Both the position numbers and the translations under genes were made by a program. Under the pieces are notes generated by a model. The model was not told the origin of the DNA. It did not search any database and saw only the letters and a list, made by a program, of their open reading frames with translations. Shown here one piece after another: positions 1 through 64,000 of a stretch of DNA of 64,000 nt; position 1 is the first letter of the stretch; each line of letters opens with the position of its first letter. Source of the DNA: a virus; the IMG/VR virus record IMGVR_UViG_3300007517_000007, positions 1 to 64,000 of that record. One strand, written 5' to 3'.

Positions 1-563
1 ACGCCGGTCACGCTGAGCAGCGCCGACCATGTGTTCGTCGCTACTTCGTAGAACCTGAACGTGTTGGTCGCACCACCCACGAACACGTAGAACCGGCCGG
101 TGATGAGCACGAACGTCGACGCGTTCGTCAGGGCCGTCCCGGTCGCGAACGTGAGCACCGAGTTCGTGCCAAACGTGTTCGACAGGATCACTTCCTCGCG
201 CCCGGCACCCGGCCCGCCGGTGATCCTCACTCTGTACCCGGCGAGCGAACCGGGGATCGTCAGGTTCGTCGTCAACGTCGTCGCCGAACCCGCCGTCGCT
301 GTACCAGCCAAACCCATCGGGTGGTAGCAGCCCCCCGACCCTGCGGCCACGACACCTACGTTGCCAGCAGGGAGCTGCAACCAGGAGTCCTGGAACGGGT
401 CGTACAGAAACTGCACAGTTGTGCTGACCACGAACATCTGCAACTGGTCGGCCAGGATGCTCGAAATGATCATCGACCCGGCGGCCGAAACGACAGGCGC
501 AGGCGCGCACATCTCCCATTGCTTACGGTCGAGCAAAGGACGCAACGTACTGACGACAGTCAT
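1..563 (-). CDS. Hypothetical structural protein, C-terminus cut by window edge
   Basis: Translating the minus strand from the ATG at 561-563 gives about 187 residues with no stop before base 1, so the C-terminus lies outside the window. The protein begins MTVVSTLRPLLDRKQWEM and is rich in Gly, Thr, Ala and Val, with beta-type stretches such as GSLAGYRVRITGGPGAGREE and YVFVGGATNTFRFYEVA. This composition is typical of phage surface or tail-associated beta-structured proteins. The start lies 1 nt after the TGA of the gene at 565-975, so the two are probably co-transcribed and coupled. I do not recognise the family; a virion role is inferred from composition and the neighbouring gene. Confidence 0.7.
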   Translation of the reverse strand, partial: MTVVSTLRPLLDRKQWEMCAPAPVVSAAGSMIISSILADQLQMFVVSTTVQFLYDPFQDSWLQLPAGNVGVVAAGSGGCYHPMGLAGTATAGSATTLTTNLTIPGSLAGYRVRITGGPGAGREEVILSNTFGTNSVLTFATGTALTNASTFVLITGRFYVFVGGATNTFRFYEVATNTWSALLSVTG

Positions 564-564
564 G

Positions 565-975
565 TCAGGAGATCACGATCCTCGATCGGAGACCAGCGAA
601 CGGTGCCTGCATCTGAACGTACTGATCGGCGTTGGCCAGTAGACCGCCAACCGCTGTCGAGTTGCTCAACGTGGTGACCGTGCCGGAGGAGATTGTCGTG
701 CTCGCCAGCGTGACCGCAGGGGCGTTAGCGATGAAGACTCTTTGAGCGAACGTCACAGGGTCCAGGAACCCCATCCGTTCGAGCATCGACCGCAGCAACT
801 GAGCCACCTCATCGGAGAACTCCACAGGCAACGGGTTGCGGTTACTGACCCGCTGAAAGTCGTTGTCCTGACCGAACTCGACCTTGACCAACTGGTGCTG
901 GGCGACGCCGTCCCAGTCAGACGCAGCCGTGTAGTCCGGTAGCGGAGTGTTCGTGACTGTGACGTTGTCCGACAT
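565..975 (-). CDS. Hypothetical structural-type protein
   Basis: 136 residues, starting MSDNVTVTNTPLPDYTAAS. The N-terminal half has polar segments and one amphipathic helix (DEVAQLLRSMLERMGF). The C-terminal half (about 75-136) is Ser/Thr/Ala-rich and beta-like (PAVTLASTTISSGTVTTLSN). No catalytic motif, membrane span or signal peptide is visible. It lies directly upstream of the edge-cut gene at 1-563. Its ATG sits 7 nt after a TAGGAT hexamer at 983-988 and has no Shine-Dalgarno sequence, so it is probably leaderless. A small virion or head-tail protein is possible, but the family is not recognised. Confidence 0.7.
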   Translation of the reverse strand: MSDNVTVTNTPLPDYTAASDWDGVAQHQLVKVEFGQDNDFQRVSNRNPLPVEFSDEVAQLLRSMLERMGFLDPVTFAQRVFIANAPAVTLASTTISSGTVTTLSNSTAVGGLLANADQYVQMQAPFAGLRSRIVIS

Positions 976-982
976 GGCGCGA

Positions 983-1004
983 ATCCTACCCTTCGGTGTG
1001 GTCC
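983..1004 (-). promoter_or_regulatory. Candidate leaderless promoter for the 565-975 gene
   Basis: Minus-strand hexamer TAGGAT (983-988) is followed by 7 nt and the ATG at 975. A GGACCACACC segment upstream resembles the GTGACCC variant of motif P seen at 9916-9937. A second GTCGCAC core at 1085-1091 has only a weak hexamer. The rest of the gap 976-1119 holds nothing recognisable. Confidence 0.45.
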
Positions 1005-1119
1005 GGGGTCGGGTTTCGTGTTGCGGGTTGCGGGGTGTGTTTGGGTGCGGGTCCGTTGTTGGACGTGTCTAGTTGTGGCAGGGTGTGCGACAGGGGTGTG
1101 TGGTCGGGGTGCGCCGGTT

Positions 1120-2241
1120 TCAGCGTGACCGGGTCTTCGCCGGTCGCCCGGAGCGTTCGACACCCTTCAACGGTTCCGCCGTGAACGGTCGACTGGTCGT
1201 GTTCGGCTCGCCAGAGCCGGGTGCAGGGTCGGCGGTGTCGGCGTCAGCCGTACCGTCCCCCCCATCAGACACCACGAGGGGTGTGGATAACCCCAGATTT
1301 TCGGTTTTTTCGTCGTCGGTGGGGTCGACGACGGTGGTGGAGCCGCCGGGGGCGGCGACTGTGTCGGCTGGTCCGTCAGCGTCGGGTTCGGTGAGACCGA
1401 ACTCGTCGTCTGTGTGCCCGTTTGCGGGTGCGGGGTCTACTGGTGCCAGGTCGGCTTCGTTGACGGTCACAACGGTGACAGGGACGTGGATGACGGGTCG
1501 TCCGTTCGAGTCGATGATCTGCACGTCGGCGGAGAGGAGCACGGCGACTTCGTTGCGCCACAACGGGTCGGCGTCGAACGCAGGCGCGTTCAGTTTCTTG
1601 CCTTCGCGAGCGGCCGCTGCTTTCAGGACGGTCGCCATTGCTGAGCCGGGCACGACCTCGGACATCCTTGCGTACAGCTCCAACGATTCGGTGCTGTGCT
1701 CCACTGGTGGGGCCGGGGGTTCCGGGGCGTCGGTTTCGTTCGTGATGCCGTCGGTGTCGTCGGCCGGGTCGCCGATGCACAGGATGCGGAGCAGCAGGTT
1801 CTTGAACGCGCCGGTCATGGCCTTGTTCACACCCTTGTCCGAGTTGTCACGGCCGATCCCGGTGGTCTCGGCGACGATCTTGTCGTCGACGCCGCCCGGG
1901 CCGTACAAGGTCCACTCGACGGTGACGAACGTGTCGGTCCACGGGTTGCGGTTCACGGTGATGTCGACGATGGTCTGCTCCACGACCTTCGGGACGATCA
2001 CCACACCGTGCTTGCCGAGCAACGGTTGCGCCGCCTGCGAGATCGCGTCGATGCCACGGAACTTGTACTTGATCGCGCCGTCTTCGTGGTTCTCACCGCG
2101 TTTCTTCTCGATGCCGCCGACCTCCGCCATCACCGCATGCAACGCCGTGATCACATTCGACGGGCGCGACACCAGCACCATCGGCTGCAACACCGAGACA
2201 GCCTCGACGGGTGGTTCGTGCACTTCCTCGACGGCCGTCAT
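1120..2241 (-). CDS. ERF-family single-strand annealing recombinase
   Basis: 373 residues. The ERF core lies at about 28-170: SNVITALHAVMAEVGGIEKK, then KYKFRGIDAISQAAQPLLGK and HGVVIVP, ending in a segment with FKNLLLRILCI. This order (helix, FRGID motif, late-conserved helix) is characteristic of ERF proteins, which load on single-stranded DNA and anneal complementary strands during phage recombination. The C-terminal 200 residues are acidic and proline-rich, low in complexity, and end in a basic tail (GRPAKTRSR). That layout suits an SSB-like protein-interaction tail. The ATG overlaps the stop of 2241-2546 as TGATG, so the two are translationally coupled. The gene sits among structural genes, away from the other DNA-metabolism genes. 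Confidence 0.85.
   Translation of the reverse strand: MTAVEEVHEPPVEAVSVLQPMVLVSRPSNVITALHAVMAEVGGIEKKRGENHEDGAIKYKFRGIDAISQAAQPLLGKHGVVIVPKVVEQTIVDITVNRNPWTDTFVTVEWTLYGPGGVDDKIVAETTGIGRDNSDKGVNKAMTGAFKNLLLRILCIGDPADDTDGITNETDAPEPPAPPVEHSTESLELYARMSEVVPGSAMATVLKAAAAREGKKLNAPAFDADPLWRNEVAVLLSADVQIIDSNGRPVIHVPVTVVTVNEADLAPVDPAPANGHTDDEFGLTEPDADGPADTVAAPGGSTTVVDPTDDEKTENLGLSTPLVVSDGGDGTADADTADPAPGSGEPNTTSRPFTAEPLKGVERSGRPAKTRSR
1282..1290 (-). other. Perfect DnaA-box sequence inside ERF gene
   Basis: The minus strand reads TTATCCACA, the bacterial DnaA-box consensus, next to a T-rich run (about 1297-1310). It lies within codons of the ERF acidic tail. A single box is not an origin; its presence may be chance or may mark a secondary DnaA site. 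Confidence 0.35.
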
Positions 2242-2546
2242 CAGCAGAACACCTTGAACACGACCGGACCCAACCGCACCTGACGCACCGGTGAATCCTC
2301 GGTCGGACGCGGGTACGGATCAGCGATCGTCGACCCGTCCGTCATCGTGAACACGATCTCGGAGTACCCGGGCTGATCCGCGGTCACCTTGCACCACGCC
2401 CAGAACTCGTCACCCCCAGTCTGCTGCGGCAAGTTCCCGACCAGGTGCACCACGAACCCGACCGGGGGAGGCATGTCCAGCTCAGTGAACCCGTACTCGT
2501 CGCCGGGCAGAATCGTTACGGGCATGTCAGCGTTGGAATCAGTCAT
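2241..2546 (-). CDS. Hypothetical protein, leaderless start
   Basis: 101 residues starting MTDSNADMPVTILPGDEYGF. I chose this ATG, not the upstream one at 2576, because the promoter hexamer GACACT (2553-2558) ends 6 nt before it and the longer reading would run through the promoter. The protein is a compact mixed alpha/beta sequence with FVVHLVGNLPQQTGGDEFWA and SEIVFTMTDGSTIADPYPRP. No known catalytic motif is visible. Its stop overlaps the ERF start, so it may be the first gene of an ERF operon. Confidence 0.7.
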   Translation of the reverse strand: MTDSNADMPVTILPGDEYGFTELDMPPPVGFVVHLVGNLPQQTGGDEFWAWCKVTADQPGYSEIVFTMTDGSTIADPYPRPTEDSPVRQVRLGPVVFKVFC

Positions 2547-2552
2547 ACCGAC

Positions 2553-2572
2553 AGTGTCGCACACCGACCGAC
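2553..2572 (-). promoter_or_regulatory. Motif P promoter, leaderless, for 2241-2546
   Basis: The minus strand reads GTCGGTCGGTGTGCGACACT. GACACT serves as the -10 and the ATG follows after 6 nt. The same GTCGGTC variant recurs at 61202-61221. Confidence 0.75.
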
Positions 2573-2586
2573 ACAATCAGCCGGGC

Positions 2587-2622
2587 GTCCGGGGAAAGTC
2601 GCCATGAGATCCTTCCCCGGAC
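2587..2622 (-). terminator. Strong hairpin downstream of protease gene
   Basis: Perfect 10-bp stem (GTCCGGGGAA with TTCCCCGGAC) and a 16-nt loop, without a U-tract. It lies after the head-protease operon and just before the promoter at 2553-2572, so it probably insulates the two. It is symmetric and could act on either strand. Confidence 0.5.
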
Positions 2623-2710
2623 AGACCGCACAGTAGTACCAGCACCGCCACCCTGACGACTAGGGTTCAGCACCTCAATGCGATCATGACTCCGGTCATG
2701 GTCCCGGCCG

Positions 2711-2740
2711 CCCGGCGGGAAACGAGAGACCCCCGCCGGG
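2711..2740 (-). terminator. GC-rich hairpin after head-protease gene
   Basis: Perfect 9-bp stem CCCGGCGGG/CCCGCCGGG with a 12-nt loop, about 60 nt past the stop of 2801-4444. It is the first of two hairpins in the 250-bp gap 2547-2800, which otherwise shows no convincing gene. The likely role is termination or 3'-end protection. Confidence 0.5.
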
Positions 2741-2800
2741 CAGGTCAGTGACACGATTCTCCCGTTGCAGCGGCCCGTTGAATCGGGTCACCGCTCAGGG

Positions 2801-4444
2801 TCAGCGCCTCTTTTTCGACGCCTTGTGCTCCTCAGCCTTCTCCGACAGAGTCTTCGGACGCTCCGGCTCATCGGACTCCGACGTGTTATCGGTCTGACTG
2901 CCCGGGGCCTTCCATGCACCCTTCTTCATCTTCGGTGGCCTGCCGGACCCGCTGCCGTGGGTCGACTGGTCGTGGCTGGCGTGGAACTGCTCGACACGGA
3001 ACACCCGGACCGTCGGCGTGCGGAACTGGCGAGGACCGAACCGGGTCATGAATCCCGACGACAACTCCACCGCCTCGACCGCCTCGACCGCTTCGACCGA
3101 CAGGGCTTCGGCAGGCTCGGCACAGCCGCCACCGCAGCCGCAGTCACCATCAGCCAACGTCGTCAACGACGACGCCGTGAAGAACCCGCCCGACGCCACG
3201 AGAGCAAACACCTCGTCATCAGCGGTCAACGCCAACGCTGCCTGGCCGGGCATCACGTAGTCACCGGCCGACGCTGCGAGTGCCTGCGTCACCTTGAACC
3301 CGCCGTTGTTCACCGCGACCAGCGCACAGCACTCGCGTGGGTTGCCGTTGATGAACCGCCAGTCCGGGGAGATGTCCGACGCCCGCAGATTGCGGATCTG
3401 AACCGGGGTCGCCTGCGGGCGCATCACACCGGCCACATAGATCCCGAACTGTGTGTCGTACGGGACGACGTCGGCGACCGCCGAACCGGTGTGAGCGTAG
3501 AACGCCATCGCGTCCGACGCCTGACGCTTCAAGTCGGGGTGCACGGTGTCCATCACGATCGGGCCGGTACGGATCGTGTCGCCCTCCGCGGTCAGCACAC
3601 TGCCGACACGGAACGCCGCGTAGTTCGTGCGCGACTTCGGGACCGGGACGCACTTCCCAGCGAACGCGATGTGGCAGGTGCCCTCCGACGCGATGATCCC
3701 CGACAGGCGACCATCCGCCGAGATGTCCAGCGGGTGGTTCATGTCCGCCGGGTTGCCCGGCTTCGAGAACCACGACTTCGGTGGGGCCAACGGGATCGAC
3801 GAACCCCCCGACGCGACAAGCGACTCGACCGGGTCGATCGGTGTGAACACACGGGCGGTCATGGATCCGGCAGACGCAGCCATCGCGCCCTCCTCTGTGT
3901 TGGTAGTGAGTTCGATGGTTGCTTCGATGATCGCCTGGAACGGGCAGACAGTCGCCCCACGGATCCGACCCCGTGAGATGTTGCGGAGCGTGCCGAGCTT
4001 CGTGCGGGTCTCCGACAGTTGCACGGCGTCGAGGTCGACCGAGATGCCACGCATCGTGCCTCGATCCAACGCCAACGCCAAGTCGATACCGCCCGGCGCG
4101 AACGGGTCGATGAACCCCGTCGCCCAGACCCGCTGGTCGATACGGGTCAACGTCACGATGTTTCCGGCCAGCATCGCGCCGTCATGCCCGGACCCGCCGA
4201 CCGGGTTCACGAACTGCGCCATCAACGACAACGGCAACGACGCCTCGTCCCACGTCAACGCGCCAGCAGCAACACGGCGCATGTCGCCGGTGTCAACACC
4301 CTCGACGACGATGAACCCCGCCCACGGCACCATCTCACCGTTACGGATCGCTTCGACCGCTCGACCGCCGGTCACGGAGAACGTCGCCGACATGCCGTTC
4401 ACGGCCTCGGGAGAGAGCGCAGCGAGGATCGCGGCAGTTGACAT
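2801..4444 (-). CDS. Putative capsid maturation protease
   Basis: 547 residues. The first 160 have a prohead-protease-like arrangement: WAGFIVVEGVDTGDMRRVAA, then VWATGFIDPF and a block ending GTMRGISVDLDAVQL. The middle (about 290-400) has the RTGPIVMDTVHPDLKRQASD and FGIYVAGVMRP signature typical of actinophage capsid maturation proteins. It follows portal and MuF, the usual order. The C-terminal 90 residues are different in kind: a cysteine cluster CGCGGGC, a VEAVEAVEAVE run, then a HASHDQSTHG header and a basic Ser/Lys tail. That header type also occurs in the protein at 62836-63699. The ATG lies 6 nt after a TACGAT hexamer (4451-4456), so it may be leaderless. Function by family; active-site residues not assigned. 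Confidence 0.7.
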   Translation of the reverse strand: MSTAAILAALSPEAVNGMSATFSVTGGRAVEAIRNGEMVPWAGFIVVEGVDTGDMRRVAAGALTWDEASLPLSLMAQFVNPVGGSGHDGAMLAGNIVTLTRIDQRVWATGFIDPFAPGGIDLALALDRGTMRGISVDLDAVQLSETRTKLGTLRNISRGRIRGATVCPFQAIIEATIELTTNTEEGAMAASAGSMTARVFTPIDPVESLVASGGSSIPLAPPKSWFSKPGNPADMNHPLDISADGRLSGIIASEGTCHIAFAGKCVPVPKSRTNYAAFRVGSVLTAEGDTIRTGPIVMDTVHPDLKRQASDAMAFYAHTGSAVADVVPYDTQFGIYVAGVMRPQATPVQIRNLRASDISPDWRFINGNPRECCALVAVNNGGFKVTQALAASAGDYVMPGQAALALTADDEVFALVASGGFFTASSLTTLADGDCGCGGGCAEPAEALSVEAVEAVEAVELSSGFMTRFGPRQFRTPTVRVFRVEQFHASHDQSTHGSGSGRPPKMKKGAWKAPGSQTDNTSESDEPERPKTLSEKAEEHKASKKRR

Positions 4445-4485
4445 GCCGACATCGTAACGACACCGGGGCCGTCAGGCCGGGAAGG

Positions 4486-4695
4486 TCAGGCCATCGGGCC
4501 GTGCGACATACGGATCCGGAAGTCGGCGCGCTCCGGGCTCAACCCGAGACGAACGAGCACCGCCTTCGCGACCTTGTCCGACGCGACGGTCGTCGTCATG
4601 CGCTGCCCGATCCGAGCGACAGCGCGATCCGCCGAGTCGGTGTCAGACAGGTTCGTGTCGACCCGCAGCAACACGGTGACGTCGCGGTAGCTCAT
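4486..4695 (-). CDS. Small hypothetical protein
   Basis: 69 residues (MSYRDVTVLLRVDTNLSDTD...). It reads as a beta strand followed by two helices, with basic residues spread through it (RIGQRMTTTVASDKVAKAVL). The start was chosen because TACATT at 4702-4707 lies 6 nt upstream. It sits between MuF and the protease and might be a head-assembly accessory, but no family is recognised. Confidence 0.65.
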   Translation of the reverse strand: MSYRDVTVLLRVDTNLSDTDSADRAVARIGQRMTTTVASDKVAKAVLVRLGLSPERADFRIRMSHGPMA

Positions 4696-4701
4696 GACCC
4701 A

Positions 4702-4721
4702 AATGTAACATCCGCTCCGAC
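4702..4721 (-). promoter_or_regulatory. Motif P promoter, leaderless, for 4486-4695
   Basis: The minus strand reads GTCGGAGCGGATGTTACATT, with the ATG 6 nt after the TACATT hexamer. This places a promoter inside the head operon. Confidence 0.7.
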
Positions 4722-4723
4722 AC

Positions 4724-7003
4724 TCAGTCCGGGGCGGCCCTTTGGCGACGGGCGGCGCGACGGGTCGAGCCGACCACACGGATCCTCGGGTCGACGAGAA
4801 TGCCCTCCAACGGGCGGCCCGACAGCAACGCCGCCGTCGCCCGGTGATGCCCGGACAAGATGATGTGCTGACCGTTTGCCGGGTTCCGGTAGATCACCGG
4901 GTACTGGTTGCCTGGCTGGTCACGGTCAGCGAACGTCTCACCGACCGACTGGTACGTCGGGTCGTTCATGTAGTAGTCGACGCCCTCACGAGTCACGCCG
5001 GGCTGCGTAGCGTGCAACGTGCGAGGGTCGAACGCCGACAACTGCGGCGGTCGGGCCAACGCCTCAGCGACCACCGCCTTGTCGTACAACGGTGCACCTT
5101 TCGTGCGAGACGCCGACCGGAACGGGACTGTCGTCACCCCGACACCACCTTCGGCGAAGATCGCGTCGAGCCCCTTGCCGAACTGGTCCTTGTGCCGCTC
5201 CAGCTGCTCACGGTTCGGTGTCTCGACGAGACGGTGTTCGCGTTCGTACGTGCGGATCCGTGACCGTTCCTCCCTGAACCGGCGGGCCTGGTCAGGATCG
5301 AAGATCGACGGGCGGACACCGACGTCGAACGTGCGGCGCGGACGACCCGACGAGTCGTAATGCGAACGCCACCGGCCTCCCTCGAACGAGCCCCTCGCGT
5401 GTCGTTGCTGGACATCCCACGACATGCCATGCGACTTCGACTCGATGTCGTGCAGCTCTGCGAAGTCGTAGGCGTATTCGAGCAGGGTGTCCATGTCCAC
5501 CGACGCCCGAGCGGCCACCATCATCTGATCGCCGCCAGCGAGGTTCAGTAGCACCTGCGCCGCCCACCGGTGATGACCATCGAGGATGCGGCCGTCCGAC
5601 GACACGAACGCCGGATGCTCCGGGGTGAACTGGCCGTTACGGATCGCCGCGACCATCTTGCCGACCTTGCGGGCGTCGAGTTCTGACTGTGTCGCCAACA
5701 CGTCCAGCGGGTCGACGGACTCCAGCGTCACCGTCGCGCCTTTGCCTTCGATGTACGACTGGAAGTCCTCGATGAAGTTCTCCGGGATCTGCGGCATCTC
5801 GTCACGCGTCAACGGGTTCCGTGACACCCCGGTGAAGAACTCCTCCGTGACCCGTACCAGTGTCAGATCGACCGGTTCGGGATGACGACCGAGGATCTCG
5901 ACGAGGTCTGCTGCGTCGTTCATGCCCACCGACACCGGGTCGCCGTTGATGACGTCGTCGGCCAGCACGCTCAGAGACGACACGGTCAGCACATCGCCGA
6001 CAGTAGTAGCGAACCCGACACCGGCCGTCGACACCGTGAACGCCGTCTTGACCGCGTCAAGCAGCTCTGGGCGGCGCATCCTGTACCGGCCTCGGATCTC
6101 GGCGATCCGTGCGTACGTCAGCAGGGTCGCCATGTTCATGTCGTCCAACACGTCGGGGCAGTCCGATCCAGCAGCCAACCCTTGCAGACACAACGAGTTG
6201 ATGACGGCCAACTGCAACGCCGGTTTGTTCATCCTCGACCGGCCCGGAATGTTCAGCTGACGCGCCGTCTTGTACAACGCTTTCTTCGTGGCGTCGACCG
6301 CCTGTTTCACCTGGTCGCCGTCCACCCAACCGAGCAGGCACCGGCAGTTGATTTTCAGTTCGATCGGGAGTTGCGGATCACCCGGGAATCTGGCGTCGAA
6401 CCCTCCGACGTTGAACAGGCCACCGATCGGGACGACGTCACGGTCGACTGCGACGTGCGCCTCACGAACCCTGTCGTCGCGCTGCGTGATCCACGACTTC
6501 GCTGCCACCCCCGAGGCCTGGAACGACGCGTCGAACCCGGCGTTGATCGACGCCGTCGTCGACGTGCGAGCCAACACGTCCGCCTTGCGCGGATTCAACG
6601 GTGACATCGGACTGTCGAGCAGCAAGTCCAGCACCAGGTCCGAGGGGATCTCGTCTTCGATGATCGTCTCGGTGAACTCGTCCAACGACGCCCTGATCGC
6701 CGACGCCAAATCGTTCATCGCGTTCTCCTGCAACACGATCAGCTTCGCCAGTTGATCGTCGGTCGGCAACACCCCGAACAGCACCGCCGCAGCGATCACA
6801 GCGTCCATGTACCCGTCGCCCTGCGCGTCGGACACCCCCAACGTCAACGCCTCCCACTCGGCGTCGGAGATGGTCTGTCCTGCGCCCGCAACGAGGGCGG
6901 TGATCTGCGGGGCGACCAGGTCGACAGCAGCTCGGTACGCGGCACGCGACTCGCGTATCACCGCCTCGAAGATTTCGGGGTCGACGTACCGTTCGACGGT
7001 CAC
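4724..7003 (-). CDS. MuF-type minor head protein with two ParB/Srx-like domains
   Basis: 759 residues; the GTG start at 7001-7003 is 7 nt past the portal stop. Order: helical N-terminus (1-140); MuF core (about 145-226) ending in the KINCRC motif; two Rho-N/SAP-like segments (NIPGRSRMNKPALQLAV, 251-267, and RGRYRMRRPELLDAV, 304-318); a ParB-like domain (about 425-500) with DGRILDGHHRWAAQVL; a header-like stretch (526-545) ending GSFEGGRW; a charged linker; and a second domain (about 680-745) with ANGQHIILSGHHRATAALL. MuF proteins attach to the portal inside the capsid and often carry effector domains. The GHHR motif is the ParB/Srx active-site signature (nucleotide binding or hydrolysis). Two such domains in one MuF suggest a capsid-borne effector. 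That function is inferred. Confidence 0.8.
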   Translation of the reverse strand: MTVERYVDPEIFEAVIRESRAAYRAAVDLVAPQITALVAGAGQTISDAEWEALTLGVSDAQGDGYMDAVIAAAVLFGVLPTDDQLAKLIVLQENAMNDLASAIRASLDEFTETIIEDEIPSDLVLDLLLDSPMSPLNPRKADVLARTSTTASINAGFDASFQASGVAAKSWITQRDDRVREAHVAVDRDVVPIGGLFNVGGFDARFPGDPQLPIELKINCRCLLGWVDGDQVKQAVDATKKALYKTARQLNIPGRSRMNKPALQLAVINSLCLQGLAAGSDCPDVLDDMNMATLLTYARIAEIRGRYRMRRPELLDAVKTAFTVSTAGVGFATTVGDVLTVSSLSVLADDVINGDPVSVGMNDAADLVEILGRHPEPVDLTLVRVTEEFFTGVSRNPLTRDEMPQIPENFIEDFQSYIEGKGATVTLESVDPLDVLATQSELDARKVGKMVAAIRNGQFTPEHPAFVSSDGRILDGHHRWAAQVLLNLAGGDQMMVAARASVDMDTLLEYAYDFAELHDIESKSHGMSWDVQQRHARGSFEGGRWRSHYDSSGRPRRTFDVGVRPSIFDPDQARRFREERSRIRTYEREHRLVETPNREQLERHKDQFGKGLDAIFAEGGVGVTTVPFRSASRTKGAPLYDKAVVAEALARPPQLSAFDPRTLHATQPGVTREGVDYYMNDPTYQSVGETFADRDQPGNQYPVIYRNPANGQHIILSGHHRATAALLSGRPLEGILVDPRIRVVGSTRRAARRQRAAPD

Positions 7004-7010
7004 ACCAGCC

Positions 7011-9149
7011 TCAGACCGTGATCGGCAGGACGTCTTCGAGGATCGCAAGGACCGTCGACGTCGGCACCCGGTACCCGTTCGGGCCGCGTTGGATCGTGTC
7101 ATGCAACCGGTCCGTCAGGAAGTCCTGCATCCGACTGCACAACGAATGAGCGACCAGCGCCGCGGCCTCGTGGGCGCGTTCTTCGTCCATGCCGTCACGG
7201 GTCAGGTACCCGGCGGTCAACGCCAGCGTCGTGTCGTTCAGTTCGGACCATGCGTCGCGCAGCAGACGCGACGGGCTCAACCCGAGCGACGCCATGTCGG
7301 AACGGGTCACCGTCGACATGAGCGTCTGTTTCGGCACCGACTTCGCCCGGGCCTTCAACGAGTCGTCGGCACCCTGGAGATGCGACACGAACCTCGAACC
7401 GGCCTTGCGGAGAGCGAGGTCGACAGCCAGGTCGGCCTCAGCGACCAGGGCCTGCGTCAACGCCGCCAGGTTCTCCGGTCGGTCCGGGACTTCGCTGCCG
7501 GAGGTGGCGTCGACGATGTCACCGTTCGCTGGTTGGTCACCTTTCGCGCCGGGCAACGCCGGGACGGTCGGCGCGAGACCGGCACCCGGCTCCTCACCCC
7601 CAGCGGTCGCGACACCGGCGATCGCTTCGAGGACGCCAGCGAGGTCGTAGTCCTCCCAGCCGGGCAGTTGCAGCAGCAGCGGGGCGAACAGGATCGGGTT
7701 CGTCTCGATCAGCTGCCACACACGACGCTCGGTGCGTTGCTCGGGCGACGCGGCGTCGGCCTTGTCGAATCCGTTGGCGGACAGGATGGCCTCGTCGGAC
7801 AGCAGGTCGCGCATGTCGCGTGCTGACTGTGCTTCGTCGGCGCGTGCGGCGACCGGTGACGGATCGAACTCGACTTTCCAGGTGAACGCTTCCTCCTCCG
7901 ACATGCCCTCGAACGTGACGAGCATCGGGCGGAGGTAGTTCACGGTCAGGAAGTCGGCGAGCAGCTGGCCGATCGGTTGGATGTGCTTCACCAGGAAGTC
8001 CTGGTCGATGATCGCTGACGTCCAGTGGTTCACTGACGCCCGACCCGACATCAGCTCCGGTGGGGCGTCGAGACCACGCGAGAGCCGGGTCAGGGCTTCC
8101 ACCCGGAGTTCCTGCGCCCAGCCGTCGAGTTCACGCGACAGCTCGATGACCTTGACGTACTGGCCTTCCTCGCCTTTGCCGACCAGGATCAACGGGACCA
8201 GACGGGCAGCCGACAACGGATCCATCTGCGACTGGTTGACGTGCTCGTAGATTTCCTCGACGAGCTGGTCGATGTCGTACAGCACTCCCTGCGAGCCGTC
8301 CGTCGCCAGTGACTCGGCGTCGTCGGTGTCGCCGACACCGTGCAACGTCATGCCTTCGGGGATGAACAGGATGTTCGCCGGGATACGCGACTTCACGGTG
8401 GCGTCGACCATCTGCGTCAACGACTTGATCTCGGCGACGATCGGCAACACCCGACGCACCTGGCAGTCGGCGAGATCCGAGTAGATCGGCGACGAGGACA
8501 GGCAACGCGCCACGTACGTGTCGTCGTCGAGACGTTCGACGTCTTCGGATGTCATCCCCGACCGGCGGCGCACCAGGTGACCGTCGGCGTCCGGGTACAG
8601 CTCCATCGTCGACAGGAACTCCCACATGATCCCGGACCCGGTGTCGATCGGTGTGCCGACCAGGTGGCCTTCACCGGCGCAGAACAGGTGATACGCGCCT
8701 TTGCGGATGACTTCGGAGTTTCCACCGTTCGGGCCGACCAACGCCTCCATGACCCCTTCGGGACGTGGGTCGTACTCGATGCCGTCGTCGTCGCGGTCGT
8801 TGACAGTCCAGCGGCCGGTTTCCTCGTCCCATTTCCGGACCGGGAATCCGCACAGGGCGGTGACGTTCGCTTGGAGTTGCAGCATGTAGCCGAGTTCGGC
8901 GACAGCAAGCGGGGCCTCGTAGCATTTCTCCTGCCACACCCGGTCCTGCTGCGCCGTGTTCCGACGCCGACGGCGTTGCGGTCGGGTCTCGTCGCCGATC
9001 GTGCGGAGCGCAGCAGACGACACCTTCGGCGAGAACGTCGGGCGTTGCATCGCCAGCTCCGTCGACTTCGTCACAGGCGAACGCGAGAACAGGCTCAGCC
9101 GCTTCGCAGGTACGCCCGGTTCGAGAGGCGCAAGTCTGTCGCGAGCCAT
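7011..9149 (-). CDS. Portal protein
   Basis: 712 residues starting MARDRLAPLEPGVPAKR. Forms the dodecameric ring at one capsid vertex through which DNA enters and leaves. Portal features: a positively charged N-terminus, WQEKCYEAPLAVAELGYMLQ, the central FLSTMELYPD and VKSRIPANILFIPEGM segments, and the helix-rich stem/wing region (IELSRELDGWAQELRVEALT, ELMSGRASVNHWTSAIIDQD). The last 150 residues (after about 560) form an appended Ala/Asp-rich helical extension. The ATG lies 8 nt after a TAGAGT hexamer. It is followed by the MuF gene, the classic portal-MuF pair. The large terminase is on the opposite strand 10 kb away, which is unusual. Confidence 0.88.
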   Translation of the reverse strand: MARDRLAPLEPGVPAKRLSLFSRSPVTKSTELAMQRPTFSPKVSSAALRTIGDETRPQRRRRRNTAQQDRVWQEKCYEAPLAVAELGYMLQLQANVTALCGFPVRKWDEETGRWTVNDRDDDGIEYDPRPEGVMEALVGPNGGNSEVIRKGAYHLFCAGEGHLVGTPIDTGSGIMWEFLSTMELYPDADGHLVRRRSGMTSEDVERLDDDTYVARCLSSSPIYSDLADCQVRRVLPIVAEIKSLTQMVDATVKSRIPANILFIPEGMTLHGVGDTDDAESLATDGSQGVLYDIDQLVEEIYEHVNQSQMDPLSAARLVPLILVGKGEEGQYVKVIELSRELDGWAQELRVEALTRLSRGLDAPPELMSGRASVNHWTSAIIDQDFLVKHIQPIGQLLADFLTVNYLRPMLVTFEGMSEEEAFTWKVEFDPSPVAARADEAQSARDMRDLLSDEAILSANGFDKADAASPEQRTERRVWQLIETNPILFAPLLLQLPGWEDYDLAGVLEAIAGVATAGGEEPGAGLAPTVPALPGAKGDQPANGDIVDATSGSEVPDRPENLAALTQALVAEADLAVDLALRKAGSRFVSHLQGADDSLKARAKSVPKQTLMSTVTRSDMASLGLSPSRLLRDAWSELNDTTLALTAGYLTRDGMDEERAHEAAALVAHSLCSRMQDFLTDRLHDTIQRGPNGYRVPTSTVLAILEDVLPITV

Positions 9150-9157
9150 GACGACGA

Positions 9158-9175
9158 ACTCTAGCCGTCGGTCAC
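9158..9175 (-). promoter_or_regulatory. Candidate promoter for portal operon
   Basis: The minus strand has GTGACCG (9169-9175), then TAGAGT (9158-9163), 8 nt before the portal ATG. Its spacing is shorter than in most copies of motif P, so confidence is modest. Confidence 0.45.
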
Positions 9176-9516
9176 CGTCCGCCGTTGAACCTCGGATAGT
9201 GATCAGCGAACGCCGAGACGATCGTCGCCCCTGCCAGGCCCAGAACGAGTGGACGGGTGACACGGAACCGCAGCGCGAGGACGCATCCGACCGTGAACCA
9301 CACACCGACGCAATGCGGGCAGGTGATCAGGTCGAGCGCCCACGCCTTTGCGTTCATGCGGGGCCCGTCGATGATGTCGGGCTCGCCGACGACGAACACC
9401 GGCTTCGCCAGCCAGTCCTCCAACGGTTCCCGGACCGGTTCGCCGATCTGCTCGTACATCCACGCCCGCACCAGGCGGGTACCGGCCAACCCGGCCACGA
9501 TCACCGTCTGGATCAT
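9172..9516 (-). CDS. Small membrane protein, DUF1360-like
   Basis: 114 residues. A hydrophobic N-terminal segment, then a region with LITCPHCVGVWFTVGCVLAL, in which a CPxC motif opens a transmembrane helix, and a second hydrophobic stretch (PLVLGLAGATIVSAF). The CPxCxxxW pattern before a membrane helix is characteristic of DUF1360-type phage membrane proteins, whose function is unknown. The start overlaps the stop of 9513-9905 as ATGA. It lies between a DNA-binding protein and the portal. Confidence 0.7.
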   Translation of the reverse strand: MIQTVIVAGLAGTRLVRAWMYEQIGEPVREPLEDWLAKPVFVVGEPDIIDGPRMNAKAWALDLITCPHCVGVWFTVGCVLALRFRVTRPLVLGLAGATIVSAFADHYPRFNGGR

Positions 9517-9905
9517 CGTGCAGGCAACGCAGGGACACCCGGGCGGGCGTCGGGGCGGACGGTGACACCAGGGACGTTCCTGGTGCGTTTGCGGGGCACT
9601 GGTGGCTCCATGCGGAACGTGCCGCGGTACTCGTCGCGTAGGGTTTCACGGTTCAGGCGGCGGGTCTCACCGGCCCACCACAGAATCGTCCGCCAGTTCC
9701 ACGCTCGGGAGCCGTTCACGGCCTCGTAGTCCGGTTGCGGCAGCCGACCCCTCTGGATCATCTTGTGCACCGAACGGTCGAGTACGCCGAGCCGGTCGGC
9801 GATCTCGATGACACCGACCGGGTCTGTCTCACACTCGCCGTCAGGCAACCTCGGGAGAGGTTCCCGGAACTCGTAGATGATGTCGTCGTCGAGGCGGGAA
9901 GTCAT
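9513..9905 (-). CDS. Helix-turn-helix DNA-binding protein
   Basis: 130 residues. A winged-helix/MerR-like domain lies at about 28-75: VGVIEIADRLGVLDRSVHKM (helix-turn-helix) then RGRLPQPDYEAVNGSRAWNW. This is the layout of excisionase-like and terminase-small-subunit DNA-binding domains. The C-terminal third is basic and proline-rich. The position just upstream of the portal operon makes either a regulator of the head genes or a packaging-site binding protein possible; the sequence does not decide. The ATG is 10 nt past TACAAT. Confidence 0.65.
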   Translation of the reverse strand: MTSRLDDDIIYEFREPLPRLPDGECETDPVGVIEIADRLGVLDRSVHKMIQRGRLPQPDYEAVNGSRAWNWRTILWWAGETRRLNRETLRDEYRGTFRMEPPVPRKRTRNVPGVTVRPDARPGVPALPAR

Positions 9906-9915
9906 ATAGCCCTTG

Positions 9916-9937
9916 ATTGTATCACAGTGTGGGTCAC
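9916..9937 (-). promoter_or_regulatory. Motif P variant promoter for 9513-9905
   Basis: The minus strand has GTGACCC (9931-9937), 9 nt, then TACAAT (9916-9921), with the ATG 10 nt downstream. The GTGACCC variant is close to the copy at 49442-49462. Confidence 0.6.
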
Positions 9938-11991
9938 TTGTCGGTTCCTAGCGCTCGTCGTAGCAGGATGGACAGAACGTCGTCGAATGTTGACTCCGAA
10001 GCGATCGACATGCGGTCGCCGTCGGTCACCGCTGCCATCTCGGCGCGTTTGCCGTCGAGGACGTCCATGCGGACCTCGTCGATCGTTCCGGCGCACACCA
10101 GGTAGTGGGCGGTGATGTTGTGCGGGTCGTTCATCCGCATCCAGGCGCGCCCGTCGGCTTGCAGGTGATCGCCGGGTGACCAGCGCAGCTCGGCGTGCAG
10201 GACGTGGTACGCCTCCGTCAGGGTGAGGCCTTCGCCGCCGGACTGGTACTGGAGGATGATGCCCTGGAGATCCTCGCCGGTGCCCTGGAACTGTTCGACG
10301 ATCCGGTCACGTTCGGAGCGTTTCACACCGCCACGGATCTGCGGCCACCCGGTCGCCTCGTGGAGAGCGTCCATCATCAGTACCCGTTCAGCGAACACCA
10401 GGATCTTGTCGCCGGACGCCTCGAAGTCGCCGATCCACTCGCGCGCCGGTTTGATCTTCGCCCGGTTGGCGACACCGACCAGAGTGTTGACGACCATCAG
10501 GTGCTGCGCCTTGTCCAGCTTCATCGCGGCCTCGACCGCAGCCGACTCCGGATCCTTGCCGAGCGCGATGGCTTTCTCCCGGGCCTTGCCGGTCAGGTAC
10601 GCCCAGATGTTCGCCTCCGCCTCGCGGTACTCGGCCATCACCTTCGGGTCACCGTCGATGGAGATGCGGTTCTCGACCGGGTCGATCGAGCCGTCGGCGT
10701 TCACGACACCGAGCGACACGAGCACTTCCTTCGGGTCGGGTCGCCACGCGCACACCGTCCGCATCCGTCGCGACAGGCGTTCGTCCTCGCGCAACTGTTT
10801 CTTGTCGCCGAACTCGCCTTCGCGACCGATGAACGCCAACTGCGGGGCCAGGTCAGCGCGACGGTTCCGGACAGGTGTCGCGGTCAGGATGAACCGGGCG
10901 GCCTCGTACGGCATCGACTCCGAAATCTTGATCGCGGCCTTCGTCCAGCGCGCCGACGGGTTCGCCAGTCGGTGGCCTTCGTCGGCGATGACGGCGAGGA
11001 GCCCGACGTCCATGAAGAACTCGCACCAGTAGTGCAGGACGTCGTAGTTGCAGATCCACACGTCGGGCATGTGCAGCATGGCCGCAGGGGTCCGACCCTC
11101 GCAGACGTGCACGGAACGGTCGGGCAGGATCGCCGCGAACTCTTTGACCCAGTTCGTCTTCAACCCGGACGGCGGAATGATCAACGCCGGGAACGCGTCG
11201 AGTTGTTCGAGCGCGACCGCAGCGACGGTGGTCTTGCCTGCCCCGGTGGTCGCCCACGCAAAGGCGCGCACCGATCGGGTGAGGTACTCGACGCCGGGGA
11301 TCTGGAACTCGCGTGCGTGCAGGTCACGGGTGACGGTGTCGGCGATCTCGAACCCGGACGTGTTCTTCAACGCCCTCGACAAGCGGAGCATCTCAGCGGC
11401 TTCGTCGAGACGGTCCATCAGGTCATTGCGGTCGCCGACGAACTTGATCCGACCGAGTTTCTGGAGGTCGAAGATCACGTCGAGCGCCAACTCGTACGGG
11501 ATGAACCAGCGACCCGACCGGCGTTCGTACGTCGCGCCGCCCTCCGAGAGCACCTTCCAGGTCTCCTCACGGTACGCGCCGATCAGGACGAGCTGCTCAC
11601 CCTCAGCCGACACCAGCAACGGGACGTCACCCGGGTCCATGTCCGGGATCGCTTTGACGGCCTCCGATTCCTCCCAGCCGTGCAGCTGCGAGAGGTGGCG
11701 GACCTGTCGGACGTTGCCGATGTGGACCAGCCAGGACATGCGGCTCGTGTCGAACTTCGGTGGTGGCATCTCGTGCGCGCCGTGGATCGACTTGATCGCC
11801 CGCACGAACGGAAGGTGCCTGTGCGAGAACGTCGCGACCAGCCAGGTGCCGTCGAGCGTCACGACACCGCGCGCTTTCTCGCCGGAGGTCGGTCGGTCGT
11901 TCGACGGGACGAACCCGATGTCGGGCCGGTTACCGAACGGGCGACGCGCCGTCGGCCGTTGCGCGAAGAACGGTAGGTGCTGATCGCTCAC
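9934..11991 (-). CDS. SNF2-family DNA helicase/translocase
   Basis: 685 residues from a GTG at 11989-11991 that overlaps the previous stop as GTGA. An ATP-driven double-stranded DNA translocase. Motif I is ATTGAGKTT (247-255), motif II is ADEGH (336-340), and motif III is TATPVR (370-375). The C-terminal lobe ends with a region containing ILQYQSGGEGLTLTEAYHVL, the helicase motif V area. The N-terminal 230 residues contain two related beta-alpha units (around WLVATFSHRHLPFVRAIKS and LVLIGAYREETWKVLSEGGA) that resemble the HARP-type annealing modules of SMARCAL1-like proteins; this comparison is tentative. Such proteins remodel forks or displace proteins during phage replication. It ends 30 nt before the helix-turn-helix gene's start. 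Confidence 0.85.
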   Translation of the reverse strand: MSDQHLPFFAQRPTARRPFGNRPDIGFVPSNDRPTSGEKARGVVTLDGTWLVATFSHRHLPFVRAIKSIHGAHEMPPPKFDTSRMSWLVHIGNVRQVRHLSQLHGWEESEAVKAIPDMDPGDVPLLVSAEGEQLVLIGAYREETWKVLSEGGATYERRSGRWFIPYELALDVIFDLQKLGRIKFVGDRNDLMDRLDEAAEMLRLSRALKNTSGFEIADTVTRDLHAREFQIPGVEYLTRSVRAFAWATTGAGKTTVAAVALEQLDAFPALIIPPSGLKTNWVKEFAAILPDRSVHVCEGRTPAAMLHMPDVWICNYDVLHYWCEFFMDVGLLAVIADEGHRLANPSARWTKAAIKISESMPYEAARFILTATPVRNRRADLAPQLAFIGREGEFGDKKQLREDERLSRRMRTVCAWRPDPKEVLVSLGVVNADGSIDPVENRISIDGDPKVMAEYREAEANIWAYLTGKAREKAIALGKDPESAAVEAAMKLDKAQHLMVVNTLVGVANRAKIKPAREWIGDFEASGDKILVFAERVLMMDALHEATGWPQIRGGVKRSERDRIVEQFQGTGEDLQGIILQYQSGGEGLTLTEAYHVLHAELRWSPGDHLQADGRAWMRMNDPHNITAHYLVCAGTIDEVRMDVLDGKRAEMAAVTDGDRMSIASESTFDDVLSILLRRALGTDK

Positions 11992-12218
11992 AGCTCGGCG
12001 TCGATGCCGGGGTCGATGTGTGCATGGCGGACCTCGTCGTGCTTCACCAGCATGATCGACTGGCCTTTCCACGAGATGGCCGACACACCGAAGTCGGAGT
12101 CGATGAACTCGTCGAAGAACAGGGCGAGACGTTCGGCCTTCGCGTCGCCGTGCTCGTCGACCAGTGCCTTACCATCGACCGGTCCCGGTTGGCTCGCCAC
12201 GAACACGTCGACACTCAT
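11988..12218 (-). CDS. Small hypothetical protein, leaderless
   Basis: 76 residues (MSVDVFVASQPGPVDGKALV...). Acidic, mixed alpha/beta, with ERLALFFDEFIDSDFGVSAI and SWKGQSIMLVKHDEV; no known motif. Its ATG overlaps the stop of 12215-12523 (ATGA) and also lies 7 nt past the TACAGT hexamer of the promoter at 12226-12245, so it can be read both by coupling and from its own promoter. It overlaps the SNF2 start by 4 nt, so it may be that gene's promoter-proximal partner. Confidence 0.65.
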   Translation of the reverse strand: MSVDVFVASQPGPVDGKALVDEHGDAKAERLALFFDEFIDSDFGVSAISWKGQSIMLVKHDEVRHAHIDPGIDAEL

Positions 12219-12523
12219 GGAGCAGACTGTACGTCATCGTGCGACAAGGCGTTGCGGAAGTCGTCGATGCCGGTGCGCCACGCGATGGCGTTCGTGCCGT
12301 TCGGGTCGTACGCAGACGGGAGTTCGACCGACAGCCCGTCGAGCGATCCGGCGATCACAGTCTCGAAGAACCGGCACAGCTTGTCGAGGTCGGACCAGTT
12401 GAGCGTGTGCAGCTCGCCGTCGGCACCGTACGTGTAGATGTGTTCCGGGTCGACGTTCGACGACCCGTCGTTCGGGTACGCGTCCAGGAACTCACGCACT
12501 CGTCGGGCGGCATCAGTAGTCAT
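12215..12523 (-). CDS. Hypothetical protein
   Basis: 102 residues starting MTTDAARRVREFLDAYPNDG. An N-terminal amphipathic helix is followed by a small fold with IYTYGADGELHTLNWSDLDK and LCRFFETVIAG. I see no catalytic signature. The start overlaps the 3' end of the DUF6283-like gene by 11 nt. It is part of the run 15030 to 9934 of tightly overlapping genes. Confidence 0.6.
   Translation of the reverse strand: MTTDAARRVREFLDAYPNDGSSNVDPEHIYTYGADGELHTLNWSDLDKLCRFFETVIAGSLDGLSVELPSAYDPNGTNAIAWRTGIDDFRNALSHDDVQSAP
12226..12245 (-). promoter_or_regulatory. Motif P promoter, leaderless, for 11988-12218 and SNF2
   Basis: The minus strand reads GTCGCACGATGACGTACAGT, and the ATG follows 7 nt after TACAGT. 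It is embedded in the last codons of the upstream gene (12215-12523). Confidence 0.72.
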
Positions 12524-13142
12524 AGTCATCGTCCTCGTCGGTTTGGGAGCACTGGCCGTTGAGGCAAGCGCCGTCATCATCGGAGCATTCTTCGCACACG
12601 AACTCGTCGCACTCCGGGCATCGGGTGTCGATCAGGTCTTCGCCGTGCACGACCTCGCCGCCGATCATGTACCCGGCCGGGGCGGAGCAGTTCTGATTGA
12701 CGACGCAGCATGTGCCTTCGGTCTCGCGGCCGTCCTCGTCGACGGCGGCTACGACCTCGGTCTCGTCGAGGGCTTCACGCAGAGTCCACAACGCAACGTC
12801 TGCGTTGTGTTCGAGGAGTTCGTCGAGGTTGACCATCCCGATGCGTTCCATGACCCGCAGCATCTGCGTGGACCGTTCGGCTCGTAGCAGCACCAGAGCA
12901 GCACCGGCGCACTCGACCGACTTCGAGTAGTCGACGCCGTCGTCGGTGTCGAGTTCGTCGTAGTCGTCGCCTTGATCAGCGCCGCTGAGGGTCTCATGGC
13001 ACGGGAACGTCGAGTCGGCGAGCATGTCGCGCATGATCCCGGCGCGCCGCCCGGGACGCAGGTAGTCGTCGTCGCCCTTGAACTTCACGCGCCACGGGCA
13101 CTTCGCGCACGGTGTCGATGTGACAGCTTTCTTCGCAGTCAT
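12513..13142 (-). CDS. DUF6283-like Cys-rich protein with zinc-ribbon tail
   Basis: 209 residues. The N-terminus has PCAKCPWRVKF followed about 35 residues later by FPCHETLSG, the C-x2-CPWR...PCH pattern of the DUF6283 family common in actinophages. The C-terminal 60 residues add paired cysteines (TRCPECDEFVCEECSDDDGA) that look like a second zinc ribbon, and the end is strongly acidic. Probably a metal-binding protein of unknown role. The ATG overlaps the upstream stop as ATGA; I rejected the longer ORF reaching 13547 for that reason. Confidence 0.75.
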   Translation of the reverse strand: MTAKKAVTSTPCAKCPWRVKFKGDDDYLRPGRRAGIMRDMLADSTFPCHETLSGADQGDDYDELDTDDGVDYSKSVECAGAALVLLRAERSTQMLRVMERIGMVNLDELLEHNADVALWTLREALDETEVVAAVDEDGRETEGTCCVVNQNCSAPAGYMIGGEVVHGEDLIDTRCPECDEFVCEECSDDDGACLNGQCSQTDEDDDYDY

Positions 13143-13474
13143 CGGGTCACCAGCGTCCTTTCCGGGTTCCAGAGTTCGACCCAAATGCGATGCTCGTCGG
13201 CCCAGTCGTAGAACGCGTCCCAGATGATGTCGAAGTCGTCCTCGGTCTGGACGTCGGACATCTCGTCGACGATCCACCAGAGATCCTCGTCGAAGTCGTC
13301 GCGCCCGTGATCCTCGACGTACCGGCTGAGCATCTTGATGCGGCCGACGATCAGGTCGCGCCGGTTGTACGGCGGGCCGGGCAACGCAACTTCCTTCGCG
13401 GTTGGCGCGAACGGCATGTTGTCGTTCTTCCAGATGTCGGCCAGGTTGAGTAGCGAGTACCAGGGACGGTTCAT
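13139..13474 (-). CDS. Hypothetical acidic protein
   Basis: 111 residues, MNRPWYSLLNLADIWKNDNM... The central part is basic (RRDLIVGRIKMLSRYVEDHG); the remainder is acidic and Trp-rich (DDFDIIWDAFYDWADEHRIW). No known motif. The repeating helix pattern could indicate an interaction protein. It overlaps both neighbours by 4 nt (ATGA). Confidence 0.65.
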   Translation of the reverse strand: MNRPWYSLLNLADIWKNDNMPFAPTAKEVALPGPPYNRRDLIVGRIKMLSRYVEDHGRDDFDEDLWWIVDEMSDVQTEDDFDIIWDAFYDWADEHRIWVELWNPERTLVTR

Positions 13475-15030
13475 GCCGGGACCAGCATTTCGAGTTGGGC
13501 GGCGGAGAGCCGGAACGATGAGAAGGGGCTGCCAGCGGGCGGAGCACCGAGGAGAACCCGGGCGGCCTTGACGGTGGCCTTTGCGAGCAGCTCCCGGCGG
13601 CGCTCGTCTTCCCACACCCGGTTGATGCAGGTGTCGCAGTAGAACTCGTCTCGGTAGCCCCGGCCGTGGCCGTTGGCGCAGACCAGCTTGCCGCAACCGT
13701 CGCAGGGCGACTCGGCGGCGGGCCGGGTGCAGCGGGCGGCGGAGCACACCGGCAGGGGTGCGCCGTCGGCGTCGAGTTCGACCATCTTGACCCGTTCGAG
13801 GGTGGTGGTCTTGCCGTAGTCGACGCTGTCGTCGTGGGAGCGGACCTTGCCGACCATCTTGACCTTGTCGCCGGTCGCCCAGCCGAACACGGTGTTGCCG
13901 GAACCGTACGTCGTGACCCGGTCGCCGTCGGCGGTCAGGATCGTGACCCGAGCCTTCGAGCCGTACGTGCCTTCGTAGACGTTGTAGAAGACGACTTCGC
14001 CGGTGACCTCGATCTTGCCGTCGACCTCGCCGACGAACCCGCCGAGCACCCGTGCCTCAGCGTCAGCCTTGCGCTTCGCGTCACGCTCGGCGACCAGGCC
14101 GATGTGGCGGTCGTGGGAGAACGGGAGAGCGGCGAGGATCCCGGCGTGGCGTGAACCGACCTCGACCGGGTTGCCGCCAAGGGCGACGCTCGCAGAGCGG
14201 AGGAAGTCGGTGCCGGTGCCCTCAGCGAGCCAGGCGGCGATCGCTGCGGCCTTGACCCGGCCCCGGTCCATGTCGATCTCATTGGCGAGTTCGGCGGCGA
14301 GCGCACGGTCGGCCTTCGAGGCGGTCAGCCCGATGATCCCGATCGACGTGGTCAGTTCCCTCGTGGAGTTCGTGTCGGCGGAGCGGGCGAACCCGAAGTA
14401 GCGGGTCAGCTCGGCGGCGAGAGCGACGAACTCGACGGGGTCGAGCGACGGGCGGACGGTGGTCCCGAAGTCGTCGTCGTCGGAGACCGACGCAACGAAC
14501 TCGGACAGCATCAGGATGGTGCGGGGGTCGACACCGAGGTACTCCAGGACGCAGCCGGTGCCGACGGCGATGGTGCGGCCGTCGTCGTGGAGGAACACGA
14601 TCGTGTTGTTCCGGGTGCGCTTCGTGCCGCAGTGGTCGCAGACCGGGCCACGGGTGCGGAGTTCGTCGGAGATGGCGGGGGCGGTGTCTTCGTCGGTGTG
14701 GCCGGGGAAGCGGGCGACGAACGCCTCGTCAGGCGAGACGGTCCAGTCGAGGACCGCAACACCGGTCCAGCCGTCGGCCTTCGCCTCGAAACCCTTGACC
14801 GTGACGGTCTCCCATGCCGGGTACGTCGCCTTCGGGCCGGAGGTGAGTTCGTTGCCTTCGACCGGGTACTCGATGTGGACGACCGGGCCGAACTCGACGG
14901 TGGGGGCGGGCACGCCCATCTTCGCGAGGCGCTTCGTGAGGGCCTTCAACTTGCGGGCGATGCGCTCACCGAACGCCGTCGGGACTTCCTCGACGGTGGA
15001 CTCAACTGGCTCGTACGTGATGGTGGGCAT
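13471..15030 (-). CDS. Zinc-ribbon/OB-fold phage protein of unknown function
   Basis: 519 residues starting MPTITYEPVESTVEEV. A zinc-binding unit at about 130-165, CDHCGTKRTRNNTIVFLHDD then VGTGCVLEYLG, matches a module widespread in phage and plasmid proteins of unknown role. A long alpha region (170-330) follows. At about 345-420 there is an OB-fold-like beta region (TGEVVFYNVYEGTYGSKARV, then FGWATGDKVKMVGKV). The C-terminus has a second CxxC set (SPCDGCGKLVCANG, FYCDTCINRVWEDE). A nucleic-acid-binding role is likely from the OB-like and zinc parts. The start follows a GAGGAAGG ribosome site and a 22-nt leader from the promoter at 15059-15078. Confidence 0.7.
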   Translation of the reverse strand: MPTITYEPVESTVEEVPTAFGERIARKLKALTKRLAKMGVPAPTVEFGPVVHIEYPVEGNELTSGPKATYPAWETVTVKGFEAKADGWTGVAVLDWTVSPDEAFVARFPGHTDEDTAPAISDELRTRGPVCDHCGTKRTRNNTIVFLHDDGRTIAVGTGCVLEYLGVDPRTILMLSEFVASVSDDDDFGTTVRPSLDPVEFVALAAELTRYFGFARSADTNSTRELTTSIGIIGLTASKADRALAAELANEIDMDRGRVKAAAIAAWLAEGTGTDFLRSASVALGGNPVEVGSRHAGILAALPFSHDRHIGLVAERDAKRKADAEARVLGGFVGEVDGKIEVTGEVVFYNVYEGTYGSKARVTILTADGDRVTTYGSGNTVFGWATGDKVKMVGKVRSHDDSVDYGKTTTLERVKMVELDADGAPLPVCSAARCTRPAAESPCDGCGKLVCANGHGRGYRDEFYCDTCINRVWEDERRRELLAKATVKAARVLLGAPPAGSPFSSFRLSAAQLEMLVPA

Positions 15031-15058
15031 TTCGATCCTTCCTCGATCCGACAAGGTA

Positions 15059-15078
15059 AGTGTACCACGGTGTGCGAC
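15059..15078 (-). promoter_or_regulatory. Motif P promoter with leader for 13471-15030
   Basis: The minus strand reads GTCGCACACCGTGGTACACT. It is followed by a short leader with TTGTCGGATC and GAGGAAGG before the ATG at 15030. The same leader start recurs at 15829, 16590, 55230, 55947 and 56451. Confidence 0.78.
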
Positions 15079-15107
15079 GTTTCCACCGTTTGGTGGTCGC
15101 GTGATCG

Positions 15108-15311
15108 TCAGGACGCAGCGACCGGACGGACCATCACTGACCCGGCCGGGCGGACCACGCGCAGCAGCCCGTTCGCGTGCTGCGTGCACACGATTTTGAT
15201 CTCCTCGCGTGGTGTGCCCTGGTTGAGCGTGACGACCTTCGTTGCATCACGGGAGCACTTGTTCGGCGACCAGTAGCCGCCGCTGCGAAGTATCAGCGAC
15301 TGGCAGCGCAT
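15108..15311 (-). CDS. Small hypothetical protein
   Basis: 67 residues, MRCQSLILRSGGYWSPNKCS... Two cysteines early and one in IKIVCTQHANGLLRVV give a possible C-x(n)-C...CxxH metal site. The start overlaps the stop of 15311-15829 as TGATG. No family recognised. Confidence 0.6.
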   Translation of the reverse strand: MRCQSLILRSGGYWSPNKCSRDATKVVTLNQGTPREEIKIVCTQHANGLLRVVRPAGSVMVRPVAAS

Positions 15312-15829
15312 CAGGCGTACACGCTCGCCGGTGCAGGACGCTCGAACCGGTCGACGCCGTCGGCGGTGTGGATGTTGACCGCCCCGTAGAACTTCACGTC
15401 GAAGTAGTCGATCATCGACTCTGAACCGTCGTGGTTGTACGACGACACGAGCGGATCGAGCACGGCCCGGACGGCCTTCGTCTCGGCGGTCGCCGTGTCG
15501 CACCAGCGGATCTCGTGACGCTCACCGGGGCTCAGCGACAGGTTCATCCAGTCACCGTCGAAGTAGTCGGGCGCAGGCACCTCGATCACTCGGGGCTCCG
15601 AACCGGCCCAGATGATCGCTGGTTCCATCAGCATCGTGGAGCGGGGCGACGTGGCGGTGACGTCGATCGCTCGCATCATGGAGCCGGTGCGGTAGCGGAC
15701 GCTGAACTTCCAGTCGGCGGGGAGTTCCCCGGCCTTGACAAGCGTCTTGATCTTCGCACGGATGAGCGCGGCGTCTTCCTTGACGGGGCGATCCCCGTCG
15801 TAATTGTCACCGTAAGAGCGTTCGTACAT
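15311..15829 (-). CDS. Hypothetical protein
   Basis: 172 residues starting MYERSYGDNYDGDRPVKEDA. A basic N-terminal helix (IRAKIKTLVKAGELPADWKF) is followed by an alternating beta region: RYRTGSMMRAIDVTATSPRS, then a segment with YFDGDWMNLSLSPGE. It resembles a widespread phage hypothetical with an alpha-plus-beta fold, but I cannot name the family. The ATG follows GGAAGGACCACC, a good ribosome site, and the promoter at 15861-15880. Confidence 0.65.
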   Translation of the reverse strand: MYERSYGDNYDGDRPVKEDAALIRAKIKTLVKAGELPADWKFSVRYRTGSMMRAIDVTATSPRSTMLMEPAIIWAGSEPRVIEVPAPDYFDGDWMNLSLSPGERHEIRWCDTATAETKAVRAVLDPLVSSYNHDGSESMIDYFDVKFYGAVNIHTADGVDRFERPAPASVYA

Positions 15830-15860
15830 GGTGGTCCTTCCTGGTTGATCCGACATGGTA

Positions 15861-15880
15861 AGTGTACCACGGTGTGCGAC
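15861..15880 (-). promoter_or_regulatory. Motif P promoter with leader for 15311-15829
   Basis: The minus strand is identical over 20 nt to the site at 15059-15078 (GTCGCACACCGTGGTACACT), followed by TTACCATGTCGGATC and a GGAAGG ribosome site. It starts 3 nt after the stop of 15883-16590. Confidence 0.78.
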
Positions 15881-15882
15881 GT

Positions 15883-16590
15883 TTAGTCGTGGTTCGGGAT
15901 CTTTCCGGACTCGAACATCTCGGCGATCATCTCACCGACCACCCGGCGGCACGCTTCGATCAGGGTGGTGCGGACGGTCGTCGGATCGTCGTCGGTGTAG
16001 AAACCGAGCACGAAGTCGAGTTCCTCGACGGTCAGCGTCGTCGGGACTGCCAGGTCCGTCGGGTGCTTCGAGCGTGAGACATCGCGCGCTTCGCAGGTCG
16101 ACTCCTCGCGTGCGAATCGTTGCGCCCAACCGCGTGAAGCGTCGACGGCTTCGGTCAACGTGTCGAACACACCGCCCTCGTGCTCCCACACTGCGCCGTG
16201 GTCGCGACCGTGCAACGCAACGAACGCCTGGAACCGGCCGTCAGCGGCATCGACGAACCAGTCGTACCCGTCGACGGTGCCGTTCACGATCGAGTTAGTC
16301 ACCCCGCTGCGGCCGGTCTCCGCTATGTCGATCGCGCAGTCTTCGCAGAACAAGAACTCGTCGGTGTCGACGAACCGGAACGTGTACGCCGAGCGGCACA
16401 CTTCGTTCTCGTCGAGGTAGTAGCCGATGGGCTGAGGCAGGTCGCCGATGCGGAGCCCGGCGCAACTGCGGCCACGGTCGCAGAGCAGGTTGTCGACCTC
16501 GGTGCAAATCCGGCATTCGTTGGCGTCGTGCTGGTTGCACAGGGTCAGGTCGACCTCGATCATCTCGATCGCTGAGTTGGGGTTGGTCAT
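15883..16590 (-). CDS. Hypothetical Cys-rich protein
   Basis: 235 residues starting MTNPNSAIEMIEVDLTLCNQ. The first 100 residues carry three cysteine groups (NQHDANECRICTEVDNLLCD, RGRSCAGLRIG, FLFCEDCAIDIAETG), consistent with zinc binding. The middle is beta-rich with VNGTVDGYDWFVDAADGRFQ. The C-terminus is helical. It is not assignable to a known enzyme. A ribosome site GGAAACC lies before the ATG, and the motif P site at 16621-16640 supplies transcription. Confidence 0.65.
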   Translation of the reverse strand: MTNPNSAIEMIEVDLTLCNQHDANECRICTEVDNLLCDRGRSCAGLRIGDLPQPIGYYLDENEVCRSAYTFRFVDTDEFLFCEDCAIDIAETGRSGVTNSIVNGTVDGYDWFVDAADGRFQAFVALHGRDHGAVWEHEGGVFDTLTEAVDASRGWAQRFAREESTCEARDVSRSKHPTDLAVPTTLTVEELDFVLGFYTDDDPTTVRTTLIEACRRVVGEMIAEMFESGKIPNHD

Positions 16591-16620
16591 CTGGTTTCCT
16601 TCCGTAGATCCGACACCACC

Positions 16621-16640
16621 AGTGTATCACGGTGTGCGAC
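16621..16640 (-). promoter_or_regulatory. Motif P promoter with leader for 15883-16590
   Basis: The minus strand reads GTCGCACACCGTGATACACT and lies 3 nt after the stop of 16644-17231. The leader contains TGTCGGATC and GGAAACC. Confidence 0.76.
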
Positions 16641-16643
16641 AGA

Positions 16644-17231
16644 TCAGGTGCCGAATCCGCGTCGGGATCCGACCTCGTTGTTCCAGAACTTCGCCGAGCA
16701 CGCCGGGCACAACGGACCGGACCGGCCGTTGGCGTCAGTCACGCCAACGCAGCGTGGTGTCATGCACACCCCTGACCACGGATCCCACCCGGACGGCGGT
16801 GTGAGGTGAGCGTTGCGTTCGACGACCCACTGGCACATCGCTAGGAGCCGCCACTGCGCGAGGGTGGATCGTTCGGCGCGCCGCCACACCTTCATGAAGA
16901 ATCGCAGATGGTGTGAGCACAGTCGCAGGAAGTGGGCCGGTTCCTCGCAGTCACCGACGGCGCACCACACCGTGGCCGGGATCCGATGCTCGACGCGTGC
17001 GATCTCATCCCACAACGCCATCGGTGACGTATACATCGAGGCGAACAGTTCGTGAGCGTTCCAGACGTGCCGGTAGGAGATCAACCCGAGGTAGCCGGGC
17101 TGGACACGAATGTCGCCGGAGTGCACCAGACCCCGGATTGTTTGCGCGCTGACTCCGAACACAAGCGCGACTGTGCGGCAGCCGATCAGTTTCGGCGGCG
17201 CGATGACGATCGGATCAGGTGCCGCCGCCAT
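16644..17231 (-). CDS. Helix-turn-helix protein with zinc-binding cysteines
   Basis: 195 residues. A winged-helix segment at 15-60 ([20 protein letters not shown] then [20 protein letters not shown]) matches MerR/excisionase-type DNA-binding domains. Cysteine pairs follow in [20 protein letters not shown] and at the C-terminus ([22 protein letters not shown]), indicating two zinc knuckles of the C-x4-C...CxxH and CxxC type seen in several small genes here. A DNA-binding regulatory or recombination role is plausible. It overlaps the stop of the clamp/FtsK-like gene by 17 nt. Confidence 0.65.
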
Positions 17232-18549
17232 CTTCGGCGTCGAGTTCCTCGCTGGTCATCAGCACCTCACGGGCCTTGTTCCCGGATGCCGGGCCGACGA
17301 CGCCTTGCTGTTCGAGTGCGTCCATGATCGCACCTGCCTTTGCGAACCCGACCATCAGCTTGCGTTGAATCATCGACGTCGAACCCAACTGAGAGGTCAC
17401 GACCAACACCTTCGCCTGACGCACCAGCGTGTCGAACTCGGCGATCGAGTCGCCCTGCGCGTTCGCGCTGAGCGGGTCGTCGCCTTCGTTGATCACCGGT
17501 TCGTGCTGGCGGTAGTCGCCGAGATCCGCCGACGTCTTGTAGGCGGGTGCGATGTCGTGCTTGCCGGTGTCGGCGTCGGCGTCTTCGCCGATCACGCCGT
17601 CCTCAGCGAGCTGCCCGAGGATGGTCTCGGCGTGGTCTTCGGTGATGTCGAGAGCGGCCGCTACGGACTTGACGGTGGCGTACCCGGCGTCGACGACGAA
17701 CTCGGCGGCGCGTCGGACCTGCGCGTCGATGGCGTCAGCGAGGATCGCCGCGGTGTTGTCGTCGGTGACTTCGGTGCGGAGCAGTTCCGTGTACCAGTCG
17801 TCGAGGTGTTCGGAGAACTCGCGCATCTCACCTTCGACGTCGGCTTCCTCAGACTGCGGGACTTCTTCACCGGCGTTGCCTGTCGGCATGACGAGACCGG
17901 TGACGTTCACGTCGGACGGGCCTTCGATGCGGATGCGGGCGACGCCGACCGATCCGCCCAGATCGAAACGGATCACGGCCTTGTCCCACAGCCCGGACAG
18001 CTTCCCGAGTCGGAGGATGCCGTTCGCGCCGAACCCGATCGTGGCTGCCGGGGCCCACTTGTGACCCTGCCACAACGGCCGCCAGTTCGGGAACACCCCC
18101 TCGAAGATGGGGGTCTCGATGGACTCGTCGTACTTCTCGACGATCCGGAAATGCACCGTCGACGCAGCCAACCCTTCGAGAGTGTTGTGGTCGGAGCCGT
18201 CCTGTTCGCCGACAGCGAACTCCATCGTGGTTCGGGTGTCGTGGCCGTCGGCTTTCGTGAGTTGCTGCGCGTACTTCATGAGGCCGAGCACCCGATGGTC
18301 GAGGTCACGGCAGATCGCGACGTCGTCGGGGAGTTCCTCGATCAACGGTTCGGGGGCGTCGTCGTTGTCGGTGTTCGGCACCCACGCTTTCAGCAGAACG
18401 AACGTGTCGGTCGACAGCAACCGGATGCCGGTCTCGAACGTCTCGATCAGGGTGGTGCGGTACAGCACGGGGCGGCCGTCGTCTTCCGACTGCGCGAGAG
18501 CCACCGAGGCCCATGAGCGTGCAAGGTTCCAGGCGTTGAATTGGATCAT
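17215..18549 (-). CDS. Sliding-clamp-like protein fused to FtsK gamma winged helix
   Basis: 444 residues. The C-terminal 72 residues (373-444) match the FtsK gamma domain closely: [20 protein letters not shown], then [20 protein letters not shown] and [19 protein letters not shown]. That domain is the DNA-sequence reader of the FtsK/SpoIIIE translocase. A second winged-helix-like unit (about 285-335) carries [20 protein letters not shown]. Residues 1-220 have a DnaN-like pattern: [42 protein letters not shown]. Beta-clamp-like proteins occur in actinophages, but clamp fused to FtsK gamma is unusual. There is no ATPase motor (no Walker A). The ATG is 7 nt after TACGGT, so probably leaderless. 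FtsK gamma call firm; clamp call moderate. Confidence 0.75.
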
Positions 18550-18556
18550 GCGTCGG

Positions 18557-18576
18557 ACCGTACCAGGTCATGCGAC
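18557..18576 (-). promoter_or_regulatory. Motif P promoter, leaderless, for clamp/FtsK gene
   Basis: The minus strand reads GTCGCATGACCTGGTACGGT, with the ATG 7 nt after TACGGT. It lies immediately after the hairpin at 18587-18620. Confidence 0.72.
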
Positions 18577-18586
18577 ACCTAAGTTC

Positions 18587-18620
18587 GGGGCTGCCCCAGC
18601 ACGTCTGCTGGGGCGGCCCC
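18587..18620 (-). terminator. Perfect GC hairpin ending candidate small RNA
   Basis: 34-nt hairpin with a 15-pair stem (GGGGC, one G:U, GCCCCAGCA) and a 4-nt loop. It lies about 100 nt downstream of the promoter at 18719-18738 and just upstream of the next promoter. There is no U-tract. Confidence 0.55.
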
Positions 18621-18712
18621 TACGATCGAGGACGCTTCCTCCAGTGAATCCCGGATCGGAACCGGTCCGTCCGGGTGGGGCCTAGTTTCGCGATACCACA
18701 ACCCTCAATCGC
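18587..18712 (-). ncRNA. Candidate small RNA between promoter and hairpin
   Basis: A motif P promoter (18719-18738) points into about 125 nt that contain no start codon with a useful reading frame and end in the strong hairpin at 18587-18620. The RNA would contain CTGGAGGAAG, a ribosome-site-like sequence, 9 nt of which are exactly complementary to the loop region of the second candidate RNA (24143-24233). It does not fit a tRNA. It could also be a long 5' leader of the clamp/FtsK gene, although that gene has its own promoter. Confidence 0.45.
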
Positions 18713-18718
18713 AAGAGC

Positions 18719-18738
18719 ACTGTATCACGCCGTGCGAC
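18719..18738 (-). promoter_or_regulatory. Motif P promoter without following gene
   Basis: The minus strand reads GTCGCACGGCGTGATACAGT, directly after the stop of 18742-18951. No ORF starts within the next 160 nt. Confidence 0.68.
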
Positions 18739-18741
18739 ACA

Positions 18742-18951
18742 TCAGCGAGGCGGGCGGGTAATACCGCGTCGGATCTCGGCGAGCTGCGTCGAGATCCGAC
18801 GGATGCGTTCGTCGTCGTGATCGGCGCACCAGTGCTTGCCCCACGGTGTACCGGCCGGTTCGTCACACCCGGCCGTCAGGCATACCCTCTTTGTGTTGGC
18901 GTACGAACGGCGATCGTCGGCGCTCAACGCCTCCCATTCCTCGCGTCTCAT
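18742..18951 (-). CDS. Small zinc-knuckle protein
   Basis: 69 residues. VCLTAGCDEPAGTPWGKHWC then ADHDDERI forms a C-x4-C...CxxH metal site, followed by a basic helix (RISTQLAEIRRGITRPPR). Similar knuckles occur in 27029-27271 and 16644-17231. The ATG overlaps, as ATGA, the stop of a 7-codon leader peptide (18948-18971). Confidence 0.6.
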   Translation of the reverse strand: MRREEWEALSADDRRSYANTKRVCLTAGCDEPAGTPWGKHWCADHDDERIRRISTQLAEIRRGITRPPR

Positions 18952-18971
18952 CGGGCATCGCCGTGTTTCAT
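18948..18971 (-). CDS. Candidate leaderless 7-residue leader peptide
   Basis: The minus strand ATG at 18971 lies 7 nt after GACGAT (18979-18984) of motif P. It encodes MKHGDAR and a TGA that overlaps the ATG of 18742-18951. It would deliver ribosomes to the zinc-knuckle gene by coupling. The evidence is spacing only. Confidence 0.4.
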   Translation of the reverse strand: MKHGDAR

Positions 18972-18978
18972 GTGGAAC

Positions 18979-19001
18979 ATCGTCTCATACGGTGCGACAC
19001 T
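18979..19001. promoter_or_regulatory. Bidirectional motif P promoter between divergent genes
   Basis: On the plus strand 18982-19001 reads GTCTCATACGGTGCGACACT, facing the terminase genes. On the minus strand 18998-18979 reads GTCGCACCGTATGAGACGAT, facing 18742-18951. The two elements overlap almost completely, so binding for one direction should exclude the other. Confidence 0.65.
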
Positions 19002-19021
19002 CTGCTGCTACGGTGCATCCG

Positions 19022-19723
19022 ATGACGGCGAAGGCACCGCTCCCGGAGCAGGAGTGCGCGGGTTGCGGTGTGATGTTCGTACCGAAAACGAAGCGGCAAC
19101 GGTTCCATACACCGAAGTGTCGGACGGTCACGAAGGCCGCAGCGAAAGCGAAAGCCGACGCCGAGCCGACGCCGCAAGCGAAAGTGATCCAGTGGGCGAC
19201 GGCGCACGGCGCGCCGGTCCGCATGCTGATCGGGTGGGATCCTGCGAGCGGTGAGTGGGCCGACGGTTCGCCGATCGGGGACGTCCTCGCTGACATCGCT
19301 CGCGGGTCGCACCTGGTTATCACTGGCAGACGTCACGGGTTCCACGACATGACCTCGTTGTTGCTGCGTGGCGCAGAGTACGCGAACGCCTCGGAGGATC
19401 GCGCTCACATCCCGATCGAGGTGCTGCCTCTCGTTGACCTGTTCAGCCTCGTGAACTACCACGAGTCCGGAGCGGAGATCGAACTGTCGAACACCGTGTA
19501 CGACGAAGCGTTGAAGAACGGCAAACTCGGTCTCGACTTCCTCGGTCGGCGCTGGCCTGCGCGTTGGCGTGAGCAGCAAGCCATCTCGTCGATCGACGAA
19601 GACGACATTCGCGAACAAGCCGTGACGGCGCTCATCGAAGACCCGGCCACCGCGATTCAGTTGGCGGCGATGGCTGCGAAGATCGAAGACGACATCGAGG
19701 CCAACGAACGCTCCAACGCCTAA
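19022..19723 (+). CDS. Probable terminase small subunit (by position)
   Basis: 233 residues from the ATG at 19022, 20 nt after the promoter hexamer; no clear ribosome site. N-terminal zinc-like unit ECAGCGVMFVPKTKRQRFHT then PKCRTVTKA. A basic Ala/Lys region follows, then a helical body with MTSLLLRGAEYANASEDRAH and GLDFLGRRWPARWREQQAIS, and a C-terminal helix pair (EDPATAIQLAAMAAKIEDDI). It ends 6 nt before the large terminase, the usual site of the small subunit, which recognises the packaging start. No direct family match visible, so the role rests on position, the DNA-binding-type N-terminus and a helical C-terminus that could oligomerise. Confidence 0.5.
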   Translation: MTAKAPLPEQECAGCGVMFVPKTKRQRFHTPKCRTVTKAAAKAKADAEPTPQAKVIQWATAHGAPVRMLIGWDPASGEWADGSPIGDVLADIARGSHLVITGRRHGFHDMTSLLLRGAEYANASEDRAHIPIEVLPLVDLFSLVNYHESGAEIELSNTVYDEALKNGKLGLDFLGRRWPARWREQQAISSIDEDDIREQAVTALIEDPATAIQLAAMAAKIEDDIEANERSNA

Positions 19724-19729
19724 CCGGCA

Positions 19730-21271
19730 ATGGCAACACAGCACGATCTCGCTCAGCGGGCCTGGAAGGCCATGCCGCACACGATGGGCCGACGCCTGTC
19801 GGAACGGACGTACAAGGCACCACAGCACGTCCAGTTCATCTCCTGGCTGCTGTACCTGTCCGCCACGTTGAAGAACCGGCGGCCGATCGTCCCACGGTTG
19901 GGGATCAGCTTGCCGCCTGGTTCGGGCAAGTCGGAGATCGTCGACTTCTACAACCCGATCTGGCTGCTGGAGCACGACGCGCGTCGCCGGATCATTCTGG
20001 CGTCCTACGCCGGGACGCTCGCTGAGGAGCAAGGCAAACGGGTCCGCAACCAGATCGAGATGGCACAGGACGTCCTGACGTGCCGGATCATGCAGGACTC
20101 GCGTGCCGCCGACCGGTGGCGGACGAGCAAGAACGGTGGCATGTGGACCGTCGGTGTCGGCGGTTCGATCACCGGTCGTCGCGCGTCGAACTTCCTCATA
20201 GACGACCCCCATAAGAACTTCGCTGAGGCCACGTCGGAGAAAAACCAGTTGGACGTGTGGAACTGGTACACGTCGACGGCGCGCACCCGTCTGCTTCCCG
20301 GGTCGGCGTTGATGGTGATCCAGACCCGGTGGGCGGAGATGGATCTGATCGGCCGGTTGCGGGCCCAGGACGAAGCGAAGAACCAGTGGTTGTTCGTGAA
20401 GCTGCCTGCGATCGCTGAGGAGAACGAGTCGACAAGGTCGGTGCTCGGCGATTTCTGGTGCGACCGGTTGGAGTCGATGGGTGTGCCGTTGTTCGAGTGG
20501 CGGCGCGGGGAAGGCGAGGCGCTCTGGCCGGAGTTGGAGCCGGGTGTTCCCTGGTTCGACGTCGAGGAGTACGAACAGATCCGCCATGAGGTCGGCGAGA
20601 TGGTGTGGGCTGGGCTGTACCAGCAACGCCCGGCACCGCTCGAAGGCGAGATGTTCAAGCGGTCCGATTGGGTTCGGGTGGACGCGATGCCCGCCGGGCC
20701 GCACACGATGGTGCGGCGATGGGACTTGGCGGCGTCGGTCAAGGGTGACTGGACCGCGACCTGCCTCATGGCGTACCACCACGCCACCCGCATGCCGTAC
20801 ATCCTGGAGATGAACCGGGACCGGCTGACTGCGCCGGAAGTGAAGGCCTTTGTTCGCGACACCGCCGAGTACGACCGGGAACGGTTCGGGGATGTCGTGC
20901 ACATCCGGATCGAACGTGAACCGGGCTCGTCCGGCAAGAACGTCGAGTCGGACTACCTGCTCGAAGTGCTGCCCGATTTCAACTCGGTGAAGTTCCTGTC
21001 GTCGTCGGGTGACAAGACGGTCCGGGCGTACCCGTTGTCGTCGCAGCAAGGCTCCATGCACGTCCACATCTGCCGTCGCGACGTCGGCGGGACGTTCGAG
21101 ACACCGAACTGGTGGCAATGGCTGATCGAGGAAGCAGCAGCGTTCCCGAACGCGAAGCATGACGACCTCGTCGACGTCGCCTCGTTGGCATGGGTGGACC
21201 TCGTCGAGCTGGTACCGCGGTCAGGACGCGCCCGGGCGAAGACGACCGCTCGACGCCAGCTCGGGTTCTAG
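19730..21271 (+). CDS. terL: Terminase large subunit
   Basis: 513 residues. Packages DNA into the prohead using ATP and cuts the concatemer. ATPase: Walker A LPPGSGKSE (about 63-71); Walker B with catalytic acidic residues NFLIDDPHK (about 155-163); a QTRWAEMDLIGRL coupling segment (about 200-212). RNase-H-like nuclease: first Asp in RRWDLAAS (about 325-332), further acidic residues in HIRIEREPGSSGK, and HDDLVD (about 481-486) near the C-terminus. The length is normal. It is on the plus strand, opposite the portal and capsid genes, and its TAG overlaps the zeta-toxin gene's TAG in a shared CTAG. Confidence 0.93.
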   Translation: MATQHDLAQRAWKAMPHTMGRRLSERTYKAPQHVQFISWLLYLSATLKNRRPIVPRLGISLPPGSGKSEIVDFYNPIWLLEHDARRRIILASYAGTLAEEQGKRVRNQIEMAQDVLTCRIMQDSRAADRWRTSKNGGMWTVGVGGSITGRRASNFLIDDPHKNFAEATSEKNQLDVWNWYTSTARTRLLPGSALMVIQTRWAEMDLIGRLRAQDEAKNQWLFVKLPAIAEENESTRSVLGDFWCDRLESMGVPLFEWRRGEGEALWPELEPGVPWFDVEEYEQIRHEVGEMVWAGLYQQRPAPLEGEMFKRSDWVRVDAMPAGPHTMVRRWDLAASVKGDWTATCLMAYHHATRMPYILEMNRDRLTAPEVKAFVRDTAEYDRERFGDVVHIRIEREPGSSGKNVESDYLLEVLPDFNSVKFLSSSGDKTVRAYPLSSQQGSMHVHICRRDVGGTFETPNWWQWLIEEAAAFPNAKHDDLVDVASLAWVDLVELVPRSGRARAKTTARRQLGF

Positions 21272-21504
21272 TCGACGGACTTGAAAGCGCGTGGCGTGGT
21301 CACTGCGACGATGCCGGTGTCGGCGAACACGTCGTTGATGTCGTACTCCGGTGAGATGCCGTTCGCTTTCATCTCGGCGATCTCCACGACCAGCTTGTCG
21401 AACGTGGCCGTCTCGTGGGCGGTCATCCTGCCCGGCGGGCGTTTCCCAGCGATGGCTGCCCCGTAGAGCACCTTCATTCGATTGTCTCCGATTGGTTTCC
21501 TCAT
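21268..21504 (-). CDS. Internal in-frame product of zeta gene, leaderless
   Basis: A motif P promoter inside the zeta gene places an ATG (21504) 7 nt after TACAAT, in frame with the toxin, giving 78 residues starting MRKPIGDNRMKVLYGAAIAG and ending AVTTPRAFKSVD. This C-terminal part contains no kinase motif, is separated from the kinase core by about 60 residues, and includes a helical segment HETATFDKLVVEIAEMKANG. It might act as a built-in antitoxin, or it may have been a separate gene fused to the toxin. Only the promoter match and frame are seen in the sequence. Confidence 0.5.
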   Translation of the reverse strand: MRKPIGDNRMKVLYGAAIAGKRPPGRMTAHETATFDKLVVEIAEMKANGISPEYDINDVFADTGIVAVTTPRAFKSVD

Positions 21505-22593
21505 ACTTGACATTGTACCACCTTGTGCGACACCTGCGGCGGCTGCGAGGGCTTCATCTTGCAGGAACGACAGCGTCAACGTGGTCGGGATCGAAGGGAC
21601 GCGCCCGAGGTACTTTTCCCAGGCAGCCCGGTCGTGCACGACGAGGTTGCCTTGACCGTCAGCGACCGCCGTCAGTACGGGAGCCTGTTTCACCCCGTTC
21701 AACTTCGGGAGGGTGGTGACCAACTGTGACCGGGCGGTTGTCTGTGAGGCGACGTCGAGGAACGCAGCATTCGCGCCGACGTGCCCGTCGCGCAGCACGG
21801 ATTCCGGGACGCCGCGACCCGTCGTTTTCTGGCGCTCCAGAGCGCCTGCGACGGCCTGATCTATCTCGGTGGTGACGTACGCAACCTCGACTTCGTATCC
21901 TTCGCGTTGCAGGCGTTGGATCTCTTTGACGGCTTTCGGCCCGTCCTTGGACGTCTTGTCCATCAGGATGTTGGTCCCTCGTTCCAAGGCACCGGTGGTC
22001 AGCCGTTTCGCGAGGAACGAGGACTCCTCGTGAGCGATCGACGCCCACGCACCCGGATGGTCGTTGGCGAGCCCGTTGCCTTGTTTGCCTTCGTTTGACG
22101 GACCGGTGGTTTCCGGCAGGACCACCTTGAACTCGTCCGGGTTGATCGTCAGGGCACCTTCGGGTACGTCGATGAAACCCGCCTCGATTGCCGACGACTT
22201 GCCCGACGCTGCGCCGCCACCCATGACCACAGCTTTCTTGTTCGTCGACCGTGGGAACGGCTTGCCAGTTTTCTTGTCGGTCATGGCCGTGGCGATGATG
22301 TCGTCATGGACTGCTTGACGGGCCGGGGTCAGCTTGCCGTCACTGCCGATGTGAGGCAGCAGCGTCGACTCGATCTCGTCGGTTTCTGGCACCGGGTCGA
22401 AACCGGCTTGGAGTTCCGCTCTCGACGGCAACCGTTCGTTGGCCCCCAGCGATCGAAGCGCCCCGAGGACCGAACCGGAGTCGCCGACGATCTCACCGCC
22501 GGACGAACCGCCGCCACCCCAGCGGCCGCCACCGGCCGCACCAGCAGGCACACGAGGCTGATTCGGGTCGTAACGGAACTGGCGGACACTCAT
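21268..22593 (-). CDS. Zeta-toxin-like kinase with capsid-type header
   Basis: 441 residues. Header at 8-25: YDPNQPRVPAGAAGGGRWGG, a motif found at the start of phage minor-head and effector proteins. The zeta/PezT kinase core lies at about 115-300: Walker A GGGAASGKSS (125-134), a TINPDEFK substrate-binding segment (149-156), AHEESSFLAKRL (187-198), MDKTSKDGP, and a TTGRGVPESVLRDG lid region. Zeta toxins phosphorylate UDP-GlcNAc and block peptidoglycan synthesis. No epsilon antitoxin gene is adjacent. Residues 364-441 can be made separately from an internal promoter (21512-21531) and may be an in-frame immunity or regulatory piece. Convergent with terminase. Virion delivery is inferred from the header. 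Confidence 0.8.
   Translation of the reverse strand: MSVRQFRYDPNQPRVPAGAAGGGRWGGGGSSGGEIVGDSGSVLGALRSLGANERLPSRAELQAGFDPVPETDEIESTLLPHIGSDGKLTPARQAVHDDIIATAMTDKKTGKPFPRSTNKKAVVMGGGAASGKSSAIEAGFIDVPEGALTINPDEFKVVLPETTGPSNEGKQGNGLANDHPGAWASIAHEESSFLAKRLTTGALERGTNILMDKTSKDGPKAVKEIQRLQREGYEVEVAYVTTEIDQAVAGALERQKTTGRGVPESVLRDGHVGANAAFLDVASQTTARSQLVTTLPKLNGVKQAPVLTAVADGQGNLVVHDRAAWEKYLGRVPSIPTTLTLSFLQDEALAAAAGVAQGGTMSSMRKPIGDNRMKVLYGAAIAGKRPPGRMTAHETATFDKLVVEIAEMKANGISPEYDINDVFADTGIVAVTTPRAFKSVD
21512..21531 (-). promoter_or_regulatory. Motif P promoter inside zeta-toxin gene
   Basis: The minus strand reads GTCGCACAAGGTGGTACAAT, one of the best copies in the window, yet it encodes toxin residues (VAQGGT). 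The ATG 7 nt downstream is in frame with the toxin. Confidence 0.72.
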
Positions 22594-22618
22594 GGTCGGA
22601 TCCTATTGCAGCGGCCGG

Positions 22619-22966
22619 TTACAGCAGTGACTGCTCGGGTGAGGCCCGGCCGAACGACAGTGTTGCGACGGCGCGTGGCCAGTCTGCGGGCATGCGCCAG
22701 ATGTCGACGTCGAGCCCGGACGCTGCCAGGGTCGCCAACCACTTTTTCTGGTCCTCCTCGACGACGGTCTTTGCCTCTTTGATCTCCCGGAAGATGGTGA
22801 TCTTGCGTGCCGGGTGGGAGAACACGAAATCGGGCCACCCTTTGTGACCGGACAGGGCGGTGAGGTGACGGCCGTTGGCCTGCTGCACGGTTCGGTCGTG
22901 CTTCACCCGCCACCCGTGCTGCTTGGCGAGCGACTCCAGCTTCGGGTACCAATCAGTCTCGCGCAC
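22619..22966 (-). CDS. VRR-NUC domain nuclease
   Basis: 115 residues from a GTG at 22964-22966 preceded by GGGAGC. The small nuclease fold has motifs in order: WYPKLESLAKQHGWRVKHDR, GHKGWPDFVF (the catalytic Asp), IFREIKEAKTVVEEDQKKWL (the E-x-K pair), and DVDIWRMPADW. This is the VRR-NUC arrangement of stand-alone phage proteins thought to act as Holliday-junction or flap endonucleases in recombination. It follows 22991-23431 after 24 nt. Confidence 0.85.
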   Translation of the reverse strand: MRETDWYPKLESLAKQHGWRVKHDRTVQQANGRHLTALSGHKGWPDFVFSHPARKITIFREIKEAKTVVEEDQKKWLATLAASGLDVDIWRMPADWPRAVATLSFGRASPEQSLL

Positions 22967-22990
22967 GACGCTCCCGGGTCGACCGGCGTT

Positions 22991-23431
22991 TCATGGTCGG
23001 CGCGATGAGACCGGGTGCCGAGTCCAGCCGACCATCGGGCGGCCGACTGTCGGTTCATCGCCGGGCCGGTCACCGAGTTCGTCGGTCGGGACGTCAGCCC
23101 AACGGACCACGGGAGGGCCGAGACCTTCACCGGTGTCGGGATCCCAGTCGGCGAGAGTGTCGATCTTCAACGGTTGGAGGTCGAGCTGCACCCGGCCGGT
23201 GTCCATGTAGGTGTACGCCTCGCCGTCGAGGAGGACGATTTCCTGCTCGGTGCCGAAGTCGAGGACGAGATACCACTGCGACGGGAATCTGGCGTTGGGT
23301 TGCCATTCGAGGATGTCTTCGCGCCACACCTCAGCGGTTCGGATGGATCCTTCCGGGGATCGGAACGTCAGGTTGATGGCCGGGGACTGGATGCGTTCCG
23401 CCCGGGTTGGTTCGTGATGTCCGGGGAGCAT
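22991..23431 (-). CDS. Hypothetical protein, leaderless
   Basis: 146 residues starting MLPGHHEPTRAERIQSPAIN. Beta-rich with VWREDILEWQPNARFPSQWY and LVLDFGTEQEIVLLDGEAYT; no catalytic signature. The ATG lies 6 nt after CACACT (23438-23443), with no Shine-Dalgarno sequence, so it should be leaderless. The C-terminus is proline/arginine-rich. The family is not recognised; it is followed by the VRR-NUC nuclease. Confidence 0.65.
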   Translation of the reverse strand: MLPGHHEPTRAERIQSPAINLTFRSPEGSIRTAEVWREDILEWQPNARFPSQWYLVLDFGTEQEIVLLDGEAYTYMDTGRVQLDLQPLKIDTLADWDPDTGEGLGPPVVRWADVPTDELGDRPGDEPTVGRPMVGWTRHPVSSRRP

Positions 23432-23437
23432 CCGGTC

Positions 23438-23457
23438 AGTGTGTCACATGGTGCGAC
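23438..23457 (-). promoter_or_regulatory. Motif P promoter, leaderless, for 22991-23431
   Basis: The minus strand reads GTCGCACCATGTGACACACT, with the ATG 6 nt downstream. It lies 2 nt after the stop of 23460-24113. Confidence 0.7.
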
Positions 23458-23459
23458 AC

Positions 23460-24113
23460 TCAGCGTTGTGATGTCCAAGCCTCGACGAGACGTTCGACGT
23501 GCGCCGCTGCGAGCACGGTTGGTTCGCCGAGATGTTCAACGGTGAGTTCCCAGCCGATCGGTTCGTCGTTGCGGCGGTACTCGGTAAGGGTCACGTCCAG
23601 CCCTGACCGGTACGCCCACTCGATGCCGTCGAACCACATGACGCAGGCGTCTTCGGACTCGAAACTGAGCCGGGCGCGCATGGCGTAGAGGTCGGTCGGG
23701 ATGATCGACCGGCGTCGTCGGTAGTCGTCGGCGTCAGCGTTCAGTTCCCAACGGAGTGCTTCGAGGGCTTCGGTCTGGTCGGTGTCGTCGACGATGATCA
23801 GGTCGACGTTGTCGTCGACTGCGGCTTCGATGATGCCGCAGGCGTCGGCAGGTCCGCCGTCGAGCACGAGCGGGATGGCACGCGGCGAGTTGTACCAGAT
23901 GCCGTCGATCATCAACACCGGGCACGCTGCGAGGGTGTCGCAGTCCCACACCCGCAGGTACGCGATGTCAACGGTGAGGTGCGGCAGCAGGTGAGCGACG
24001 CGTCGACGTGACTGTTCGGACCATTCCCACCGGTGGTACACCGACGGTGCGCGCAGGGTCATCGACGCCCACTCGTATCGGTCGCTCACGAAGCGGACGG
24101 CTTCCACCTTCAT
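23460..24113 (-). CDS. Hypothetical protein
   Basis: 217 residues starting MKVEAVRFVSDRYEWASMTL. Several aromatic and acidic segments (YHRWEWSEQSRRRVAHLLPH, VDIAYLRVWDCDTLAACPVL, VDDNVDLIIVDDTDQTEALE). No known catalytic motif; Asp-rich segments in the middle are notable. The start at 24113 lies 8 nt after CACACT, so it is probably leaderless. I discounted the longer ORF to 24650 because it would run through the hairpin and promoter. Confidence 0.62.
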   Translation of the reverse strand: MKVEAVRFVSDRYEWASMTLRAPSVYHRWEWSEQSRRRVAHLLPHLTVDIAYLRVWDCDTLAACPVLMIDGIWYNSPRAIPLVLDGGPADACGIIEAAVDDNVDLIIVDDTDQTEALEALRWELNADADDYRRRRSIIPTDLYAMRARLSFESEDACVMWFDGIEWAYRSGLDVTLTEYRRNDEPIGWELTVEHLGEPTVLAAAHVERLVEAWTSQR

Positions 24114-24121
24114 TGACCGAA

Positions 24122-24142
24122 AGTGTGCCACAGACGCGCAAC
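24122..24142 (-). promoter_or_regulatory. Motif P variant promoter for 23460-24113
   Basis: The minus strand has GTTGCGC, 8 nt, CACACT, then 8 nt to the ATG. The same GTTGCGC core and 21-nt total length occur at 44261-44281. Confidence 0.55.
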
Positions 24143-24233
24143 GGCCGAGACTCCCCTGGAGGAATCTCGGCCTGCGCCACCGGCCGGGCAATGGTCGGAT
24201 CGCCGTAACCGGTGGACCGGAAGGAACCGGACT
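24143..24233 (-). ncRNA. Second candidate small RNA with hairpin end
   Basis: Motif P at 24240-24259 (TACAGT) points into about 90 nt without a gene. The segment ends in a hairpin (24143-24172) with a perfect 8-bp stem GGCCGAGA/TCTCGGCC enclosing TTCCTCCAGGGGAG. The loop carries CCTCC, which could pair with ribosome sites, and 9 nt complementary to the first candidate RNA at 18587-18712. An inner CTCC/GGAG pairing may hide part of the loop. A second stem-like repeat (CCGGTTCCTTCCGGTCCACC) lies upstream. Alternative: an intergenic attenuator or long leader. Confidence 0.45.
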
Positions 24234-24239
24234 AAGCCC

Positions 24240-24259
24240 ACTGTACCCGATGGTGCGAC
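24240..24259 (-). promoter_or_regulatory. Motif P promoter without following gene
   Basis: The minus strand reads GTCGCACCATCGGGTACAGT, shortly after the stop of 24266-24541. It opens into the gene-free stretch 24143-24233. Confidence 0.66.
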
Positions 24260-24265
24260 ACAGAC

Positions 24266-24541
24266 CTACCCGGCCTGCGACAGCGGAGGCACAGCTCGCA
24301 GGTGCCGGGACGCGCGCGCTTGTCTGAGCTGGAGCGGTGTCTGCCCGGACGCCGCCAGGATGTTGTCGACGAGAGATCGCGCACCGGGCTTCGCAGCGAA
24401 CCAGGGTCGAGCGTCGGCAACATCGACGACAGGGCATCCCTGCTGCAATAGCCACGGCGCAACGCCGATAGCACGCAGCGTCGACGCTCCCTGCGGGCAT
24501 GCCATCGCGTGGTGTCTTCCAGCACAGAGCGCACAGATCAT
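24266..24541 (-). CDS. Small Cys/His-rich protein
   Basis: 91 residues starting MICALCAGRHHAMACPQGAS. An N-terminal CALC...C zinc-like site with adjacent histidines is followed by a helix pair (GVAPWLLQQGCPVVDVADAR). The ATG overlaps the stop of 24538-24885 as ATGA, which decides this frame over the overlapping ORF at 24232-24534. No function can be assigned. Confidence 0.6.
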   Translation of the reverse strand: MICALCAGRHHAMACPQGASTLRAIGVAPWLLQQGCPVVDVADARPWFAAKPGARSLVDNILAASGQTPLQLRQARASRHLRAVPPLSQAG

Positions 24542-24885
24542 GCTGGTGACTGGGCTTCCTTGATCGCCCAGGTCGGCAGATCACCCAGAGGTACGGTCTG
24601 CCCGGCAAGCGAGTGTGTGCAGTCGCTGAGGAACTCGAACACACCGGCACGCAGGAACGAGTGGCACACGGTGTCGTCGGTGCGGGTGAGGATCGACGGT
24701 GAAAGCGTCGGCGCGTCGAGGTTGCCGTCCCATTCCCACGAAGGTGTCTTGACCGCCGAGTTGACCGGCAGCATGTGGATGCCGTCGCCGCCGCGTTCGG
24801 CGCACCCAGGGCAGCAGAACATCAACGCCTCGTAGTGCACGCCGTGATCGGCGACGAAACGGATACACGACTTCGGGTTGATCAT
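24538..24885 (-). CDS. DUF6527-like protein
   Basis: 115 residues starting MINPKSCIRFVADHGVHYEA. Carries the series FCCPGCAERGGDGIHMLPVN, PSWEWDGNLDAPTLSPSILT, VCHSFLRAGVFEFLSDCTHS and LAGQTVPLGDLP, matching a family found in many phages (often mis-annotated as ammonia monooxygenase; DUF6527). Conserved Cys, Trp and His residues suggest metal binding, but no activity is known. The start overlaps the upstream stop as ATGA; the longer ORF to 24987 is not needed. Confidence 0.82.
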   Translation of the reverse strand: MINPKSCIRFVADHGVHYEALMFCCPGCAERGGDGIHMLPVNSAVKTPSWEWDGNLDAPTLSPSILTRTDDTVCHSFLRAGVFEFLSDCTHSLAGQTVPLGDLPTWAIKEAQSPA

Positions 24886-25907
24886 GTGGTTCTCCAGACG
24901 CACTCGGTGCCGATGTCCTCGATCGCGCCGGTCTCGACGCCCTGGCATCGCTCGACGCACGGATCCGGGACGCCGCAGAGTACACACGGGTGACGGGCTT
25001 CGCGTGGCGCAGCTGTCTCAACGTCGAAGTCGAGGTAGTCGCCGCGTCGCAGCCACGTCGACGGGTGCGGGATGTACCGCTGCCACTGGTCGTCACCCTG
25101 GTGCTCGCGCCGTGTCCGTTCTGCGATGTCGGCCGACGCACCGACGAGGACGTCGACGTTCGGGAGATGCCCGAGCATCACACGCCACGCAGTGACAGCG
25201 TCCAGCTTCGCGAGTTTCCGCGGCCATGACTTCCACCACTCGTCGAAGTCGTCGACGCGTTCGAGCGGTGTGAGCGGTTCGGGTGGCTGAGATCGACGCG
25301 CCTTGCGGCCCCCGCTCTTTGCGGGGGTTTGGGGGTTTTCTCTCTGTTGTTCTCTCTGTTCTTCTATGTGGTCGTGTGACGACCGGTTACTGGTCGTGTG
25401 ACGACCAGTAACTGGTCGTGTGACGACTGGTCGTGTGGCGACCAGTGGAGAACCTGTGGGGATTGTGGATATGTCAGACGGGGTTTCCCACACGGCGAAA
25501 TCGAACTCGATCACCCACCGCTTGCCCGGTTCGTCGCGACTCAGAACGACCATGCCAACGGCGACGAGATGGGCGATGGCCTTCGACACGGTCGACGCCG
25601 CGATCCCTGTCCGCTCGGCGATCATGTTGCGCGACACGTACGCCTCGCGCCAGTTGTCGGCGTGTGAGGCCAACCACCCGGCGACGCGTAGCTCGAACGG
25701 GTTGAGTGTCTGATCCTCCCACCGCCAGTTCGGGACGACGGTGTGTCCCTGCCGTTTGTTCTTCGATCGGATCCCGGTCACGATCGGGTTTGCACGTCTG
25801 GAGCACACGCGTGTAGTTTCATTTCCACTTCCTGTTTGGAGACGGGTTCGGATTGAACGGGGCACGATTGACGTCGTGTCCCGTTCACGTTTTCGGTCGC
25901 TTACCAT
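24882..25907 (-). CDS. Replication initiator with winged helix and embedded iterons
   Basis: Up to 341 residues; the true start may be 25907 or one of the downstream GTGs (25811 or nearby), since no start has a good ribosome site. Winged-helix N-terminal domain: HTVVPNWRWEDQTLNPFELR, VAGWLASHADNWREAYVSRN, ERTGIAASTVSKAIAHLVAV. The C-terminal half has the initiator/helicase-loader signature DEWWKSWPRKLAKLDAVTAW, then YIPHPSTWLRRGDYLDF, typical of phage replication proteins. A CxxC pair (HPCVLCGVPDPCVERCQG) near the end may be a zinc site. Four iterons and a DnaA box lie in the linker codons, so the origin lies inside its own initiator gene, as in lambda O. Confidence 0.75.
   Translation of the reverse strand: MVSDRKRERDTTSIVPRSIRTRLQTGSGNETTRVCSRRANPIVTGIRSKNKRQGHTVVPNWRWEDQTLNPFELRVAGWLASHADNWREAYVSRNMIAERTGIAASTVSKAIAHLVAVGMVVLSRDEPGKRWVIEFDFAVWETPSDISTIPTGSPLVATRPVVTRPVTGRHTTSNRSSHDHIEEQREQQRENPQTPAKSGGRKARRSQPPEPLTPLERVDDFDEWWKSWPRKLAKLDAVTAWRVMLGHLPNVDVLVGASADIAERTRREHQGDDQWQRYIPHPSTWLRRGDYLDFDVETAAPREARHPCVLCGVPDPCVERCQGVETGAIEDIGTECVWRTT
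25326..25472. other. Predicted replication origin inside initiator gene
   Basis: Four repeats of TGGTCGTGTGACGACC begin at 25369, 25391, 25413 and 25428 (spacings 22, 22 and 15). The unit contains GGTCGT/ACGACC, a 6-bp inverted repeat, so each is a possible dimer-binding site. A pyrimidine-rich, relatively AT-rich tract lies alongside (25326-25366), and TGTGGATAT at 25464-25472 is an 8/9 DnaA-box match. The arrangement of iterons, unwinding tract and DnaA box is typical of phage and plasmid origins. Confidence 0.65.
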
Positions 25908-25946
25908 CCCACACGGAACGACATCCTCACAACTTCCGGTTTCGTT

Positions 25947-25966
25947 GTCCGACAGCGTGGTACGTT
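25947..25966 (+). promoter_or_regulatory. Motif P promoter, leaderless, plus strand
   Basis: The plus strand reads GTCCGACAGCGTGGTACGTT, with the ATG at 25973 6 nt downstream. This shows that the motif works in both genome orientations. Confidence 0.68.
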
Positions 25967-25972
25967 CGTGCG

Positions 25973-26167
25973 ATGGGAACCCGACAGATTCACCCGAAGT
26001 GGGTAGAAATCGAAGCGATCACCATGCCCGACGGGAAGCGCGCGTCGATCATGCGGTTCCCGACATCCACCGACGAGCACGTCGAAATCGTCATGTCCCT
26101 CGCGACGCTCGGCAAGCTCACGGCCGAAGCCGACGCCATTCGCGAGACCGCAATGGCATGGGGATGA
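25973..26167 (+). CDS. Small hypothetical protein
   Basis: 64 residues: MGTRQIHPKWVEIEAITMPD..., a short beta region then a C-terminal helix (MSLATLGKLTAEADAIRETA). It begins the four-gene plus-strand island 25973-27201, divergent from the replication initiator. The ATG position 6 nt after TACGTT decides the start. No family recognised. Confidence 0.65.
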   Translation: MGTRQIHPKWVEIEAITMPDGKRASIMRFPTSTDEHVEIVMSLATLGKLTAEADAIRETAMAWG

Positions 26168-26346
26168 CCGCCAGCCAGCGCTTCGGTAAGTGGCTCGTGT
26201 TCACGCGCCCTGACGGCCAATTCGACCATGCCCGCCACGACGACACGTCTGTCTTCATTGCGTGGACACTCGACGACTTCGTCGTGGCCGACCCGGATGC
26301 GGCCGCAGAGTACGATCTCCTCACCGAATCCGCTGACGCGCCATGA
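26164..26346 (+). CDS. Small hypothetical protein
   Basis: 60 residues starting MTASQRFGKWLVFTRPDGQF. Two overlaps of the ATGA type bind it to its neighbours (26164 and 26343), indicating one translationally coupled operon. The sequence is compact alpha/beta with aromatic residues (FIAWTLDDFVVADPDAAAEY) and no motif. Confidence 0.6.
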   Translation: MTASQRFGKWLVFTRPDGQFDHARHDDTSVFIAWTLDDFVVADPDAAAEYDLLTESADAP

Positions 26347-26915
26347 CCCACACGTTCCAGAGCATTATCGACATCGTGAGGCAGTCACCGGCGGGCCAGA
26401 TCCAACCAGCGTCACCACCCAACCGTCAACTTTCACGAACGGAGACCAACATGATCATCCAAGTCCACGGGCAAAGCCAGGACAAGCCCACACTGATCGG
26501 TGAGCAGAACGGGGCCGACGCCATTCAGGTGTACGCCACCGGCCTCTACGAAGGTGTCGTGATGGGCGAGCTTCGATGGGTGACCGGCACCGGCGTCGAG
26601 GCAGGCCTCGAATGCGGTGTCATCGTCGAAGTCGAGTCAATGACCGACGATTCGCGTGAACACGTCGACGCCGCCGCCGAGCATGACCGGGCAGCAGCAC
26701 AGGACCACATCACCGAACCTGTCTCCGGTGCCTTCGAGCAGCGCTCACCGCTGCCGGAAGTGACCGACGTCGACCGGTCCCTCGCTGGCATGTCGAAATC
26801 CGAACTCGCCGACATCGCCCGCACCGTCGAACTTCCCGGCCGGTCGGCGATGGACAAGTCGGAGCTGTACGAACACCTCCGCCAGCACCCCGAAGTCGGT
26901 GCTCACCTCACCTGA
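26343..26915 (+). CDS. Hypothetical protein with C-terminal Rho-N-like motif
   Basis: 190 residues. The middle (about 40-105) is a beta-rich region with VYATGLYEGVVMGELRWVTG. The last 45 residues contain MSKSELADIARTVELPGRSA then MDKSELYEHLRQHP, a Rho-N/SAP-type helix-extended-loop-helix like the NIPGRSRMNKPAL segment of the MuF protein. Such modules bind nucleic acid or proteins. A downstream ATG (residue 37) preceded by GGAGACC at about 26440 is an alternative start. Confidence 0.62.
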   Translation: MTHTFQSIIDIVRQSPAGQIQPASPPNRQLSRTETNMIIQVHGQSQDKPTLIGEQNGADAIQVYATGLYEGVVMGELRWVTGTGVEAGLECGVIVEVESMTDDSREHVDAAAEHDRAAAQDHITEPVSGAFEQRSPLPEVTDVDRSLAGMSKSELADIARTVELPGRSAMDKSELYEHLRQHPEVGAHLT

Positions 26916-26922
26916 CCCGCTC

Positions 26923-27201
26923 ATGGATCTGGTTCTCGTGGCGTTGGATCGCTGCCCGACGTGCGGGAACCAGATCGTGGAAACCGTATGGGCCGAACCG
27001 GCCCTGTTCTTCCACGGCGGCTACGGCGCTACCACAGAGTTCCGGGTTCGTCGATGCCCGGCGTGTCGGTGGTCTCTGCCACGAGACGAAGCGACGACGA
27101 ACCCCCGGTCGGGGCTCCGCACCACGCGCAACGTCCCGACGGGGCCAGCGAATGCGAGCAGTTCGGTTCGCCCTTCGGGGCGTGACCGGCGCAGTAGCTG
27201 A
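26923..27201 (+). CDS. Small zinc-ribbon protein overlapping a convergent gene
   Basis: 92 residues: MDLVLVALDRCPTCGNQIVE ... RRCPACRWSLPRDEA, two CPxC pairs that make a zinc ribbon in the first 55 residues. The remaining 40 residues are Ser/Arg-rich and overlap the convergent gene 27029-27271, so this tail may be shaped by the other strand. The function is unknown. It starts 7 nt after the stop of 26343-26915. Confidence 0.55.
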   Translation: MDLVLVALDRCPTCGNQIVETVWAEPALFFHGGYGATTEFRVRRCPACRWSLPRDEATTNPRSGLRTTRNVPTGPANASSSVRPSGRDRRSS

Positions 27202-27271
27202 CACCCATCGCGTACACTGTCGCCTCTTGCGTGCACCGGGCCTTGCTGTCCGACACCCAACCGCAGATCAC
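27029..27271 (-). CDS. Small zinc-knuckle protein, overlaps convergent gene
   Basis: 80 residues from a GTG overlapping the previous stop (GTGA). MICGWVSDSKARCTQEATVY then SYCAGHAP gives C...C...CxxH, and a CAWCGAPTGG pair follows. The coupled start and metal-site residues support a real gene. It overlaps the plus-strand zinc-ribbon gene for 173 nt. Confidence 0.58.
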   Translation of the reverse strand: MICGWVSDSKARCTQEATVYAMGVSYCAGHAPKGEPNCSHSLAPSGRCAWCGAPTGGSSSLRLVAETTDTPGIDEPGTLW

Positions 27272-27879
27272 TCAGCGGCCCGGCGCGCCTCGTCCTCAGC
27301 AGCAGCGACGACACTGGCGGCGAGCATCACCCGGTGAACCTCAAGGATCTCACCGATCGCGTTGTTCAGCTCGACCCTCGACGGTGACTCCACTCGACGG
27401 ATCGTGGCCTGCGGCACACGGAACGACGTCGTCGACTCCGGTTGCGTGTCGTCGGGTTGCGGCTCCACGTTGAACGACACCTCGTACAACGACGGCCACC
27501 GACCCTCCTGCGCCATCGTCAGCTGCGACGCGTACATCAACGCCTCACCCCGCTCCGACGTCACATACACCGACTCGGGATCCGAGTTCAGCAACGGCCT
27601 TCGACCGGTCACCGACGGCGGCAGGATCAGATCACCACGCTTCCATCCGGACGGACCGGCATGCCACCACCGCAACGGGGACTGCAACCACCAGGGCATC
27701 GCGTTCGTGCCGTCGGTTCGTTCCATGAACACACCCATGACCTCACGGACGGCGTCGCGTGGATCGGTCCCAGCGACGAACTTGCCGGTCACCCGATCAT
27801 GAGCGAACGGTGCCGTTCGCTTCGGTTCCGTCAGCTCGATGAACGACTCGCTGTCCTGGCCGTCAGGCTGGTCGCTCAT
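27268..27879 (-). CDS. Hypothetical protein
   Basis: 203 residues starting MSDQPDGQDSESFIELTEPK. The central part has Trp-rich segments (MPWWLQSPLRWWHAGPSGWK) and the C-terminus is a long helix (NNAIGEILEVHRVMLAASVV) ending in charged residues. The start overlaps the Gam-like gene's stop as TGATG, so it is likely a partner in that operon. No known family. Confidence 0.65.
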   Translation of the reverse strand: MSDQPDGQDSESFIELTEPKRTAPFAHDRVTGKFVAGTDPRDAVREVMGVFMERTDGTNAMPWWLQSPLRWWHAGPSGWKRGDLILPPSVTGRRPLLNSDPESVYVTSERGEALMYASQLTMAQEGRWPSLYEVSFNVEPQPDDTQPESTTSFRVPQATIRRVESPSRVELNNAIGEILEVHRVMLAASVVAAAEDEARRAAE

Positions 27880-28604
27880 CACAGCTTCACCTTGAAGTTG
27901 CGGCCGGAGCCTTGCGTCCCGTTCGGGATCCACGACACACCGAACAGGACGTCCCCCTCGACGAGTTCGAGGTCCATCTCCGTCTCGACGCCTTCCTCAG
28001 TCCAGAACCACACACCGACCTGGTCGCGCTCGAACTCCCACGGCCAGCCCTTCGACTCGTCGACGATGGAGAACTCGACGTCCCCATCAGGAAGCGGCTT
28101 CGACACCATGCGTTGCAGATGCCCGGCCTTGACCCGGGCGTCGATCCACGCCCGCAGTTTCTTCATGTCGACTTGCGGTCGCATCTCCACCGCGGAAGGG
28201 TGAACCTTGCTCAACCATTCAGCGACGTCAGCGTCGGTCTTGTCGATCGTGACGACAACCGGACGCGACGTGATGTCACCGTTCGGTACCCGGTGCCCGA
28301 GTTCACCGAACCCGAGGAACGCCTGCACCGCGAAGTCCTCGACGCTGGACCTCAGCCGGGAGATCCGGCGTTCGGTCGGCCCGACCGCTTCGGCCCGACG
28401 CCGATTCAATCGGGACAGCTCAGCGTTGTGGAGAGCGTCGTAGGCGTCCACAGTGTGCTGCAACCGGTACCAACGGCCAAGGATGCCGTTCACGCGCTCC
28501 AGAGACGTCAGCGGGGGCCGTGGGGGCCGATCCGGGGCAGGTTCCGGGGCGTCGGCGTCGGCATGCGGGGGGATCTCGTCGATCATGTTCGGATGAGCGG
28601 TCAT
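27879..28604 (-). CDS. Gam-like nuclease-inhibitor/end-binding protein
   Basis: 241 residues starting MTAHPNMIDEIPPHADADAP. A Mu-Gam-like layout: a long N-terminal coiled helix pair (LTSLERVNGILGRWYRLQHT ... NRRRAEAVGPTERRISRLRS), then beta strands (FGELGHRVPNGDITSRPVVV). A middle helical part (VAEWLSKVHPSAVEMRPQVD) and a C-terminal DUF-like portion follow. Mu Gam binds double-strand ends and protects phage DNA from host RecBCD/AddAB-type nucleases. The promoter at 28611-28630 places this ATG 6 nt past GACACT, so it should be leaderless. Assignment by the coiled-helix pattern; moderate. Confidence 0.65.
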   Translation of the reverse strand: MTAHPNMIDEIPPHADADAPEPAPDRPPRPPLTSLERVNGILGRWYRLQHTVDAYDALHNAELSRLNRRRAEAVGPTERRISRLRSSVEDFAVQAFLGFGELGHRVPNGDITSRPVVVTIDKTDADVAEWLSKVHPSAVEMRPQVDMKKLRAWIDARVKAGHLQRMVSKPLPDGDVEFSIVDESKGWPWEFERDQVGVWFWTEEGVETEMDLELVEGDVLFGVSWIPNGTQGSGRNFKVKL

Positions 28605-28610
28605 CTTCAC

Positions 28611-28630
28611 AGTGTCGCACACGGTCCGAC
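28611..28630 (-). promoter_or_regulatory. Motif P promoter, leaderless, for Gam-like operon
   Basis: The minus strand reads GTCGGACCGTGTGCGACACT, with the ATG 6 nt past the hexamer. It starts just after the stop of 28635-28895. Confidence 0.74.
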
Positions 28631-28634
28631 AGTC

Positions 28635-28895
28635 TTAGGCGGCGACCATGCGGATCATGCCACCGCAATTCTTTGCTGCTTTCGCTGCGTCACCCGGATC
28701 GTTGTGCGGGCTGCCGACCTGGACGCCGTCGACGAACACCGCGAACGCCGCCGCGACGTTCGAGGTCTCTGCCCGAGTCCGGATCTGCGAACCCGGATGG
28801 ACGTCACGTAGCTGCTCGGCTTCGACCCGGTCGGTCACGGACGCGACAACGACACCGTCCGACGCAATGTCGTACACGGTGGTGTTGACCTGCAC
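28635..28895 (-). CDS. Small hypothetical protein
   Basis: 86 residues, MQVNTTVYDIASDGVVVASV..., alternating beta/alpha with AAAFAVFVDGVQVGSPHNDP. No motif. It lies between the membrane-protein cassette and the Gam operon. Confidence 0.55.
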   Translation of the reverse strand: MQVNTTVYDIASDGVVVASVTDRVEAEQLRDVHPGSQIRTRAETSNVAAAFAVFVDGVQVGSPHNDPGDAAKAAKNCGGMIRMVAA

Positions 28896-28942
28896 GGTGG
28901 TGGCCCGACTGGCCGACCTGGTCCTGTCGCCTCAACCCATCG

Positions 28943-29314
28943 TCACTCCCCGAGGCGGCGCTGCATGTCGGCGATCGTGATTTCGTGGAGGTCGATCGTC
29001 TTTTCGCACGCACGAATCCGCGTGTCCGATTCGCGTTCGTACTTCAACAACTCGCGCCCTGCGGCGCTGATCTTGTCGTCCTTTGCGATCGCTTCCTTTT
29101 CGAGGTCGTCGATGCGGAGTCTCAGCTTGTTGTTCTCGTCGATGTAGAAGTTCGTGAACTCCCGCTGAAACTTGATCATCCACCGGACGATGAAGATGAG
29201 CCCGATGACACCGGACGTCGCCAGGAGGCCGACCGCCGGGAGGTTGACGTCGGTGATCGTGTCTGTCAGCGAGTTGTCGACCTGACCGATCAGCCATTCG
29301 AGTGAGGCGATCAC
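28943..29314 (-). CDS. Membrane protein with coiled coil (holin/lysis candidate)
   Basis: 123 residues from a GTG that overlaps the upstream stop as GTGA. One clear transmembrane helix (LPAVGLLATSGVIGLIFIV, about 27-45), then a basic patch, and a long charged coiled coil (NKLRLRIDDLEKEAIAKDDK through CEKTIDLHEITIADMQRRL). Size and topology fit a holin-like or spanin-like lysis protein, or a membrane-anchored exclusion factor. It is the last of three consecutive membrane proteins. Confidence 0.55.
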   Translation of the reverse strand: MIASLEWLIGQVDNSLTDTITDVNLPAVGLLATSGVIGLIFIVRWMIKFQREFTNFYIDENNKLRLRIDDLEKEAIAKDDKISAAGRELLKYERESDTRIRACEKTIDLHEITIADMQRRLGE

Positions 29315-29757
29315 CTGGGGCCCCAGACCTGCACATCTGCCGCCCGGCGCGAGATGGCGACCAGGTTCAAGAACCCGAAGACGAGCGCCGTGGCTGCGAT
29401 CAGCACCCATATCGACGAAACGGTGGCCTGCTCACGAGCGTCGTACACCTCAGCGCCGAACATGGCGATCTCGACCGCTCGCATTACGAGCCCGACGGAG
29501 AGCAGGGCCGAGCACCAGATCGTGACTCGACCCGACCACGGATGCGTCAACCACACGAGCGCGACGATACCGAGCACTACGAACGGGACCGCTTTCATCG
29601 GGTCGTTCAGCAGGATCTCGTTGGCGACCACAGCGTTCCAGAACATGACCGCAGCCAGGAGAGCCAGCCACACTCTGAGCGCCAGACTGACCCGCTTCAA
29701 CGGGTGATGCGACGGCAACTGCGAATTGTGTGTGACCTCGTGAACCTTGCTCATCAC
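29311..29757 (-). CDS. Multi-span membrane protein (lysis candidate)
   Basis: 148 residues; start GTG 29757 or ATG 29754. Four predicted transmembrane segments: WLALLAAVMFWNAVVANEIL, AVPFVVLGIVALVWLTH, IWCSALLSVGLVMRAVEIAM, and IWVLIAATALVFGFLNLVAI. Charged ends on both sides. It resembles holin families with several spans, but no specific one is recognised. It overlaps both neighbours. Confidence 0.55.
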   Translation of the reverse strand: MMSKVHEVTHNSQLPSHHPLKRVSLALRVWLALLAAVMFWNAVVANEILLNDPMKAVPFVVLGIVALVWLTHPWSGRVTIWCSALLSVGLVMRAVEIAMFGAEVYDAREQATVSSIWVLIAATALVFGFLNLVAISRRAADVQVWGPR

Positions 29758-30179
29758 TCGTCGTTCGTCGGTTCGACCAGGCAGGTCGCAACCGCCTGTT
29801 CGCGTTCTGTGGCGGCGGCTTCAAGCACGACGGTCAGGTCGACCAGTTCTGCGGCCACCTGTTCGAGCGACTCGGCGCGTGACAGCAGGATGAGCCCTTC
29901 GGCGATCTTGGCTTGCAGCCGACCCTGTGCAATGGCGTGCTCGTTGACCACGATGGATCGGCAGGTCAGCTCGGTCCGAAGGGCAGCGTTTTCGACGCTT
30001 GCGTTGTCAGCATCTTTCTGCGCCGATGAGGCAAGACCGACTACCAGAGTGAACGACAGCACCATGACCAGGACCACCACAGCCAGTGACGCAGTAGCAA
30101 GCGACAGCGATCGTTGCGACAATCTGCGGACCGACTCGTTCTCAGCCAGTTGCTCGGACGTTTGCAGCTGGTCGCCCAT
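29754..30179 (-). CDS. Single-span membrane protein with coiled coil
   Basis: 141 residues starting MGDQLQTSEQLAENESVRRL. One transmembrane helix (ATASLAVVVLVMVLSFTLVV) near residue 40 is followed by a long acidic/Ala-rich helix (DADNASVENAALRTELTC then AEGLILLSRAESLEQVAAEL). The topology (short cytoplasmic head, one span, long helical domain) resembles Rz-type spanins or phage anti-holins. With the two following genes it forms a likely lysis cassette, though the endolysin is 20 kb away. The ATG is 6 nt past TAGCAT. Confidence 0.55.
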   Translation of the reverse strand: MGDQLQTSEQLAENESVRRLSQRSLSLATASLAVVVLVMVLSFTLVVGLASSAQKDADNASVENAALRTELTCRSIVVNEHAIAQGRLQAKIAEGLILLSRAESLEQVAAELVDLTVVLEAAATEREQAVATCLVEPTNDE

Positions 30180-30185
30180 GACGGC

Positions 30186-30204
30186 ATGCTACTGCTCGAC
30201 GGAC
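30186..30204 (-). promoter_or_regulatory. Candidate motif P promoter for membrane-protein cassette
   Basis: The minus strand reads GTCCGTCGAGCAGTAGCAT (19 nt), with the ATG 6 nt past TAGCAT. One nt shorter than the common spacing. Confidence 0.55.
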
Positions 30205-30230
30205 GCGCGAGGTGGTCATGGGCCTGATTG

Positions 30231-31940
30231 TCAGCCCTCGAAGAACCAGAGTCTGGCGTCCTGGTTTGACGTTGTACCGATGGTGAATAGTTGGATCGGG
30301 AACGTCAGGGACGCATGGAAGAAGTTGGACCCGGCCCCTCCGCCACGAGACCAAGACTGGAATGCCGGAGCGCTGTTGATCCCGCCGCCACCGCCGCCGT
30401 TCACGCCACCGCCGCCTCCTGCACCCCCGGCAGGACGTTGCGCGAAGCTACCGGCGCTATTGACGTTGCGGCCGTTGCCGCCCAAGTATGACGATCCGGC
30501 CGATCCACCCGTCCCGCCAGCGCCGAGAGGGCCGCCATTCAAGGTGGTGCCACCTCCGCCGTCGGACGGAGCATTCGTCCCGGCGTTGCCACCGTTGAGG
30601 GTTCCCGGCTGGTAGTAGGGGCCCGCTACGCCTGCGCCGTTGCCGTTTGTTTGGAACGATGAAGTAGTGCCGTTCCAAAACGAACCGCGTCCGCCGCCGC
30701 CGCCGAGCACGGCCATCAACGTCCCGTTCCTGTGGATCCGGCACGAGCCGGACCCGCCCATGCCTCGCTTGTCTGGGATCGAATCGACGAACGTGTTGAG
30801 ACCGCCACGTCCGCCGTCAGGGTACCCACCGAACCCGCCGAGATCGCCGGGCAGTCCGACGCCGCCGACGGTGACCTCGATGAGATCCCCACCGACGACC
30901 GGGATGTCGAAATAGGCGGGGTACCGAATGAAGAACCCGGCCCCGAGAGCCCGGACTCGCAGCCTGGTAATGGCATGCGGGGCGGGGCGCGTCGGCACGG
31001 TGAAGCTGTAATCACCGGCGGTGTCCAAGTACCGAAGCAACGGTTGCGGCGCGAACTTCTGGCCTGGAGGGACGAAGTACGTCTGCCAGTCGCGTAGGTC
31101 TTGACCGTCGGGCATCCCACGGAACACGGCAAGAGCACCGCAGCCGTACACGTACTCGTCGGTCCCGGCGGCCGGTGCGGATGTTCGTCGTTGCTCACCC
31201 ATGAACGCGGAGACGTTGAACGATGGCACCGATGCGTTGATGAGCCCTGCGTTCATATTGACAACCGACGCCGACGACACGCGAGGACCGAAACCAGGAA
31301 CGGTCGGGAAGAAGCTGATGTTGCCGTTCGCCGCTCCGACTTGCATCACCCCGTTGATCCACAGATAGATCAACTTCCAGTTCAGGTCGTAGTGAACGAC
31401 CATCAAACCGGGTTGCAGCTCGGTGCCGATGCGGGTGCCGTCAGCGCGTGGCTGGGCGAAATCCCACGGGCCCATCGGCGTCACCGGGCCGTTCCTGTAC
31501 ACGGAAGGACCAATATTCGGCTCAATCTGGAGGGATGAAACTCCAGTTATTGTCGACCAGGAAGCCTGATGTTGGCCATCCATATTCGGGATGCGATAGG
31601 TGAACCCGGCCTCGGGTGCGCGCAGATTCACGACGGCCATCAGAGTCCAGCCGCCAGCAGCGTTGTTCCCGCCGAGCTGCGCCCACGTTCTCACCAGCTG
31701 GTTGCCGAGAAACCTGAAACTGTTATTCGTGACGGTGTCGCCGCGGAAATATTCCCCTGCGCTGCCGCCATTCTGGAGGATCGGGGTCATGACAAGTCCT
31801 GGGCCGAGCGAACCCTCGTTGACGAGAGTGTTCGGCATCCCTGTCCACTTGCGGCTGTCGAATAGCAGCAGCGGTGTGGCGTCGAGCGGGCGCGTCGCCG
31901 CCGGGGCGGTCGTGAACTGCGCGTACTGTCCAGCGGGCAC
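30231..31940 (-). CDS. Glycine-rich tail fibre/adhesin protein
   Basis: 569 residues from a GTG at 31940. Residues 1-330 have a lectin-like beta pattern (IPNMDGQHQASWSTITGVSS, MVVHYDLNWKLIYLWING). Residues 370-560 are a glycine-rich region with GGGGGRGSFWNG, GGNAGTNAPSDGGGGTTLNG, GGAGGGGGVNGGGGGGINSA. Such Gly-rich tail-tip repeats resemble phage adhesins that form polyglycine-type helices and bind receptors. It is last in the tail operon, the usual place for host-recognition proteins. The exact receptor is unknown. Confidence 0.72.
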   Translation of the reverse strand: MPAGQYAQFTTAPAATRPLDATPLLLFDSRKWTGMPNTLVNEGSLGPGLVMTPILQNGGSAGEYFRGDTVTNNSFRFLGNQLVRTWAQLGGNNAAGGWTLMAVVNLRAPEAGFTYRIPNMDGQHQASWSTITGVSSLQIEPNIGPSVYRNGPVTPMGPWDFAQPRADGTRIGTELQPGLMVVHYDLNWKLIYLWINGVMQVGAANGNISFFPTVPGFGPRVSSASVVNMNAGLINASVPSFNVSAFMGEQRRTSAPAAGTDEYVYGCGALAVFRGMPDGQDLRDWQTYFVPPGQKFAPQPLLRYLDTAGDYSFTVPTRPAPHAITRLRVRALGAGFFIRYPAYFDIPVVGGDLIEVTVGGVGLPGDLGGFGGYPDGGRGGLNTFVDSIPDKRGMGGSGSCRIHRNGTLMAVLGGGGGRGSFWNGTTSSFQTNGNGAGVAGPYYQPGTLNGGNAGTNAPSDGGGGTTLNGGPLGAGGTGGSAGSSYLGGNGRNVNSAGSFAQRPAGGAGGGGGVNGGGGGGINSAPAFQSWSRGGGAGSNFFHASLTFPIQLFTIGTTSNQDARLWFFEG

Positions 31941-32411
31941 TCAACCACCCGGCCCCTCGAACGGTGGTCCGGGACAGTAGCGCAGCATGATGTTCAACCC
32001 GATCGAGTCCTCTGATGCGTCTTCGCTGACACGGACCCAAATTACGTCGTAGGCGACCACCGGGATCGAAACCAGTTCCGCCTGATAAGTGCCGAACATC
32101 AACTCCGACGTCCACAGCACCACCTCGAACGGAACGTGACCGCGCATGATCTGAATCCGGACGCCGCCGGAACTTGGTGGCTGAACCACGGTGCGGACGA
32201 CCTCACGAACCGTCTCGGCATCCACCGGCGAGTAGATGACCGAGCGCAGCAGTGCCGACGGCGGAGAGAAGATCACGCCAGGGAAACTGAACGGCGGCAT
32301 CTCGCACACGCCAGCGCTTTGCCGCCTGACGCGTGTCGGAGTGCGAGTCGCCGACGGATCGAAGACCGGTGCGTGGGCCGGGGAGAACACACTGGCTTTG
32401 CCGCTGGTCAT
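31941..32411 (-). CDS. Minor tail protein, hypothetical
   Basis: 156 residues starting MTSGKASVFSPAHAPVFDPS. Beta-rich with VREVVRTVVQPPSSGGVRIQ and YQAELVSIPVVAYDVIWVRV. The start overlaps the tail-hub stop as ATGA; the stop is adjacent to the fibre gene's start. By position it is a tail-tip component linking the hub and fibre; no family recognised. Confidence 0.6.
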   Translation of the reverse strand: MTSGKASVFSPAHAPVFDPSATRTPTRVRRQSAGVCEMPPFSFPGVIFSPPSALLRSVIYSPVDAETVREVVRTVVQPPSSGGVRIQIMRGHVPFEVVLWTSELMFGTYQAELVSIPVVAYDVIWVRVSEDASEDSIGLNIMLRYCPGPPFEGPGG

Positions 32412-34474
32412 GACGAGGTCGCCGACTTTCCTTCGTTCCACGAGAGCCGTGAAATCCGTTGTTTCGTGTCGCCGGTCAGTACCCGGCCGAGCCCGGAGAG
32501 AAGCTCGTAGTCCTCGCGTTGGCGTTGCTGCAATCGGGCTTCGAGTTCCAACGCGATTTCTGGGCGGCCGAGTTCGTTCTGGTTGACGGTGATGGACTGC
32601 ACCTGTTTCCATGCCAGGTTTCCGTCAGCGTCGACGACACGCACGTTCTGGCCGGGACCGTACGCCCAGTACGGGCTGTCAGCATCACCGAGTGGGTCGA
32701 TCTCGCACACGATCGCATGCAACGGGGTGGCGTTCTCGACGAGCATCGCGTTGGCTTGCTGCAACGCGTTCTCGATGGTCGGCGCGTCGACGGTCATGAA
32801 CCCTTCGTACACCCCCCACAACGCCTGCGACGCTACGTCTTGGATCTCGAAGTACCCGTACGTCCATTTCACCAGGTACTTGTTGATGACGTCGATCTGA
32901 GGGACGAAGTCTTGCGACCGGAGGTTCTGCGTGGCAGGGTTCCCGGTTGCCTGATAGGTGACGCCACTGTCGGTCGCGATCGCTCGCTGGTTGAACACTT
33001 GGATGACCTGCCCACCCGGCTTCACACGCCAGTCGATCCAGCCTTGGTCGACGAGACCTTTGAGGATGTCCATGACGGACCCACCGATCGGCACAGAGAA
33101 ACCGGGCACGTTCGGCCACGGGTTGCCGAGCGAATCGTTCACTGCGGTGAAGTCGTACACGAACCCGGTGACGACCCCACGGGCCTGCGCTTCGCTGATC
33201 GCGTCGATGAGGATCTGGCCTGGTGTCCATCCTGGTTCCTGACCGGGGTACGCCAACGACGACCACGACGAATCGGTCACCACGATGTTGCCGCCCTCGT
33301 CAGGTGGGATCGGTTTGCCGTCGTTGTCGAGGCGGACAGCCGCCATCAGGAACCCGGCCGGGTTCAGGTACTGCGACGGCCACTCAGAGTTGATGCAGAT
33401 CGCAGCGAGGTAGTACGTCCCCGGCGGCAGCAGCATGTCGACCTGCTTGTACTCCTGCCAGCAGTGCATGTTGACCAGCTCACCGACGATCGGCGTGCCG
33501 TCGAGATACAGCGTGTAGTAGTTGTCGCCGGTCACGAAGAACCCGACGTTCGTTTCGCTCGTCAACGTGAACTCGCGCCGGAAGTACGAGGTTCCCACCT
33601 CGAACGTGTCATCCTGCGACCAGATCCAGTACGCATCGTCGATAGGCCACCCGATCGGGGCCGGGACCAGCACCGACTCAATGATTTCCTCGATCCCGAA
33701 CGCTGTCGACGTGTACTCCACGATTGACGCCCGGGTCGGGTTGATGACGTTCGCTTTCCAGGTTTGGACCGCCGGTGCCCACCCGGCGAAGTTCGGGTAG
33801 TCGATCGACGCGAACGAGTACAGGCGATGCTGCGCGTTGACCGGGTTCACCGGACCCTTCGGTGGATAGATTTTCGCGTTCTCCAGACGCGACGACCGGC
33901 CCCGCCCGGCGACGTCGAGGCGTTGCGCTGCTTCCTCGCCCTCGGAATGCAACACGATGCGCGGCTTCGCGAGGATCGCCCAGGTGTACACGACCTCACC
34001 GAACATGTAGCACCACACCTCGGTGCCGGGCTTGACCAGAGCGACGTCGGGGTCGTCGAGCTGCAACTGGAGGGCCCCGGATCCGACATCGTTGAACACG
34101 TCCTGGAATCGCGCCCCTTGCTGCGTGGTCAGGTCCGACAGTTTCACTGCCGGGGTGGCATCGGTCCCGATCGTCCACAGCTCGGCGTACATGCCTGGCT
34201 CGAACTCGTCGACCCACGGCGGCACCGGCTCCGGTGGCACCGGCGGCGCTGGACCGGGTGGGGGCGGAACCCACGGCACCGGCGGCGGGATGATCGCAAC
34301 CAGTTGAATGCTCGGCCCGACGACCGGTGTGCGCGCGTCGAACGATGCCAGGTCGATGAACTTGGTCTGCGGGCCACCGAGAGCGACGCTCTGCGGGCCG
34401 ATGACAGGCGTCGCGCCGTCGAAGGTGCCGACGTCGATCCACTGCTCTGAGCCCAGAAAGAGCAGAATCGGCAT
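32408..34474 (-). CDS. Tail hub protein, ReqiPepy6 Gp37-like, with PA14-like insert
   Basis: 688 residues starting MPILLFLGSEQWIDVGTFDG. The N-terminus has a proline-rich stretch (IIPPPVPWVPPPPGPAPPVP). A hub domain (about 95-190) includes QQGARFQDVFNDVGSGALQL and QLDDPDVALVKPGTEVWCYM, the pattern of ReqiPepy6 Gp37-like hub proteins. An insert at about 255-360 (YFRREFTLTSETNVGFFVTG, DNYYTLYLDGTPIVG) has a PA14/carbohydrate-binding-like beta arrangement. The C-terminal half resumes hub features and ends with LARLQQRQRE-type helices. Likely the central tail hub/baseplate protein with a host-surface domain. A leaderless ATG lies 6 nt past TAGTCT. Confidence 0.72.
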   Translation of the reverse strand: MPILLFLGSEQWIDVGTFDGATPVIGPQSVALGGPQTKFIDLASFDARTPVVGPSIQLVAIIPPPVPWVPPPPGPAPPVPPEPVPPWVDEFEPGMYAELWTIGTDATPAVKLSDLTTQQGARFQDVFNDVGSGALQLQLDDPDVALVKPGTEVWCYMFGEVVYTWAILAKPRIVLHSEGEEAAQRLDVAGRGRSSRLENAKIYPPKGPVNPVNAQHRLYSFASIDYPNFAGWAPAVQTWKANVINPTRASIVEYTSTAFGIEEIIESVLVPAPIGWPIDDAYWIWSQDDTFEVGTSYFRREFTLTSETNVGFFVTGDNYYTLYLDGTPIVGELVNMHCWQEYKQVDMLLPPGTYYLAAICINSEWPSQYLNPAGFLMAAVRLDNDGKPIPPDEGGNIVVTDSSWSSLAYPGQEPGWTPGQILIDAISEAQARGVVTGFVYDFTAVNDSLGNPWPNVPGFSVPIGGSVMDILKGLVDQGWIDWRVKPGGQVIQVFNQRAIATDSGVTYQATGNPATQNLRSQDFVPQIDVINKYLVKWTYGYFEIQDVASQALWGVYEGFMTVDAPTIENALQQANAMLVENATPLHAIVCEIDPLGDADSPYWAYGPGQNVRVVDADGNLAWKQVQSITVNQNELGRPEIALELEARLQQRQREDYELLSGLGRVLTGDTKQRISRLSWNEGKSATSS

Positions 34475-34480
34475 GTCGTC

Positions 34481-34500
34481 AGACTACGCAGTGCACCGAC
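34481..34500 (-). promoter_or_regulatory. Motif P promoter, leaderless, for tail hub
   Basis: The minus strand reads GTCGGTGCACTGCGTAGTCT. The TAG stop of the upstream glycosyltransferase forms the first bases of the -10 hexamer TAGTCT, so the promoter is inside that gene's last codons. The ATG follows after 6 nt. Confidence 0.68.
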
Positions 34501-35212
34501 ACGCACCGATGACCGGGTCTTCGACCAGCATCGGATCCGATTCGGGGTCGGCGCGCAGGAACACCTGGTCGTACAGCAGCTCGGCGTCGGGTTCCATCTT
34601 CGCCCAGTGCCCGCCGTACCACTCGCCAGGGTCACGATCGAGATCCGCTGCCGCGCCGCGGCGCACCTTCGCCAGGAACTGCTCGCGTGACCGGTTCGGG
34701 AAGTGGTGGATGACGACCCCGTCGACAAGCCGTCCGTCGTCGTGCCCGATCCGGTGGTTCCCGAACGCGATGGTCATGTCGCGCTTGCTCGATCCGAACA
34801 CCTTGCCCGACGGCGACGAACTCGCGCTACGCCACCTGAGCCGCTCAACCGGGGCAAGCGCCGGGTCGTCGAGCACGGTCGGCACACGATCGAACACCGG
34901 CACCCGATGCACCCCCGACCGCCGCTCCCAGTCGGCGAGCCCGACCCACAGTTCGTCGGCATCGAACGGCACCACGAAGTCAGCGCCAGCGTCGATCGCC
35001 ATCCGTGCAAGGCGCGTCATGATCCTCGACTGGTGGAACCCGGGCTCCGGGTCGTCGATCACGATGACCGGTAGTCCCGCCAGGATGTCCCGTGTGCCGT
35101 CGGAGGACATCTGGTCGGCAATGATGACCATGTCGACCTGTGCGGCCATGTGAGCGACCGTGGAGGCGATGACGTCAGCCTCGTTCTTCACCCACGAGAA
35201 AGCGACGATCAT
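34484..35212 (-). CDS. Glycosyltransferase, GT2-like
   Basis: 242 residues. VKNEADVIASTVAHMAAQVD, MVIIADQMSSDGTRDIL and a catalytic-type PFDADELWVGLADWERRSG (DxD) are typical of the GT-A fold of a GT2-like family. It shares 46703-47509's core (KDEADIIERVV... STDGTREIL... PFDADEWW). Its placement among tail genes suggests that it modifies virion components or host surface glycans. It overlaps the upstream structural gene by 4 nt (ATGA). Confidence 0.75.
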   Translation of the reverse strand: MIVAFSWVKNEADVIASTVAHMAAQVDMVIIADQMSSDGTRDILAGLPVIVIDDPEPGFHQSRIMTRLARMAIDAGADFVVPFDADELWVGLADWERRSGVHRVPVFDRVPTVLDDPALAPVERLRWRSASSSPSGKVFGSSKRDMTIAFGNHRIGHDDGRLVDGVVIHHFPNRSREQFLAKVRRGAAADLDRDPGEWYGGHWAKMEPDAELLYDQVFLRADPESDPMLVEDPVIGACRCTA

Positions 35213-36252
35213 CCCCAGTCGAGGTCGACTTCGATAGAGATTCCGAAGTCGACCGTTGGGATCGCTTCCCGGCAGATGAGTGACACGAAGCCGATCTGTT
35301 GCGACGCTGAACTCGAAGGGGAAACAATGGGAATGTCGAGGCCGGTGATCTGCCCGTAAAAGCGTGCCGGTGGTCCGGCCACGTATTGGATCAGCTTGTG
35401 CTGGTCAGATGTCGGCACCTTGCGGAACTCGAAGTGCTCCACGACATTGCTGACACTCGCGCCAGTCCAGACCGTGTTGTCTGCGCCAGGCGACCAGAAA
35501 TCGCCGCTCACCAGCAGTAGGTCCAGATCGCCGAACAGGACACTGTTCGGGTAGATCCTGATGGACCTGACGTGAGCCACTTTCCCGTTGTCGCTGTTGC
35601 TGTCGCGTGAAGGGACGATGCCGACCTTGTTGCCGATGAACTCCCCGACTGCGTACGGAGGAGCAGTCGGCTCGAAGTATCCGCTCCAGGTTTCCAATGA
35701 CTGGACGACCTTGGTAATGGTGTGCTGAACGGGATCTTGCGCCAAGATCAGTCGAGCCCAGGATGTGTTCGCGATCGACACGGCCGAGCCGTACAACATC
35801 AAGCGGCACGCAACGGCACCGTTGGTCGGGATGAGGAACACGTCGCCACCATCAGTCCCGGTCTGGCCGTCCACCCCGGACACCTTGAAGCCGTCGTTGT
35901 GCTCGTAATCATTCACAACGCTTCGCACCCCCGACTGAGTCCGAAGGGGCTGCAAACGCTCCCAGTCGGCCGCATACCAGCGGCCCCCAGCGAAGTATTG
36001 GAGGCTCACCCGCAGCTGATCGGTCAGGTCTCCGTTGATGTCGACCAGGACGTGCGATTCCATGCCGTTCAGCGCAATGACGGTCGGCGTGTCCGAAAAC
36101 AGGGTGATCCCGGTGGCTGCCTGCAACCGGGTGTTCAGGTTGCGGGCGGTCTGGTGGAACAGGTCGTCCGCACCTTGAGTGACGTAGTCACCGGCGACCT
36201 TGCGGGGGATCGCCGCAGCGTCTCTGATCTCGATGTTCTCGAAGTTCGTCAT
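35209..36252 (-). CDS. Structural (tail) protein, hypothetical
   Basis: 347 residues starting MTNFENIEIRDAAAIPRKVA, after a GAGGAG ribosome site. Helical N-terminus (DDLFHQTARNLNTRLQAATG) then beta-rich repeats such as WYAADWERLQPLRTQSGVRS and a jelly-roll-like C-terminus (FYGQITGLDIPIVSPSSSAS). By position between distal tail genes it is a minor tail protein. The family is not recognised. Confidence 0.62.
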   Translation of the reverse strand: MTNFENIEIRDAAAIPRKVAGDYVTQGADDLFHQTARNLNTRLQAATGITLFSDTPTVIALNGMESHVLVDINGDLTDQLRVSLQYFAGGRWYAADWERLQPLRTQSGVRSVVNDYEHNDGFKVSGVDGQTGTDGGDVFLIPTNGAVACRLMLYGSAVSIANTSWARLILAQDPVQHTITKVVQSLETWSGYFEPTAPPYAVGEFIGNKVGIVPSRDSNSDNGKVAHVRSIRIYPNSVLFGDLDLLLVSGDFWSPGADNTVWTGASVSNVVEHFEFRKVPTSDQHKLIQYVAGPPARFYGQITGLDIPIVSPSSSASQQIGFVSLICREAIPTVDFGISIEVDLDWG

Positions 36253-36265
36253 GGTGTGGTTCTCC

Positions 36266-36676
36266 TCAGATCCGGAACATCTTGGTCGACCCGTTGGACC
36301 AACGCACGGTCACGGCACCGCCGTCAGTCGCGACGGAGATCATCACTGCGGCGGCCGTCGTGTCGTAGAAGATCACGACCCTCGACGTGGCGGCGCTGCC
36401 GGTCCACTGGTAGACGACGATCGAGCTGATGGTGTCACCGATGAGTACGGCTGGGAAGGTGATGTCGTCGGCGTCGCACACACCGAGCACGTTCGTCTTG
36501 CCGGTCAGGTTGGCCGACACGGCAATCTCGGCGGCGGCGACGTCGTTGTAGAAGTCGTGGGCAGCGCTGTACACGTAGGTGTTGTCGAGCAGGGCGACAC
36601 GCCAGTTCTGACCGGCCCAGTCGAGGCCCGCAGCTGCGAACGCCTGTCGCGACAGCGGGTACATCTCGTTGGCCAT
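36266..36676 (-). CDS. Structural protein, hypothetical, leaderless
   Basis: 136 residues starting MANEMYPLSRQAFAAAGLDW. Beta strands such as WRVALLDNTYVYSAAHDFYN and a conserved end (VTVRWSNGSTKMFRI) suggest a small virion decoration or tail-associated protein. The leaderless start is 6 nt past TAGTCT. It stands between the distal-tail gene 36715-37197 and the minor tail gene. Confidence 0.66.
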   Translation of the reverse strand: MANEMYPLSRQAFAAAGLDWAGQNWRVALLDNTYVYSAAHDFYNDVAAAEIAVSANLTGKTNVLGVCDADDITFPAVLIGDTISSIVVYQWTGSAATSRVVIFYDTTAAAVMISVATDGGAVTVRWSNGSTKMFRI

Positions 36677-36682
36677 GTCAGC

Positions 36683-36702
36683 AGACTACGCGACGGTGCG
36701 AC
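36683..36702 (-). promoter_or_regulatory. Motif P promoter, leaderless, for 36266-36676
   Basis: The minus strand reads GTCGCACCGTCGCGTAGTCT, 6 nt before the ATG. It separates the tape-measure operon from the downstream tail genes. Confidence 0.72.
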
Positions 36703-36714
36703 ACCCGACAGGAA

Positions 36715-37197
36715 TCAGGGAAGGAACCGACCGGCGGGCACCAGCATCGTCGTGCGGTACACAGCGAAACTGGCATCCTCGATCTCGTTGACTTGCGCCA
36801 ACGGCTCGAACTTGACGTCGGCGCTGATGGTGCCACCCCACGGGAGGGTGAGCACAGCGTTCCGGGTGCCGCGCCCGGTGGCGACCGGCGAGAACGCGTT
36901 GTTCCACAGTTGCTGGACGTTGTTGTACAACCCCTGCCACCTGTCGGCGTAGGGCCCTCCGACCGAGTTGGCTTCACCGTTGACGTACAAGGTCATCTCG
37001 TACTCCGACTGGTCTACCCGGCCCGGGTAGGAACGCTGCCCGGACGCCGTCGGCAAGATCACGGTGTCGGTGCGGATCGCGAACTCCGCCCACAACGCCT
37101 GGTAGCCGGTCAGATCCCAGCCGGGACAATTCAACGGGAACGCGCCAATGTGCATTCGCCCGTAGCACCCGAACTCGTCCTCGCAGAACCCGGCCAT
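36715..37197 (-). CDS. Distal tail-like protein
   Basis: 160 residues starting MAGFCEDEFGCYGRMHIGAF. Beta-rich with Asn/Gly turns (GEANSVGGPYADRWQGLYNN) and a C-terminal VLTLPWGGTISADVKFEPLA. It directly follows the tape measure, overlapping its stop (TGATG), the position of distal tail (Dit) proteins in siphoviruses. Two N-terminal Cys (CEDEFGC) are unusual. The assignment rests on position and beta content. Confidence 0.6.
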   Translation of the reverse strand: MAGFCEDEFGCYGRMHIGAFPLNCPGWDLTGYQALWAEFAIRTDTVILPTASGQRSYPGRVDQSEYEMTLYVNGEANSVGGPYADRWQGLYNNVQQLWNNAFSPVATGRGTRNAVLTLPWGGTISADVKFEPLAQVNEIEDASFAVYRTTMLVPAGRFLP

Positions 37198-40100
37198 CAG
37201 TCCCAGTCCTCGTCCCAGTCGTTCATCCCCATCGCCACGTCGGACAGCCTACGGATCACACGACGAGCGGCCGTGTTCGGGTTCTTCACGCCGTTCACCT
37301 CGATCTTGGCGACGTTCACGGACCGGGCCGCTGAGTCATGGGCGCGTGCACGAGCCGCCGCTGACGGCGTCCGACCGGCTTTCACGCCGCGCTCGACAGC
37401 ACGCGCCATCGACGATTCGTCCATACCGGCACCGACGCCGCGTGGCATCACGTCGAGCCCGAACATGTCAGCGATGTCCGTCAGGATCCTCGTCGAACGC
37501 GGCCGCTTCGACGGATGCAACGGGATGTACCCCTCGCCACCGGTCTCGGGTTCGGACCACAGTCGGGCGGTGTTACGTGAGATTTGGGCGACGTGGTTCT
37601 CTGTGATGCCGCCGTCCTTGAAGAACTCAAGGATGCCGCCATGCGCCAGCCGTCGAGGACTGTTGATCCCGCCGCCACCAGGCAAACGGCGTGGTGGAGC
37701 TTCGTCGGGGTTGTACCAAGGCCAGCCTCGCTGCTGACCTTCCACCGTTCCCGCCGGGACGGAGTTGAGTTCCAACGCGAACGCCGCAAGGGATTCGATG
37801 TCGGCGATGATGTCCGTGAGGTCGCCCTTGATCGGAATGGTGATTGCGAAATCATCTTGTTCATACGCCTGCTCGAACGCGTTGAGTGCGTCCCGGGCGG
37901 CGATCAGGTCGATGTCACCTGGGATCGTCAGACCGAGCCGTTCTCGTTCTTCGAGAGCTGCGATGCCTTCGCCGACGTCGACAACGACAGCCTCGACCTT
38001 CAACGGGTCGACGTCTTCGCCGTTCAGGATGGACGCTGTGAACCCGCCGAGCTTCGCAACGTCAGCGTTGAACGCCGCCTCGAACGAATCGACGGCGGTC
38101 GTCGCCAACGCCGTCGGGTCGAGGATCCGATCGACGATCTCTTTCGCTGTCGCAGCGTCGAGACCCGAGCTGACCAGACCACTGACAAGGCTGTCGACAA
38201 TCGACGGGATCTTGATGGCTGCATCCAACGGGTTGTCGTCGACGGCCTGCTGAATGAGAACACCAGCCTGCCTGATCTGGCTGTCGATCTCGTTCTGGAA
38301 GAACTCGCGTGATTCGTCGGTTGGAGCCTCGATCAGCAGACGGGCAAGCGAGATCCCTCGTTCACCCGCCTGATTGTTGAGCAGCTCGTTCAACGTGATC
38401 GGAGTCTGAGACAATACGGCGGCACGGGATTCCAGTTCAGCGAGATTGGCAATCCGTTCTTCGATTTCACTCTCGATGTCGTCGACCTTCTCGAACACCC
38501 CGTCACGTTTCGCTCGCAGAGCAGCCGCGATCGCCACCGCACCTTTCTTGTCGGCGTCAGCGATGGTGGCATCCAGATCGGCCACCTCGATCGTTGCGTT
38601 TGCCTGCTCCTCCGCCAACTTTTTCTGGAGGTCGATGATCCCCTCGCGCTCCTTGCCGATGTCCTCGATCAGTCCCTGTCTTTCTTTCAGCTCGTCAGCG
38701 TTCGTGACGTCGTTGAGTGCTTTGCTGATGTCACGGAACCCTCCGGCGAAGTCCTGTCGGTCCGTGATCTGATCGAGCTTGTTGAGCATCGAGTCGAGCG
38801 ACTCCGTGAACCGGTTAGCAGCCGCGTCGGCCAGCTTCATCGCGGCCTCAACCGCAGCAGCCATCTCCTCAGCTGCGAGCGCAGTGCCCTCCAGCCCGTC
38901 GGCCATGTCATCGGTCGCAGAAACGAACTTGACGGACCCGTCATCGGCGACCTCGACCGCGAGGTTGAAGTTCTCTGCCAGTGTTTCAGGCTTCATCAGC
39001 AGAACGTCGAACGCGTCGATGCCCGCGTCGGTCAGTGTCTTCGGAATTACCGCATCGAATATTCCGGACAAAGCATCCTGGTTTTCTTTGAGTCGTTCGA
39101 CGATCGTCTCGGTCTCCAAGCCGAGACTCGAAGCGAGGGAGTTGATCCCGGCGATCTGGTCTTTCGTGAGTCCAGCCGAGCTGGTGATGGCATTCAGATC
39201 GACCAGCATTCGGGCGGCAAGGTTCCTGGCGTCGGCTGCCGTCTGCGACTGGACGTCGAGTCCCGCCTTGTTCAACTCTTTGACAATCTCGACGACCTCT
39301 CCCAGTTTCGATGCGTCGATTCCGATCACGTTGCCGAGACTGTCCTCGACGGGTGTGAACAACTGGCTGACGTCGAACTCGCCCTCGAACTCGCTCATCG
39401 TGAGATCGAACTGCTCACGGAAGTTCTGCGCGTACAACTCGCCTTGTCGCAAGGCAACGTCGGTGTCTCCGGCGGCAAAGAGGTCGTTCACCTGCTGTTC
39501 AGTGATCGAAGCGGCCTTGGACTGGACCTCGTCCAGGCCCGTTAGGAACGCCTGCAACCGGGTGGGATCGCTCGCCAATGTGAGGAAATCGTTGAGAGAG
39601 ATGCCCAGATCCTCGAACTGCTGCCGGGCTTCCTCCCCACCGATGATTCCAACGGCAAGGTCACCGAACTCGGCATCGGTTGTGATGCCCAGGAGACTCA
39701 GCATCTCAATCTCGACACGGTTCAAGTCATCAACGATCTCCCTTGCAATCCGGTCGATCTCGGCCTCGTACTCTGCGGCAGCTTGCTTCGCGTCGACCCA
39801 CATGGACACGAGTGCACCGCCGACCACGGCCGCCGACGTGGCGATGCCAGCGATCGGCCCGGCGGCGAAGGCGGTCCCGATCGACGTGGCCGCACCGAGG
39901 AACCCGACCGCCTGCGTGGTGGCGTCCTCCGACGAGAGAGCCAGACCGGAGAAGAACCCGGCCGCCGCTGTCGCCGCTCCGTTGAGCGCCCCGTTCATCT
40001 GCTGCGCGGCCTGCTGCACCCGGGCCCCGGTGACGCCGACCGCACCGGCGACCCGAGTCGTGGAGTTCCCGAACCGTGTGGAGCTGGCCTCAGCGAGTTG

Positions 40101-42143
40101 CAGCGACGCCGAGAACCTCGCCATGCCGCTCGTGATGCCGCTCAGCGACGTCTGTAGCGCCCCGATGGCCTTGAACGCCAGGAACCCTCCAGCGATCGCT
40201 ATGAGAGCCTCAGTTGGGAACACGTCCAGGATGTCAGCCAGGAAGCCCAATGCCGGGACGAGCCCCTGAGCGAGAGCGACGGTCACGCCTGCGATCGTCA
40301 CGAGCAGAGGCGACAAGTCGGCGATCGCCTCGACGAACTCACCCAACAATGGTGTCAGCTCAACCAAGCCATCGCCGAGAGCGTCAGTGAGTCCGGCACC
40401 GAGCACCGCGGCGGTCTTGCCCAGTTGTTCGAGGATCGGGAGTACCTGCGAACGGATTTCCGGTGTAGCAGCAACGAACGCGATGACCGCCGCAGTGACG
40501 GGACCGATGATCTGCAAGAACCCGCCGAACGGGCCGAGCAAAGCGCCCAGCGAACCGAGCCCGAGCGCGCCGAACGCTGCGCCGAGCGGAGCCAGAGCCG
40601 GGCCGAGACCCGACAACCGTTCGATGAGCGGGTCGATCTGTTCGGGGATGGTGCCGATGAACTCGACGAAGTCCTTGAACCCTTCCGATTCGCTCAGCCC
40701 GCCGAGTGTCTCGTTGATCGTCTTGTTGAACTTGTTGATGACGTCGGTGCCTGCGTTGAACCCGGCCGTCAACGCACCCTGGATCGGGTCGATGACCGCA
40801 AGGCCGAGCCGGGCGGTCGCCGACTTGAACCCTCCGATCGAGCCGGTCAAGGTATCGCGGAGCCTTTCCATTGTCCCGGCGAAGGCGACGGTGGCACCGT
40901 TGACACCAGTCGATCCGTTCAGGATCCCTTCGGACAGAATGTCGAGGGCTTCACCGGCTGGTACTGCGCCCTCCGACACCATCTTGCGGATCTCTGTGGT
41001 CGTCACCCCGAACGAGTTGCCCAGGATCCGTAGGGCGTCGACACCGGTCGACTGCAACGACAGCAGATCCTCACCCATGACACGGCCCTGCACCGAGATT
41101 TGACCGAACGTCGTCGACAGACGCTGCGCGAACTCGTTGGCCCGTGAACCCCTCGTCGCAGCAGCTTCACCGATCGCCGTCAGGTAGCCGGGGACTTTTT
41201 CGGCTTCGATACCGAACGAGATCATGTTCGACGCTGCCGTCGCGAACTGGTCCAGGTTGAACGGGGTGCCAGTCACGACATCGAGGACGTCGCCGAGCAC
41301 GGCAGCGGCCTCCGTCGCCGAGCCGAGAGCGACAGTCAGCGACGCTGTGGCGTCCTGGATCGTCGTCAACCGTTGGAAGCCTCGGAACAGTGACGTCGCA
41401 AAGAAAGCGCCGCCAGCCAACCCGACCGCACCGAGCGAACCTTGCACGACCCGACCGAACGACGCCGCGAAGTCCCGCCCAGACCTCTCACCGACTGCAC
41501 CGAACCCTGCGCCAGCGGAGGCCCCGACAGCCCCACCGACTGCACCACTAGCACTCTGCGCGACGACCTGCTGGAACTGCTGAGTGTTCGCCGTGACCGG
41601 CACAACGAGCGGGTTCTGCGTAGCGACCGCTTCGAGTGCGCCGATCTCGTCGAGTGCAGCGTCGATGTTCGCGGTGACGGGAAGGACGAGCGGGTTCGTT
41701 GCCGTCAGTCCTTCGAGTGCGCCGATCTCGTCGAGTGCTGCGTCGATCGCGGCGGTGACCGGCAGGATTAGCGGGTTCGTCTGGACGAGTCCTTCGAGTG
41801 CGCCGATCTCGTCGAGTGCTGCGTCGACGGCGGCGGTGACCGTGACGACGAGCGGGTTGTTCTGCGCGAGCCCTTGCAACGCGATGAGGTCGTCGAGGGC
41901 TTTGGTCGTGTTGATGCTGACCGGGATCTTGATGCCGCCACGCGACGAGAACGCTGCGAACGCCCGGTTCAGGTCGGCTTGCGCTTTGCGGGCGTCGACA
42001 CTGACGCCGATGTTGATCGCAGCTTGCTTTTCGAGTTGCGTCGTGAGGCGGATCAGCCTGCCGCGGAGCGCGTTGAAGTCCTGGTCGAGTTTGTCGCCGG
42101 AAAGACGAAGATCGGCTATGGCGGATGCGAACTCCGACGGCAT
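37197..42143 (-). CDS. Tape measure protein
   Basis: 1648 residues. Sets the tail length and is injected with DNA. Long alpha-helical/coiled-coil stretches (for example ELKERQGLIEDIGKEREGII and NATIEVADLDATIADADKKG), Ala/Gly-rich hydrophobic blocks near 510-570 and 700-780 (GLGSLGALLGPFGGFLQIIG, GFFSGLALSSEDATTQAVGF), and four approximate 27-residue repeats near the N-terminus (with DAALDEIGALEGL). A TMP-type hydrophobic segment (GALGLGSLG) is typical. C-terminal region has GYIPLHPSKRPRS. The length predicts a tail of roughly 240 nm if all residues are helical (about 0.15 nm each). Upstream are the chaperones; the ATG follows AAGGTTGGG. Confidence 0.92.
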   Translation of the reverse strand: MPSEFASAIADLRLSGDKLDQDFNALRGRLIRLTTQLEKQAAINIGVSVDARKAQADLNRAFAAFSSRGGIKIPVSINTTKALDDLIALQGLAQNNPLVVTVTAAVDAALDEIGALEGLVQTNPLILPVTAAIDAALDEIGALEGLTATNPLVLPVTANIDAALDEIGALEAVATQNPLVVPVTANTQQFQQVVAQSASGAVGGAVGASAGAGFGAVGERSGRDFAASFGRVVQGSLGAVGLAGGAFFATSLFRGFQRLTTIQDATASLTVALGSATEAAAVLGDVLDVVTGTPFNLDQFATAASNMISFGIEAEKVPGYLTAIGEAAATRGSRANEFAQRLSTTFGQISVQGRVMGEDLLSLQSTGVDALRILGNSFGVTTTEIRKMVSEGAVPAGEALDILSEGILNGSTGVNGATVAFAGTMERLRDTLTGSIGGFKSATARLGLAVIDPIQGALTAGFNAGTDVINKFNKTINETLGGLSESEGFKDFVEFIGTIPEQIDPLIERLSGLGPALAPLGAAFGALGLGSLGALLGPFGGFLQIIGPVTAAVIAFVAATPEIRSQVLPILEQLGKTAAVLGAGLTDALGDGLVELTPLLGEFVEAIADLSPLLVTIAGVTVALAQGLVPALGFLADILDVFPTEALIAIAGGFLAFKAIGALQTSLSGITSGMARFSASLQLAEASSTRFGNSTTRVAGAVGVTGARVQQAAQQMNGALNGAATAAAGFFSGLALSSEDATTQAVGFLGAATSIGTAFAAGPIAGIATSAAVVGGALVSMWVDAKQAAAEYEAEIDRIAREIVDDLNRVEIEMLSLLGITTDAEFGDLAVGIIGGEEARQQFEDLGISLNDFLTLASDPTRLQAFLTGLDEVQSKAASITEQQVNDLFAAGDTDVALRQGELYAQNFREQFDLTMSEFEGEFDVSQLFTPVEDSLGNVIGIDASKLGEVVEIVKELNKAGLDVQSQTAADARNLAARMLVDLNAITSSAGLTKDQIAGINSLASSLGLETETIVERLKENQDALSGIFDAVIPKTLTDAGIDAFDVLLMKPETLAENFNLAVEVADDGSVKFVSATDDMADGLEGTALAAEEMAAAVEAAMKLADAAANRFTESLDSMLNKLDQITDRQDFAGGFRDISKALNDVTNADELKERQGLIEDIGKEREGIIDLQKKLAEEQANATIEVADLDATIADADKKGAVAIAAALRAKRDGVFEKVDDIESEIEERIANLAELESRAAVLSQTPITLNELLNNQAGERGISLARLLIEAPTDESREFFQNEIDSQIRQAGVLIQQAVDDNPLDAAIKIPSIVDSLVSGLVSSGLDAATAKEIVDRILDPTALATTAVDSFEAAFNADVAKLGGFTASILNGEDVDPLKVEAVVVDVGEGIAALEERERLGLTIPGDIDLIAARDALNAFEQAYEQDDFAITIPIKGDLTDIIADIESLAAFALELNSVPAGTVEGQQRGWPWYNPDEAPPRRLPGGGGINSPRRLAHGGILEFFKDGGITENHVAQISRNTARLWSEPETGGEGYIPLHPSKRPRSTRILTDIADMFGLDVMPRGVGAGMDESSMARAVERGVKAGRTPSAAARARAHDSAARSVNVAKIEVNGVKNPNTAARRVIRRLSDVAMGMNDWDEDWD
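41631..41880 (-). repeat. 81-bp tandem repeats in tape-measure gene
   Basis: Copies begin at about 41631, 41712 and 41793, and a degenerate copy at about 41874, each 81 bp (27 codons). They encode DAALDEIGALEGL-type heptad units, so tail length could change by whole-unit recombination. Confidence 0.75.
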
Positions 42144-42170
42144 GGTGGCCCAACCTTAGTGTGCGGCCGT

Positions 42171-42946
42171 TCAGTCGTTCATGAACTCGGCGTGGGCCTT
42201 CGCCAGCTCCCGGGCCTTGCGTTGCTCGGCGAGTGTTTCGTTGGTCACGATCGGGATACCGAGTTTGGTCGCCATGTCTTTCATCTTGCGCGCCCGGGCG
42301 AGTTCCTCGGGGAACGCCTGCTCGTAGAACACGATCGTCAAACAGATCGCGTCGAAGTAGCTCAGCCCGTGGAGGATGGTTCCTCGGATCCGGAGTCGTC
42401 CCCAGAATCCGGATTGGAGGCAGACGGTGGCGGCGACTGCGGCAACGTAGGGTCCACGTTGGTTGCCACCGCCGCATCGTCTTCGTTCGAGGCCAGGACT
42501 TCACGTTCGAGCCATGACCGCAGCCCGGTCACCTCGCGTGGGTCACCTGCCAGCAACGCCGGTCGCAGCGTCGCTCGGTCGGCCTCGTTGACGAGGATCA
42601 GCATGATGTCGACGGCGGCCGCCCACGTTGCCTGCTCGAACGCCAGACGGCTCTCGATGAGAGCGTTGAACTGAATCGGGTAGTCGTCATCGGTCGGCGT
42701 CATTGTGTCGAGCTGCTCACGCATCTGGCGCGCTGAGTTCGCTGTCTGCACGAGCTGCGCGTGGCGGCCGGTCGTGTATCGCAGCGTGTTCTCGAACGAG
42801 ATCGACGCAGCCGCCCGGGACTTGATGATCTCGGTCGAGGTGCCGTCGGCGGACACGGCGTCCCACTCGAACTCTTTACCGACGACTGATGTGCCGAAAC
42901 GGGCGAGAGCGTTCTGCGGGACGGGTGGGGGCACGAAATCGGTCAT
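42171..42946 (-). CDS. Frameshifted long tail-assembly chaperone (gpGT-like)
   Basis: The first chaperone (42362-42946) is followed in the -1 frame by an open reading ending at 42171. Its C-terminal part includes GTILHGLSYFDAICLTIVFY and EQAFPEELARARKMKDM. This is the usual arrangement of siphoviral chaperones, where a fraction of ribosomes slip back to add a second domain. The -1 frame is open from about 42470 through the 0-frame stop at 42362. The slip site is not resolved; a GGGGAC run at about 42400 is a candidate. It lies directly upstream of the tape measure. Confidence 0.7.
42362..42946 (-). CDS. Tail-assembly chaperone, 0-frame (gpG-like)
   Basis: 194 residues starting MTDFVPPPVPQNALARFGTS. 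Helical protein with RQMREQLDTMTPTDDDYPIQ and FNALIESRLAFEQATWAAAV; a Pro/Ser/Glu-rich end (TLPQSPPPSASNPDSGDDSG) typical of the chaperone's C-terminal linker. Binds the tape measure during tail assembly. The ATG is 7 nt after TACAGT, leaderless. Ends two bases before the frameshifted reading would be needed. Confidence 0.75.
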   Translation of the reverse strand: MTDFVPPPVPQNALARFGTSVVGKEFEWDAVSADGTSTEIIKSRAAASISFENTLRYTTGRHAQLVQTANSARQMREQLDTMTPTDDDYPIQFNALIESRLAFEQATWAAAVDIMLILVNEADRATLRPALLAGDPREVTGLRSWLEREVLASNEDDAAVATNVDPTLPQSPPPSASNPDSGDDSGSEEPSSTG

Positions 42947-42953
42947 GGCGGCG

Positions 42954-42973
42954 ACTGTACTAGACGGTGCGAC
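42954..42973 (-). promoter_or_regulatory. Motif P promoter, leaderless, for tail chaperone
   Basis: The minus strand reads GTCGCACCGTCTAGTACAGT, with the ATG 7 nt past TACAGT and 3 nt after the stop of 42976-43374. Confidence 0.74.
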
Positions 42974-42975
42974 AG

Positions 42976-43374
42976 TCAGCGTCTCCCGACGATCGGGTTG
43001 CGATACCCGAGCCGGATGAACACTCGCAGCGTCCACCGGTTCGGGGGGACCGCACGCGATTTCTTCGCGAACACGACGACACCGGTTTTCGTCACCCAAC
43101 GCAACGCCTGCGCCCGGACCGGACGGACGATGCCACGACCGGCGAACACGTACTGCACGTAGGAGGTGTCGAACCGGAACCGGATGATCCGGGCGTTGCC
43201 GTCACGGTAGACGGTCGGGTCGACACTCGCGGAAGCGCGCAGCATGCCGGTGTCGACCGGGGCTTCGATCTGCATGAGGATCAGGATGAGCGGTGCCTTG
43301 ACGCGACGGTACTCGACGACCATTTCGTCTTTCAGCCGCTCGATGGCGCGTGGCTGTAGCTCAACCCGCGCCAT
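42976..43374 (-). CDS. HK97 gp10-like tail/head-completion protein
   Basis: 132 residues. Early helix (QPRAIERLKDEMVVEYRRVK), PVDTGMLRASASVDPT, then RFDTSYVQYVFAGRGIV and a C-terminal VFAKKSRAVPPNRWTLRVFI. The conserved P-x-DTG-x-LR pattern followed by a Y-x-x-Y..G loop is typical of HK97 gp10-like proteins, which finish the tail end that docks to the connector. It precedes the chaperones, as usual. Confidence 0.78.
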   Translation of the reverse strand: MARVELQPRAIERLKDEMVVEYRRVKAPLILILMQIEAPVDTGMLRASASVDPTVYRDGNARIIRFRFDTSYVQYVFAGRGIVRPVRAQALRWVTKTGVVVFAKKSRAVPPNRWTLRVFIRLGYRNPIVGRR

Positions 43375-43377
43375 CGG

Positions 43378-43707
43378 TCACCAGCCGTTGACGATGCCGG
43401 AACGGTTCTTGCCTTCGCGTTCCGCCTGGATGATCGCGTCGGCCTGGTCCGGGTTGCGGTCGACGTAGCTTTGGACGTCACGCACCGAGTACCCGTTCGG
43501 GTCGTAGGTGGGGACTTCGTTGAGCGCGTCGGCCATGTGTGTCAGGACGTCGCCGATCGCAGTGTCGTCGTACAGTTCCATTCCGTACCCGGCGTCGCAC
43601 CACTCGTCGAGCTGGTCGTCGTCCATGTACAGCTCGTCGGCGTCGACGATGTCACCGTGGGAGCCGACTGAAAGGTTCGGGCTGGTCACAACGAAGCGGC
43701 GCATCAT
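43378..43707 (-). CDS. Small acidic protein in connector region
   Basis: 109 residues, start ATG 43707 or 43704. Very acidic (MDDDQLDEWCDAGYGMELYD) with RDVQSYVDRNPDQADAIIQA near the C-terminus, a Rho-N-like short helix pattern. By position a head-tail connector accessory. No known motif. Confidence 0.58.
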   Translation of the reverse strand: MMRRFVVTSPNLSVGSHGDIVDADELYMDDDQLDEWCDAGYGMELYDDTAIGDVLTHMADALNEVPTYDPNGYSVRDVQSYVDRNPDQADAIIQAEREGKNRSGIVNGW

Positions 43708-43720
43708 CGGATGGTACCAG

Positions 43721-44254
43721 TCACCCCGACACGGCAACGGGAGTCGGGCACGGCGCGCAGAGCGTCAGGTTCGCGAGGAGGTCGATCTGAAATCCGGAGC
43801 ATTTACCGTCCGACGGGACAGGTATCGCAGACACGTACCGGATGTTCGCCGGGCCGCAGCACCGCAGCGCTTTCACCGCACGCCACCGGGCGTCCTGGAG
43901 AACACGGCCGTAGCCCAGCTCGGCGGGGTCCGTGATTACCGTCCCCGACTTCGAGATCGTCTTGAAGCAAGACAGGAACGTCACGGTGATGCCCATCACC
44001 ATCTCGACGCAGCCGTGCTTGCCGAGCACGAACGGCGCACCCGACGCCGGGAGTTCACCAGTGGCCTCCACGCGCAGCACAGGTCGCCCACCGGTGCAGC
44101 AGTCGAGCACCCCGCCGCCCCCGGCGTCACCGATGAAGAACCGTGGTTCCAGCTCGGTCTCGCAGGACTCGTTCATGATCGTGAAATCACCGAGGCAAGT
44201 CGCGACGGCCAGCAACGCGTCGATCGGCGCAGCGAAACCGGGAGGTTGACTCAT
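43721..44254 (-). CDS. Head-tail connector-region protein, hypothetical
   Basis: 177 residues starting MSQPPGFAAPIDALLAVATC. Cysteine-rich beta protein (SCETELEPRFFIGDAGGGGV, VLDCCTGGRPVLRVEATGEL). A C-terminal CAPCPTP pair may bind metal. The ATG is 6 nt past TAATGT, so leaderless. Located between the tube-like gene and the gp10-like gene. Function uncertain. Confidence 0.6.
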   Translation of the reverse strand: MSQPPGFAAPIDALLAVATCLGDFTIMNESCETELEPRFFIGDAGGGGVLDCCTGGRPVLRVEATGELPASGAPFVLGKHGCVEMVMGITVTFLSCFKTISKSGTVITDPAELGYGRVLQDARWRAVKALRCCGPANIRYVSAIPVPSDGKCSGFQIDLLANLTLCAPCPTPVAVSG

Positions 44255-44260
44255 GCCGTC

Positions 44261-44281
44261 ACATTAGCCGTGGCGCGCAAC
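44261..44281 (-). promoter_or_regulatory. Motif P variant promoter for 43721-44254
   Basis: The minus strand has GTTGCGC, 8 nt, TAATGT, then 6 nt to the ATG. It has the GTTGCGC variant in common with 24122-24142 and lies at the foot of the hairpin at 44281-44321. Confidence 0.55.
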
Positions 44282-44321
44282 CGCCCCCGTCGAACTGTGT
44301 GGCAGCACGAACCGGGGGCGG
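44281..44321 (-). terminator. Hairpin after tube-like gene
   Basis: 9-bp perfect stem CCGCCCCCG/CGGGGGCGG with a 23-nt loop, lacking a U-tract. It lies 20 nt past the stop of 44341-45057. Likely reduces read-through after a highly expressed tube gene. Confidence 0.5.
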
Positions 44322-44340
44322 CGCAGGTAGCAGTGAGTGA

Positions 44341-45057
44341 TCAGGAAATGGATTCGTCGATCGGTGTCAGCGTGCAACCGGACTTCGGGAACACCACCGG
44401 GCAGGTGATCAGGTACGAGTACATCCAACTGCGGCCCGTGGCGATCGCAGCGAACTTCGGGGCCCAATGCGCCAGGTACACGGGCAGCGCCGCAGCGTTT
44501 GCGTAGTTCGCAAACAGGTTCTTCGACAGGGCGGTCTGGGCCTGCATCTGGAGATCCGGGACGGTCTCGCCGTCGGCGGTCTCGTCGCCGGACTTCACCC
44601 ACTGTTCGAGGAACGGGATGAGCACAGCGATGCACTGTGCGGCTGCGCCACCGGCGCAGGCGTCGGTCGACGGCTCGAAGATCACTTCGAGAGCGACCCG
44701 GTTCGTGCCGGTCAACTCGCGATCTTCCCAGCCGACGATGGCGCTGCCGACGATGTCGAGTGTCCGGTACCCGGTGACCGCCTCGAACACCGGATTCGCT
44801 CCACAGAACGTGATGGCGATCTGGTAACCGCGGTCGGTGGGGTTCGGGCGCGGCTTCTTACACGTACGACCTGACACCGTCTTCGTGACGGCATCGGCCG
44901 GGGTGTCGACCTGCCGGGTTCGGACGAACGTCTGGATGGCGTCCTCCAACCCCTTGAGTGCCGGGGTGGGGTTCTGGATCAGCGTGGGGATACGCCCACA
45001 CTCATCGAGTTGGAATGCTGTCATCCGGCGGATGACCTGGGAGTCGAAACACGTCAC
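44341..45057 (-). CDS. Probable major tail (tube) protein
   Basis: 238 residues from a GTG at 45057 (GTGACG) preceded by GGAGG. Beta-rich with GYQIAITFCGANPVFEAVTG, DIVGSAIVGWEDRELTGTNR and VALEVIFEPSTDACAGGAAA. The last 60 residues include YLAHWAPKFAAIATGRSWMY. The location (after connectors, before chaperones and tape measure) and the terminator downstream fit the tube protein. It could also be a tail terminator. Confidence 0.6.
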   Translation of the reverse strand: MTCFDSQVIRRMTAFQLDECGRIPTLIQNPTPALKGLEDAIQTFVRTRQVDTPADAVTKTVSGRTCKKPRPNPTDRGYQIAITFCGANPVFEAVTGYRTLDIVGSAIVGWEDRELTGTNRVALEVIFEPSTDACAGGAAAQCIAVLIPFLEQWVKSGDETADGETVPDLQMQAQTALSKNLFANYANAAALPVYLAHWAPKFAAIATGRSWMYSYLITCPVVFPKSGCTLTPIDESIS

Positions 45058-45135
45058 GAGGAAACCTCCGGGTAGGACTGGACCGTCATGGTCGTCATGT
45101 TAGAGCGGTCGGCGCTGTCGGCGTGGTTATTCACT

Positions 45136-45993
45136 TCACGACCCGAGTTCAGGGTTCGGGATGCGACGCGCGCCGCGCCGATGCTTCCGGAACGAGTACG
45201 CCCTGGCCCGCCTGGTGAGTCCGTGCGGGTTCGTGCGCGTGATCCACTGGTCAGGGACGTACAGACCGGTGAGGCCGTCGGTGAGGAACTCCATCGGGTC
45301 GATGAACCCGATCGTGACCCCGGCATGGTTCGTGTACGTCTTCGTGCGTTGCGGCAGTGAGCATTCCTGATCGTCCGAGAGAGCCATCGCGATTTCGCAT
45401 GCCAGCACACCCGTGGCGATCGCTCCGGTACGCGAAACCGGGATGCCGTGCCGGTACGTGATCTCCCATGAGTCAGCCGAACCGCGACGCCCGTGCTGAG
45501 CGGTCGGCCAACCGGTGTCGTCGTCACGGATCAGGATGTTGCCGTCGAGGTAGTAGCTCGACGGGTTGACAACTGCCCCGCCGACGATGACCTGGACGAC
45601 GTCGATGACCCTTGTGTGCCACAACCGGATCTTCGTGTTCCCACCGCACGAACACCCGTATCCGCAGCCGTCGCAGCCGCCGCCGTCGTAGAACTGGCGG
45701 AACCGGTCTGCGCCGATCATGCCGCTGATCTTCGGGTCGACAAGCGACCAGTTGTCCTGATGCCCGACTTCGCACGGTGGGGGCGGCAACGGAGCGAACG
45801 TCGAGGTGCACACCCCGTACCGGCGGGCGGTCGCTGCGTTCATGATGTCAGCGGCGGCCTCTTGTGCGGTCGCCAGCACGTCGCGGTCGAACGGTGTTGA
45901 CGGCGAGCAGTTCAGGATGATCGGCCAATCACAGTCCGGCTCCACCGTGCGAGGAGCCTCGTAGCTGTCGCCATCGACGACGTTGATCGGCAT
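45136..45993 (-). CDS. Head-tail connector protein, hypothetical
   Basis: 285 residues starting MPINVVDGDSYEAPRTVEPD. Early helix (TAQEAAADIMNAATARRYGV); a Cys-rich loop (DGGGCDGCGYGCSCGGNTKI) in the middle, unusual for connectors and possibly metal-binding. The second half is beta-rich with YRHGIPVSRTGAIATGVLAC, then a basic C-terminus (RARAYSFRKHRRGARRIPNP). By position and length, a head-tail adaptor (gp6-like). Upstream is a weak TAAGGT hexamer 7 nt before the ATG. Confidence 0.6.
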   Translation of the reverse strand: MPINVVDGDSYEAPRTVEPDCDWPIILNCSPSTPFDRDVLATAQEAAADIMNAATARRYGVCTSTFAPLPPPPCEVGHQDNWSLVDPKISGMIGADRFRQFYDGGGCDGCGYGCSCGGNTKIRLWHTRVIDVVQVIVGGAVVNPSSYYLDGNILIRDDDTGWPTAQHGRRGSADSWEITYRHGIPVSRTGAIATGVLACEIAMALSDDQECSLPQRTKTYTNHAGVTIGFIDPMEFLTDGLTGLYVPDQWITRTNPHGLTRRARAYSFRKHRRGARRIPNPELGS

Positions 45994-46031
45994 GCGCCCG
46001 ACCTTACAGCGGACGACGGATCACTCTGCTG

Positions 46032-46706
46032 CTATCGGAACTCGGCGAGGAGTCGCCCCATCATGAACCGGTCGCTGCGCGCCGCCCGGTACCGCATGTT
46101 GAGCTGTTCACCCGCTATCGAACCGATCTGCCTGCTATGCCGTTTCGGATGCGGATGCCAGAAATGGTAGAGCTGCTGCGAACCGCGCCAGGGCTCGCCG
46201 AGCGTCAGCTGCAACGCGTAGCCCCATGCCTCGTCTTCCTGGCCCCATCCCTCGAAGCGGGGATCCAACGGGCACGACCGGTACGACGCCACGGTGAGAG
46301 CGACGCAGCCGCCGCCGATGATCCCGAGGTACGGGGCCTGGTCCCAGTTGTCGCGACCGAGTTCGTCGAACGACACATCACCGGCAAGCACCCGGGACGT
46401 CAGATCCTCGTTCATCCGGTGCACACTCAGATGCGGGACCACCCACCCGTACTCGCCGACGAATCGCAGGGTGGCAGGCAACGCCGGGATCCACACGTCG
46501 GCGTCGTGCACGACCAGCACGTCGTCGTCGGCCCAGTCGTCGCCGATCGCGTCAGCCACTGCGACGGCCTTCGACCAGACGCCGTGACACTGGCCGACCG
46601 TGACCGTGGCCGACGGCAGCAGGTCGGGTAGGTGCCTGGTCAGCCAGTCGAGCGACGCCTGCCGGTGCGGGTCGTCGCCGCCGAACGGGATGACAACGCG
46701 AATCAT
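46032..46706 (-). CDS. Glycosyltransferase, galactosyltransferase-like
   Basis: 224 residues starting MIRVVIPFGGDDPHRQASLD. GT-A fold: DDVLVVHDADVWIPALPATL carries the DxD metal-binding motif; PRFEGWGQEDEAWGYALQLT resembles the C-terminal acceptor motif (GWGxED) of GT7-type galactosyltransferases. It is the last of five adjacent transferases read on the minus strand. Substrate unknown. Confidence 0.78.
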   Translation of the reverse strand: MIRVVIPFGGDDPHRQASLDWLTRHLPDLLPSATVTVGQCHGVWSKAVAVADAIGDDWADDDVLVVHDADVWIPALPATLRFVGEYGWVVPHLSVHRMNEDLTSRVLAGDVSFDELGRDNWDQAPYLGIIGGGCVALTVASYRSCPLDPRFEGWGQEDEAWGYALQLTLGEPWRGSQQLYHFWHPHPKRHSRQIGSIAGEQLNMRYRAARSDRFMMGRLLAEFR

Positions 46707-47509
46707 GTCACCGGATCGAAGATCAAGGCCGCCTGGATCTCGCCGTGAATGTCGAGCTTGGCCCGAGGATTCTGACGCCAGTACCAGGTGTGGAACAGTT
46801 CGTCGATCGCTTCGGGGCCGGACTGGTCGAGGATCTGGCCCCACTGCCGCCAATGCGCCCCGAACTCGGCGTCGAGGTCGGTTGCTGCGTACGCTGCTGC
46901 GCCGTTGCGGACCTTGCGGACGAGTTGCTCGACGGACCGGTACGGGAAATGCCGGACGACGAGCTGCGATTCGTAGGTGGTCGCTCCGCCCTGGTAGCTG
47001 GCGGAGTGGTTGCCCATCTCGATGACGAGGTCGTCACGCCAGCGGCACGCGACCTTCGGCATTGCCCCGGCGTGCACTCGTCGCCATCCGAGCCGGGCGA
47101 TCGGGTCCGGGTCTTCACTGTCTTCGCCGGTTGCGACGTGGTCGTACAAGGTGGCGGGCATGACCAGCCACTGCTCGGCGAGCCCGGACAGCACCTCACG
47201 GATCGTTCCGAACGGTGAGTACCACCACTCGTCGGCGTCGAACGGGACGATCCACTCAGCGCCGTAATGGGTGCGGGCGAGCGCGCCGAGTTCGGTCATC
47301 TTGCGGGACTGGTGGTAGCCGACCTCGAAGTCGTCGACGACGTGCAGCTCGATGTCGTCGGCCAACCGGTCGAGGATCTCACGGGTGCCGTCGGTCGACA
47401 TGTTGTCCGCGACGATCACAGCGGACACTTCGTCGGCCATGTGCCTCACGACGCGTTCGATGATGTCGGCCTCGTCCTTGACCATCGTCACCGCAACGGT
47501 GCGCGCCAT
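46703..47509 (-). CDS. Glycosyltransferase, GT2-like
   Basis: 268 residues starting MARTVAVTMVKDEADIIERV. Shares the core of 34484-35212: VIVADNMSTDGTREILDRLA, then PFDADEWWYSPFGTIREVLS. A later HYGAEWIVPFD segment carries the donor site. The C-terminus is a helical region (YWRQNPRAKLDIHGEIQAAL). Its paralogue 12 kb away suggests duplication. Starts TGATG on the upstream stop. Confidence 0.78.
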   Translation of the reverse strand: MARTVAVTMVKDEADIIERVVRHMADEVSAVIVADNMSTDGTREILDRLADDIELHVVDDFEVGYHQSRKMTELGALARTHYGAEWIVPFDADEWWYSPFGTIREVLSGLAEQWLVMPATLYDHVATGEDSEDPDPIARLGWRRVHAGAMPKVACRWRDDLVIEMGNHSASYQGGATTYESQLVVRHFPYRSVEQLVRKVRNGAAAYAATDLDAEFGAHWRQWGQILDQSGPEAIDELFHTWYWRQNPRAKLDIHGEIQAALIFDPVT

Positions 47510-48189
47510 CAGTAGCCGGTCCCGGCGCGATTGGTTCCGATGTGGTGCACCCACGGGTCGGTGTCGAAGTCACCGAGGAACGCGAACCGGTAGCCGAGTT
47601 CGAGCAGAGCGATCGAGTACATGCCTTCGGAGTGCTCGACGAGAGGCCATTCATGGTCGAGCAGCGACCGGCGGTACAGCGACGGGTTCGTCGTGAAGAA
47701 CAGGCGGTGTTCCAGGAACGCGTAGTCGTGGCCGTGGGGCCCGGCGTGGCTCCGTTCGATGTACGCGCAAGGGTTCGACTGGACGATTCCGCCCGCGGCG
47801 CGTTCGGTGTCATTCCACGGCTGGCGCAGCAGGGCGATCTGCGCGAGGTAGTCGTTTTCGTCGAGGGCGTCGATCATGTCGTTGAGTGGCACGGGCCGGT
47901 TGAACGTGAAGTCGTCCTCCAGGTGGAAGATGTAGTCGGCCTTCGAGCTGAGACGGAGTGTGTGCCATGCCGCCCTGATCGCCCCACCGAATCCTTGCCT
48001 GCCTTCGATGTGCCACATCACGTTGAACTGTGGGTACGACTTGCGGAGCCAGGCCCGGTGTTCCGGGTCGCCGGAGTCGTCGTACATCCACCGTTCGGTG
48101 ATCGGGCCGTCGAGGTTGTCCATCGCCGACGCGATGGTCTCGATGAGGCAGTCCTTGCGGCCGTCAGTGATGACGAGCAGAGCGATCAT
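47509..48189 (-). CDS. Glycosyltransferase, GT2-like
   Basis: 226 residues starting MIALLVITDGRKDCLIETIA. GT-A motifs: WMYDDSGDPEHRAWLRKSYP and a metal-binding YIFHLEDDFTFNRPVPLNDM. C-terminal region (LLDHEWPLVEHSEGMYSIAL) suits an acceptor loop. Overlaps the previous gene's end by 26 nt. Confidence 0.76.
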   Translation of the reverse strand: MIALLVITDGRKDCLIETIASAMDNLDGPITERWMYDDSGDPEHRAWLRKSYPQFNVMWHIEGRQGFGGAIRAAWHTLRLSSKADYIFHLEDDFTFNRPVPLNDMIDALDENDYLAQIALLRQPWNDTERAAGGIVQSNPCAYIERSHAGPHGHDYAFLEHRLFFTTNPSLYRRSLLDHEWPLVEHSEGMYSIALLELGYRFAFLGDFDTDPWVHHIGTNRAGTGY

Positions 48190-48760
48190 TCGCCCACCTT
48201 TCGTGAGATTCCACGATCTGGAGCCTGAGCGCCTGACCGTTGCTGACGGTTGAGTTGCGACCTTCCCGGTCGATGTGAGCGCGATACACGGCGCGCGGGA
48301 CGAACGTCAGGCTGCCACCGGCGAGCACGACACGCCGGAACAGTGACCAGTCCTCCCATGCCGGTTCGTCCCAGAACCGGCCGACCAGCTCGAACATGTC
48401 CCGGTGGATGAGAGTGCCGATCGGGCACGGGTTGAGACCGTCGACGATGTCACGTCCGGTGAACAGTTCCGCTCGGCGGGCGCGACCGTTGACGATGTTC
48501 TGCAACGCCGGGACGTACAGGTCGGTCTCGACGAGCGGGCCGGTCAACATCGCTTCGATGTACCCGGGTGAGAGTTCGTCGTCAGCGTCGAGCATCAGGA
48601 TCCACGATTGAGGGTCCACATGGGCCACAGCCTGATTACGGGCGTCTCCGAGCGAACGGCAGTGCTCTGCGTGGAAGTGGTGGGCGTCATGGCTGACAGC
48701 CGTGGCCTGCCCGCGACTGGCCCAGTCCGTTGAGCCGAACGTCGTGACGATCACGCTCAC
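48164..48760 (-). CDS. Glycosyltransferase, GT2-like
   Basis: 198 residues from the GTG at 48758-48760, which overlaps the previous stop as GTGA. VSVIVTTFGSTDWASRGQAT, a DARNQAVAHV donor helix and ILMLDADDELSPGYIEAML (DxDD) place it in GT2. Later WEDWSLFRRVVLAGGSLTFV matches the ED-x-x-L acceptor motif. An earlier ATG at 48769 is possible. Confidence 0.78.
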   Translation of the reverse strand: MSVIVTTFGSTDWASRGQATAVSHDAHHFHAEHCRSLGDARNQAVAHVDPQSWILMLDADDELSPGYIEAMLTGPLVETDLYVPALQNIVNGRARRAELFTGRDIVDGLNPCPIGTLIHRDMFELVGRFWDEPAWEDWSLFRRVVLAGGSLTFVPRAVYRAHIDREGRNSTVSNGQALRLQIVESHERWANDRSARHH

Positions 48761-49434
48761 CTCGCCCATAGGTGCTGCCTGCTTTGGAAGGTCTGACGGT
48801 CGATCATCATGCGTGATCCCTGCGCTGCGTACATGTGGTCGAGAGGTGCTTTGTTGGCCATCGGATGGAGATGCTCGACGACGGATCCGTGCTCGAATGC
48901 GAACACCCGACGACGCTTCGCGGTCTGTATGAACTCGTCGTCGACGAACTCGTGCACGTACCCCTCGTGGAGCACACCGGGACCGTCGATGGTGCCGTGA
49001 GCGTCGACGTACGTTCGCGCCACGACCGGATGAGTCGAGTGCGTTCCCCGCTTCACGCGATCGTTGCACTGGTCCTGTGTGCCGACCACGCCGACCATGT
49101 CGTTGTCGAAGTGACGGCGAGCTTTCGGCCACCAGTCCGCATGGAATTGGAGATCGTCGGCCCCGAGGAACATGAACGGCTCATCCGTCACCCTGTACCC
49201 GTGGTTGATCTTGATGGCGTAGTCGCCGACAGTGTTCGCGTCGAGTATCTCGCAGCGGAGGTGCGGACGCGAGCGCATCGCGTCGCCGACCGCGGCCAGG
49301 ACGTACACGTCGCCACGCGTGCAGACGAACAGGACCGTGTGCTCGCAGTCGGTGTTCTCCTCGATTGACGCGATCAGCGGAGCGACCCGGTGTGCTCTGG
49401 TGAGCATCGGGATGATGAGAACCAGCTCCGCCAT
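48757..49434 (-). CDS. Glycosyltransferase-like protein
   Basis: 225 residues starting MAELVLIIPMLTRAHRVAPL. GT-A-like with VGDYAIKINHGYRVTDEPFM then FLGADDLQFHADWW (a GADD metal site). The last third has VFAFEHGSVVEHLHPMANKA. First of the five-gene run. It may be a donor-modifying or glycosyl transfer enzyme; its acceptor is unknown. The ATG lies 7 nt after CATGAT. Confidence 0.72.
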   Translation of the reverse strand: MAELVLIIPMLTRAHRVAPLIASIEENTDCEHTVLFVCTRGDVYVLAAVGDAMRSRPHLRCEILDANTVGDYAIKINHGYRVTDEPFMFLGADDLQFHADWWPKARRHFDNDMVGVVGTQDQCNDRVKRGTHSTHPVVARTYVDAHGTIDGPGVLHEGYVHEFVDDEFIQTAKRRRVFAFEHGSVVEHLHPMANKAPLDHMYAAQGSRMMIDRQTFQSRQHLWAR

Positions 49435-49441
49435 GTCGCAG

Positions 49442-49462
49442 ATCATGCCACAGACGGGTCAG
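49442..49462 (-). promoter_or_regulatory. Motif P variant promoter for glycosyltransferase cluster
   Basis: The minus strand has CTGACCC, 8 nt, CATGAT, then 7 nt to the ATG of 48757-49434. It is the only promoter match I saw for this five-gene operon, and it overlaps the endolysin stop. Confidence 0.55.
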
Positions 49463-50298
49463 GTCAGCGGGATGTTGATCAGGATCTCCCAGGTCTTCGG
49501 ACCGACGACACCATCGACGGTCATCCCGAAGAACGACTGGATCGCACGGACACGTTCGTCGGTCCTCGCGCCGAAGTTGCCGTCCACGGTGAGCAACCCG
49601 ATCGGGTCGGTCGGCGAGATGAAGTTCGCGTTGACGAGACCCTGCATTTTCTGGACGCGACCACCGGTCGAGCCTCGACGGACGGTGGTGACGTTGACGT
49701 TGATCACGGTGACTGCTCCTGGAATGAGTGCGGGCGGTGTCGGGGGCGGGTTGATGATGACCGGCGGCGACGGCGGCGGCGGCGGGGTGACCGGTGCAGC
49801 GTCGACCAGTTTCTCCTCGATGCTCCGAGCGTCACCGAGGATGGTGTCGAGGAACTCCAGGTGCAGCCACAACGCCCAGGTGCGACCCATCTGACTGCCG
49901 ACCGGCTGCACCTTCCATCCGTCGGATCCGACCGGGCGATCTGAGGTACCGGGTGGACGCCAGATCAGCGAACGCCGATAGTGGTGGATGGCTTGCAGCC
50001 CGGTTTCCTTGGACGTGGCGATGAGCCACGGGATGATCTCGGTGTCGGCGACGAACAGGCCTGGACCCGGGTTCTCGTATCGCAGGTCGGGCGACGCTCC
50101 GAACGCATGCGTGGACGCCGAACGCCCACCGATGATGGGGCGGTCGCCTTCGCAACCCAACCACCGCAGTCCCCACCGGGCGACGGTGTAGTCGGTCATT
50201 ACGGTCGCAGCCGACGCGCACGCCTCGAACGGTGGCTTCGACCAGTCGTACCCCTTCGAGTTCCGCTGGTAGTCGTAGAACTCGTCCTGGATGGCCAT
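49459..50298 (-). CDS. Endolysin: M15-like peptidase with peptidoglycan-binding domain
   Basis: 279 residues starting MAIQDEFYDYQRNSKGYDWS. Residues 55-75 contain SASTHAFGASPDLRY, a match to the S-x-H-x6-D zinc site of M15 peptidases (His64 and Asp71), and WLHLEFL (about 144-150) could supply the third ligand and catalytic Glu. A Pro-rich linker (about 168-195) precedes a PG_binding_1 domain (205-277) with RRGSTGGRVQKMQGLVNANF and GARTDERVRAIQSFFGMTVD. It would cut peptide cross-links at the end of infection. The promoter at 50306-50324 gives a leaderless ATG. It is distant from the membrane-protein cassette at 29-30 kb. Confidence 0.82.
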   Translation of the reverse strand: MAIQDEFYDYQRNSKGYDWSKPPFEACASAATVMTDYTVARWGLRWLGCEGDRPIIGGRSASTHAFGASPDLRYENPGPGLFVADTEIIPWLIATSKETGLQAIHHYRRSLIWRPPGTSDRPVGSDGWKVQPVGSQMGRTWALWLHLEFLDTILGDARSIEEKLVDAAPVTPPPPPSPPVIINPPPTPPALIPGAVTVINVNVTTVRRGSTGGRVQKMQGLVNANFISPTDPIGLLTVDGNFGARTDERVRAIQSFFGMTVDGVVGPKTWEILINIPLT

Positions 50299-50305
50299 GC
50301 TTGTG

Positions 50306-50324
50306 ATCGTAGTTACTCGGCGAC
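50306..50324 (-). promoter_or_regulatory. Motif P promoter, leaderless, for endolysin
   Basis: The minus strand reads GTCGCCGAGTAACTACGAT (19 nt), with the ATG 7 nt past TACGAT. Confidence 0.62.
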
Positions 50325-50335
50325 GTCCGTCAAGA

Positions 50336-51379
50336 TCATGGTTCCGCCAGTCTGCGCGATGTCATCACACGGTTGCCGGTACCCGATTCGGCGACCGCAG
50401 CGAACAACCCAAGCTCGGGAGACCACGCCATCCCCCACCATTCGTTGTCGGCGGCGGACGTACGGGACGTCCAAGTGATCCCGTCGGGAGACGTCATCAC
50501 CCGGTTGCCAGCACCGGCCCAGGAAACCGCAGCGAACAGGCCAAGCTCGGGCGACCACACAACCGAGACCCAGGGGTTGTCGGCGGCGGACGTACGGATC
50601 GTCCAGTTGATCCCGTCCGGCGAAGTCATCACGCGGTTGCCGGTGCCCCCTTGGGAGACCGCTGCGAACAGACGAAGCTCGGGTGACCACGCAACCGAAC
50701 GCCAGTCGTTGTCGGCGGCGGACACACGGATCGTCCAGTTGATCCCGTTGGGAGAGGTCATCACACGGTTGCCGGTGCCGTCTTCGGCGACCGCTACGAA
50801 CAGACCAAGCTGAGGCGACCACGCAATCGAGGACCACCAGTTGTCGGCGGCGGACACACGGATCGTCCAGTTGATTCCGTTGGGAGAGGTCATCACGCGG
50901 TTGCCGGTGCCGGTATAAGAGACCGCAGCGAACAGACCAAGCTCGGGCGACCACGCAACCGAGGACCAGAAGTTGTTGGCGGCGGACGTACGGGGAGTCC
51001 AGTTGATTCCGTCAGGTGACGTCATCACACGGTTGCCGGAACCCGAGTCGGCGACCGCTGCGAACAGACCAAGCTGAGGCGACCACGCAATCGAGGTCCA
51101 GACGTTGTTGGCGGCGGACGTACGGATCGTCCAGTTGATTCCGTCAGGAGAGGTCATCACACGGTTGCCGCTGCCGGTATAAGAGACCGCTGCGAACAGA
51201 CCAAGCTGAGGCGACCACGCAACCGAGGACCACGAGTTGTTGGCGGCGGACGTACGGGCCGTCCAGCGGCTCGTTGACAGATTGCCGAGCATGGTCTGCA
51301 AGGCCTTCGGGGCCGGAGGTGCAGGCGGGACGACGACGACGGGAGTTCGTGGTCTGACGGCGTTGATGTTGTAGCTCAA
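50336..51379 (-). CDS. Seven-repeat beta-propeller-type surface protein
   Basis: 347 residues from a TTG that overlaps the previous stop as TTGA. After a Pro-rich N-terminus, the unit W-x-S-x-AWSP[QE]LGLFAAV-x-x-x-G-[TS]GNRVMTSP-[DN]-GI-[NT]W recurs seven times with a spacing of about 44 residues (132 bp). Seven repeats suggest a closed seven-blade propeller. Similar BNR/Kelch-like proteins occur in phage fibres and bind sugars. Located between the 51376-52362 virion gene and the endolysin. The sequence shows the repeats; the fold and receptor role are inferred. Confidence 0.68.
   Translation of the reverse strand: MSYNINAVRPRTPVVVVPPAPPAPKALQTMLGNLSTSRWTARTSAANNSWSSVAWSPQLGLFAAVSYTGSGNRVMTSPDGINWTIRTSAANNVWTSIAWSPQLGLFAAVADSGSGNRVMTSPDGINWTPRTSAANNFWSSVAWSPELGLFAAVSYTGTGNRVMTSPNGINWTIRVSAADNWWSSIAWSPQLGLFVAVAEDGTGNRVMTSPNGINWTIRVSAADNDWRSVAWSPELRLFAAVSQGGTGNRVMTSPDGINWTIRTSAADNPWVSVVWSPELGLFAAVSWAGAGNRVMTSPDGITWTSRTSAADNEWWGMAWSPELGLFAAVAESGTGNRVMTSRRLAEP
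50356..51262 (-). repeat. Seven 132-bp coding repeats
   Basis: Seven near-identical units of about 132 bp encode the propeller blades. They differ mostly in the residues flanking AWSP (for example NVWTSI, NFWSSV, NDWRSV, NEWWGM), the positions expected to form ligand surfaces. Confidence 0.75.
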
Positions 51380-52362
51380 GATCCGCCTCCGGTCCCGCCG
51401 AACTGAGTCTGAACCAGCACAGCAGCATGACGGCACGGATCGAACCCGACAGCGGCCTGCCTGATCGCCCGGTACTCGATGTCGTTGTTCTCACGGTTCA
51501 ACGCCTCGGAGAGACGCTCCGGGAACGTGTACGTCGAGCCCAGCCGGTACTGGACCGGTGACGTGGCGTACACCCATGTCTGACCGGCGGCCGGGACGAT
51601 GCCTGACGGGCCGTAGCCGGGGTAGCCGGTGCCGGACACGATGATGTCGCCGCGGTTCACGGAACGCAACCGGTCGCCTTGCTCTTTGATCGCGCCGCCG
51701 CCGAAGTCGACCAACCATTCGTCGACGACCAAAGTCGGAGCGTGCAGCATGCCGATACCGCCGTGGGCCGTGTTCGACAGGTACTGGCCCAGCAACGCGA
51801 ACGCCTGCCTCGGGCTGAACGCTGCGCCGCCGCCGAGCACCGTTGCGCCGGTGACCAGGTTCGGGTTGTCCGGCACGAGCGAGCCGGTAGCGAACTCGAA
51901 CTCCATCGACTTCGACGTCGACGCCGCCAACTGTCGTTCGACACGCCCACGGAAATCGACGACCTGGAACCCTGCCGCATCACACGAGAACACGGTGTCG
52001 ATCGCGAAGGGGCGCACATGGTACGTGGCGGCGTTCGTGCCAGCGACAGACAACGGTGGCTTCGGACCGTTGAGTGGCCACGTCGCGCAATCCGGATCCC
52101 ACGTCGACGCCTCGACACAGTTCTCCGGGGTGATCGAGAACCCGCCGATCTCCCAGCGCTTCATGATCCTGTCGTACTGGTCCGGGTTGGACCGTTTCAT
52201 CTGCTCCAGCAACGTCGGGTCGGCGCGCTCCGGGAACTGACCGATACCGGAAACCAGAGCGTCCACCGCTTCGTACGCAGACGCAACGAGACCATGCAAC
52301 GCCGGTGTCGCAGCGAACGGCTCAGCGATCGTGCGGATGGCACCTGTTCCTGGTTCAGTCAC
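51376..52362 (-). CDS. Virion protein next to capsid, hypothetical
   Basis: 328 residues from a GTG at 52362 preceded by GAGGTGG. It has a helical start (LHGLVASAYEAVDALVSGIG), DRIMKRWEIGGFSITPENCV, then a beta-rich middle (YHVRPFAIDTVFSCDAAGFQ) and a C-terminal GSTYTFPERLSEALNRENND. It directly follows the capsid gene, so it is likely a head protein (for example a head-tail adaptor), but the family is not recognised. Confidence 0.6.
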   Translation of the reverse strand: MTEPGTGAIRTIAEPFAATPALHGLVASAYEAVDALVSGIGQFPERADPTLLEQMKRSNPDQYDRIMKRWEIGGFSITPENCVEASTWDPDCATWPLNGPKPPLSVAGTNAATYHVRPFAIDTVFSCDAAGFQVVDFRGRVERQLAASTSKSMEFEFATGSLVPDNPNLVTGATVLGGGAAFSPRQAFALLGQYLSNTAHGGIGMLHAPTLVVDEWLVDFGGGAIKEQGDRLRSVNRGDIIVSGTGYPGYGPSGIVPAAGQTWVYATSPVQYRLGSTYTFPERLSEALNRENNDIEYRAIRQAAVGFDPCRHAAVLVQTQFGGTGGGS

Positions 52363-52384
52363 GGGGTACCACCTCGGTCGTCAT
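52355..52384 (-). CDS. Candidate leaderless 9-residue leader peptide
   Basis: The minus ATG at 52384, 7 nt past TAGGAT, encodes MTTEVVPRD and stops at 52355, out of frame with the 51376-52362 gene and overlapping its GTG start by 8 nt. It could promote coupled translation. It repeats the layout at 18948-18971. Confidence 0.35.
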   Translation of the reverse strand: MTTEVVPRD

Positions 52385-52391
52385 GGTGGCG

Positions 52392-52412
52392 ATCCTACTC
52401 AGCATCGTTGAC
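52392..52412 (-). promoter_or_regulatory. Candidate promoter downstream of capsid terminator
   Basis: The minus strand has GTCAACG, 8 nt, TAGGAT, then 7 nt to the leader peptide ATG. It is a partial match to motif P, lying just after the terminator at 52440-52473. Confidence 0.4.
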
Positions 52413-52439
52413 TCCGTTCGGGCTTTCACCCTGACGCGA

Positions 52440-52473
52440 CTGGGGCCCCAGACCCGAAGGTCCAGGGCCCCAG
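52440..52473 (-). terminator. Strong terminator hairpin after capsid gene
   Basis: 34-nt hairpin: CTGGGGCCC, TGGACC, a TTCG loop, then GGTCTGGGGCCCCAG, with a minor mismatch and one of the most stable stems in the window. It lies 37 nt past the capsid stop, as expected for the most abundant protein. No U-tract. Confidence 0.72.
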
Positions 52474-52509
52474 CTTGTTACTGACCGGACGGGAGCCCGG
52501 TGCAGGTGA

Positions 52510-54351
52510 TCAGGAACCGCTGGATACGCACGTACGCAGCGTGGCTGCGTAACCCGGGCGGGCACCCGACGGCACGACGGTCGAGTCGATGCGGATCGAC
52601 TCACAGCCGAGCTGTGCGATACCGATCCACTCCTCCATGAACATCGCGAAGTCGTTGGTCTTGTTCAGGGCATGGTCCCGAACCAGGCCGACGTCGAGCG
52701 ACCCGCCGTCCAACTTGACGAATGTGCCCGGCGCGAACATGTACGACGTCGCCCGGCAGGGGTAGTCGTTCAGTGCCGCACCGGCACCGGGCTGCGGTCG
52801 CGTCAACGGGTTCAGCCCAGCGACGGAGGTCGGGTCGTCGTAGTAGAACGTCACGTCGAGGTTTCGCGACGCAAACGCTGCGACCACGAAGCTGTCCGGG
52901 ACGTTCATGAACTCCAGGCCGGAGTCGCCGTCGTTGAGCAGGTCCGCCTTGACCACATCGACTGACCAGTCCGGCATCATCACCTGGAGGCGTGCACCGC
53001 GAGGCATGTGATGACGCTTGCGGTAGCCGTTCGCTGCGACCGTCAGGTCGTACATGAGCGAACGGGCCGCGCCGTACGAACCGATGCCGACCGTGGCCGT
53101 GGAAGCGGCGTTGATCGCGTTGAGGTAGTAGCGCTGCTTGCGGAGCGTGAACTGCACGGCGACGTCTTCGAGGAAGTTCTCGATCAGCTCCGGGAACGTC
53201 CGGTACTGGAGGTTGTCGAAGATCGTGCACTGCGTGACGGCTTCGACGAGCACCTCTGCGATGTCCGGGCACGTCACCCGCAGACACGGCTTCTCAGCGC
53301 CCGGAGCGGTCGGGCTGATACCCGACGGTCCCCAGATGCCGACAGCACCCGCACCCTGAATCGTGCAGTTCGCCCGGATGAACCGGATGCCGCCACGCGG
53401 GGCCTGCACCGTCGGGATGGCGTTCTCGACGTCCTGGATCGGCTCGGCGAGCCGGAAGAAGTCGTACAACTGCGTCTGCGGGGTGCACTGTGCGCCGGAT
53501 GCGACGAGACCGCCACGCTCGGTGAGCTGGTTGAACGACTTGAGGTTCTCGATCGGGTCGAGGCCCAGCGAGGGGAGTTCCTCGTTCCAGACCTTCGTGC
53601 CCGTCGCGATGGACATCTCGTCGCGGCTGCCCTGCGGGATGTTGCCGAAGCTCATCCGCTTCTTCCACATGGCCTGCGCGACCTCAGCCGGGCTGGAGAA
53701 CTGCTGACCCGCACCGTCGGATGCTTGACGGGTCGACTCCATCGAGAACTGGTACTGGGCGGTGTCGATGTCGACCGGGATGTTCTTCGGCTTCGACGCA
53801 GGCGAGTTCGCAGCCAGTTCGGCCATGTTCGCGCCCCGGAAGCTGCGGCGAGGGCTGGTCGCCATCTCCTCCTCCTCATCGTCGTCCTTGGCGAACGGCT
53901 TTGGCTTCGGATCCTTCTTCTTGCCGTGGCCCTTCTTGAACAGGGCCAACTCGTCGGCGGATGCGTCGGCGTCCGGTGCGGTGTCGGTGTCGGTGTCGGC
54001 GTCGTCGCCGTCTTCGTCGGTGTCCTCATCGGCGTCTTCGTCGGTGTCGGTGTCGGCTTCGGCGACAGCGAAACGCGCCAGGCTGGAGGCCAGCTCCGCC
54101 TTGGAGTCGTTGCGGGCCGACATCTCGGCGACTACTTCGTCGTCGAGTTCGCTGAGCAGGTTCGCCTCAGCGACTTCCTCGGTCGACAGTTCGACGCCGT
54201 TGCTGATGCGAGCGGCGAGCTGACGGCCACGGGCGGTCAGCTTGTTCTGGATGGTCGACAGTTCGACGGCTGACAGGGTCGAGAGATCCTGTGGGACTTC
54301 CACGGTCTCGGTCTCGACGGTGTCGTCGGCGTTGTCTTCGGGCTTGGCCAC
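52510..54351 (-). CDS. Major capsid protein with fused acidic scaffold-like region
   Basis: 613 residues from the GTG at 54349-54351, with AAGGAG 7 nt upstream. Residues 1-160 are a non-capsid extension: a helical part, then an acidic run (DTDTDEDADEDTDEDGDDAD, about 100-120) and a Lys-rich patch (KKGHGKKKDPKPKPF). From about 180 an HK97-like body: QASDGAGQQFSSPAEVAQAM, SFNQLTERGGLVASGAQCTP, EDVAVQFTLRKQRYYLNAIN and PGAGAALNDYPCRATSYMFA. The acidic-then-basic N-terminus resembles a fused scaffolding (delta) domain, which the protease would remove. A TATGAT promoter lies 170 nt upstream and a terminator hairpin lies downstream. Confidence 0.8.
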   Translation of the reverse strand: MAKPEDNADDTVETETVEVPQDLSTLSAVELSTIQNKLTARGRQLAARISNGVELSTEEVAEANLLSELDDEVVAEMSARNDSKAELASSLARFAVAEADTDTDEDADEDTDEDGDDADTDTDTAPDADASADELALFKKGHGKKKDPKPKPFAKDDDEEEEMATSPRRSFRGANMAELAANSPASKPKNIPVDIDTAQYQFSMESTRQASDGAGQQFSSPAEVAQAMWKKRMSFGNIPQGSRDEMSIATGTKVWNEELPSLGLDPIENLKSFNQLTERGGLVASGAQCTPQTQLYDFFRLAEPIQDVENAIPTVQAPRGGIRFIRANCTIQGAGAVGIWGPSGISPTAPGAEKPCLRVTCPDIAEVLVEAVTQCTIFDNLQYRTFPELIENFLEDVAVQFTLRKQRYYLNAINAASTATVGIGSYGAARSLMYDLTVAANGYRKRHHMPRGARLQVMMPDWSVDVVKADLLNDGDSGLEFMNVPDSFVVAAFASRNLDVTFYYDDPTSVAGLNPLTRPQPGAGAALNDYPCRATSYMFAPGTFVKLDGGSLDVGLVRDHALNKTNDFAMFMEEWIGIAQLGCESIRIDSTVVPSGARPGYAATLRTCVSSGS

Positions 54352-54526
54352 GGTGTAGCTCCTTGAGTGCAGGGTGTTCACGAAAAACCAGGGACGCGCC
54401 GGTGATCGGCACAGAATCATCGAGCGCCCTACGGGCGTGGATCGACGGCTTGCGGTTTGGCGCATCACCCCTGCGGAGCGAGCTACGACGGGTCGGTCCT
54501 ACGGGCCGGTGGTCCATCTGTTCGAC

Positions 54527-54545
54527 ATCATAGGCACCAGTCGAC
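54527..54545 (-). promoter_or_regulatory. Capsid promoter with TATGAT hexamer and long leader
   Basis: The minus strand reads GTCGACTGGTGCCTATGAT. TATGAT is the strongest consensus-like -10 seen. The start codon lies 175 nt downstream, so the capsid mRNA has a long leader with an AAGGAG ribosome site. The leader holds two small GCCCGTAGGGC-type hairpins and no convincing gene. Confidence 0.65.
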
Positions 54546-54590
54546 GGGCGGGTGTGGCATTTCCTGCGACAACGGGCCGGGAACGCGAAA

Positions 54591-54614
54591 GAACCCCCGC
54601 CGAAGCGAGGGTTC
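54591..54614 (-). terminator. Rho-independent-type terminator upstream of capsid
   Basis: Minus strand GAACCCTCGC TTCG GCGGGGGTTC followed by TTTC: a 10-bp stem with a UUCG tetraloop and a short T-run. It ends the small-gene operon 55230-54639 and isolates the capsid promoter. Confidence 0.75.
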
Positions 54615-54638
54615 CTCTTGACAGTCCTGTCGGGTGGT

Positions 54639-54863
54639 TCAGTTCATCAGGCCGACCTCCTCCCCGGCTGTCGTCGCAGGTCGTGCGACACGTCGGACGA
54701 CGGCTTTGTGATCGCCCGGTGAGTTCCTGTAGGTGGCACCAGTCGACCCGGTCACCTTCGCCATGATCTCTGCGTCGACGACGCACACGACGCACTCGAT
54801 GCAGCCCTCCTCGTGAGCCAACTCGACGATCTCGAACTCGATGCCTTCGCTCGGTTCAATCAT
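54639..54863 (-). CDS. Small hypothetical protein
   Basis: 74 residues: MIEPSEGIEFEIVELAHEEG..., with a CIECVVCVVDAE cysteine cluster that may bind metal. Start overlaps the previous stop (TGATG). Ends 25 nt before the terminator at 54591-54614. Confidence 0.6.
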   Translation of the reverse strand: MIEPSEGIEFEIVELAHEEGCIECVVCVVDAEIMAKVTGSTGATYRNSPGDHKAVVRRVARPATTAGEEVGLMN

Positions 54864-55063
54864 CAGAGCCTCACCCCGAGGTAGGCGGCCAACGAAGCCA
54901 GCTCGTCGGCGTTGTCTTCGGGGTCTTCAATGATCTGGTCGATCGTGTTCTCGATTGCGCGTCGCTCTCCAGCGTCGATGCCGAACTCGCTGCTGAGCAG
55001 CCGGTTCAGGCCGCCGGTCAGTTTCTGGAACAGGGTGTCGGTGTCCTCGACCGCTACGGCCAT
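54863..55063 (-). CDS. Small helical protein
   Basis: 66 residues starting MAVAVEDTDTLFQKLTGGLN. Predicted all helical (NRLLSSEFGIDAGERRAIEN ... QIIEDPEDNADELASLAAYL). Coupled to both neighbours by TGATG. No family recognised. Confidence 0.6.
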   Translation of the reverse strand: MAVAVEDTDTLFQKLTGGLNRLLSSEFGIDAGERRAIENTIDQIIEDPEDNADELASLAAYLGVRL

Positions 55064-55230
55064 CAGAATCCCTCCTCTGCGAGCGCCATACGGGCGACTG
55101 AGCGTGGGCTGACACCGTCTTCGTACAGGTCGCGGAAGGCGATGTCGGCCAGGTCGTGGACGCTGAGCCCGGCGAGCGAACCGACAGCGGCGTCGACCTT
55201 TTCCATCCAACTCTCGAACGATGCTTTCAT
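55063..55230 (-). CDS. Small hypothetical protein
   Basis: 55 residues starting MKASFESWMEKVDAAVGSLA with a very good ribosome site (CAGGAGGAAAA). Helical, with LADIAFRDLYEDG. It heads a three-gene small-protein operon after the promoter at 55260-55279. Confidence 0.66.
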   Translation of the reverse strand: MKASFESWMEKVDAAVGSLAGLSVHDLADIAFRDLYEDGVSPRSVARMALAEEGF

Positions 55231-55259
55231 TTTTCCTCCTGGGTTGATCCGACAAGGTA

Positions 55260-55279
55260 AGTGTACCACGGTGTGCGAC
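55260..55279 (-). promoter_or_regulatory. Motif P promoter with leader for 55063-55230
   Basis: The minus strand reads GTCGCACACCGTGGTACACT, identical to the sites at 15059 and 15861, then TTACCTTGTCGGATCAACC and a GGAGGAAAA ribosome site. Confidence 0.78.
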
Positions 55280-55282
55280 GTT

Positions 55283-55633
55283 TCAGACGATGGTGACGTG
55301 GGAAAGGTAGGTGCGTTTCACGGGGCGACCGAAGTCGTCGCGACCGGTCTCGGTGATCTTCACGTCCCAGTAGTTGCCGTTCGGTGAGATCGTGTAGACC
55401 TTGCGGCCCACGTTGAACGCCCGGCCGTGCTCGAACCCGGGATAGGCCAGCAGGGCTTTGATGTTGCGGCGATCCGTAGCGGTCAGGTGAGCGCCCTCGG
55501 CAGCGGAGATCCTCATCGGTGACGAGGGGCGGAGTGGCTCATGCTCGGGGTGTTCAGCGCATCGCATCGAGTGCGTGAGGACTCGTTCCTCACCGTCGAA
55601 CGGGTCGGTCTCGACCATGCAGTCGCAGGTCAT
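55283..55633 (-). CDS. Hypothetical protein
   Basis: 116 residues starting MTCDCMVETDPFDGEERVLT. The N-terminus has two close Cys (CDCMV); the C-terminal half is a beta-rich module (FNVGRKVYTISPNGNYWDVK) plus GRPVKRTYLSHVTIV. No family. Coupled to the upstream gene (its start overlaps the stop of 55633-55947). Confidence 0.6.
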   Translation of the reverse strand: MTCDCMVETDPFDGEERVLTHSMRCAEHPEHEPLRPSSPMRISAAEGAHLTATDRRNIKALLAYPGFEHGRAFNVGRKVYTISPNGNYWDVKITETGRDDFGRPVKRTYLSHVTIV

Positions 55634-55947
55634 CAGTAGTGCCTCGGGCCGGAGCAGAGCCTGGCCGACATGCCGTGCTCACATTCGGCGTCGTCATCGG
55701 AGGGTGGTGGTGCCCAGCCCTCAGCGACCAGGATGTCAGCGACGGCGTCGTACGGTGACCAAGGGGCAACGGGAAACACGACTCGTTCCCACACGACGTT
55801 CGGGCCGACTCGCATCTCGTAGGCGCGTGGTGGGCGCTCACCCGGGCCTTCGGGGAACCAGCCGTCGTCGCCGTCGGCGAGCGGAGCGAAGTCCACCAGG
55901 GTCAGTTCGGCGGGGAGTCCGTCAGCGGAGATCCAGATTTCAGGCAT
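55633..55947 (-). CDS. Hypothetical protein
   Basis: 104 residues starting MPEIWISADGLPAELTLVDF. It has a Trp/Glu-rich acidic stretch and a C-terminal CEHGMSARLCSGPRHY that may form a CxxH/C metal site. The ribosome site CTGAAAGGAC lies upstream, then the promoter at 55979-55998. Confidence 0.62.
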   Translation of the reverse strand: MPEIWISADGLPAELTLVDFAPLADGDDGWFPEGPGERPPRAYEMRVGPNVVWERVVFPVAPWSPYDAVADILVAEGWAPPPSDDDAECEHGMSARLCSGPRHY

Positions 55948-55978
55948 GTTGTCCTTTCAGGGTTGATCCGACACTGTT

Positions 55979-55998
55979 AGTGTACCACGGTGTGCGAC
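55979..55998 (-). promoter_or_regulatory. Motif P promoter with leader for 55633-55947
   Basis: The minus strand reads GTCGCACACCGTGGTACACT again; a leader with AACAGTGTCGGATCAACCC and GAAAGGAC follows. Confidence 0.77.
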
Positions 55999-56008
55999 AG
56001 ATCCACAG

Positions 56009-56248
56009 TCAGGAGGTGAGATCCTGAGCGCCGAGCGCCTTCGCGATCTGCTCTGGTCTTGCGGTCACAATCGCGACGTGACTTCCGCCCCGACCGCTCC
56101 AGGTGATCTTCGTGCCGACCTGGTTGCGTTCGCCGTCGTGGTAGGAGGCCTCCGCAAACGACTCGATCGTGACGGCGTTGATCGTCCGGTCGAGGAAAGT
56201 TGGGCCGTCGCTGTTTGCGAGAGAGACGAAGGTGAGGGTGATGAACAC
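56009..56248 (-). CDS. Small hypothetical protein
   Basis: 79 residues from a GTG with GAAAGG upstream: MFITLTFVSLANSDGPTFLD... Beta-hairpin N-terminus, then helical C-terminus (ARPEQIAKALGAQDLTS). No family recognised. It follows 56260-56451 after 11 nt. Confidence 0.58.
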   Translation of the reverse strand: MFITLTFVSLANSDGPTFLDRTINAVTIESFAEASYHDGERNQVGTKITWSGRGGSHVAIVTARPEQIAKALGAQDLTS

Positions 56249-56259
56249 GGTGTGGCCTT

Positions 56260-56451
56260 TCAGTTCCAGGGGGCCGGGTCGCCCGGCATGACGATGAGAC
56301 GGGTCGGGTAGAGACGTTCGGCTCGAACACGAAGTTCCTCCGGTGAGCCTCCGCCGATGTGGGTGTGGTTGATGACGGAGCCGGTGCGGGCGGCGACGGT
56401 GTAGCCGTGGCGGCCGGTGCTTGCGATGACGGTGGCGTAGGTCTCGTTCAC
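56260..56451 (-). CDS. Small hypothetical protein
   Basis: 63 residues from a GTG preceded by GGAAGGAAACCACT: MNETYATVIASTGRHGYTVA, then HIGGGSPEELRVRAERLYPT. Compact; no known motif. It is the first gene of the operon after the promoter at 56483-56502. Confidence 0.6.
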   Translation of the reverse strand: MNETYATVIASTGRHGYTVAARTGSVINHTHIGGGSPEELRVRAERLYPTRLIVMPGDPAPWN

Positions 56452-56482
56452 AGTGGTTTCCTTCCGTTGATCCGACACGGTC

Positions 56483-56502
56483 ATTGTACCACCATGTGCG
56501 AC
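56483..56502 (-). promoter_or_regulatory. Motif P promoter with leader for 56260-56451
   Basis: The minus strand reads GTCGCACATGGTGGTACAAT (TACAAT -10), then GACCGTGTCGGATCAACGG and a GGAAGGAAACC ribosome site. Confidence 0.76.
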
Positions 56503-56506
56503 ATTC

Positions 56507-56531
56507 CGTACGAGGTGTGTTGTGTCGTACG
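56507..56531. promoter_or_regulatory. Inverted repeat in divergent gap, possible operator
   Basis: CGTACGA, 11 nt, TCGTACG: perfect 7-bp inverted arms on the 48-nt divergent promoter gap. The right arm overlaps the plus-strand GTCGTAC core of 56524-56543. A dimeric regulator could bind here to control both directions. Confidence 0.4.
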
Positions 56532-56543
56532 ACATGGAAGGAT
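56524..56543 (+). promoter_or_regulatory. Candidate motif P promoter, plus strand
   Basis: The plus strand reads GTCGTACGACATGGAAGGAT, 7 nt before the ATG at 56551. AAGGAT is a weak -10, and GGAAGG could instead be a ribosome site, so this is a candidate. Confidence 0.4.
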
Positions 56544-56550
56544 GAGCGGC

Positions 56551-56841
56551 ATGGACCGTCACGCCCGCATCATCGCCATCGGCACACAAGGCTTCAACGA
56601 TCAGCTCACCACCGACCATCCCGACCACACGGTGTTCCGCACCGGTGGCGCTCTCAACGGCTACCCGTTCCGTGTCGACGACATCAAGATCCAACCTGGC
56701 CTGTCCGAACTCGTCAGCGACTGGGAGTTCGACCGGATCCAACAATGGGCGTCGAAACAGGTGGCCGTCCGGTTCGTGAGAGCCGACTACCCGGCAGCGT
56801 TAGAGCTACTGCGGACCAACGGCCTGCTGGTCGACGCGTGA
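56551..56841 (+). CDS. Hypothetical protein
   Basis: 96 residues starting MDRHARIIAIGTQGFNDQLT. Alpha/beta with GYPFRVDDIKIQPGLSELVS and WASKQVAVRFVRADYPAALE. Either ATG 56551 or 56542 is possible. First of a two-gene plus-strand island. No family recognised. Confidence 0.62.
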   Translation: MDRHARIIAIGTQGFNDQLTTDHPDHTVFRTGGALNGYPFRVDDIKIQPGLSELVSDWEFDRIQQWASKQVAVRFVRADYPAALELLRTNGLLVDA

Positions 56842-57098
56842 GCTGGATCGACTCCAAGGTGGACTACACGCGACACGTCCGACTCTCCACCACTGTCGAC
56901 TCGATCGAAGCGGCGTTCGCGTTCGTGCTCAACGCCATCGACGACGAAACCATCGAGATGCCAGTCATCACGATCGAACCGACCATGACCTACAGCGACG
57001 ACGACACCGACGGTGTAGTGCGCTACGACGTAGCAGTCGCCGGTCACGCCCACAGACGCAACGAAGGGGTCAGGCCTGTCTCCCCGGACATGGCCTGA
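56838..57098 (+). CDS. Hypothetical protein
   Basis: 86 residues from a GTG that overlaps the upstream stop (GTGA). Beta/alpha composition (FVLNAIDDETIEMPVITIEP) with no motif. Its last codons form the 5' arm of the terminator hairpin at 57066-57102. Confidence 0.58.
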   Translation: MSWIDSKVDYTRHVRLSTTVDSIEAAFAFVLNAIDDETIEMPVITIEPTMTYSDDDTDGVVRYDVAVAGHAHRRNEGVRPVSPDMA

Positions 57099-57102
57099 CC
57101 CC
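57066..57102. terminator. Bidirectional terminator between convergent genes
   Basis: Perfect 11-bp stem GGGGTCAGGCC/GGCCTGACCCC with a 15-nt loop. It sits between the plus-strand gene 56838-57098 and the minus-strand membrane protein 57110-57529, and can stop transcription from both sides. Confidence 0.68.
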
Positions 57103-57109
57103 TACCGTT

Positions 57110-57529
57110 TCAGATTCCTTTGGTCGGTGCCAGCTTCGCGTTCATGTCGACAGGCTTGTAGAACCCGAGGTACGACGCCACCGAGATCGCCATACCGACC
57201 AGTGCGGCGATGAGGGTCTCCTCGGAGAACACCGACGAACCGTCCGAGGTGATTGCCCCGACGACAGCGGCGTTGATGAGGTTGAGAATGAGGGTGACGA
57301 GACCCTTGATCTGGCCGGACGTGTTCAGCTTCGTGACGATCCCCGTGACGATTGGGATGAACACCGAGATCAGCAGGGTGACGGACAACGCCGACAGACC
57401 GATCGACGCGACGGTGTCACCCGGGTCGACGACACCGTCAGCGGCCGCAGCGAAGCTGGGGAACATGAGGGTGTAGAGCGCGACGAGCAAGGCCACGAAG
57501 ACCAGGCGCAGGATGTGTAGACGGAGCAT
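57110..57529 (-). CDS. Membrane protein with signal-like N-terminus (holin candidate)
   Basis: 139 residues starting MLRLHILRLVFVALLVALYT, with AAAGGA 9 nt upstream of the ATG. The N-terminal hydrophobic segment (about 5-25) ends near FAAAADGVV, a possible signal-peptidase site. Two further segments (LSVTLLISVFIPIVTGIVTK and LIAALVGMAISVASYLGFYK) are membrane spans. A small holin or a membrane anchor. An alternative longer start at 57598 is unlikely. The 196-nt gap 57530-57725 shows no gene or clear signal. Confidence 0.58.
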   Translation of the reverse strand: MLRLHILRLVFVALLVALYTLMFPSFAAAADGVVDPGDTVASIGLSALSVTLLISVFIPIVTGIVTKLNTSGQIKGLVTLILNLINAAVVGAITSDGSSVFSEETLIAALVGMAISVASYLGFYKPVDMNAKLAPTKGI

Positions 57530-57725
57530 GAAGCTGGTTCCTTTCCGGACCGACACGGTGACGGTGCCGACGACCAGCTTGGCACAGACGTGCGTCATGT
57601 GGTAGCTCTCGTGGTTGCTCCGAGATCATGTCGGGCATGGCCGTGCATGAGCCGGACTCAGTGGCCCACCACCTTCGGGCAGGCCTGGTACCTGCATCTG
57701 CTCCGGCGCGGCCTCAGAGACCCGT

Positions 57726-58055
57726 CTACAACGGTTCGTACGACGCCTCGAAGATTGACGGCTTCACCGGGTAGAACTCCCCCACGATTCCCCTGACGAC
57801 GTAATCGCCGGGCGACGCCTTCATCGTCCCTTCGAGCGTGTCGATCGCCAGGAACGCTGGGGTCACTATGACGTTGATGTCGTCCGGCCGGAACGGGGCG
57901 ATGCCTTCACGGGTCTCCTCGTGGTAGCGGGCGGTCCCGTCACATTCCAGGATCCAGTTGATGATCGGGGTGGCAGCTTCGACGGTGCCGTCCCAGAGGA
58001 CGGCCTCGCACTCCACCGGGCGTTTCCGATACCGGCGACGAACTGGGACGGTCAC
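57726..58055 (-). CDS. Conserved phage protein of unknown function
   Basis: 109 residues starting MTVPVRRRYRKRPVECEAVL. The segment MKASPGDYVVRGIVGEFYPV then KPSIFEASYEPL is the hallmark of a small protein widespread in phages, of unknown role. The start overlaps the stop of 58052-58357. Basic N-terminus. Confidence 0.72.
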   Translation of the reverse strand: MTVPVRRRYRKRPVECEAVLWDGTVEAATPIINWILECDGTARYHEETREGIAPFRPDDINVIVTPAFLAIDTLEGTMKASPGDYVVRGIVGEFYPVKPSIFEASYEPL

Positions 58056-58357
58056 GCGTTGACCGCCCGAATCCGATCCAACATCGCCCGTTGCTCCCGG
58101 TCGACGGCAGCCAGGTCAATGCCGAAGAACTCGGCGAGCAACGTGTTGATCTGGAACGACGCCGGAATGAACCGCTCCGACATCTCACAGTCCTCGGGGC
58201 GCGCCGAACACGCGTGCTGCATGTCCCGCTCAGCTTCGAGGCAGAAACGCGTTGCGATGGTCAGTCCCTTCGACGGGAGCCACTCGATGAAATCACCGAT
58301 GGCTTGCGACTGCTCATGAACCGCTGCGACCTTGTCGCACTCCGGGTGATCACTCAC
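58052..58357 (-). CDS. Conserved phage protein of unknown function
   Basis: 101 residues from a GTG start: MSDHPECDKVAAVHEQSQAI, GDFIEWLPSKGLTIATRF and NTLLAEFFGIDLAAVDREQR. This helical pattern (EWL... LLAEFFGID) recurs in many phage proteins without known function. Coupled with both neighbours. Confidence 0.68.
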   Translation of the reverse strand: MSDHPECDKVAAVHEQSQAIGDFIEWLPSKGLTIATRFCLEAERDMQHACSARPEDCEMSERFIPASFQINTLLAEFFGIDLAAVDREQRAMLDRIRAVNA

Positions 58358-58634
58358 GACGCGCCGCCGCTGGCTCGGCTTCGCCGTCAGCCTCAGCGAG
58401 CGCCTCAGCGTCCGTGGTGAGGTCGAGGGTTTCGTCGTCGGCGATGATCTGCGGCGAACCGGCGGTGACCTCGACGTCCATCTCGCCGTCAGGCTCGACG
58501 CAGGCGAACGGGTCCGCAGCGTCGGAGATCGACTTGCCGAGACGGAACATGGCGTCCTGCATGTTCTTCGCTTCGATCTTGTGGTCGACGACGACGGTTG
58601 CGGTGTGGGTGACTGGGATCAGGTATGTCTTCAT
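58350..58634 (-). CDS. Small acidic protein, leaderless
   Basis: 94 residues starting MKTYLIPVTHTATVVVDHKI. Beta N-terminus, then a very acidic tail with TTDAEALAEADGEAEPAAAR. The ATG lies 7 nt past GACAAT (58642-58647). First of a four-gene run. No family recognised. Confidence 0.62.
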   Translation of the reverse strand: MKTYLIPVTHTATVVVDHKIEAKNMQDAMFRLGKSISDAADPFACVEPDGEMDVEVTAGSPQIIADDETLDLTTDAEALAEADGEAEPAAARRE

Positions 58635-58641
58635 GCCTGTC

Positions 58642-58661
58642 ATTGTCGCACAGGCACCGAC
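58642..58661 (-). promoter_or_regulatory. Motif P promoter, leaderless, for 58350-58634
   Basis: The minus strand reads GTCGGTGCCTGTGCGACAAT, followed by 7 nt and the ATG. It sits a few nt after the stop of 58666-59235. Confidence 0.73.
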
Positions 58662-58665
58662 AGTT

Positions 58666-59235
58666 TCAGCTGGTTCGGTCGAAGTGTTCGTACACCCGTC
58701 TGGCGGACTCCCGGTACGACAGGCCACCGTCCGGGTCGTTCATCTTCCCGCACCACAACGCGTGGTCCTCGTGGTGGCCCCAGCCACCCATGACAGACCG
58801 GAGCGCGCACTCGACGTGCATCGGCTTGAGGCCGTCGGCGGTGTGCACTGGGAACGGGCTCGTCGGCTCACCCGGAAGCACCGGTTCGCTGCACATCGCG
58901 CAGTCGTCGGGTGTGACGTCCAGCTCGATCTTGTACGGCGGCGGCGGATCATCCACGCCAAGAACAGGCTGGACACCGATCCAGTTCTCATAGAACATGG
59001 TGAAGTCGTTGTGAGCGAACGACTCTGCGCGAACGACGCCGAGATCGAGTGGCGTGATCGGCCCGAGGTCGAGCATTCCCTGCTCGATGCCGCCGCCGAA
59101 CGTGTGGTCGCAGTCCCAGCAGCGCCACTCGAAGGACTTGGCTTGACCTCGCCGGGTCGTGTCGACGACTCGGTAACGGTTCATCATCAGCGAGCACGTC
59201 GGGCACACGAACAACGACACAGTGTCCTCAGACAT
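58666..59235 (-). CDS. Zinc-ribbon protein with conserved phage C-terminus
   Basis: 189 residues starting MSEDTVSLFVCPTCSLMMNR. Zinc ribbon at 11-45 (CPTC ... FEWRCWDCDHTFGG). A second CxxC-type pair (CAMCSEPVLPGEP) and DGLKPMHVECALRSVMGGWG match a module found in many actinophage proteins. Probably a zinc-binding nucleic-acid-associated protein. Overlaps the next gene by 8 nt. Confidence 0.72.
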   Translation of the reverse strand: MSEDTVSLFVCPTCSLMMNRYRVVDTTRRGQAKSFEWRCWDCDHTFGGGIEQGMLDLGPITPLDLGVVRAESFAHNDFTMFYENWIGVQPVLGVDDPPPPYKIELDVTPDDCAMCSEPVLPGEPTSPFPVHTADGLKPMHVECALRSVMGGWGHHEDHALWCGKMNDPDGGLSYRESARRVYEHFDRTS

Positions 59236-60166
59236 CGGGGTAGTTCGTCCAGGTTCGGCCGTCCAGCTCGTTGCCGTGCCGCGACTTGCGGGCGAAGTTC
59301 ATCAGCACAGCACCGTCTCTGGCCCACGGCTGCCAGCGGCCTCCGAGATCCACGTACCGGGAATCCCGGTACGGGTGCCCGCCCGGGCCCCACGCACCCC
59401 ACTGCTTGAAGAACAGTGCGGTGTCGGTCTCGGTCGCCTGGTCGCGTAGGTCACGGACCCATTCAGGGTGCATCGGGCGGACATCGGCGACCGGGCCCGA
59501 CTCGCCGCCGACGATCAGCCAGTCGATGCCGGTCAGATCCAACGAGGGCAGCGGCCCGAGCAACGGTTCGGCTGAGATGAACCGGACTGCGGCCCCGCAC
59601 CGGCGGAGATGGTCGGCACGGAACGTGTACATGTCGGACTCGATCGACGTGCCCAACCAGATGTTCGACGGCCACTGGAAGTCCGGGTCGGTCATCCCGC
59701 CGGGCATCACCGAGAACCCGCGCGACATCAGCGCAGCGTTCACGTCCAGACGGAACATCGGGTCGGCGAGCACGGCGCGCATGATCTGCGGGCGTTTCGT
59801 CAGGATCTGGAACGTGTGCTGCGATGCTGCGGCCATCGTCGCGAACACCTGCGCGAGGAACGGGTACCCGTTGACGTTCTCGGCCTGACCGATGCCAGGG
59901 TGGAACAGGTCCGACATCGAGTTCACGAACACCCTACGCGGCCGCTTCCACCGCAACGGCCGGTCGATCAGGTCAGCGTGGGCCGTGAACCCGAACCCCG
60001 GCCCCGAGGTCCGGGGATCACCGTCGTTCTGATACTTGGCCGAACCCATCGCTTTCAACCGGGCGGACATCGGCATCGCGTAGCAGTTGTCGCAGCCAGC
60101 CGACACCTTGTCGCAGCCCGTTGTCGGGTTCCATGTCTCCTCGGTCCACTCGATCTTGGATCCCAT
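59228..60166 (-). CDS. Gp37/Gp68 family (DUF5131) radical-SAM-like protein
   Basis: 312 residues starting MGSKIEWTEETWNPTTGCDK. The N-terminus carries GCDKVSAGCDNCYAMPMSA, the characteristic three-cysteine site of Gp37/Gp68 proteins, which resembles the FeS-binding site of radical-SAM enzymes. Further family landmarks: FVNSMSDLFHPG, QILTKRPQIMRAVL, WLGTSIESDMYTFRADHL, ISAEPLLGPLPSL, WLIVGGESGPVADVRPMHPE and FFKQWGAWGPGGHPY. Possibly modifies nucleotides or tRNA; the activity is unconfirmed. The start overlaps the upstream stop (TGATG). Confidence 0.88.
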   Translation of the reverse strand: MGSKIEWTEETWNPTTGCDKVSAGCDNCYAMPMSARLKAMGSAKYQNDGDPRTSGPGFGFTAHADLIDRPLRWKRPRRVFVNSMSDLFHPGIGQAENVNGYPFLAQVFATMAAASQHTFQILTKRPQIMRAVLADPMFRLDVNAALMSRGFSVMPGGMTDPDFQWPSNIWLGTSIESDMYTFRADHLRRCGAAVRFISAEPLLGPLPSLDLTGIDWLIVGGESGPVADVRPMHPEWVRDLRDQATETDTALFFKQWGAWGPGGHPYRDSRYVDLGGRWQPWARDGAVLMNFARKSRHGNELDGRTWTNYPDV

Positions 60167-60687
60167 CAGAACAGTCTGTCCGACGGAGCCTCGTCCACCG
60201 GCGCGACGTGAGGGACGTCGAGGTCGTCGAACGTGGTGAGCGCGTCGAGCAGGTCCGACGCCAGGTAGTAGGCGTGCCCGTCGAACCGGACGTGCTCGAC
60301 GCATTCATGCTCGACATGTTCGCAGCGGGCGACTCTCGCGAGGACGGTGTCTTCGACGCGTCGTGCCGGTGGTGTGACGTGCCCGGGTTTCCAGCATTCG
60401 GCCCAACGGCCAGTCGTGTTCAGATGCCGGATCTGACCGTTGATGTCGAACGCCGGGACGAGTCGGCCGTGTTCCTCGCGCAGTGTGCGAACGACACGAC
60501 GGCACGACTCCTCAGACCCGTACCCGGCCGCTGAGAGGCCCTGAGCCATCTCCAGGTCGGTCGCCGGGCACATCGGGCCCACCCATGCCAGGACACGCTC
60601 GTGGCGTTCCGTGAGGGTCGTATCGACCATCGACGCCGACATCTGAGACGTCTCGCCGTCACCCGTGCGGGACAGATGCCGGTTCAT
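60166..60687 (-). CDS. Winged-helix regulator-like protein
   Basis: 173 residues starting MNRHLSRTGDGETSQMSASM. A winged-helix fold at about 22-85 (TTLTERHERVLAWVGPMCPA, DLEMAQGLSAAGYGSEESCR, VVRTLREEHGRLVPAFDING). The C-terminus is acidic with a Cys/His segment (RCEHVEHECVEHVRFDGHAY). A DNA-binding regulator of this operon is plausible. ATGA overlaps with the upstream gene. Confidence 0.6.
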   Translation of the reverse strand: MNRHLSRTGDGETSQMSASMVDTTLTERHERVLAWVGPMCPATDLEMAQGLSAAGYGSEESCRRVVRTLREEHGRLVPAFDINGQIRHLNTTGRWAECWKPGHVTPPARRVEDTVLARVARCEHVEHECVEHVRFDGHAYYLASDLLDALTTFDDLDVPHVAPVDEAPSDRLF

Positions 60688-60995
60688 TCGGACAGCCCGA
60701 GGTCCACGGACGGTGGCTCCATTTCGGACTCCCGGGCTGCCCGCTCCAGGTCTACAGCGGTCGCCGCGCAGTTCGAGAACCAGCCGATCATCAGCCCCTG
60801 GTCGATCTCTGGGCGGACCTTCGCGAACTCTGCTGCCCACACATGGGAATCCGTCGTCGAACGCAGCAACGCCTCGTTGACGATCACCTTGTCGACGGTC
60901 GTCCGGACGTTTTCCGATCCGTAGACCTGAGTCAGATGCCGGAGCGCTGAGACCAGTTGCTTTTCGATGACACGATCGGCGACGACGTCGGTCAT
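60684..60995 (-). CDS. Hypothetical helical protein
   Basis: 103 residues starting MTDVVADRVIEKQLVSALRH. Helical, with VRTTVDKVIVNEALLRSTTD and EFAKVRPEIDQGLMIGWFSN. Coupled to both neighbours by ATGA overlaps. No family recognised. Confidence 0.6.
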   Translation of the reverse strand: MTDVVADRVIEKQLVSALRHLTQVYGSENVRTTVDKVIVNEALLRSTTDSHVWAAEFAKVRPEIDQGLMIGWFSNCAATAVDLERAARESEMEPPSVDLGLSE

Positions 60996-61162
60996 CGTGC
61001 GGCCAGTTCGGCGTCGAGCCACTGACAGGCGCGGCGGGCCTCGAAGTCGGCGTCCTCTGCCGCCCAACGGGCCACAGTTTCGGCGTCAGGTGTGTACCGG
61101 TGTCCGGCGACAGCGCGACGGATCCGGCGGGCCTGGAGTGGGTGGAGGAGACGGTTTCGCAT
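60992..61162 (-). CDS. Very small basic protein
   Basis: 56 residues from the ATG at 61160-61162: MRNRLLHPLQARRIRRAVAG, HRYTPDAETVARWAAEDADF, EARRACQWLDAELAAR. The ribosome site AAAGGG lies 7 nt upstream, and an alternative ATG at 61168 is 2 codons earlier. Its stop overlaps the next ATG as ATGA, supporting translation. It heads the 61162-58666 operon after the promoter at 61202-61221. Confidence 0.6.
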   Translation of the reverse strand: MRNRLLHPLQARRIRRAVAGHRYTPDAETVARWAAEDADFEARRACQWLDAELAAR

Positions 61163-61201
61163 GGTCATGCCCTTTCATCGGCAAGTTCGGAGTCAACCTT
61201 T

Positions 61202-61221
61202 AGTGTCTCACACCGACCGAC
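61202..61221 (-). promoter_or_regulatory. Motif P promoter with leader for 60992-61162
   Basis: The minus strand reads GTCGGTCGGTGTGAGACACT, nearly identical to 2553-2572. Leader with GAAAGGGC before the start. It follows the stop of 61226-61516. Confidence 0.74.
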
Positions 61222-61225
61222 ACAA

Positions 61226-61516
61226 TCAGTCCGGGTGGTGGTGCACGAAGTCACGGTCGACGTGGCGGGTCCAGCCCGACAACACACGCGGGTACGTGCA
61301 CCACGCCAACACGGCCTCCGGGATCGACCCGTAACACCAGTGCTCCACGTTCGCGCTCTCCGACGTCATCACCGCCAACCGCACCGTCGTCAACTGCGGG
61401 CGCAGCACCAGCCACTCCGGGCCGACAAGATGACGGGCAGCGAGGTCATGGTACGGGTCGTCGAAATCGACGTTCATCCACGCCTGCATCCCGTGCGGGA
61501 ACATCTCGTTGATCAC
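61226..61516 (-). CDS. Hypothetical protein
   Basis: 96 residues from a GTG overlapping the upstream stop (GTGA): MINEMFPHGMQAWMNVDFDD, then LVLRPQLTTVRLAVMTSESA and HRHVDRDFVHHHPD-like His-rich end. Alpha/beta; no known family. Confidence 0.58.
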   Translation of the reverse strand: MINEMFPHGMQAWMNVDFDDPYHDLAARHLVGPEWLVLRPQLTTVRLAVMTSESANVEHWCYGSIPEAVLAWCTYPRVLSGWTRHVDRDFVHHHPD

Positions 61517-62306
61517 ACTTCACCCCCGATGTGGTTCGGGTCGTACAGCTCGATGCCGATGCCTTTGCGTCCGAGATCGTTCGCCACGCGCGGGGTCGTC
61601 ATCGAACCGGCGAACACGTCGAGCACGACGTCGCCGCGTTCTGTCGTCGCGAGGATCGCCCGTTCGGGCAGCGCAGCAGGGAACGGCGCGTAATGCCGGA
61701 CCGCTTTGGCTCCGCGGTGCGGCGCTATGTGCCACACGTCGCCTTTCTCGACGAGCCGTTTCGGGTTGAACCGGTGCCTCGTGTGCTTCGCCAGCATGAA
61801 GATGAACTCGTGAGCGAACAGGGGCCGGTTGGCGTGCTTCAAGCTCTCCGGTTTCACGTTCGGGGACTTGTCCCACACGATCACCGACCGCACCAGCCAG
61901 CCACGGGCCTGCGCCATCTGAGCGAACAGGAACGGCACCATCATCGCCTGCCCGGTGGCGAGGTCGGCGTAGTCCGGTTTGCCGTAGTGCGGGATCCAGT
62001 GCTTCGAGCCTTTCGTCGCGCCGGTCTTCGCGTGGTCACCGCCAGCGCCGCCTGACCCGGAGCGCTTGTCGCCGATGACGTACCACACGGTGGCGTCGTC
62101 GTCGGTCACCCGATGAAGCTCGTCGAGCACTGCGCCATCTCGTCGAGGTGATGGTCGATGCTCCCCCACCCGATCTCGTGTTCCGGGTCGTCGCCGTAGC
62201 GGCGTTGCCCGAAGTACGGCGGGGACGTGAACACCATCTGCACCGAGCTGGTCGCCAACGTCGGCAGGATCAGACGGCTGTCACCGAACAGTGCCTTGTA
62301 CGTCAC
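61513..62306 (-). pseudogene. DNA methyltransferase (N4/N6), split by a frameshift
   Basis: The 5' part (62306 to about 62130) encodes MTYKALFGDSRLILPTLATS, then FTSPPYFGQRRYG, the catalytic TSPPY motif of beta-class N4/N6 methyltransferases. It then reads into a stop at 62106. A -1 shift near 62130 restores VLDELHRVTDDDATVWYVIG, then a central helical region and VLDVFAGSMTTPRVANDLGR, the SAM-binding motif I. Residue 4 of the usual FAGSGTT is Met here. Together, frameshift and motif change suggest inactivation, but a missing G in the assembly (CAGGTGCTC to CAGTGCTC) would also explain it. The start overlaps the upstream stop as GTGA. Confidence 0.75.
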
Positions 62307-62503
62307 TCTGAGACGGAGTCCGGGTCGACGAACCGGCGGGGCTCCTCAGACTCATCGGTGTCGTCGTCTTCGTTGCCTTCGGTGGCTTCGTCGTCGACAG
62401 CTTCGTCTTTCTCGTCGTCGGTCATGCCCTCCCACTGGGCCGGGATCTCAGCGGTCGCGCCGTCGTGAATCGGGTCGGTCGGTTCTGTCGGTGTGTCACT
62501 CAT
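62303..62503 (-). CDS. Small acidic protein with shared C-terminal tag
   Basis: 66 residues, leaderless (6 nt after GACAAT): MSDTPTEPTDPIHDGATAEI ... EESEEPRRFVDPDSVSE-like end. Very acidic. PRRFVDP is shared in sequence and DNA (22 bp identical) with the C-terminus of 62836-63699. A short disordered regulator or capsid-linked tag protein is possible. Confidence 0.62.
   Translation of the reverse strand: MSDTPTEPTDPIHDGATAEIPAQWEGMTDDEKDEAVDDEATEGNEDDDTDESEEPRRFVDPDSVSE
62322..62343. repeat. 22-bp direct repeat, copy 1
   Basis: Identical to 62846-62867 on the same strand. Lies in the 3' end of 62303-62503 and encodes PRRFVDP on the minus strand. The 502 bp between the copies contain a plus-strand gene and a shared promoter. 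Confidence 0.75.
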
Positions 62504-62509
62504 CCAAAC

Positions 62510-62532
62510 ATTGTCTCACACGGGGCGACAAT
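62510..62532. promoter_or_regulatory. Bidirectional motif P promoter
   Basis: Plus: 62513-62532 reads GTCTCACACGGGGCGACAAT; minus: 62529-62510 reads GTCGCCCCGTGTGAGACAAT. The two share an inverted repeat CATTGTC...GACAATG. The minus-side start (62503) is leaderless; the plus side faces 62549-62839. Confidence 0.68.
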
Positions 62533-62548
62533 GTGGCAGGCTTGCGAG

Positions 62549-62839
62549 GTGGGCATCCCGTTGGACATCGAAGGCATCGCCCAATGGAAGACCGCGTCGC
62601 TGCGGGTTGCTGACCAGTTCCTCGTCGGCGGGGAGGTCCACCCGTTCACGACGTTCCAACTCGATCAGATCCTCGCCGCAGCACGCGACGCCGGACTATC
62701 CGAGCGCGAGCAAGGGGCGTTCCTGGTGTCCGTCATCGCGTCGGACATGGAGAACCGTGGATGGGCGGGCGTGCCGCGATCGAAGCAGTTGACGCTCGCG
62801 ACAGCGTTCGCGATGCGGATGATCCACCCCGACGGTTAG
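62549..62839 (+). CDS. Hypothetical protein, plus-strand cassette
   Basis: 96 residues if it starts at GTG 62549 (an ATG at 62531 overlaps the promoter hexamer and so is less likely). VGIPLDIEGIAQWKTASLRV, then DQILAAARDAGLSEREQGAF and VSVIASDMENRGWAGVPRSK. Helical. The gene is flanked by 22-bp direct repeats. Its TAG overlaps the minus-strand neighbour's TAA in TTAG. Confidence 0.55.
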   Translation: MGIPLDIEGIAQWKTASLRVADQFLVGGEVHPFTTFQLDQILAAARDAGLSEREQGAFLVSVIASDMENRGWAGVPRSKQLTLATAFAMRMIHPDG

Positions 62840-63699
62840 ACGGTGGGGTCGACGAACCGGCGGGGCTTGGCGGCGGGCTTCGCCTTGGCCACGGGTGCAG
62901 CGTCGGGCGCGCCTTCGAGTTGCTTCGCCTGCCGCTTCCATTCGCCCGGCCCCTTGAACTTGGTCACGATCACAGAGCCCATTGAACCATACGGTCCGAC
63001 AGAAAGTTCTTCCCGGTCGGCGACGTGCGGCGGCCAGTAGCCGTTGCCGTCAGCGAAGTGGTAGGCCCCACCGATCGCGCGTGTGGCTGCGCCGATCGTG
63101 TGGACGTCGGCGAGGTTGTCGACGACAGTGACGGGGTCGAAGTCGATCCGGTCGAGGTCGTCGTCGTGGAACACACCGAGGTAGTGGTTCTGGCGTTCGA
63201 GGACCGTCCGGAACTTCGCCTTGGCCTGGTCCATCGCTGCGTCGAACTGCTCGCGGGAGGCGTCCTCCGGGACGCTCACCGTGTCGACGCCGTTGTCCTT
63301 CACCGTGAGCGCGTACTTGTCTGCGCCGTCGGGAAGGAACTCGCCGGTGCGGGCGTCGATCGTGGCCCCACCCCACGATTTCTGTGCTTCGACGAAAGCG
63401 CGTTGTCGGATCTCGTCCCAGTTCTCGTCGAGTCCGATCGGCTGCGAGTTGGCGGCGAACTCGTCGAGCTGAGCCCGGCCGATACGGGCGAGTCGTTGGA
63501 ACTCGTCTGCTGACACCGGTCGGCTGTCCCCGCGCGCTTCGCTCGCGTTGATCGGCTCGAACTGTGCGCCTCCCCCACGCCGACCGTGCGACTGCTGATC
63601 GTGCTGGCCCTCAAGATGGAACGTGGCTGTGGTGTCGTCAAGCGGGCCCCTGCGGACCAGCACCCAGCCAAGGTCGGCACTGATTCTGGGCACGGTCAC
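62836..63699 (-). CDS. Head-linked effector-type protein with HDQxSHG header
   Basis: 287 residues starting MTVPRISADLGWVLVRRGPL. Residues 28-40 read TATFHLEGQHDQQSHGRRGG, the HDQ-x-SHG header of phage head-associated proteins (also in the 2801-4444 protein). A helical region (VSADEFQRLARIGRAQLDEF) and SGRTGEFLPDGAD-like turns precede DNGVDTVSVPEDASREQFDA. The C-terminal 60 residues are Ala/Lys-rich and end with PRRFVDPTV. No catalytic motif seen. Likely delivered or capsid-bound by inference. It follows the ADP-ribosyltransferase fragment, overlapping its end by 4 nt. Confidence 0.6.
   Translation of the reverse strand: MTVPRISADLGWVLVRRGPLDDTTATFHLEGQHDQQSHGRRGGGAQFEPINASEARGDSRPVSADEFQRLARIGRAQLDEFAANSQPIGLDENWDEIRQRAFVEAQKSWGGATIDARTGEFLPDGADKYALTVKDNGVDTVSVPEDASREQFDAAMDQAKAKFRTVLERQNHYLGVFHDDDLDRIDFDPVTVVDNLADVHTIGAATRAIGGAYHFADGNGYWPPHVADREELSVGPYGSMGSVIVTKFKGPGEWKRQAKQLEGAPDAAPVAKAKPAAKPRRFVDPTV
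62846..62867. repeat. 22-bp direct repeat, copy 2
   Basis: Second copy of the repeat at 62322-62343, in the 3' end of 62836-63699, in the same reading frame (PRRFVDP). Confidence 0.75.
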
Positions 63700-64000
63700 T
63701 GGATCACCTCGGTCTCGATAGCTCTGACCGTCACCCCACCGGCGACATAGTCAGTGACGTTCACGACTCGGTAACGCGTTTCGGGTGGCATCACCCATTC
63801 TCTTTCGTCGATGCCGTCGTCGACCATCGAACCCTGAGCCATGATCGGAAGGGCTTTCGCTCCGTTCGTTTTCACCGACATGACCACTCGACGCGTGTCG
63901 GGATCCCCGACGATCGGGTTGCGTGCGAAGTCTTGAACGATTCGTTTCTCTTGCGTCGTGGACATAAACCCGGGGCTCTCGAACTCGTCACCGACACGCA
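63696..64000 (-). CDS. ADP-ribosyltransferase C-terminal part, cut by window edge
   Basis: The frame is open to base 64000, so the N-terminus is outside. Starting from the edge it reads VGDEFESPGFMSTTQEKRIV, then VVMSVKTNGAKALPIMAQGS and IDEREWVMPPETRYRVVNVT. FMSTT corresponds to the S-T-S motif and EREWVMPPETRYRV to the ExE region with Glu at positions 1 and 3 of the R-S-E type ADP-ribosyltransferases (Arg-specific). Such domains transfer ADP-ribose from NAD+ to proteins and are common cargo in T4-like and MuF-type virions. It overlaps the header protein (62836-63699) by 4 nt. The ATG at 63965 is inside the domain, so it is not the true start. Confidence 0.72.
   Translation of the reverse strand, partial: RVGDEFESPGFMSTTQEKRIVQDFARNPIVGDPDTRRVVMSVKTNGAKALPIMAQGSMVDDGIDEREWVMPPETRYRVVNVTDYVAGGVTVRAIETEVIQ

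What the first reader, a model, noticed from the sequence alone, without database searches (positions are those of the whole stretch)
25326..25472. Replication origin inside the replication-initiator gene
Seen: four iterons with a perfect internal inverted repeat, a pyrimidine/AT-rich tract and an 8/9 DnaA box, all within the linker codons of a winged-helix initiator. Known: lambda has its origin inside gene O. Inference: this phage uses the same strategy in an actinobacterial setting.
Basis: partly seen in the sequence, partly recalled or inferred. Interest (0 to 1): 0.65.

Follow-up and report, generated by a model that had tools for sequence, protein, structure and literature searches.

The report
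Phage replication origin inside initiator gene
This uncultured virus of actinobacteria appears to start copying its DNA at a site hidden inside the gene for its own start protein, the same arrangement as in phage lambda, so it is a well-supported new example of a known kind rather than something new in principle.

Summary
Four 15-bp dyad-symmetric repeats (25370-25443) lie inside a minus-strand initiator gene (24882-25781, PHROG_270, E 5e-28). They sit in the disordered linker between a winged-helix domain and a C-terminal domain. The repeats occur nowhere else in the 71-kb record at one mismatch or less. Their 22-bp pitch is not a multiple of three, and no synonymous-codon shuffle reproduces them (0/200), so they are a DNA signal.

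Two relatives with 51-53% identical winged-helix domains (L015, L016) have four 15-bp dyads in the same linker at 22-23 bp pitch. The sequences differ; in L015 the change is made symmetrically in both half-sites, as expected for dimer binding. An A+T-rich purine tract follows the repeats, as in oriλ.

The best reading is a λ-type origin: the initiator binds the iterons, the tract melts, and helicase is recruited. Similar in-linker repeats occur in many PHROG_270 relatives, and Staphylococcus phage 80α has an annotated origin there. λ and the literature make the principle known.

Weak or unsupported parts: the DnaA box is absent near the origin in both relatives, GC skew gives no support, and only two repeats have fully perfect arms. 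Binding and origin activity are untested.

The parts
24882..25781 (-). Replication initiator gene (300 codons from the likely GTG start at 25781; the ORF is open back to an ATG at 25907)
   Evidence: PHROG_270 replication initiation protein, E 5.2e-28, residues 50-304 of the 341-aa ORF; Pfam HTH_36 and MarR_2 above cut-off; start chosen because GC3 is low upstream of codon 41 and relatives begin at the same point
25482..25781 (-). Codons of the winged-helix DNA-binding domain (residues 1-100)
   Evidence: AlphaFold2 pLDDT mostly 70-94; best PDB fold matches are MarR-type winged helices, weak E about 0.07; 51-53% identity to L015/L016
25370..25384 (-). Iteron 4 (nearest the A+T tract), GGTCGTCACACGACC
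25392..25406 (-). Iteron 3, GGTCGTCACACGACC
25414..25428 (-). Iteron 2, AGTCGTCACACGACC
25429..25443 (-). Iteron 1, GGTCGCCACACGACC (abuts iteron 2, no spacer)
25328..25368 (-). A+T-rich tract, purine-rich on the coding strand (AGAAGAACAGAGAGAACAACAGAGAGAAAA): probable DNA-unwinding element
   Evidence: 41% GC, tied lowest 40-bp window of the record; comparable tract in the same place in L015, weaker in L016
25309..25327 (-). G+C-rich hairpin CCCCCGC-AAAGA-GCGGGGG just beyond the A+T tract; possible third origin element
   Evidence: DNA fold -10.1 kcal/mol, z -3.2; but 14% of other windows in the gene hold an equal hairpin, so suggestive only
25464..25472 (-). DnaA-box-like 9-mer ATATCCACA (8/9), doubtful
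   Evidence: none near the origin in L039/L040
25032..25268 (-). Codons of the C-terminal helical domain (residues 172-250), probable helicase or loader recruiting domain
   Evidence: pLDDT about 90; matches PHROG 'primosomal protein' phrog_9327 E 2e-9

Best explanation
The stretch 25309-25443 is the phage's origin of theta replication. It is built like the lambda origin and carried in the linker codons of the initiator gene. Dimers of the initiator bind the four 15-bp dyads through the winged-helix domain, which wraps or bends the DNA. The adjacent A+T-rich, purine-biased tract melts. The C-terminal domain then brings in a replicative helicase, probably the host's. Having the iterons between the DNA-binding and helicase-recruiting modules keeps each DNA-binding domain linked to its cognate sites when the C-terminal part is exchanged by recombination. 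Shown: the sequence anatomy, the DNA-level constraint, the protein family, the conservation of layout in two relatives, and the difference in C-terminal parts. Inferred: binding, melting, helicase recruitment and origin activity.
For: Gene is a PHROG_270 replication initiator. Repeats are unique in 71 kb and absent from synonymous shuffles. A 22-bp pitch puts copies in different reading frames. GC3 falls to about 0.42 over 45 codons, the lowest of the genes tested in the phage. L015 and L016 have four 15-bp dyads in the same linker, pitch 22-23 bp (L015 GGACGCCACACGTCC, window GGTCGTCACACGACC: the change is made in both half-sites). The tract after the last iteron is A+T-rich, with GC3 0.13 in L015 codons 136-150. 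The C-terminal domain differs in L015/L016, with a P-like loader gene near the L015 initiator and a DnaC-like loader gene directly after that of L016. Lambda control: four iterons, pitch 20, 24, 23, then a 38-bp A+T-rich tract in gene O. Lambda O is a dimer on a 19-bp imperfect inverted repeat (PMC7466680). 80alpha has an annotated rep_origin inside a related gene.
Against: No binding, coverage or plasmid data exist. GC skew shows no switch here. The first two iterons are 15 bp apart, unlike the even 20-24 bp of lambda. No helicase (DnaB) and no known helicase loader was found in the record, which may be a fragment. L016's tract is only mildly A+T-rich.
Confidence: 0.87

Rival explanations
1. 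The dyads are an operator for autoregulation or replication-transcription control by the same winged-helix protein (or another regulator), and the true origin is elsewhere.
For: Dyads suit a dimeric MarR-like wHTH; operators and iterons are often shared in iteron replicons (own knowledge).
Against: They lie about 340 bp inside the gene, with no copy at 1 mismatch or less near the promoter side or anywhere else. They sit beside an A+T-rich tract, and the position is kept in relatives. Autoregulation would not by itself need that tract.
Confidence: 0.07
2. The repeats are a by-product of protein-level selection: a repetitive Pro/Thr/Arg-rich linker peptide.
For: Several relatives (ObLaDi, Aleemily, phiPsal1, Cinna) have linker repeats with a pitch of 15, a multiple of three, and the peptide repeats too.
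Against: In the window, L015, L016, RedFox, PL-1 and L034 the pitch is 22-23, so successive copies encode different peptides. Synonymous shuffles destroy them. GC3 drops as expected for DNA-level constraint.
Confidence: 0.03
3. The array is a partition (parS-like) or other maintenance site of a plasmid-like prophage.
For: Tandem dyads resemble centromere sites; some mycobacteriophages carry parABS (PMC7157519).
Against: No ParB_N domain in this record or the two relatives; no tyrosine integrase either, but lysogeny is unproven.
Confidence: 0.02

Closest known systems
Phage lambda origin inside gene O (O/P system)
   Same: Four iterons with imperfect dyad symmetry, in codons between the DNA-binding and partner-recruiting halves of the initiator, followed on the 3' side of the gene by an A+T-rich tract
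   Different: Iterons are 15 bp rather than 18-19 bp, pitch 15/22/22 against 20/24/23; iteron sequence unrelated; best family is PHROG_270, with O-like PHROGs matching only weakly (phrog_391 E 1e-4); no adjacent P gene found
Staphylococcus phage 80alpha replisome organizer with annotated internal rep_origin (DQ517338)
   Same: wHTH plus linker initiator (phrog_428, also hits phrog_270) with repeats, A+T-rich tract and a hairpin in the linker
   Different: Repeat pitch 15/30, A+T-rich low-GC phage, DnaC gene directly downstream
Initiators of L015 and L016 (IMGVR_UViG_3300046690_000348 and 3300011440_000004)
   Same: 51-53% identical wHTH; four 15-bp dyads, pitch 22-23; terminase relatives
   Different: Different half-site sequence, different C-terminal domain, own loader genes (P-like; DnaC-like)
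Mycobacteriophage cluster A RepA (Miko, Jeeves)
   Same: Actinophage initiator with HTH; authors suggested the origin may lie within repA as in lambda (PMC7157519)
   Different: No repeats were identified there; extrachromosomal prophage system with parABS, absent here

Membership tests
PHROG_270 replication initiation proteins | Profile match across wHTH and C-terminal region | tested here: met
   E 5.2e-28, residues 50-304 against profile 27-259
Lambda-type in-gene origin (by architecture) | Array of iterons inside the initiator coding sequence | tested here: met
   Four copies, unique in the record
Lambda-type in-gene origin (by architecture) | Iterons have dyad symmetry suited to dimer binding | tested here: met
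   5-6 of 7 position pairs symmetric; half-sites change together between the window and L015
Lambda-type in-gene origin (by architecture) | A+T-rich tract next to the iterons on the 3' side of the gene | tested here: met
   25328-25368, tied lowest-GC window of the record
Lambda-type in-gene origin (by function) | Initiator binds the iterons and opens the tract | not testable with these tools
   Needs footprinting and a melting assay
Lambda O protein family (homology) | Clear sequence match to O-like families as best hit | tested here: not met
   Best O-like PHROG is phrog_391, E 1.4e-4, wHTH region only; phrog_270 is far better
Lambda O/P module | Helicase-loader gene next to the initiator | tested here: not met
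   No phrog_50, phrog_109 or L015-loader match in the record; present near or next to the initiator in L015 and L016
DnaA-dependent origin | Conserved DnaA box or boxes | tested here: inconclusive
   One 8/9 E. coli-type box; none near the origin in L039/L040

The most novel reading that the evidence does not exclude
An origin in the linker of the initiator gene may be the general rule for wHTH (PHROG_270-type) initiators of actinobacteriophages and beyond. Dyad half-sites would co-evolve with the winged helix, while the C-terminal helicase-recruiting part and its loader (DnaT-like domain, P-like, DnaC-like) are exchanged 3' of the origin. That would make origins predictable from initiator genes in hundreds of uncultured phages.
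Probability: 0.5. Interest if true: 0.5.

Novelty: new member of a known kind. Interest (0 to 1): 0.38.

Why it matters
To my knowledge, replication origins of actinobacteriophages are mostly unmapped. A 150-bp cis site next to its trans factor, with a clear recoding test, makes this phage group testable and could give compact replicons for actinobacterial hosts. The three-phage comparison shows the same DNA-binding and iteron module joined to different C-terminal or loader modules. That bears on why phages keep the origin inside the initiator gene.

Tried and rejected
GC skew as evidence for the origin: coding-strand third-position skew is the same on both sides (-0.093 and -0.100), so there is no support.

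DnaA box as an origin part: no site at 8/9 or better to either DnaA consensus near the initiator in L039/L040.

Hairpin as a family-wide third element: eye-catching in Wheelbite, 80alpha, L017 and others, but not above background in most genes.

Close relatives in phage records and in bacterial genomes: one weak phage hit (ObLaDi, 26%), no genome hit, and only two close hits in IMG/VR.

Partition-site idea: no ParB.

Fold search: only generic MarR-type wHTH matches, none at E 0.001 or better.

Protein-repeat explanation rejected by frame and shuffles. Negative control: 1 of 25 other genes of the phage scored 2/200 or less; that gene is the Erf-like 1120-2241, pitch 15.

Full report
What was checked. 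The window is the first 64,000 of 71,284 bases of a virus record. At 25369-25449 the repeat finder returns four direct copies spaced 22, 22 and 15. Refining by symmetry gives a 15-bp unit, on the coding (minus) strand GGTCGTCACACGACC. It is exact at 25370-25384 and 25392-25406, and has one mismatch at 25414-25428 and 25429-25443. No other place in the record matches with one mismatch or less.

The gene. The repeats lie inside the minus-strand ORF 24882-25907. Its protein matches PHROG_270, 'replication initiation protein', at E 5e-28 over residues 50-304, and Pfam helix-turn-helix families. The real start is probably the GTG at 25781: codon GC3 is low before it and relatives begin at the same point. 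AlphaFold2 shows a winged-helix domain (residues 1-100), a disordered linker (most of 104-173) and a compact helical domain (172-250). The iterons, the A+T-rich tract and the hairpin are all encoded in the linker.

Is it a DNA signal? Yes. The 22-bp pitch is not a multiple of three, so copies that are 22 bp apart are read in different frames and encode different peptides (codon table). Permuting synonymous codons never gives more than two copies in a cluster, and never equals the observed periodicity in 200 trials. Third-position GC falls from about 0.85 to about 0.42 across the linker, the lowest 45-codon value among the genes tested in this phage. Among 25 other genes of this phage, one scores as low as 2/200 on the periodicity test.

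Relatives. IMG/VR holds two near relatives of the winged helix, L015 (66.9-kb record) and L016 (56.5-kb record), 51-53% identical. Both records also carry a terminase relative. Both have four 15-bp dyads in the same linker. L015 has GGACGCCACACGTCC three times and GGACGCCAGGCGTCC once, at pitch 23, 22, 22. L016 has GGTCACCTGGTGACC-like units at pitch 23, 22, 23. From window to L015 the third position of both half-sites changes (GGT..ACC to GGA..TCC), as expected if a dimer reads the dyad. In all three the last iteron is followed by a less G+C-rich, purine-biased stretch; in L015 the GC3 of codons 136-150 is 0.13.

Beyond the iterons the proteins diverge. The window has a DnaT/primosome-like C-terminal domain. 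L015 and L016 share another type, with a P-like loader gene near the L015 initiator and a DnaC-like loader gene directly after that of L016. No DnaB was found in any of the three records, so helicase is probably taken from the host; that is inference, and the records may be fragments.

Wider family. In-linker repeats that beat synonymous shuffles (2/200 or fewer) were found in the window gene and eleven of the 27 other initiator genes examined besides lambda O, including Arthrobacter phage RedFox (pitch 22), Lactobacillus phage PL-1 (23), Gordonia phages Aleemily and ObLaDi (15) and Pontimonas phiPsal1 (15). Lambda O itself scores 14/200 on the same test, so the test misses degenerate iterons. 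The 80alpha record carries an annotated rep_origin inside its initiator gene.

Comparison with the known. The lambda origin is four 18-bp iterons plus a 38-bp A+T-rich sequence within gene O (PMC3349717), pitch 20, 24, 23 in the annotated record. O binds as dimers to a 19-bp imperfect inverted repeat, and two iterons plus the A+T tract suffice for unwinding (PMC7466680). The window works like this by anatomy. By homology it belongs to PHROG_270; O-like PHROGs match only weakly. For mycobacteriophage RepA, authors already proposed a lambda-like position inside the gene as one of two possibilities (PMC7157519). The kind is therefore known and this is a new, well-supported member.

What does not hold. 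The DnaA-like box is 8/9 to the E. coli consensus only and has no counterpart near the initiators of the two relatives. GC skew gives no support. 'Perfect' inverted repeats is true of two of four copies. The hairpin 25309-25327 folds well but equal hairpins occur elsewhere in the gene.

Noticed in passing
25854-25887: A 15-bp-stem inverted repeat TGAACGGGGCACGATTGACGTCGTGTCCCGTTCA about 75 bp upstream of the likely initiator start, between divergent genes; could be an operator or a leader hairpin.
   Followed up: no
L004:15644-19279 (record 67644-71279): A 1211-aa protein with a PemK/MazF-like domain in the middle and a eukaryotic-type topoisomerase IB catalytic core at the C-terminus, an unusual combination.
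   Followed up: no
17215-18549: A 444-aa protein ending in an FtsK gamma domain (the DNA-translocation orienting domain) without an FtsK motor domain detected.
   Followed up: no
50361-51266: A tandem array of about seven 132-bp units with a 396-bp higher-order period in the structural region.
   Followed up: no
2801-4444, 4724-7102, 19730-21271, 52510-54468: Packaging and head genes are scattered: the portal/protease/morphogenesis block, the terminase large subunit on the opposite strand and the major capsid gene are tens of kb apart.
   Followed up: partly
L015, L016 initiators: The same winged-helix and iteron module is joined to different C-terminal domains and to different loader genes, P-like and DnaC-like.
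   Followed up: yes
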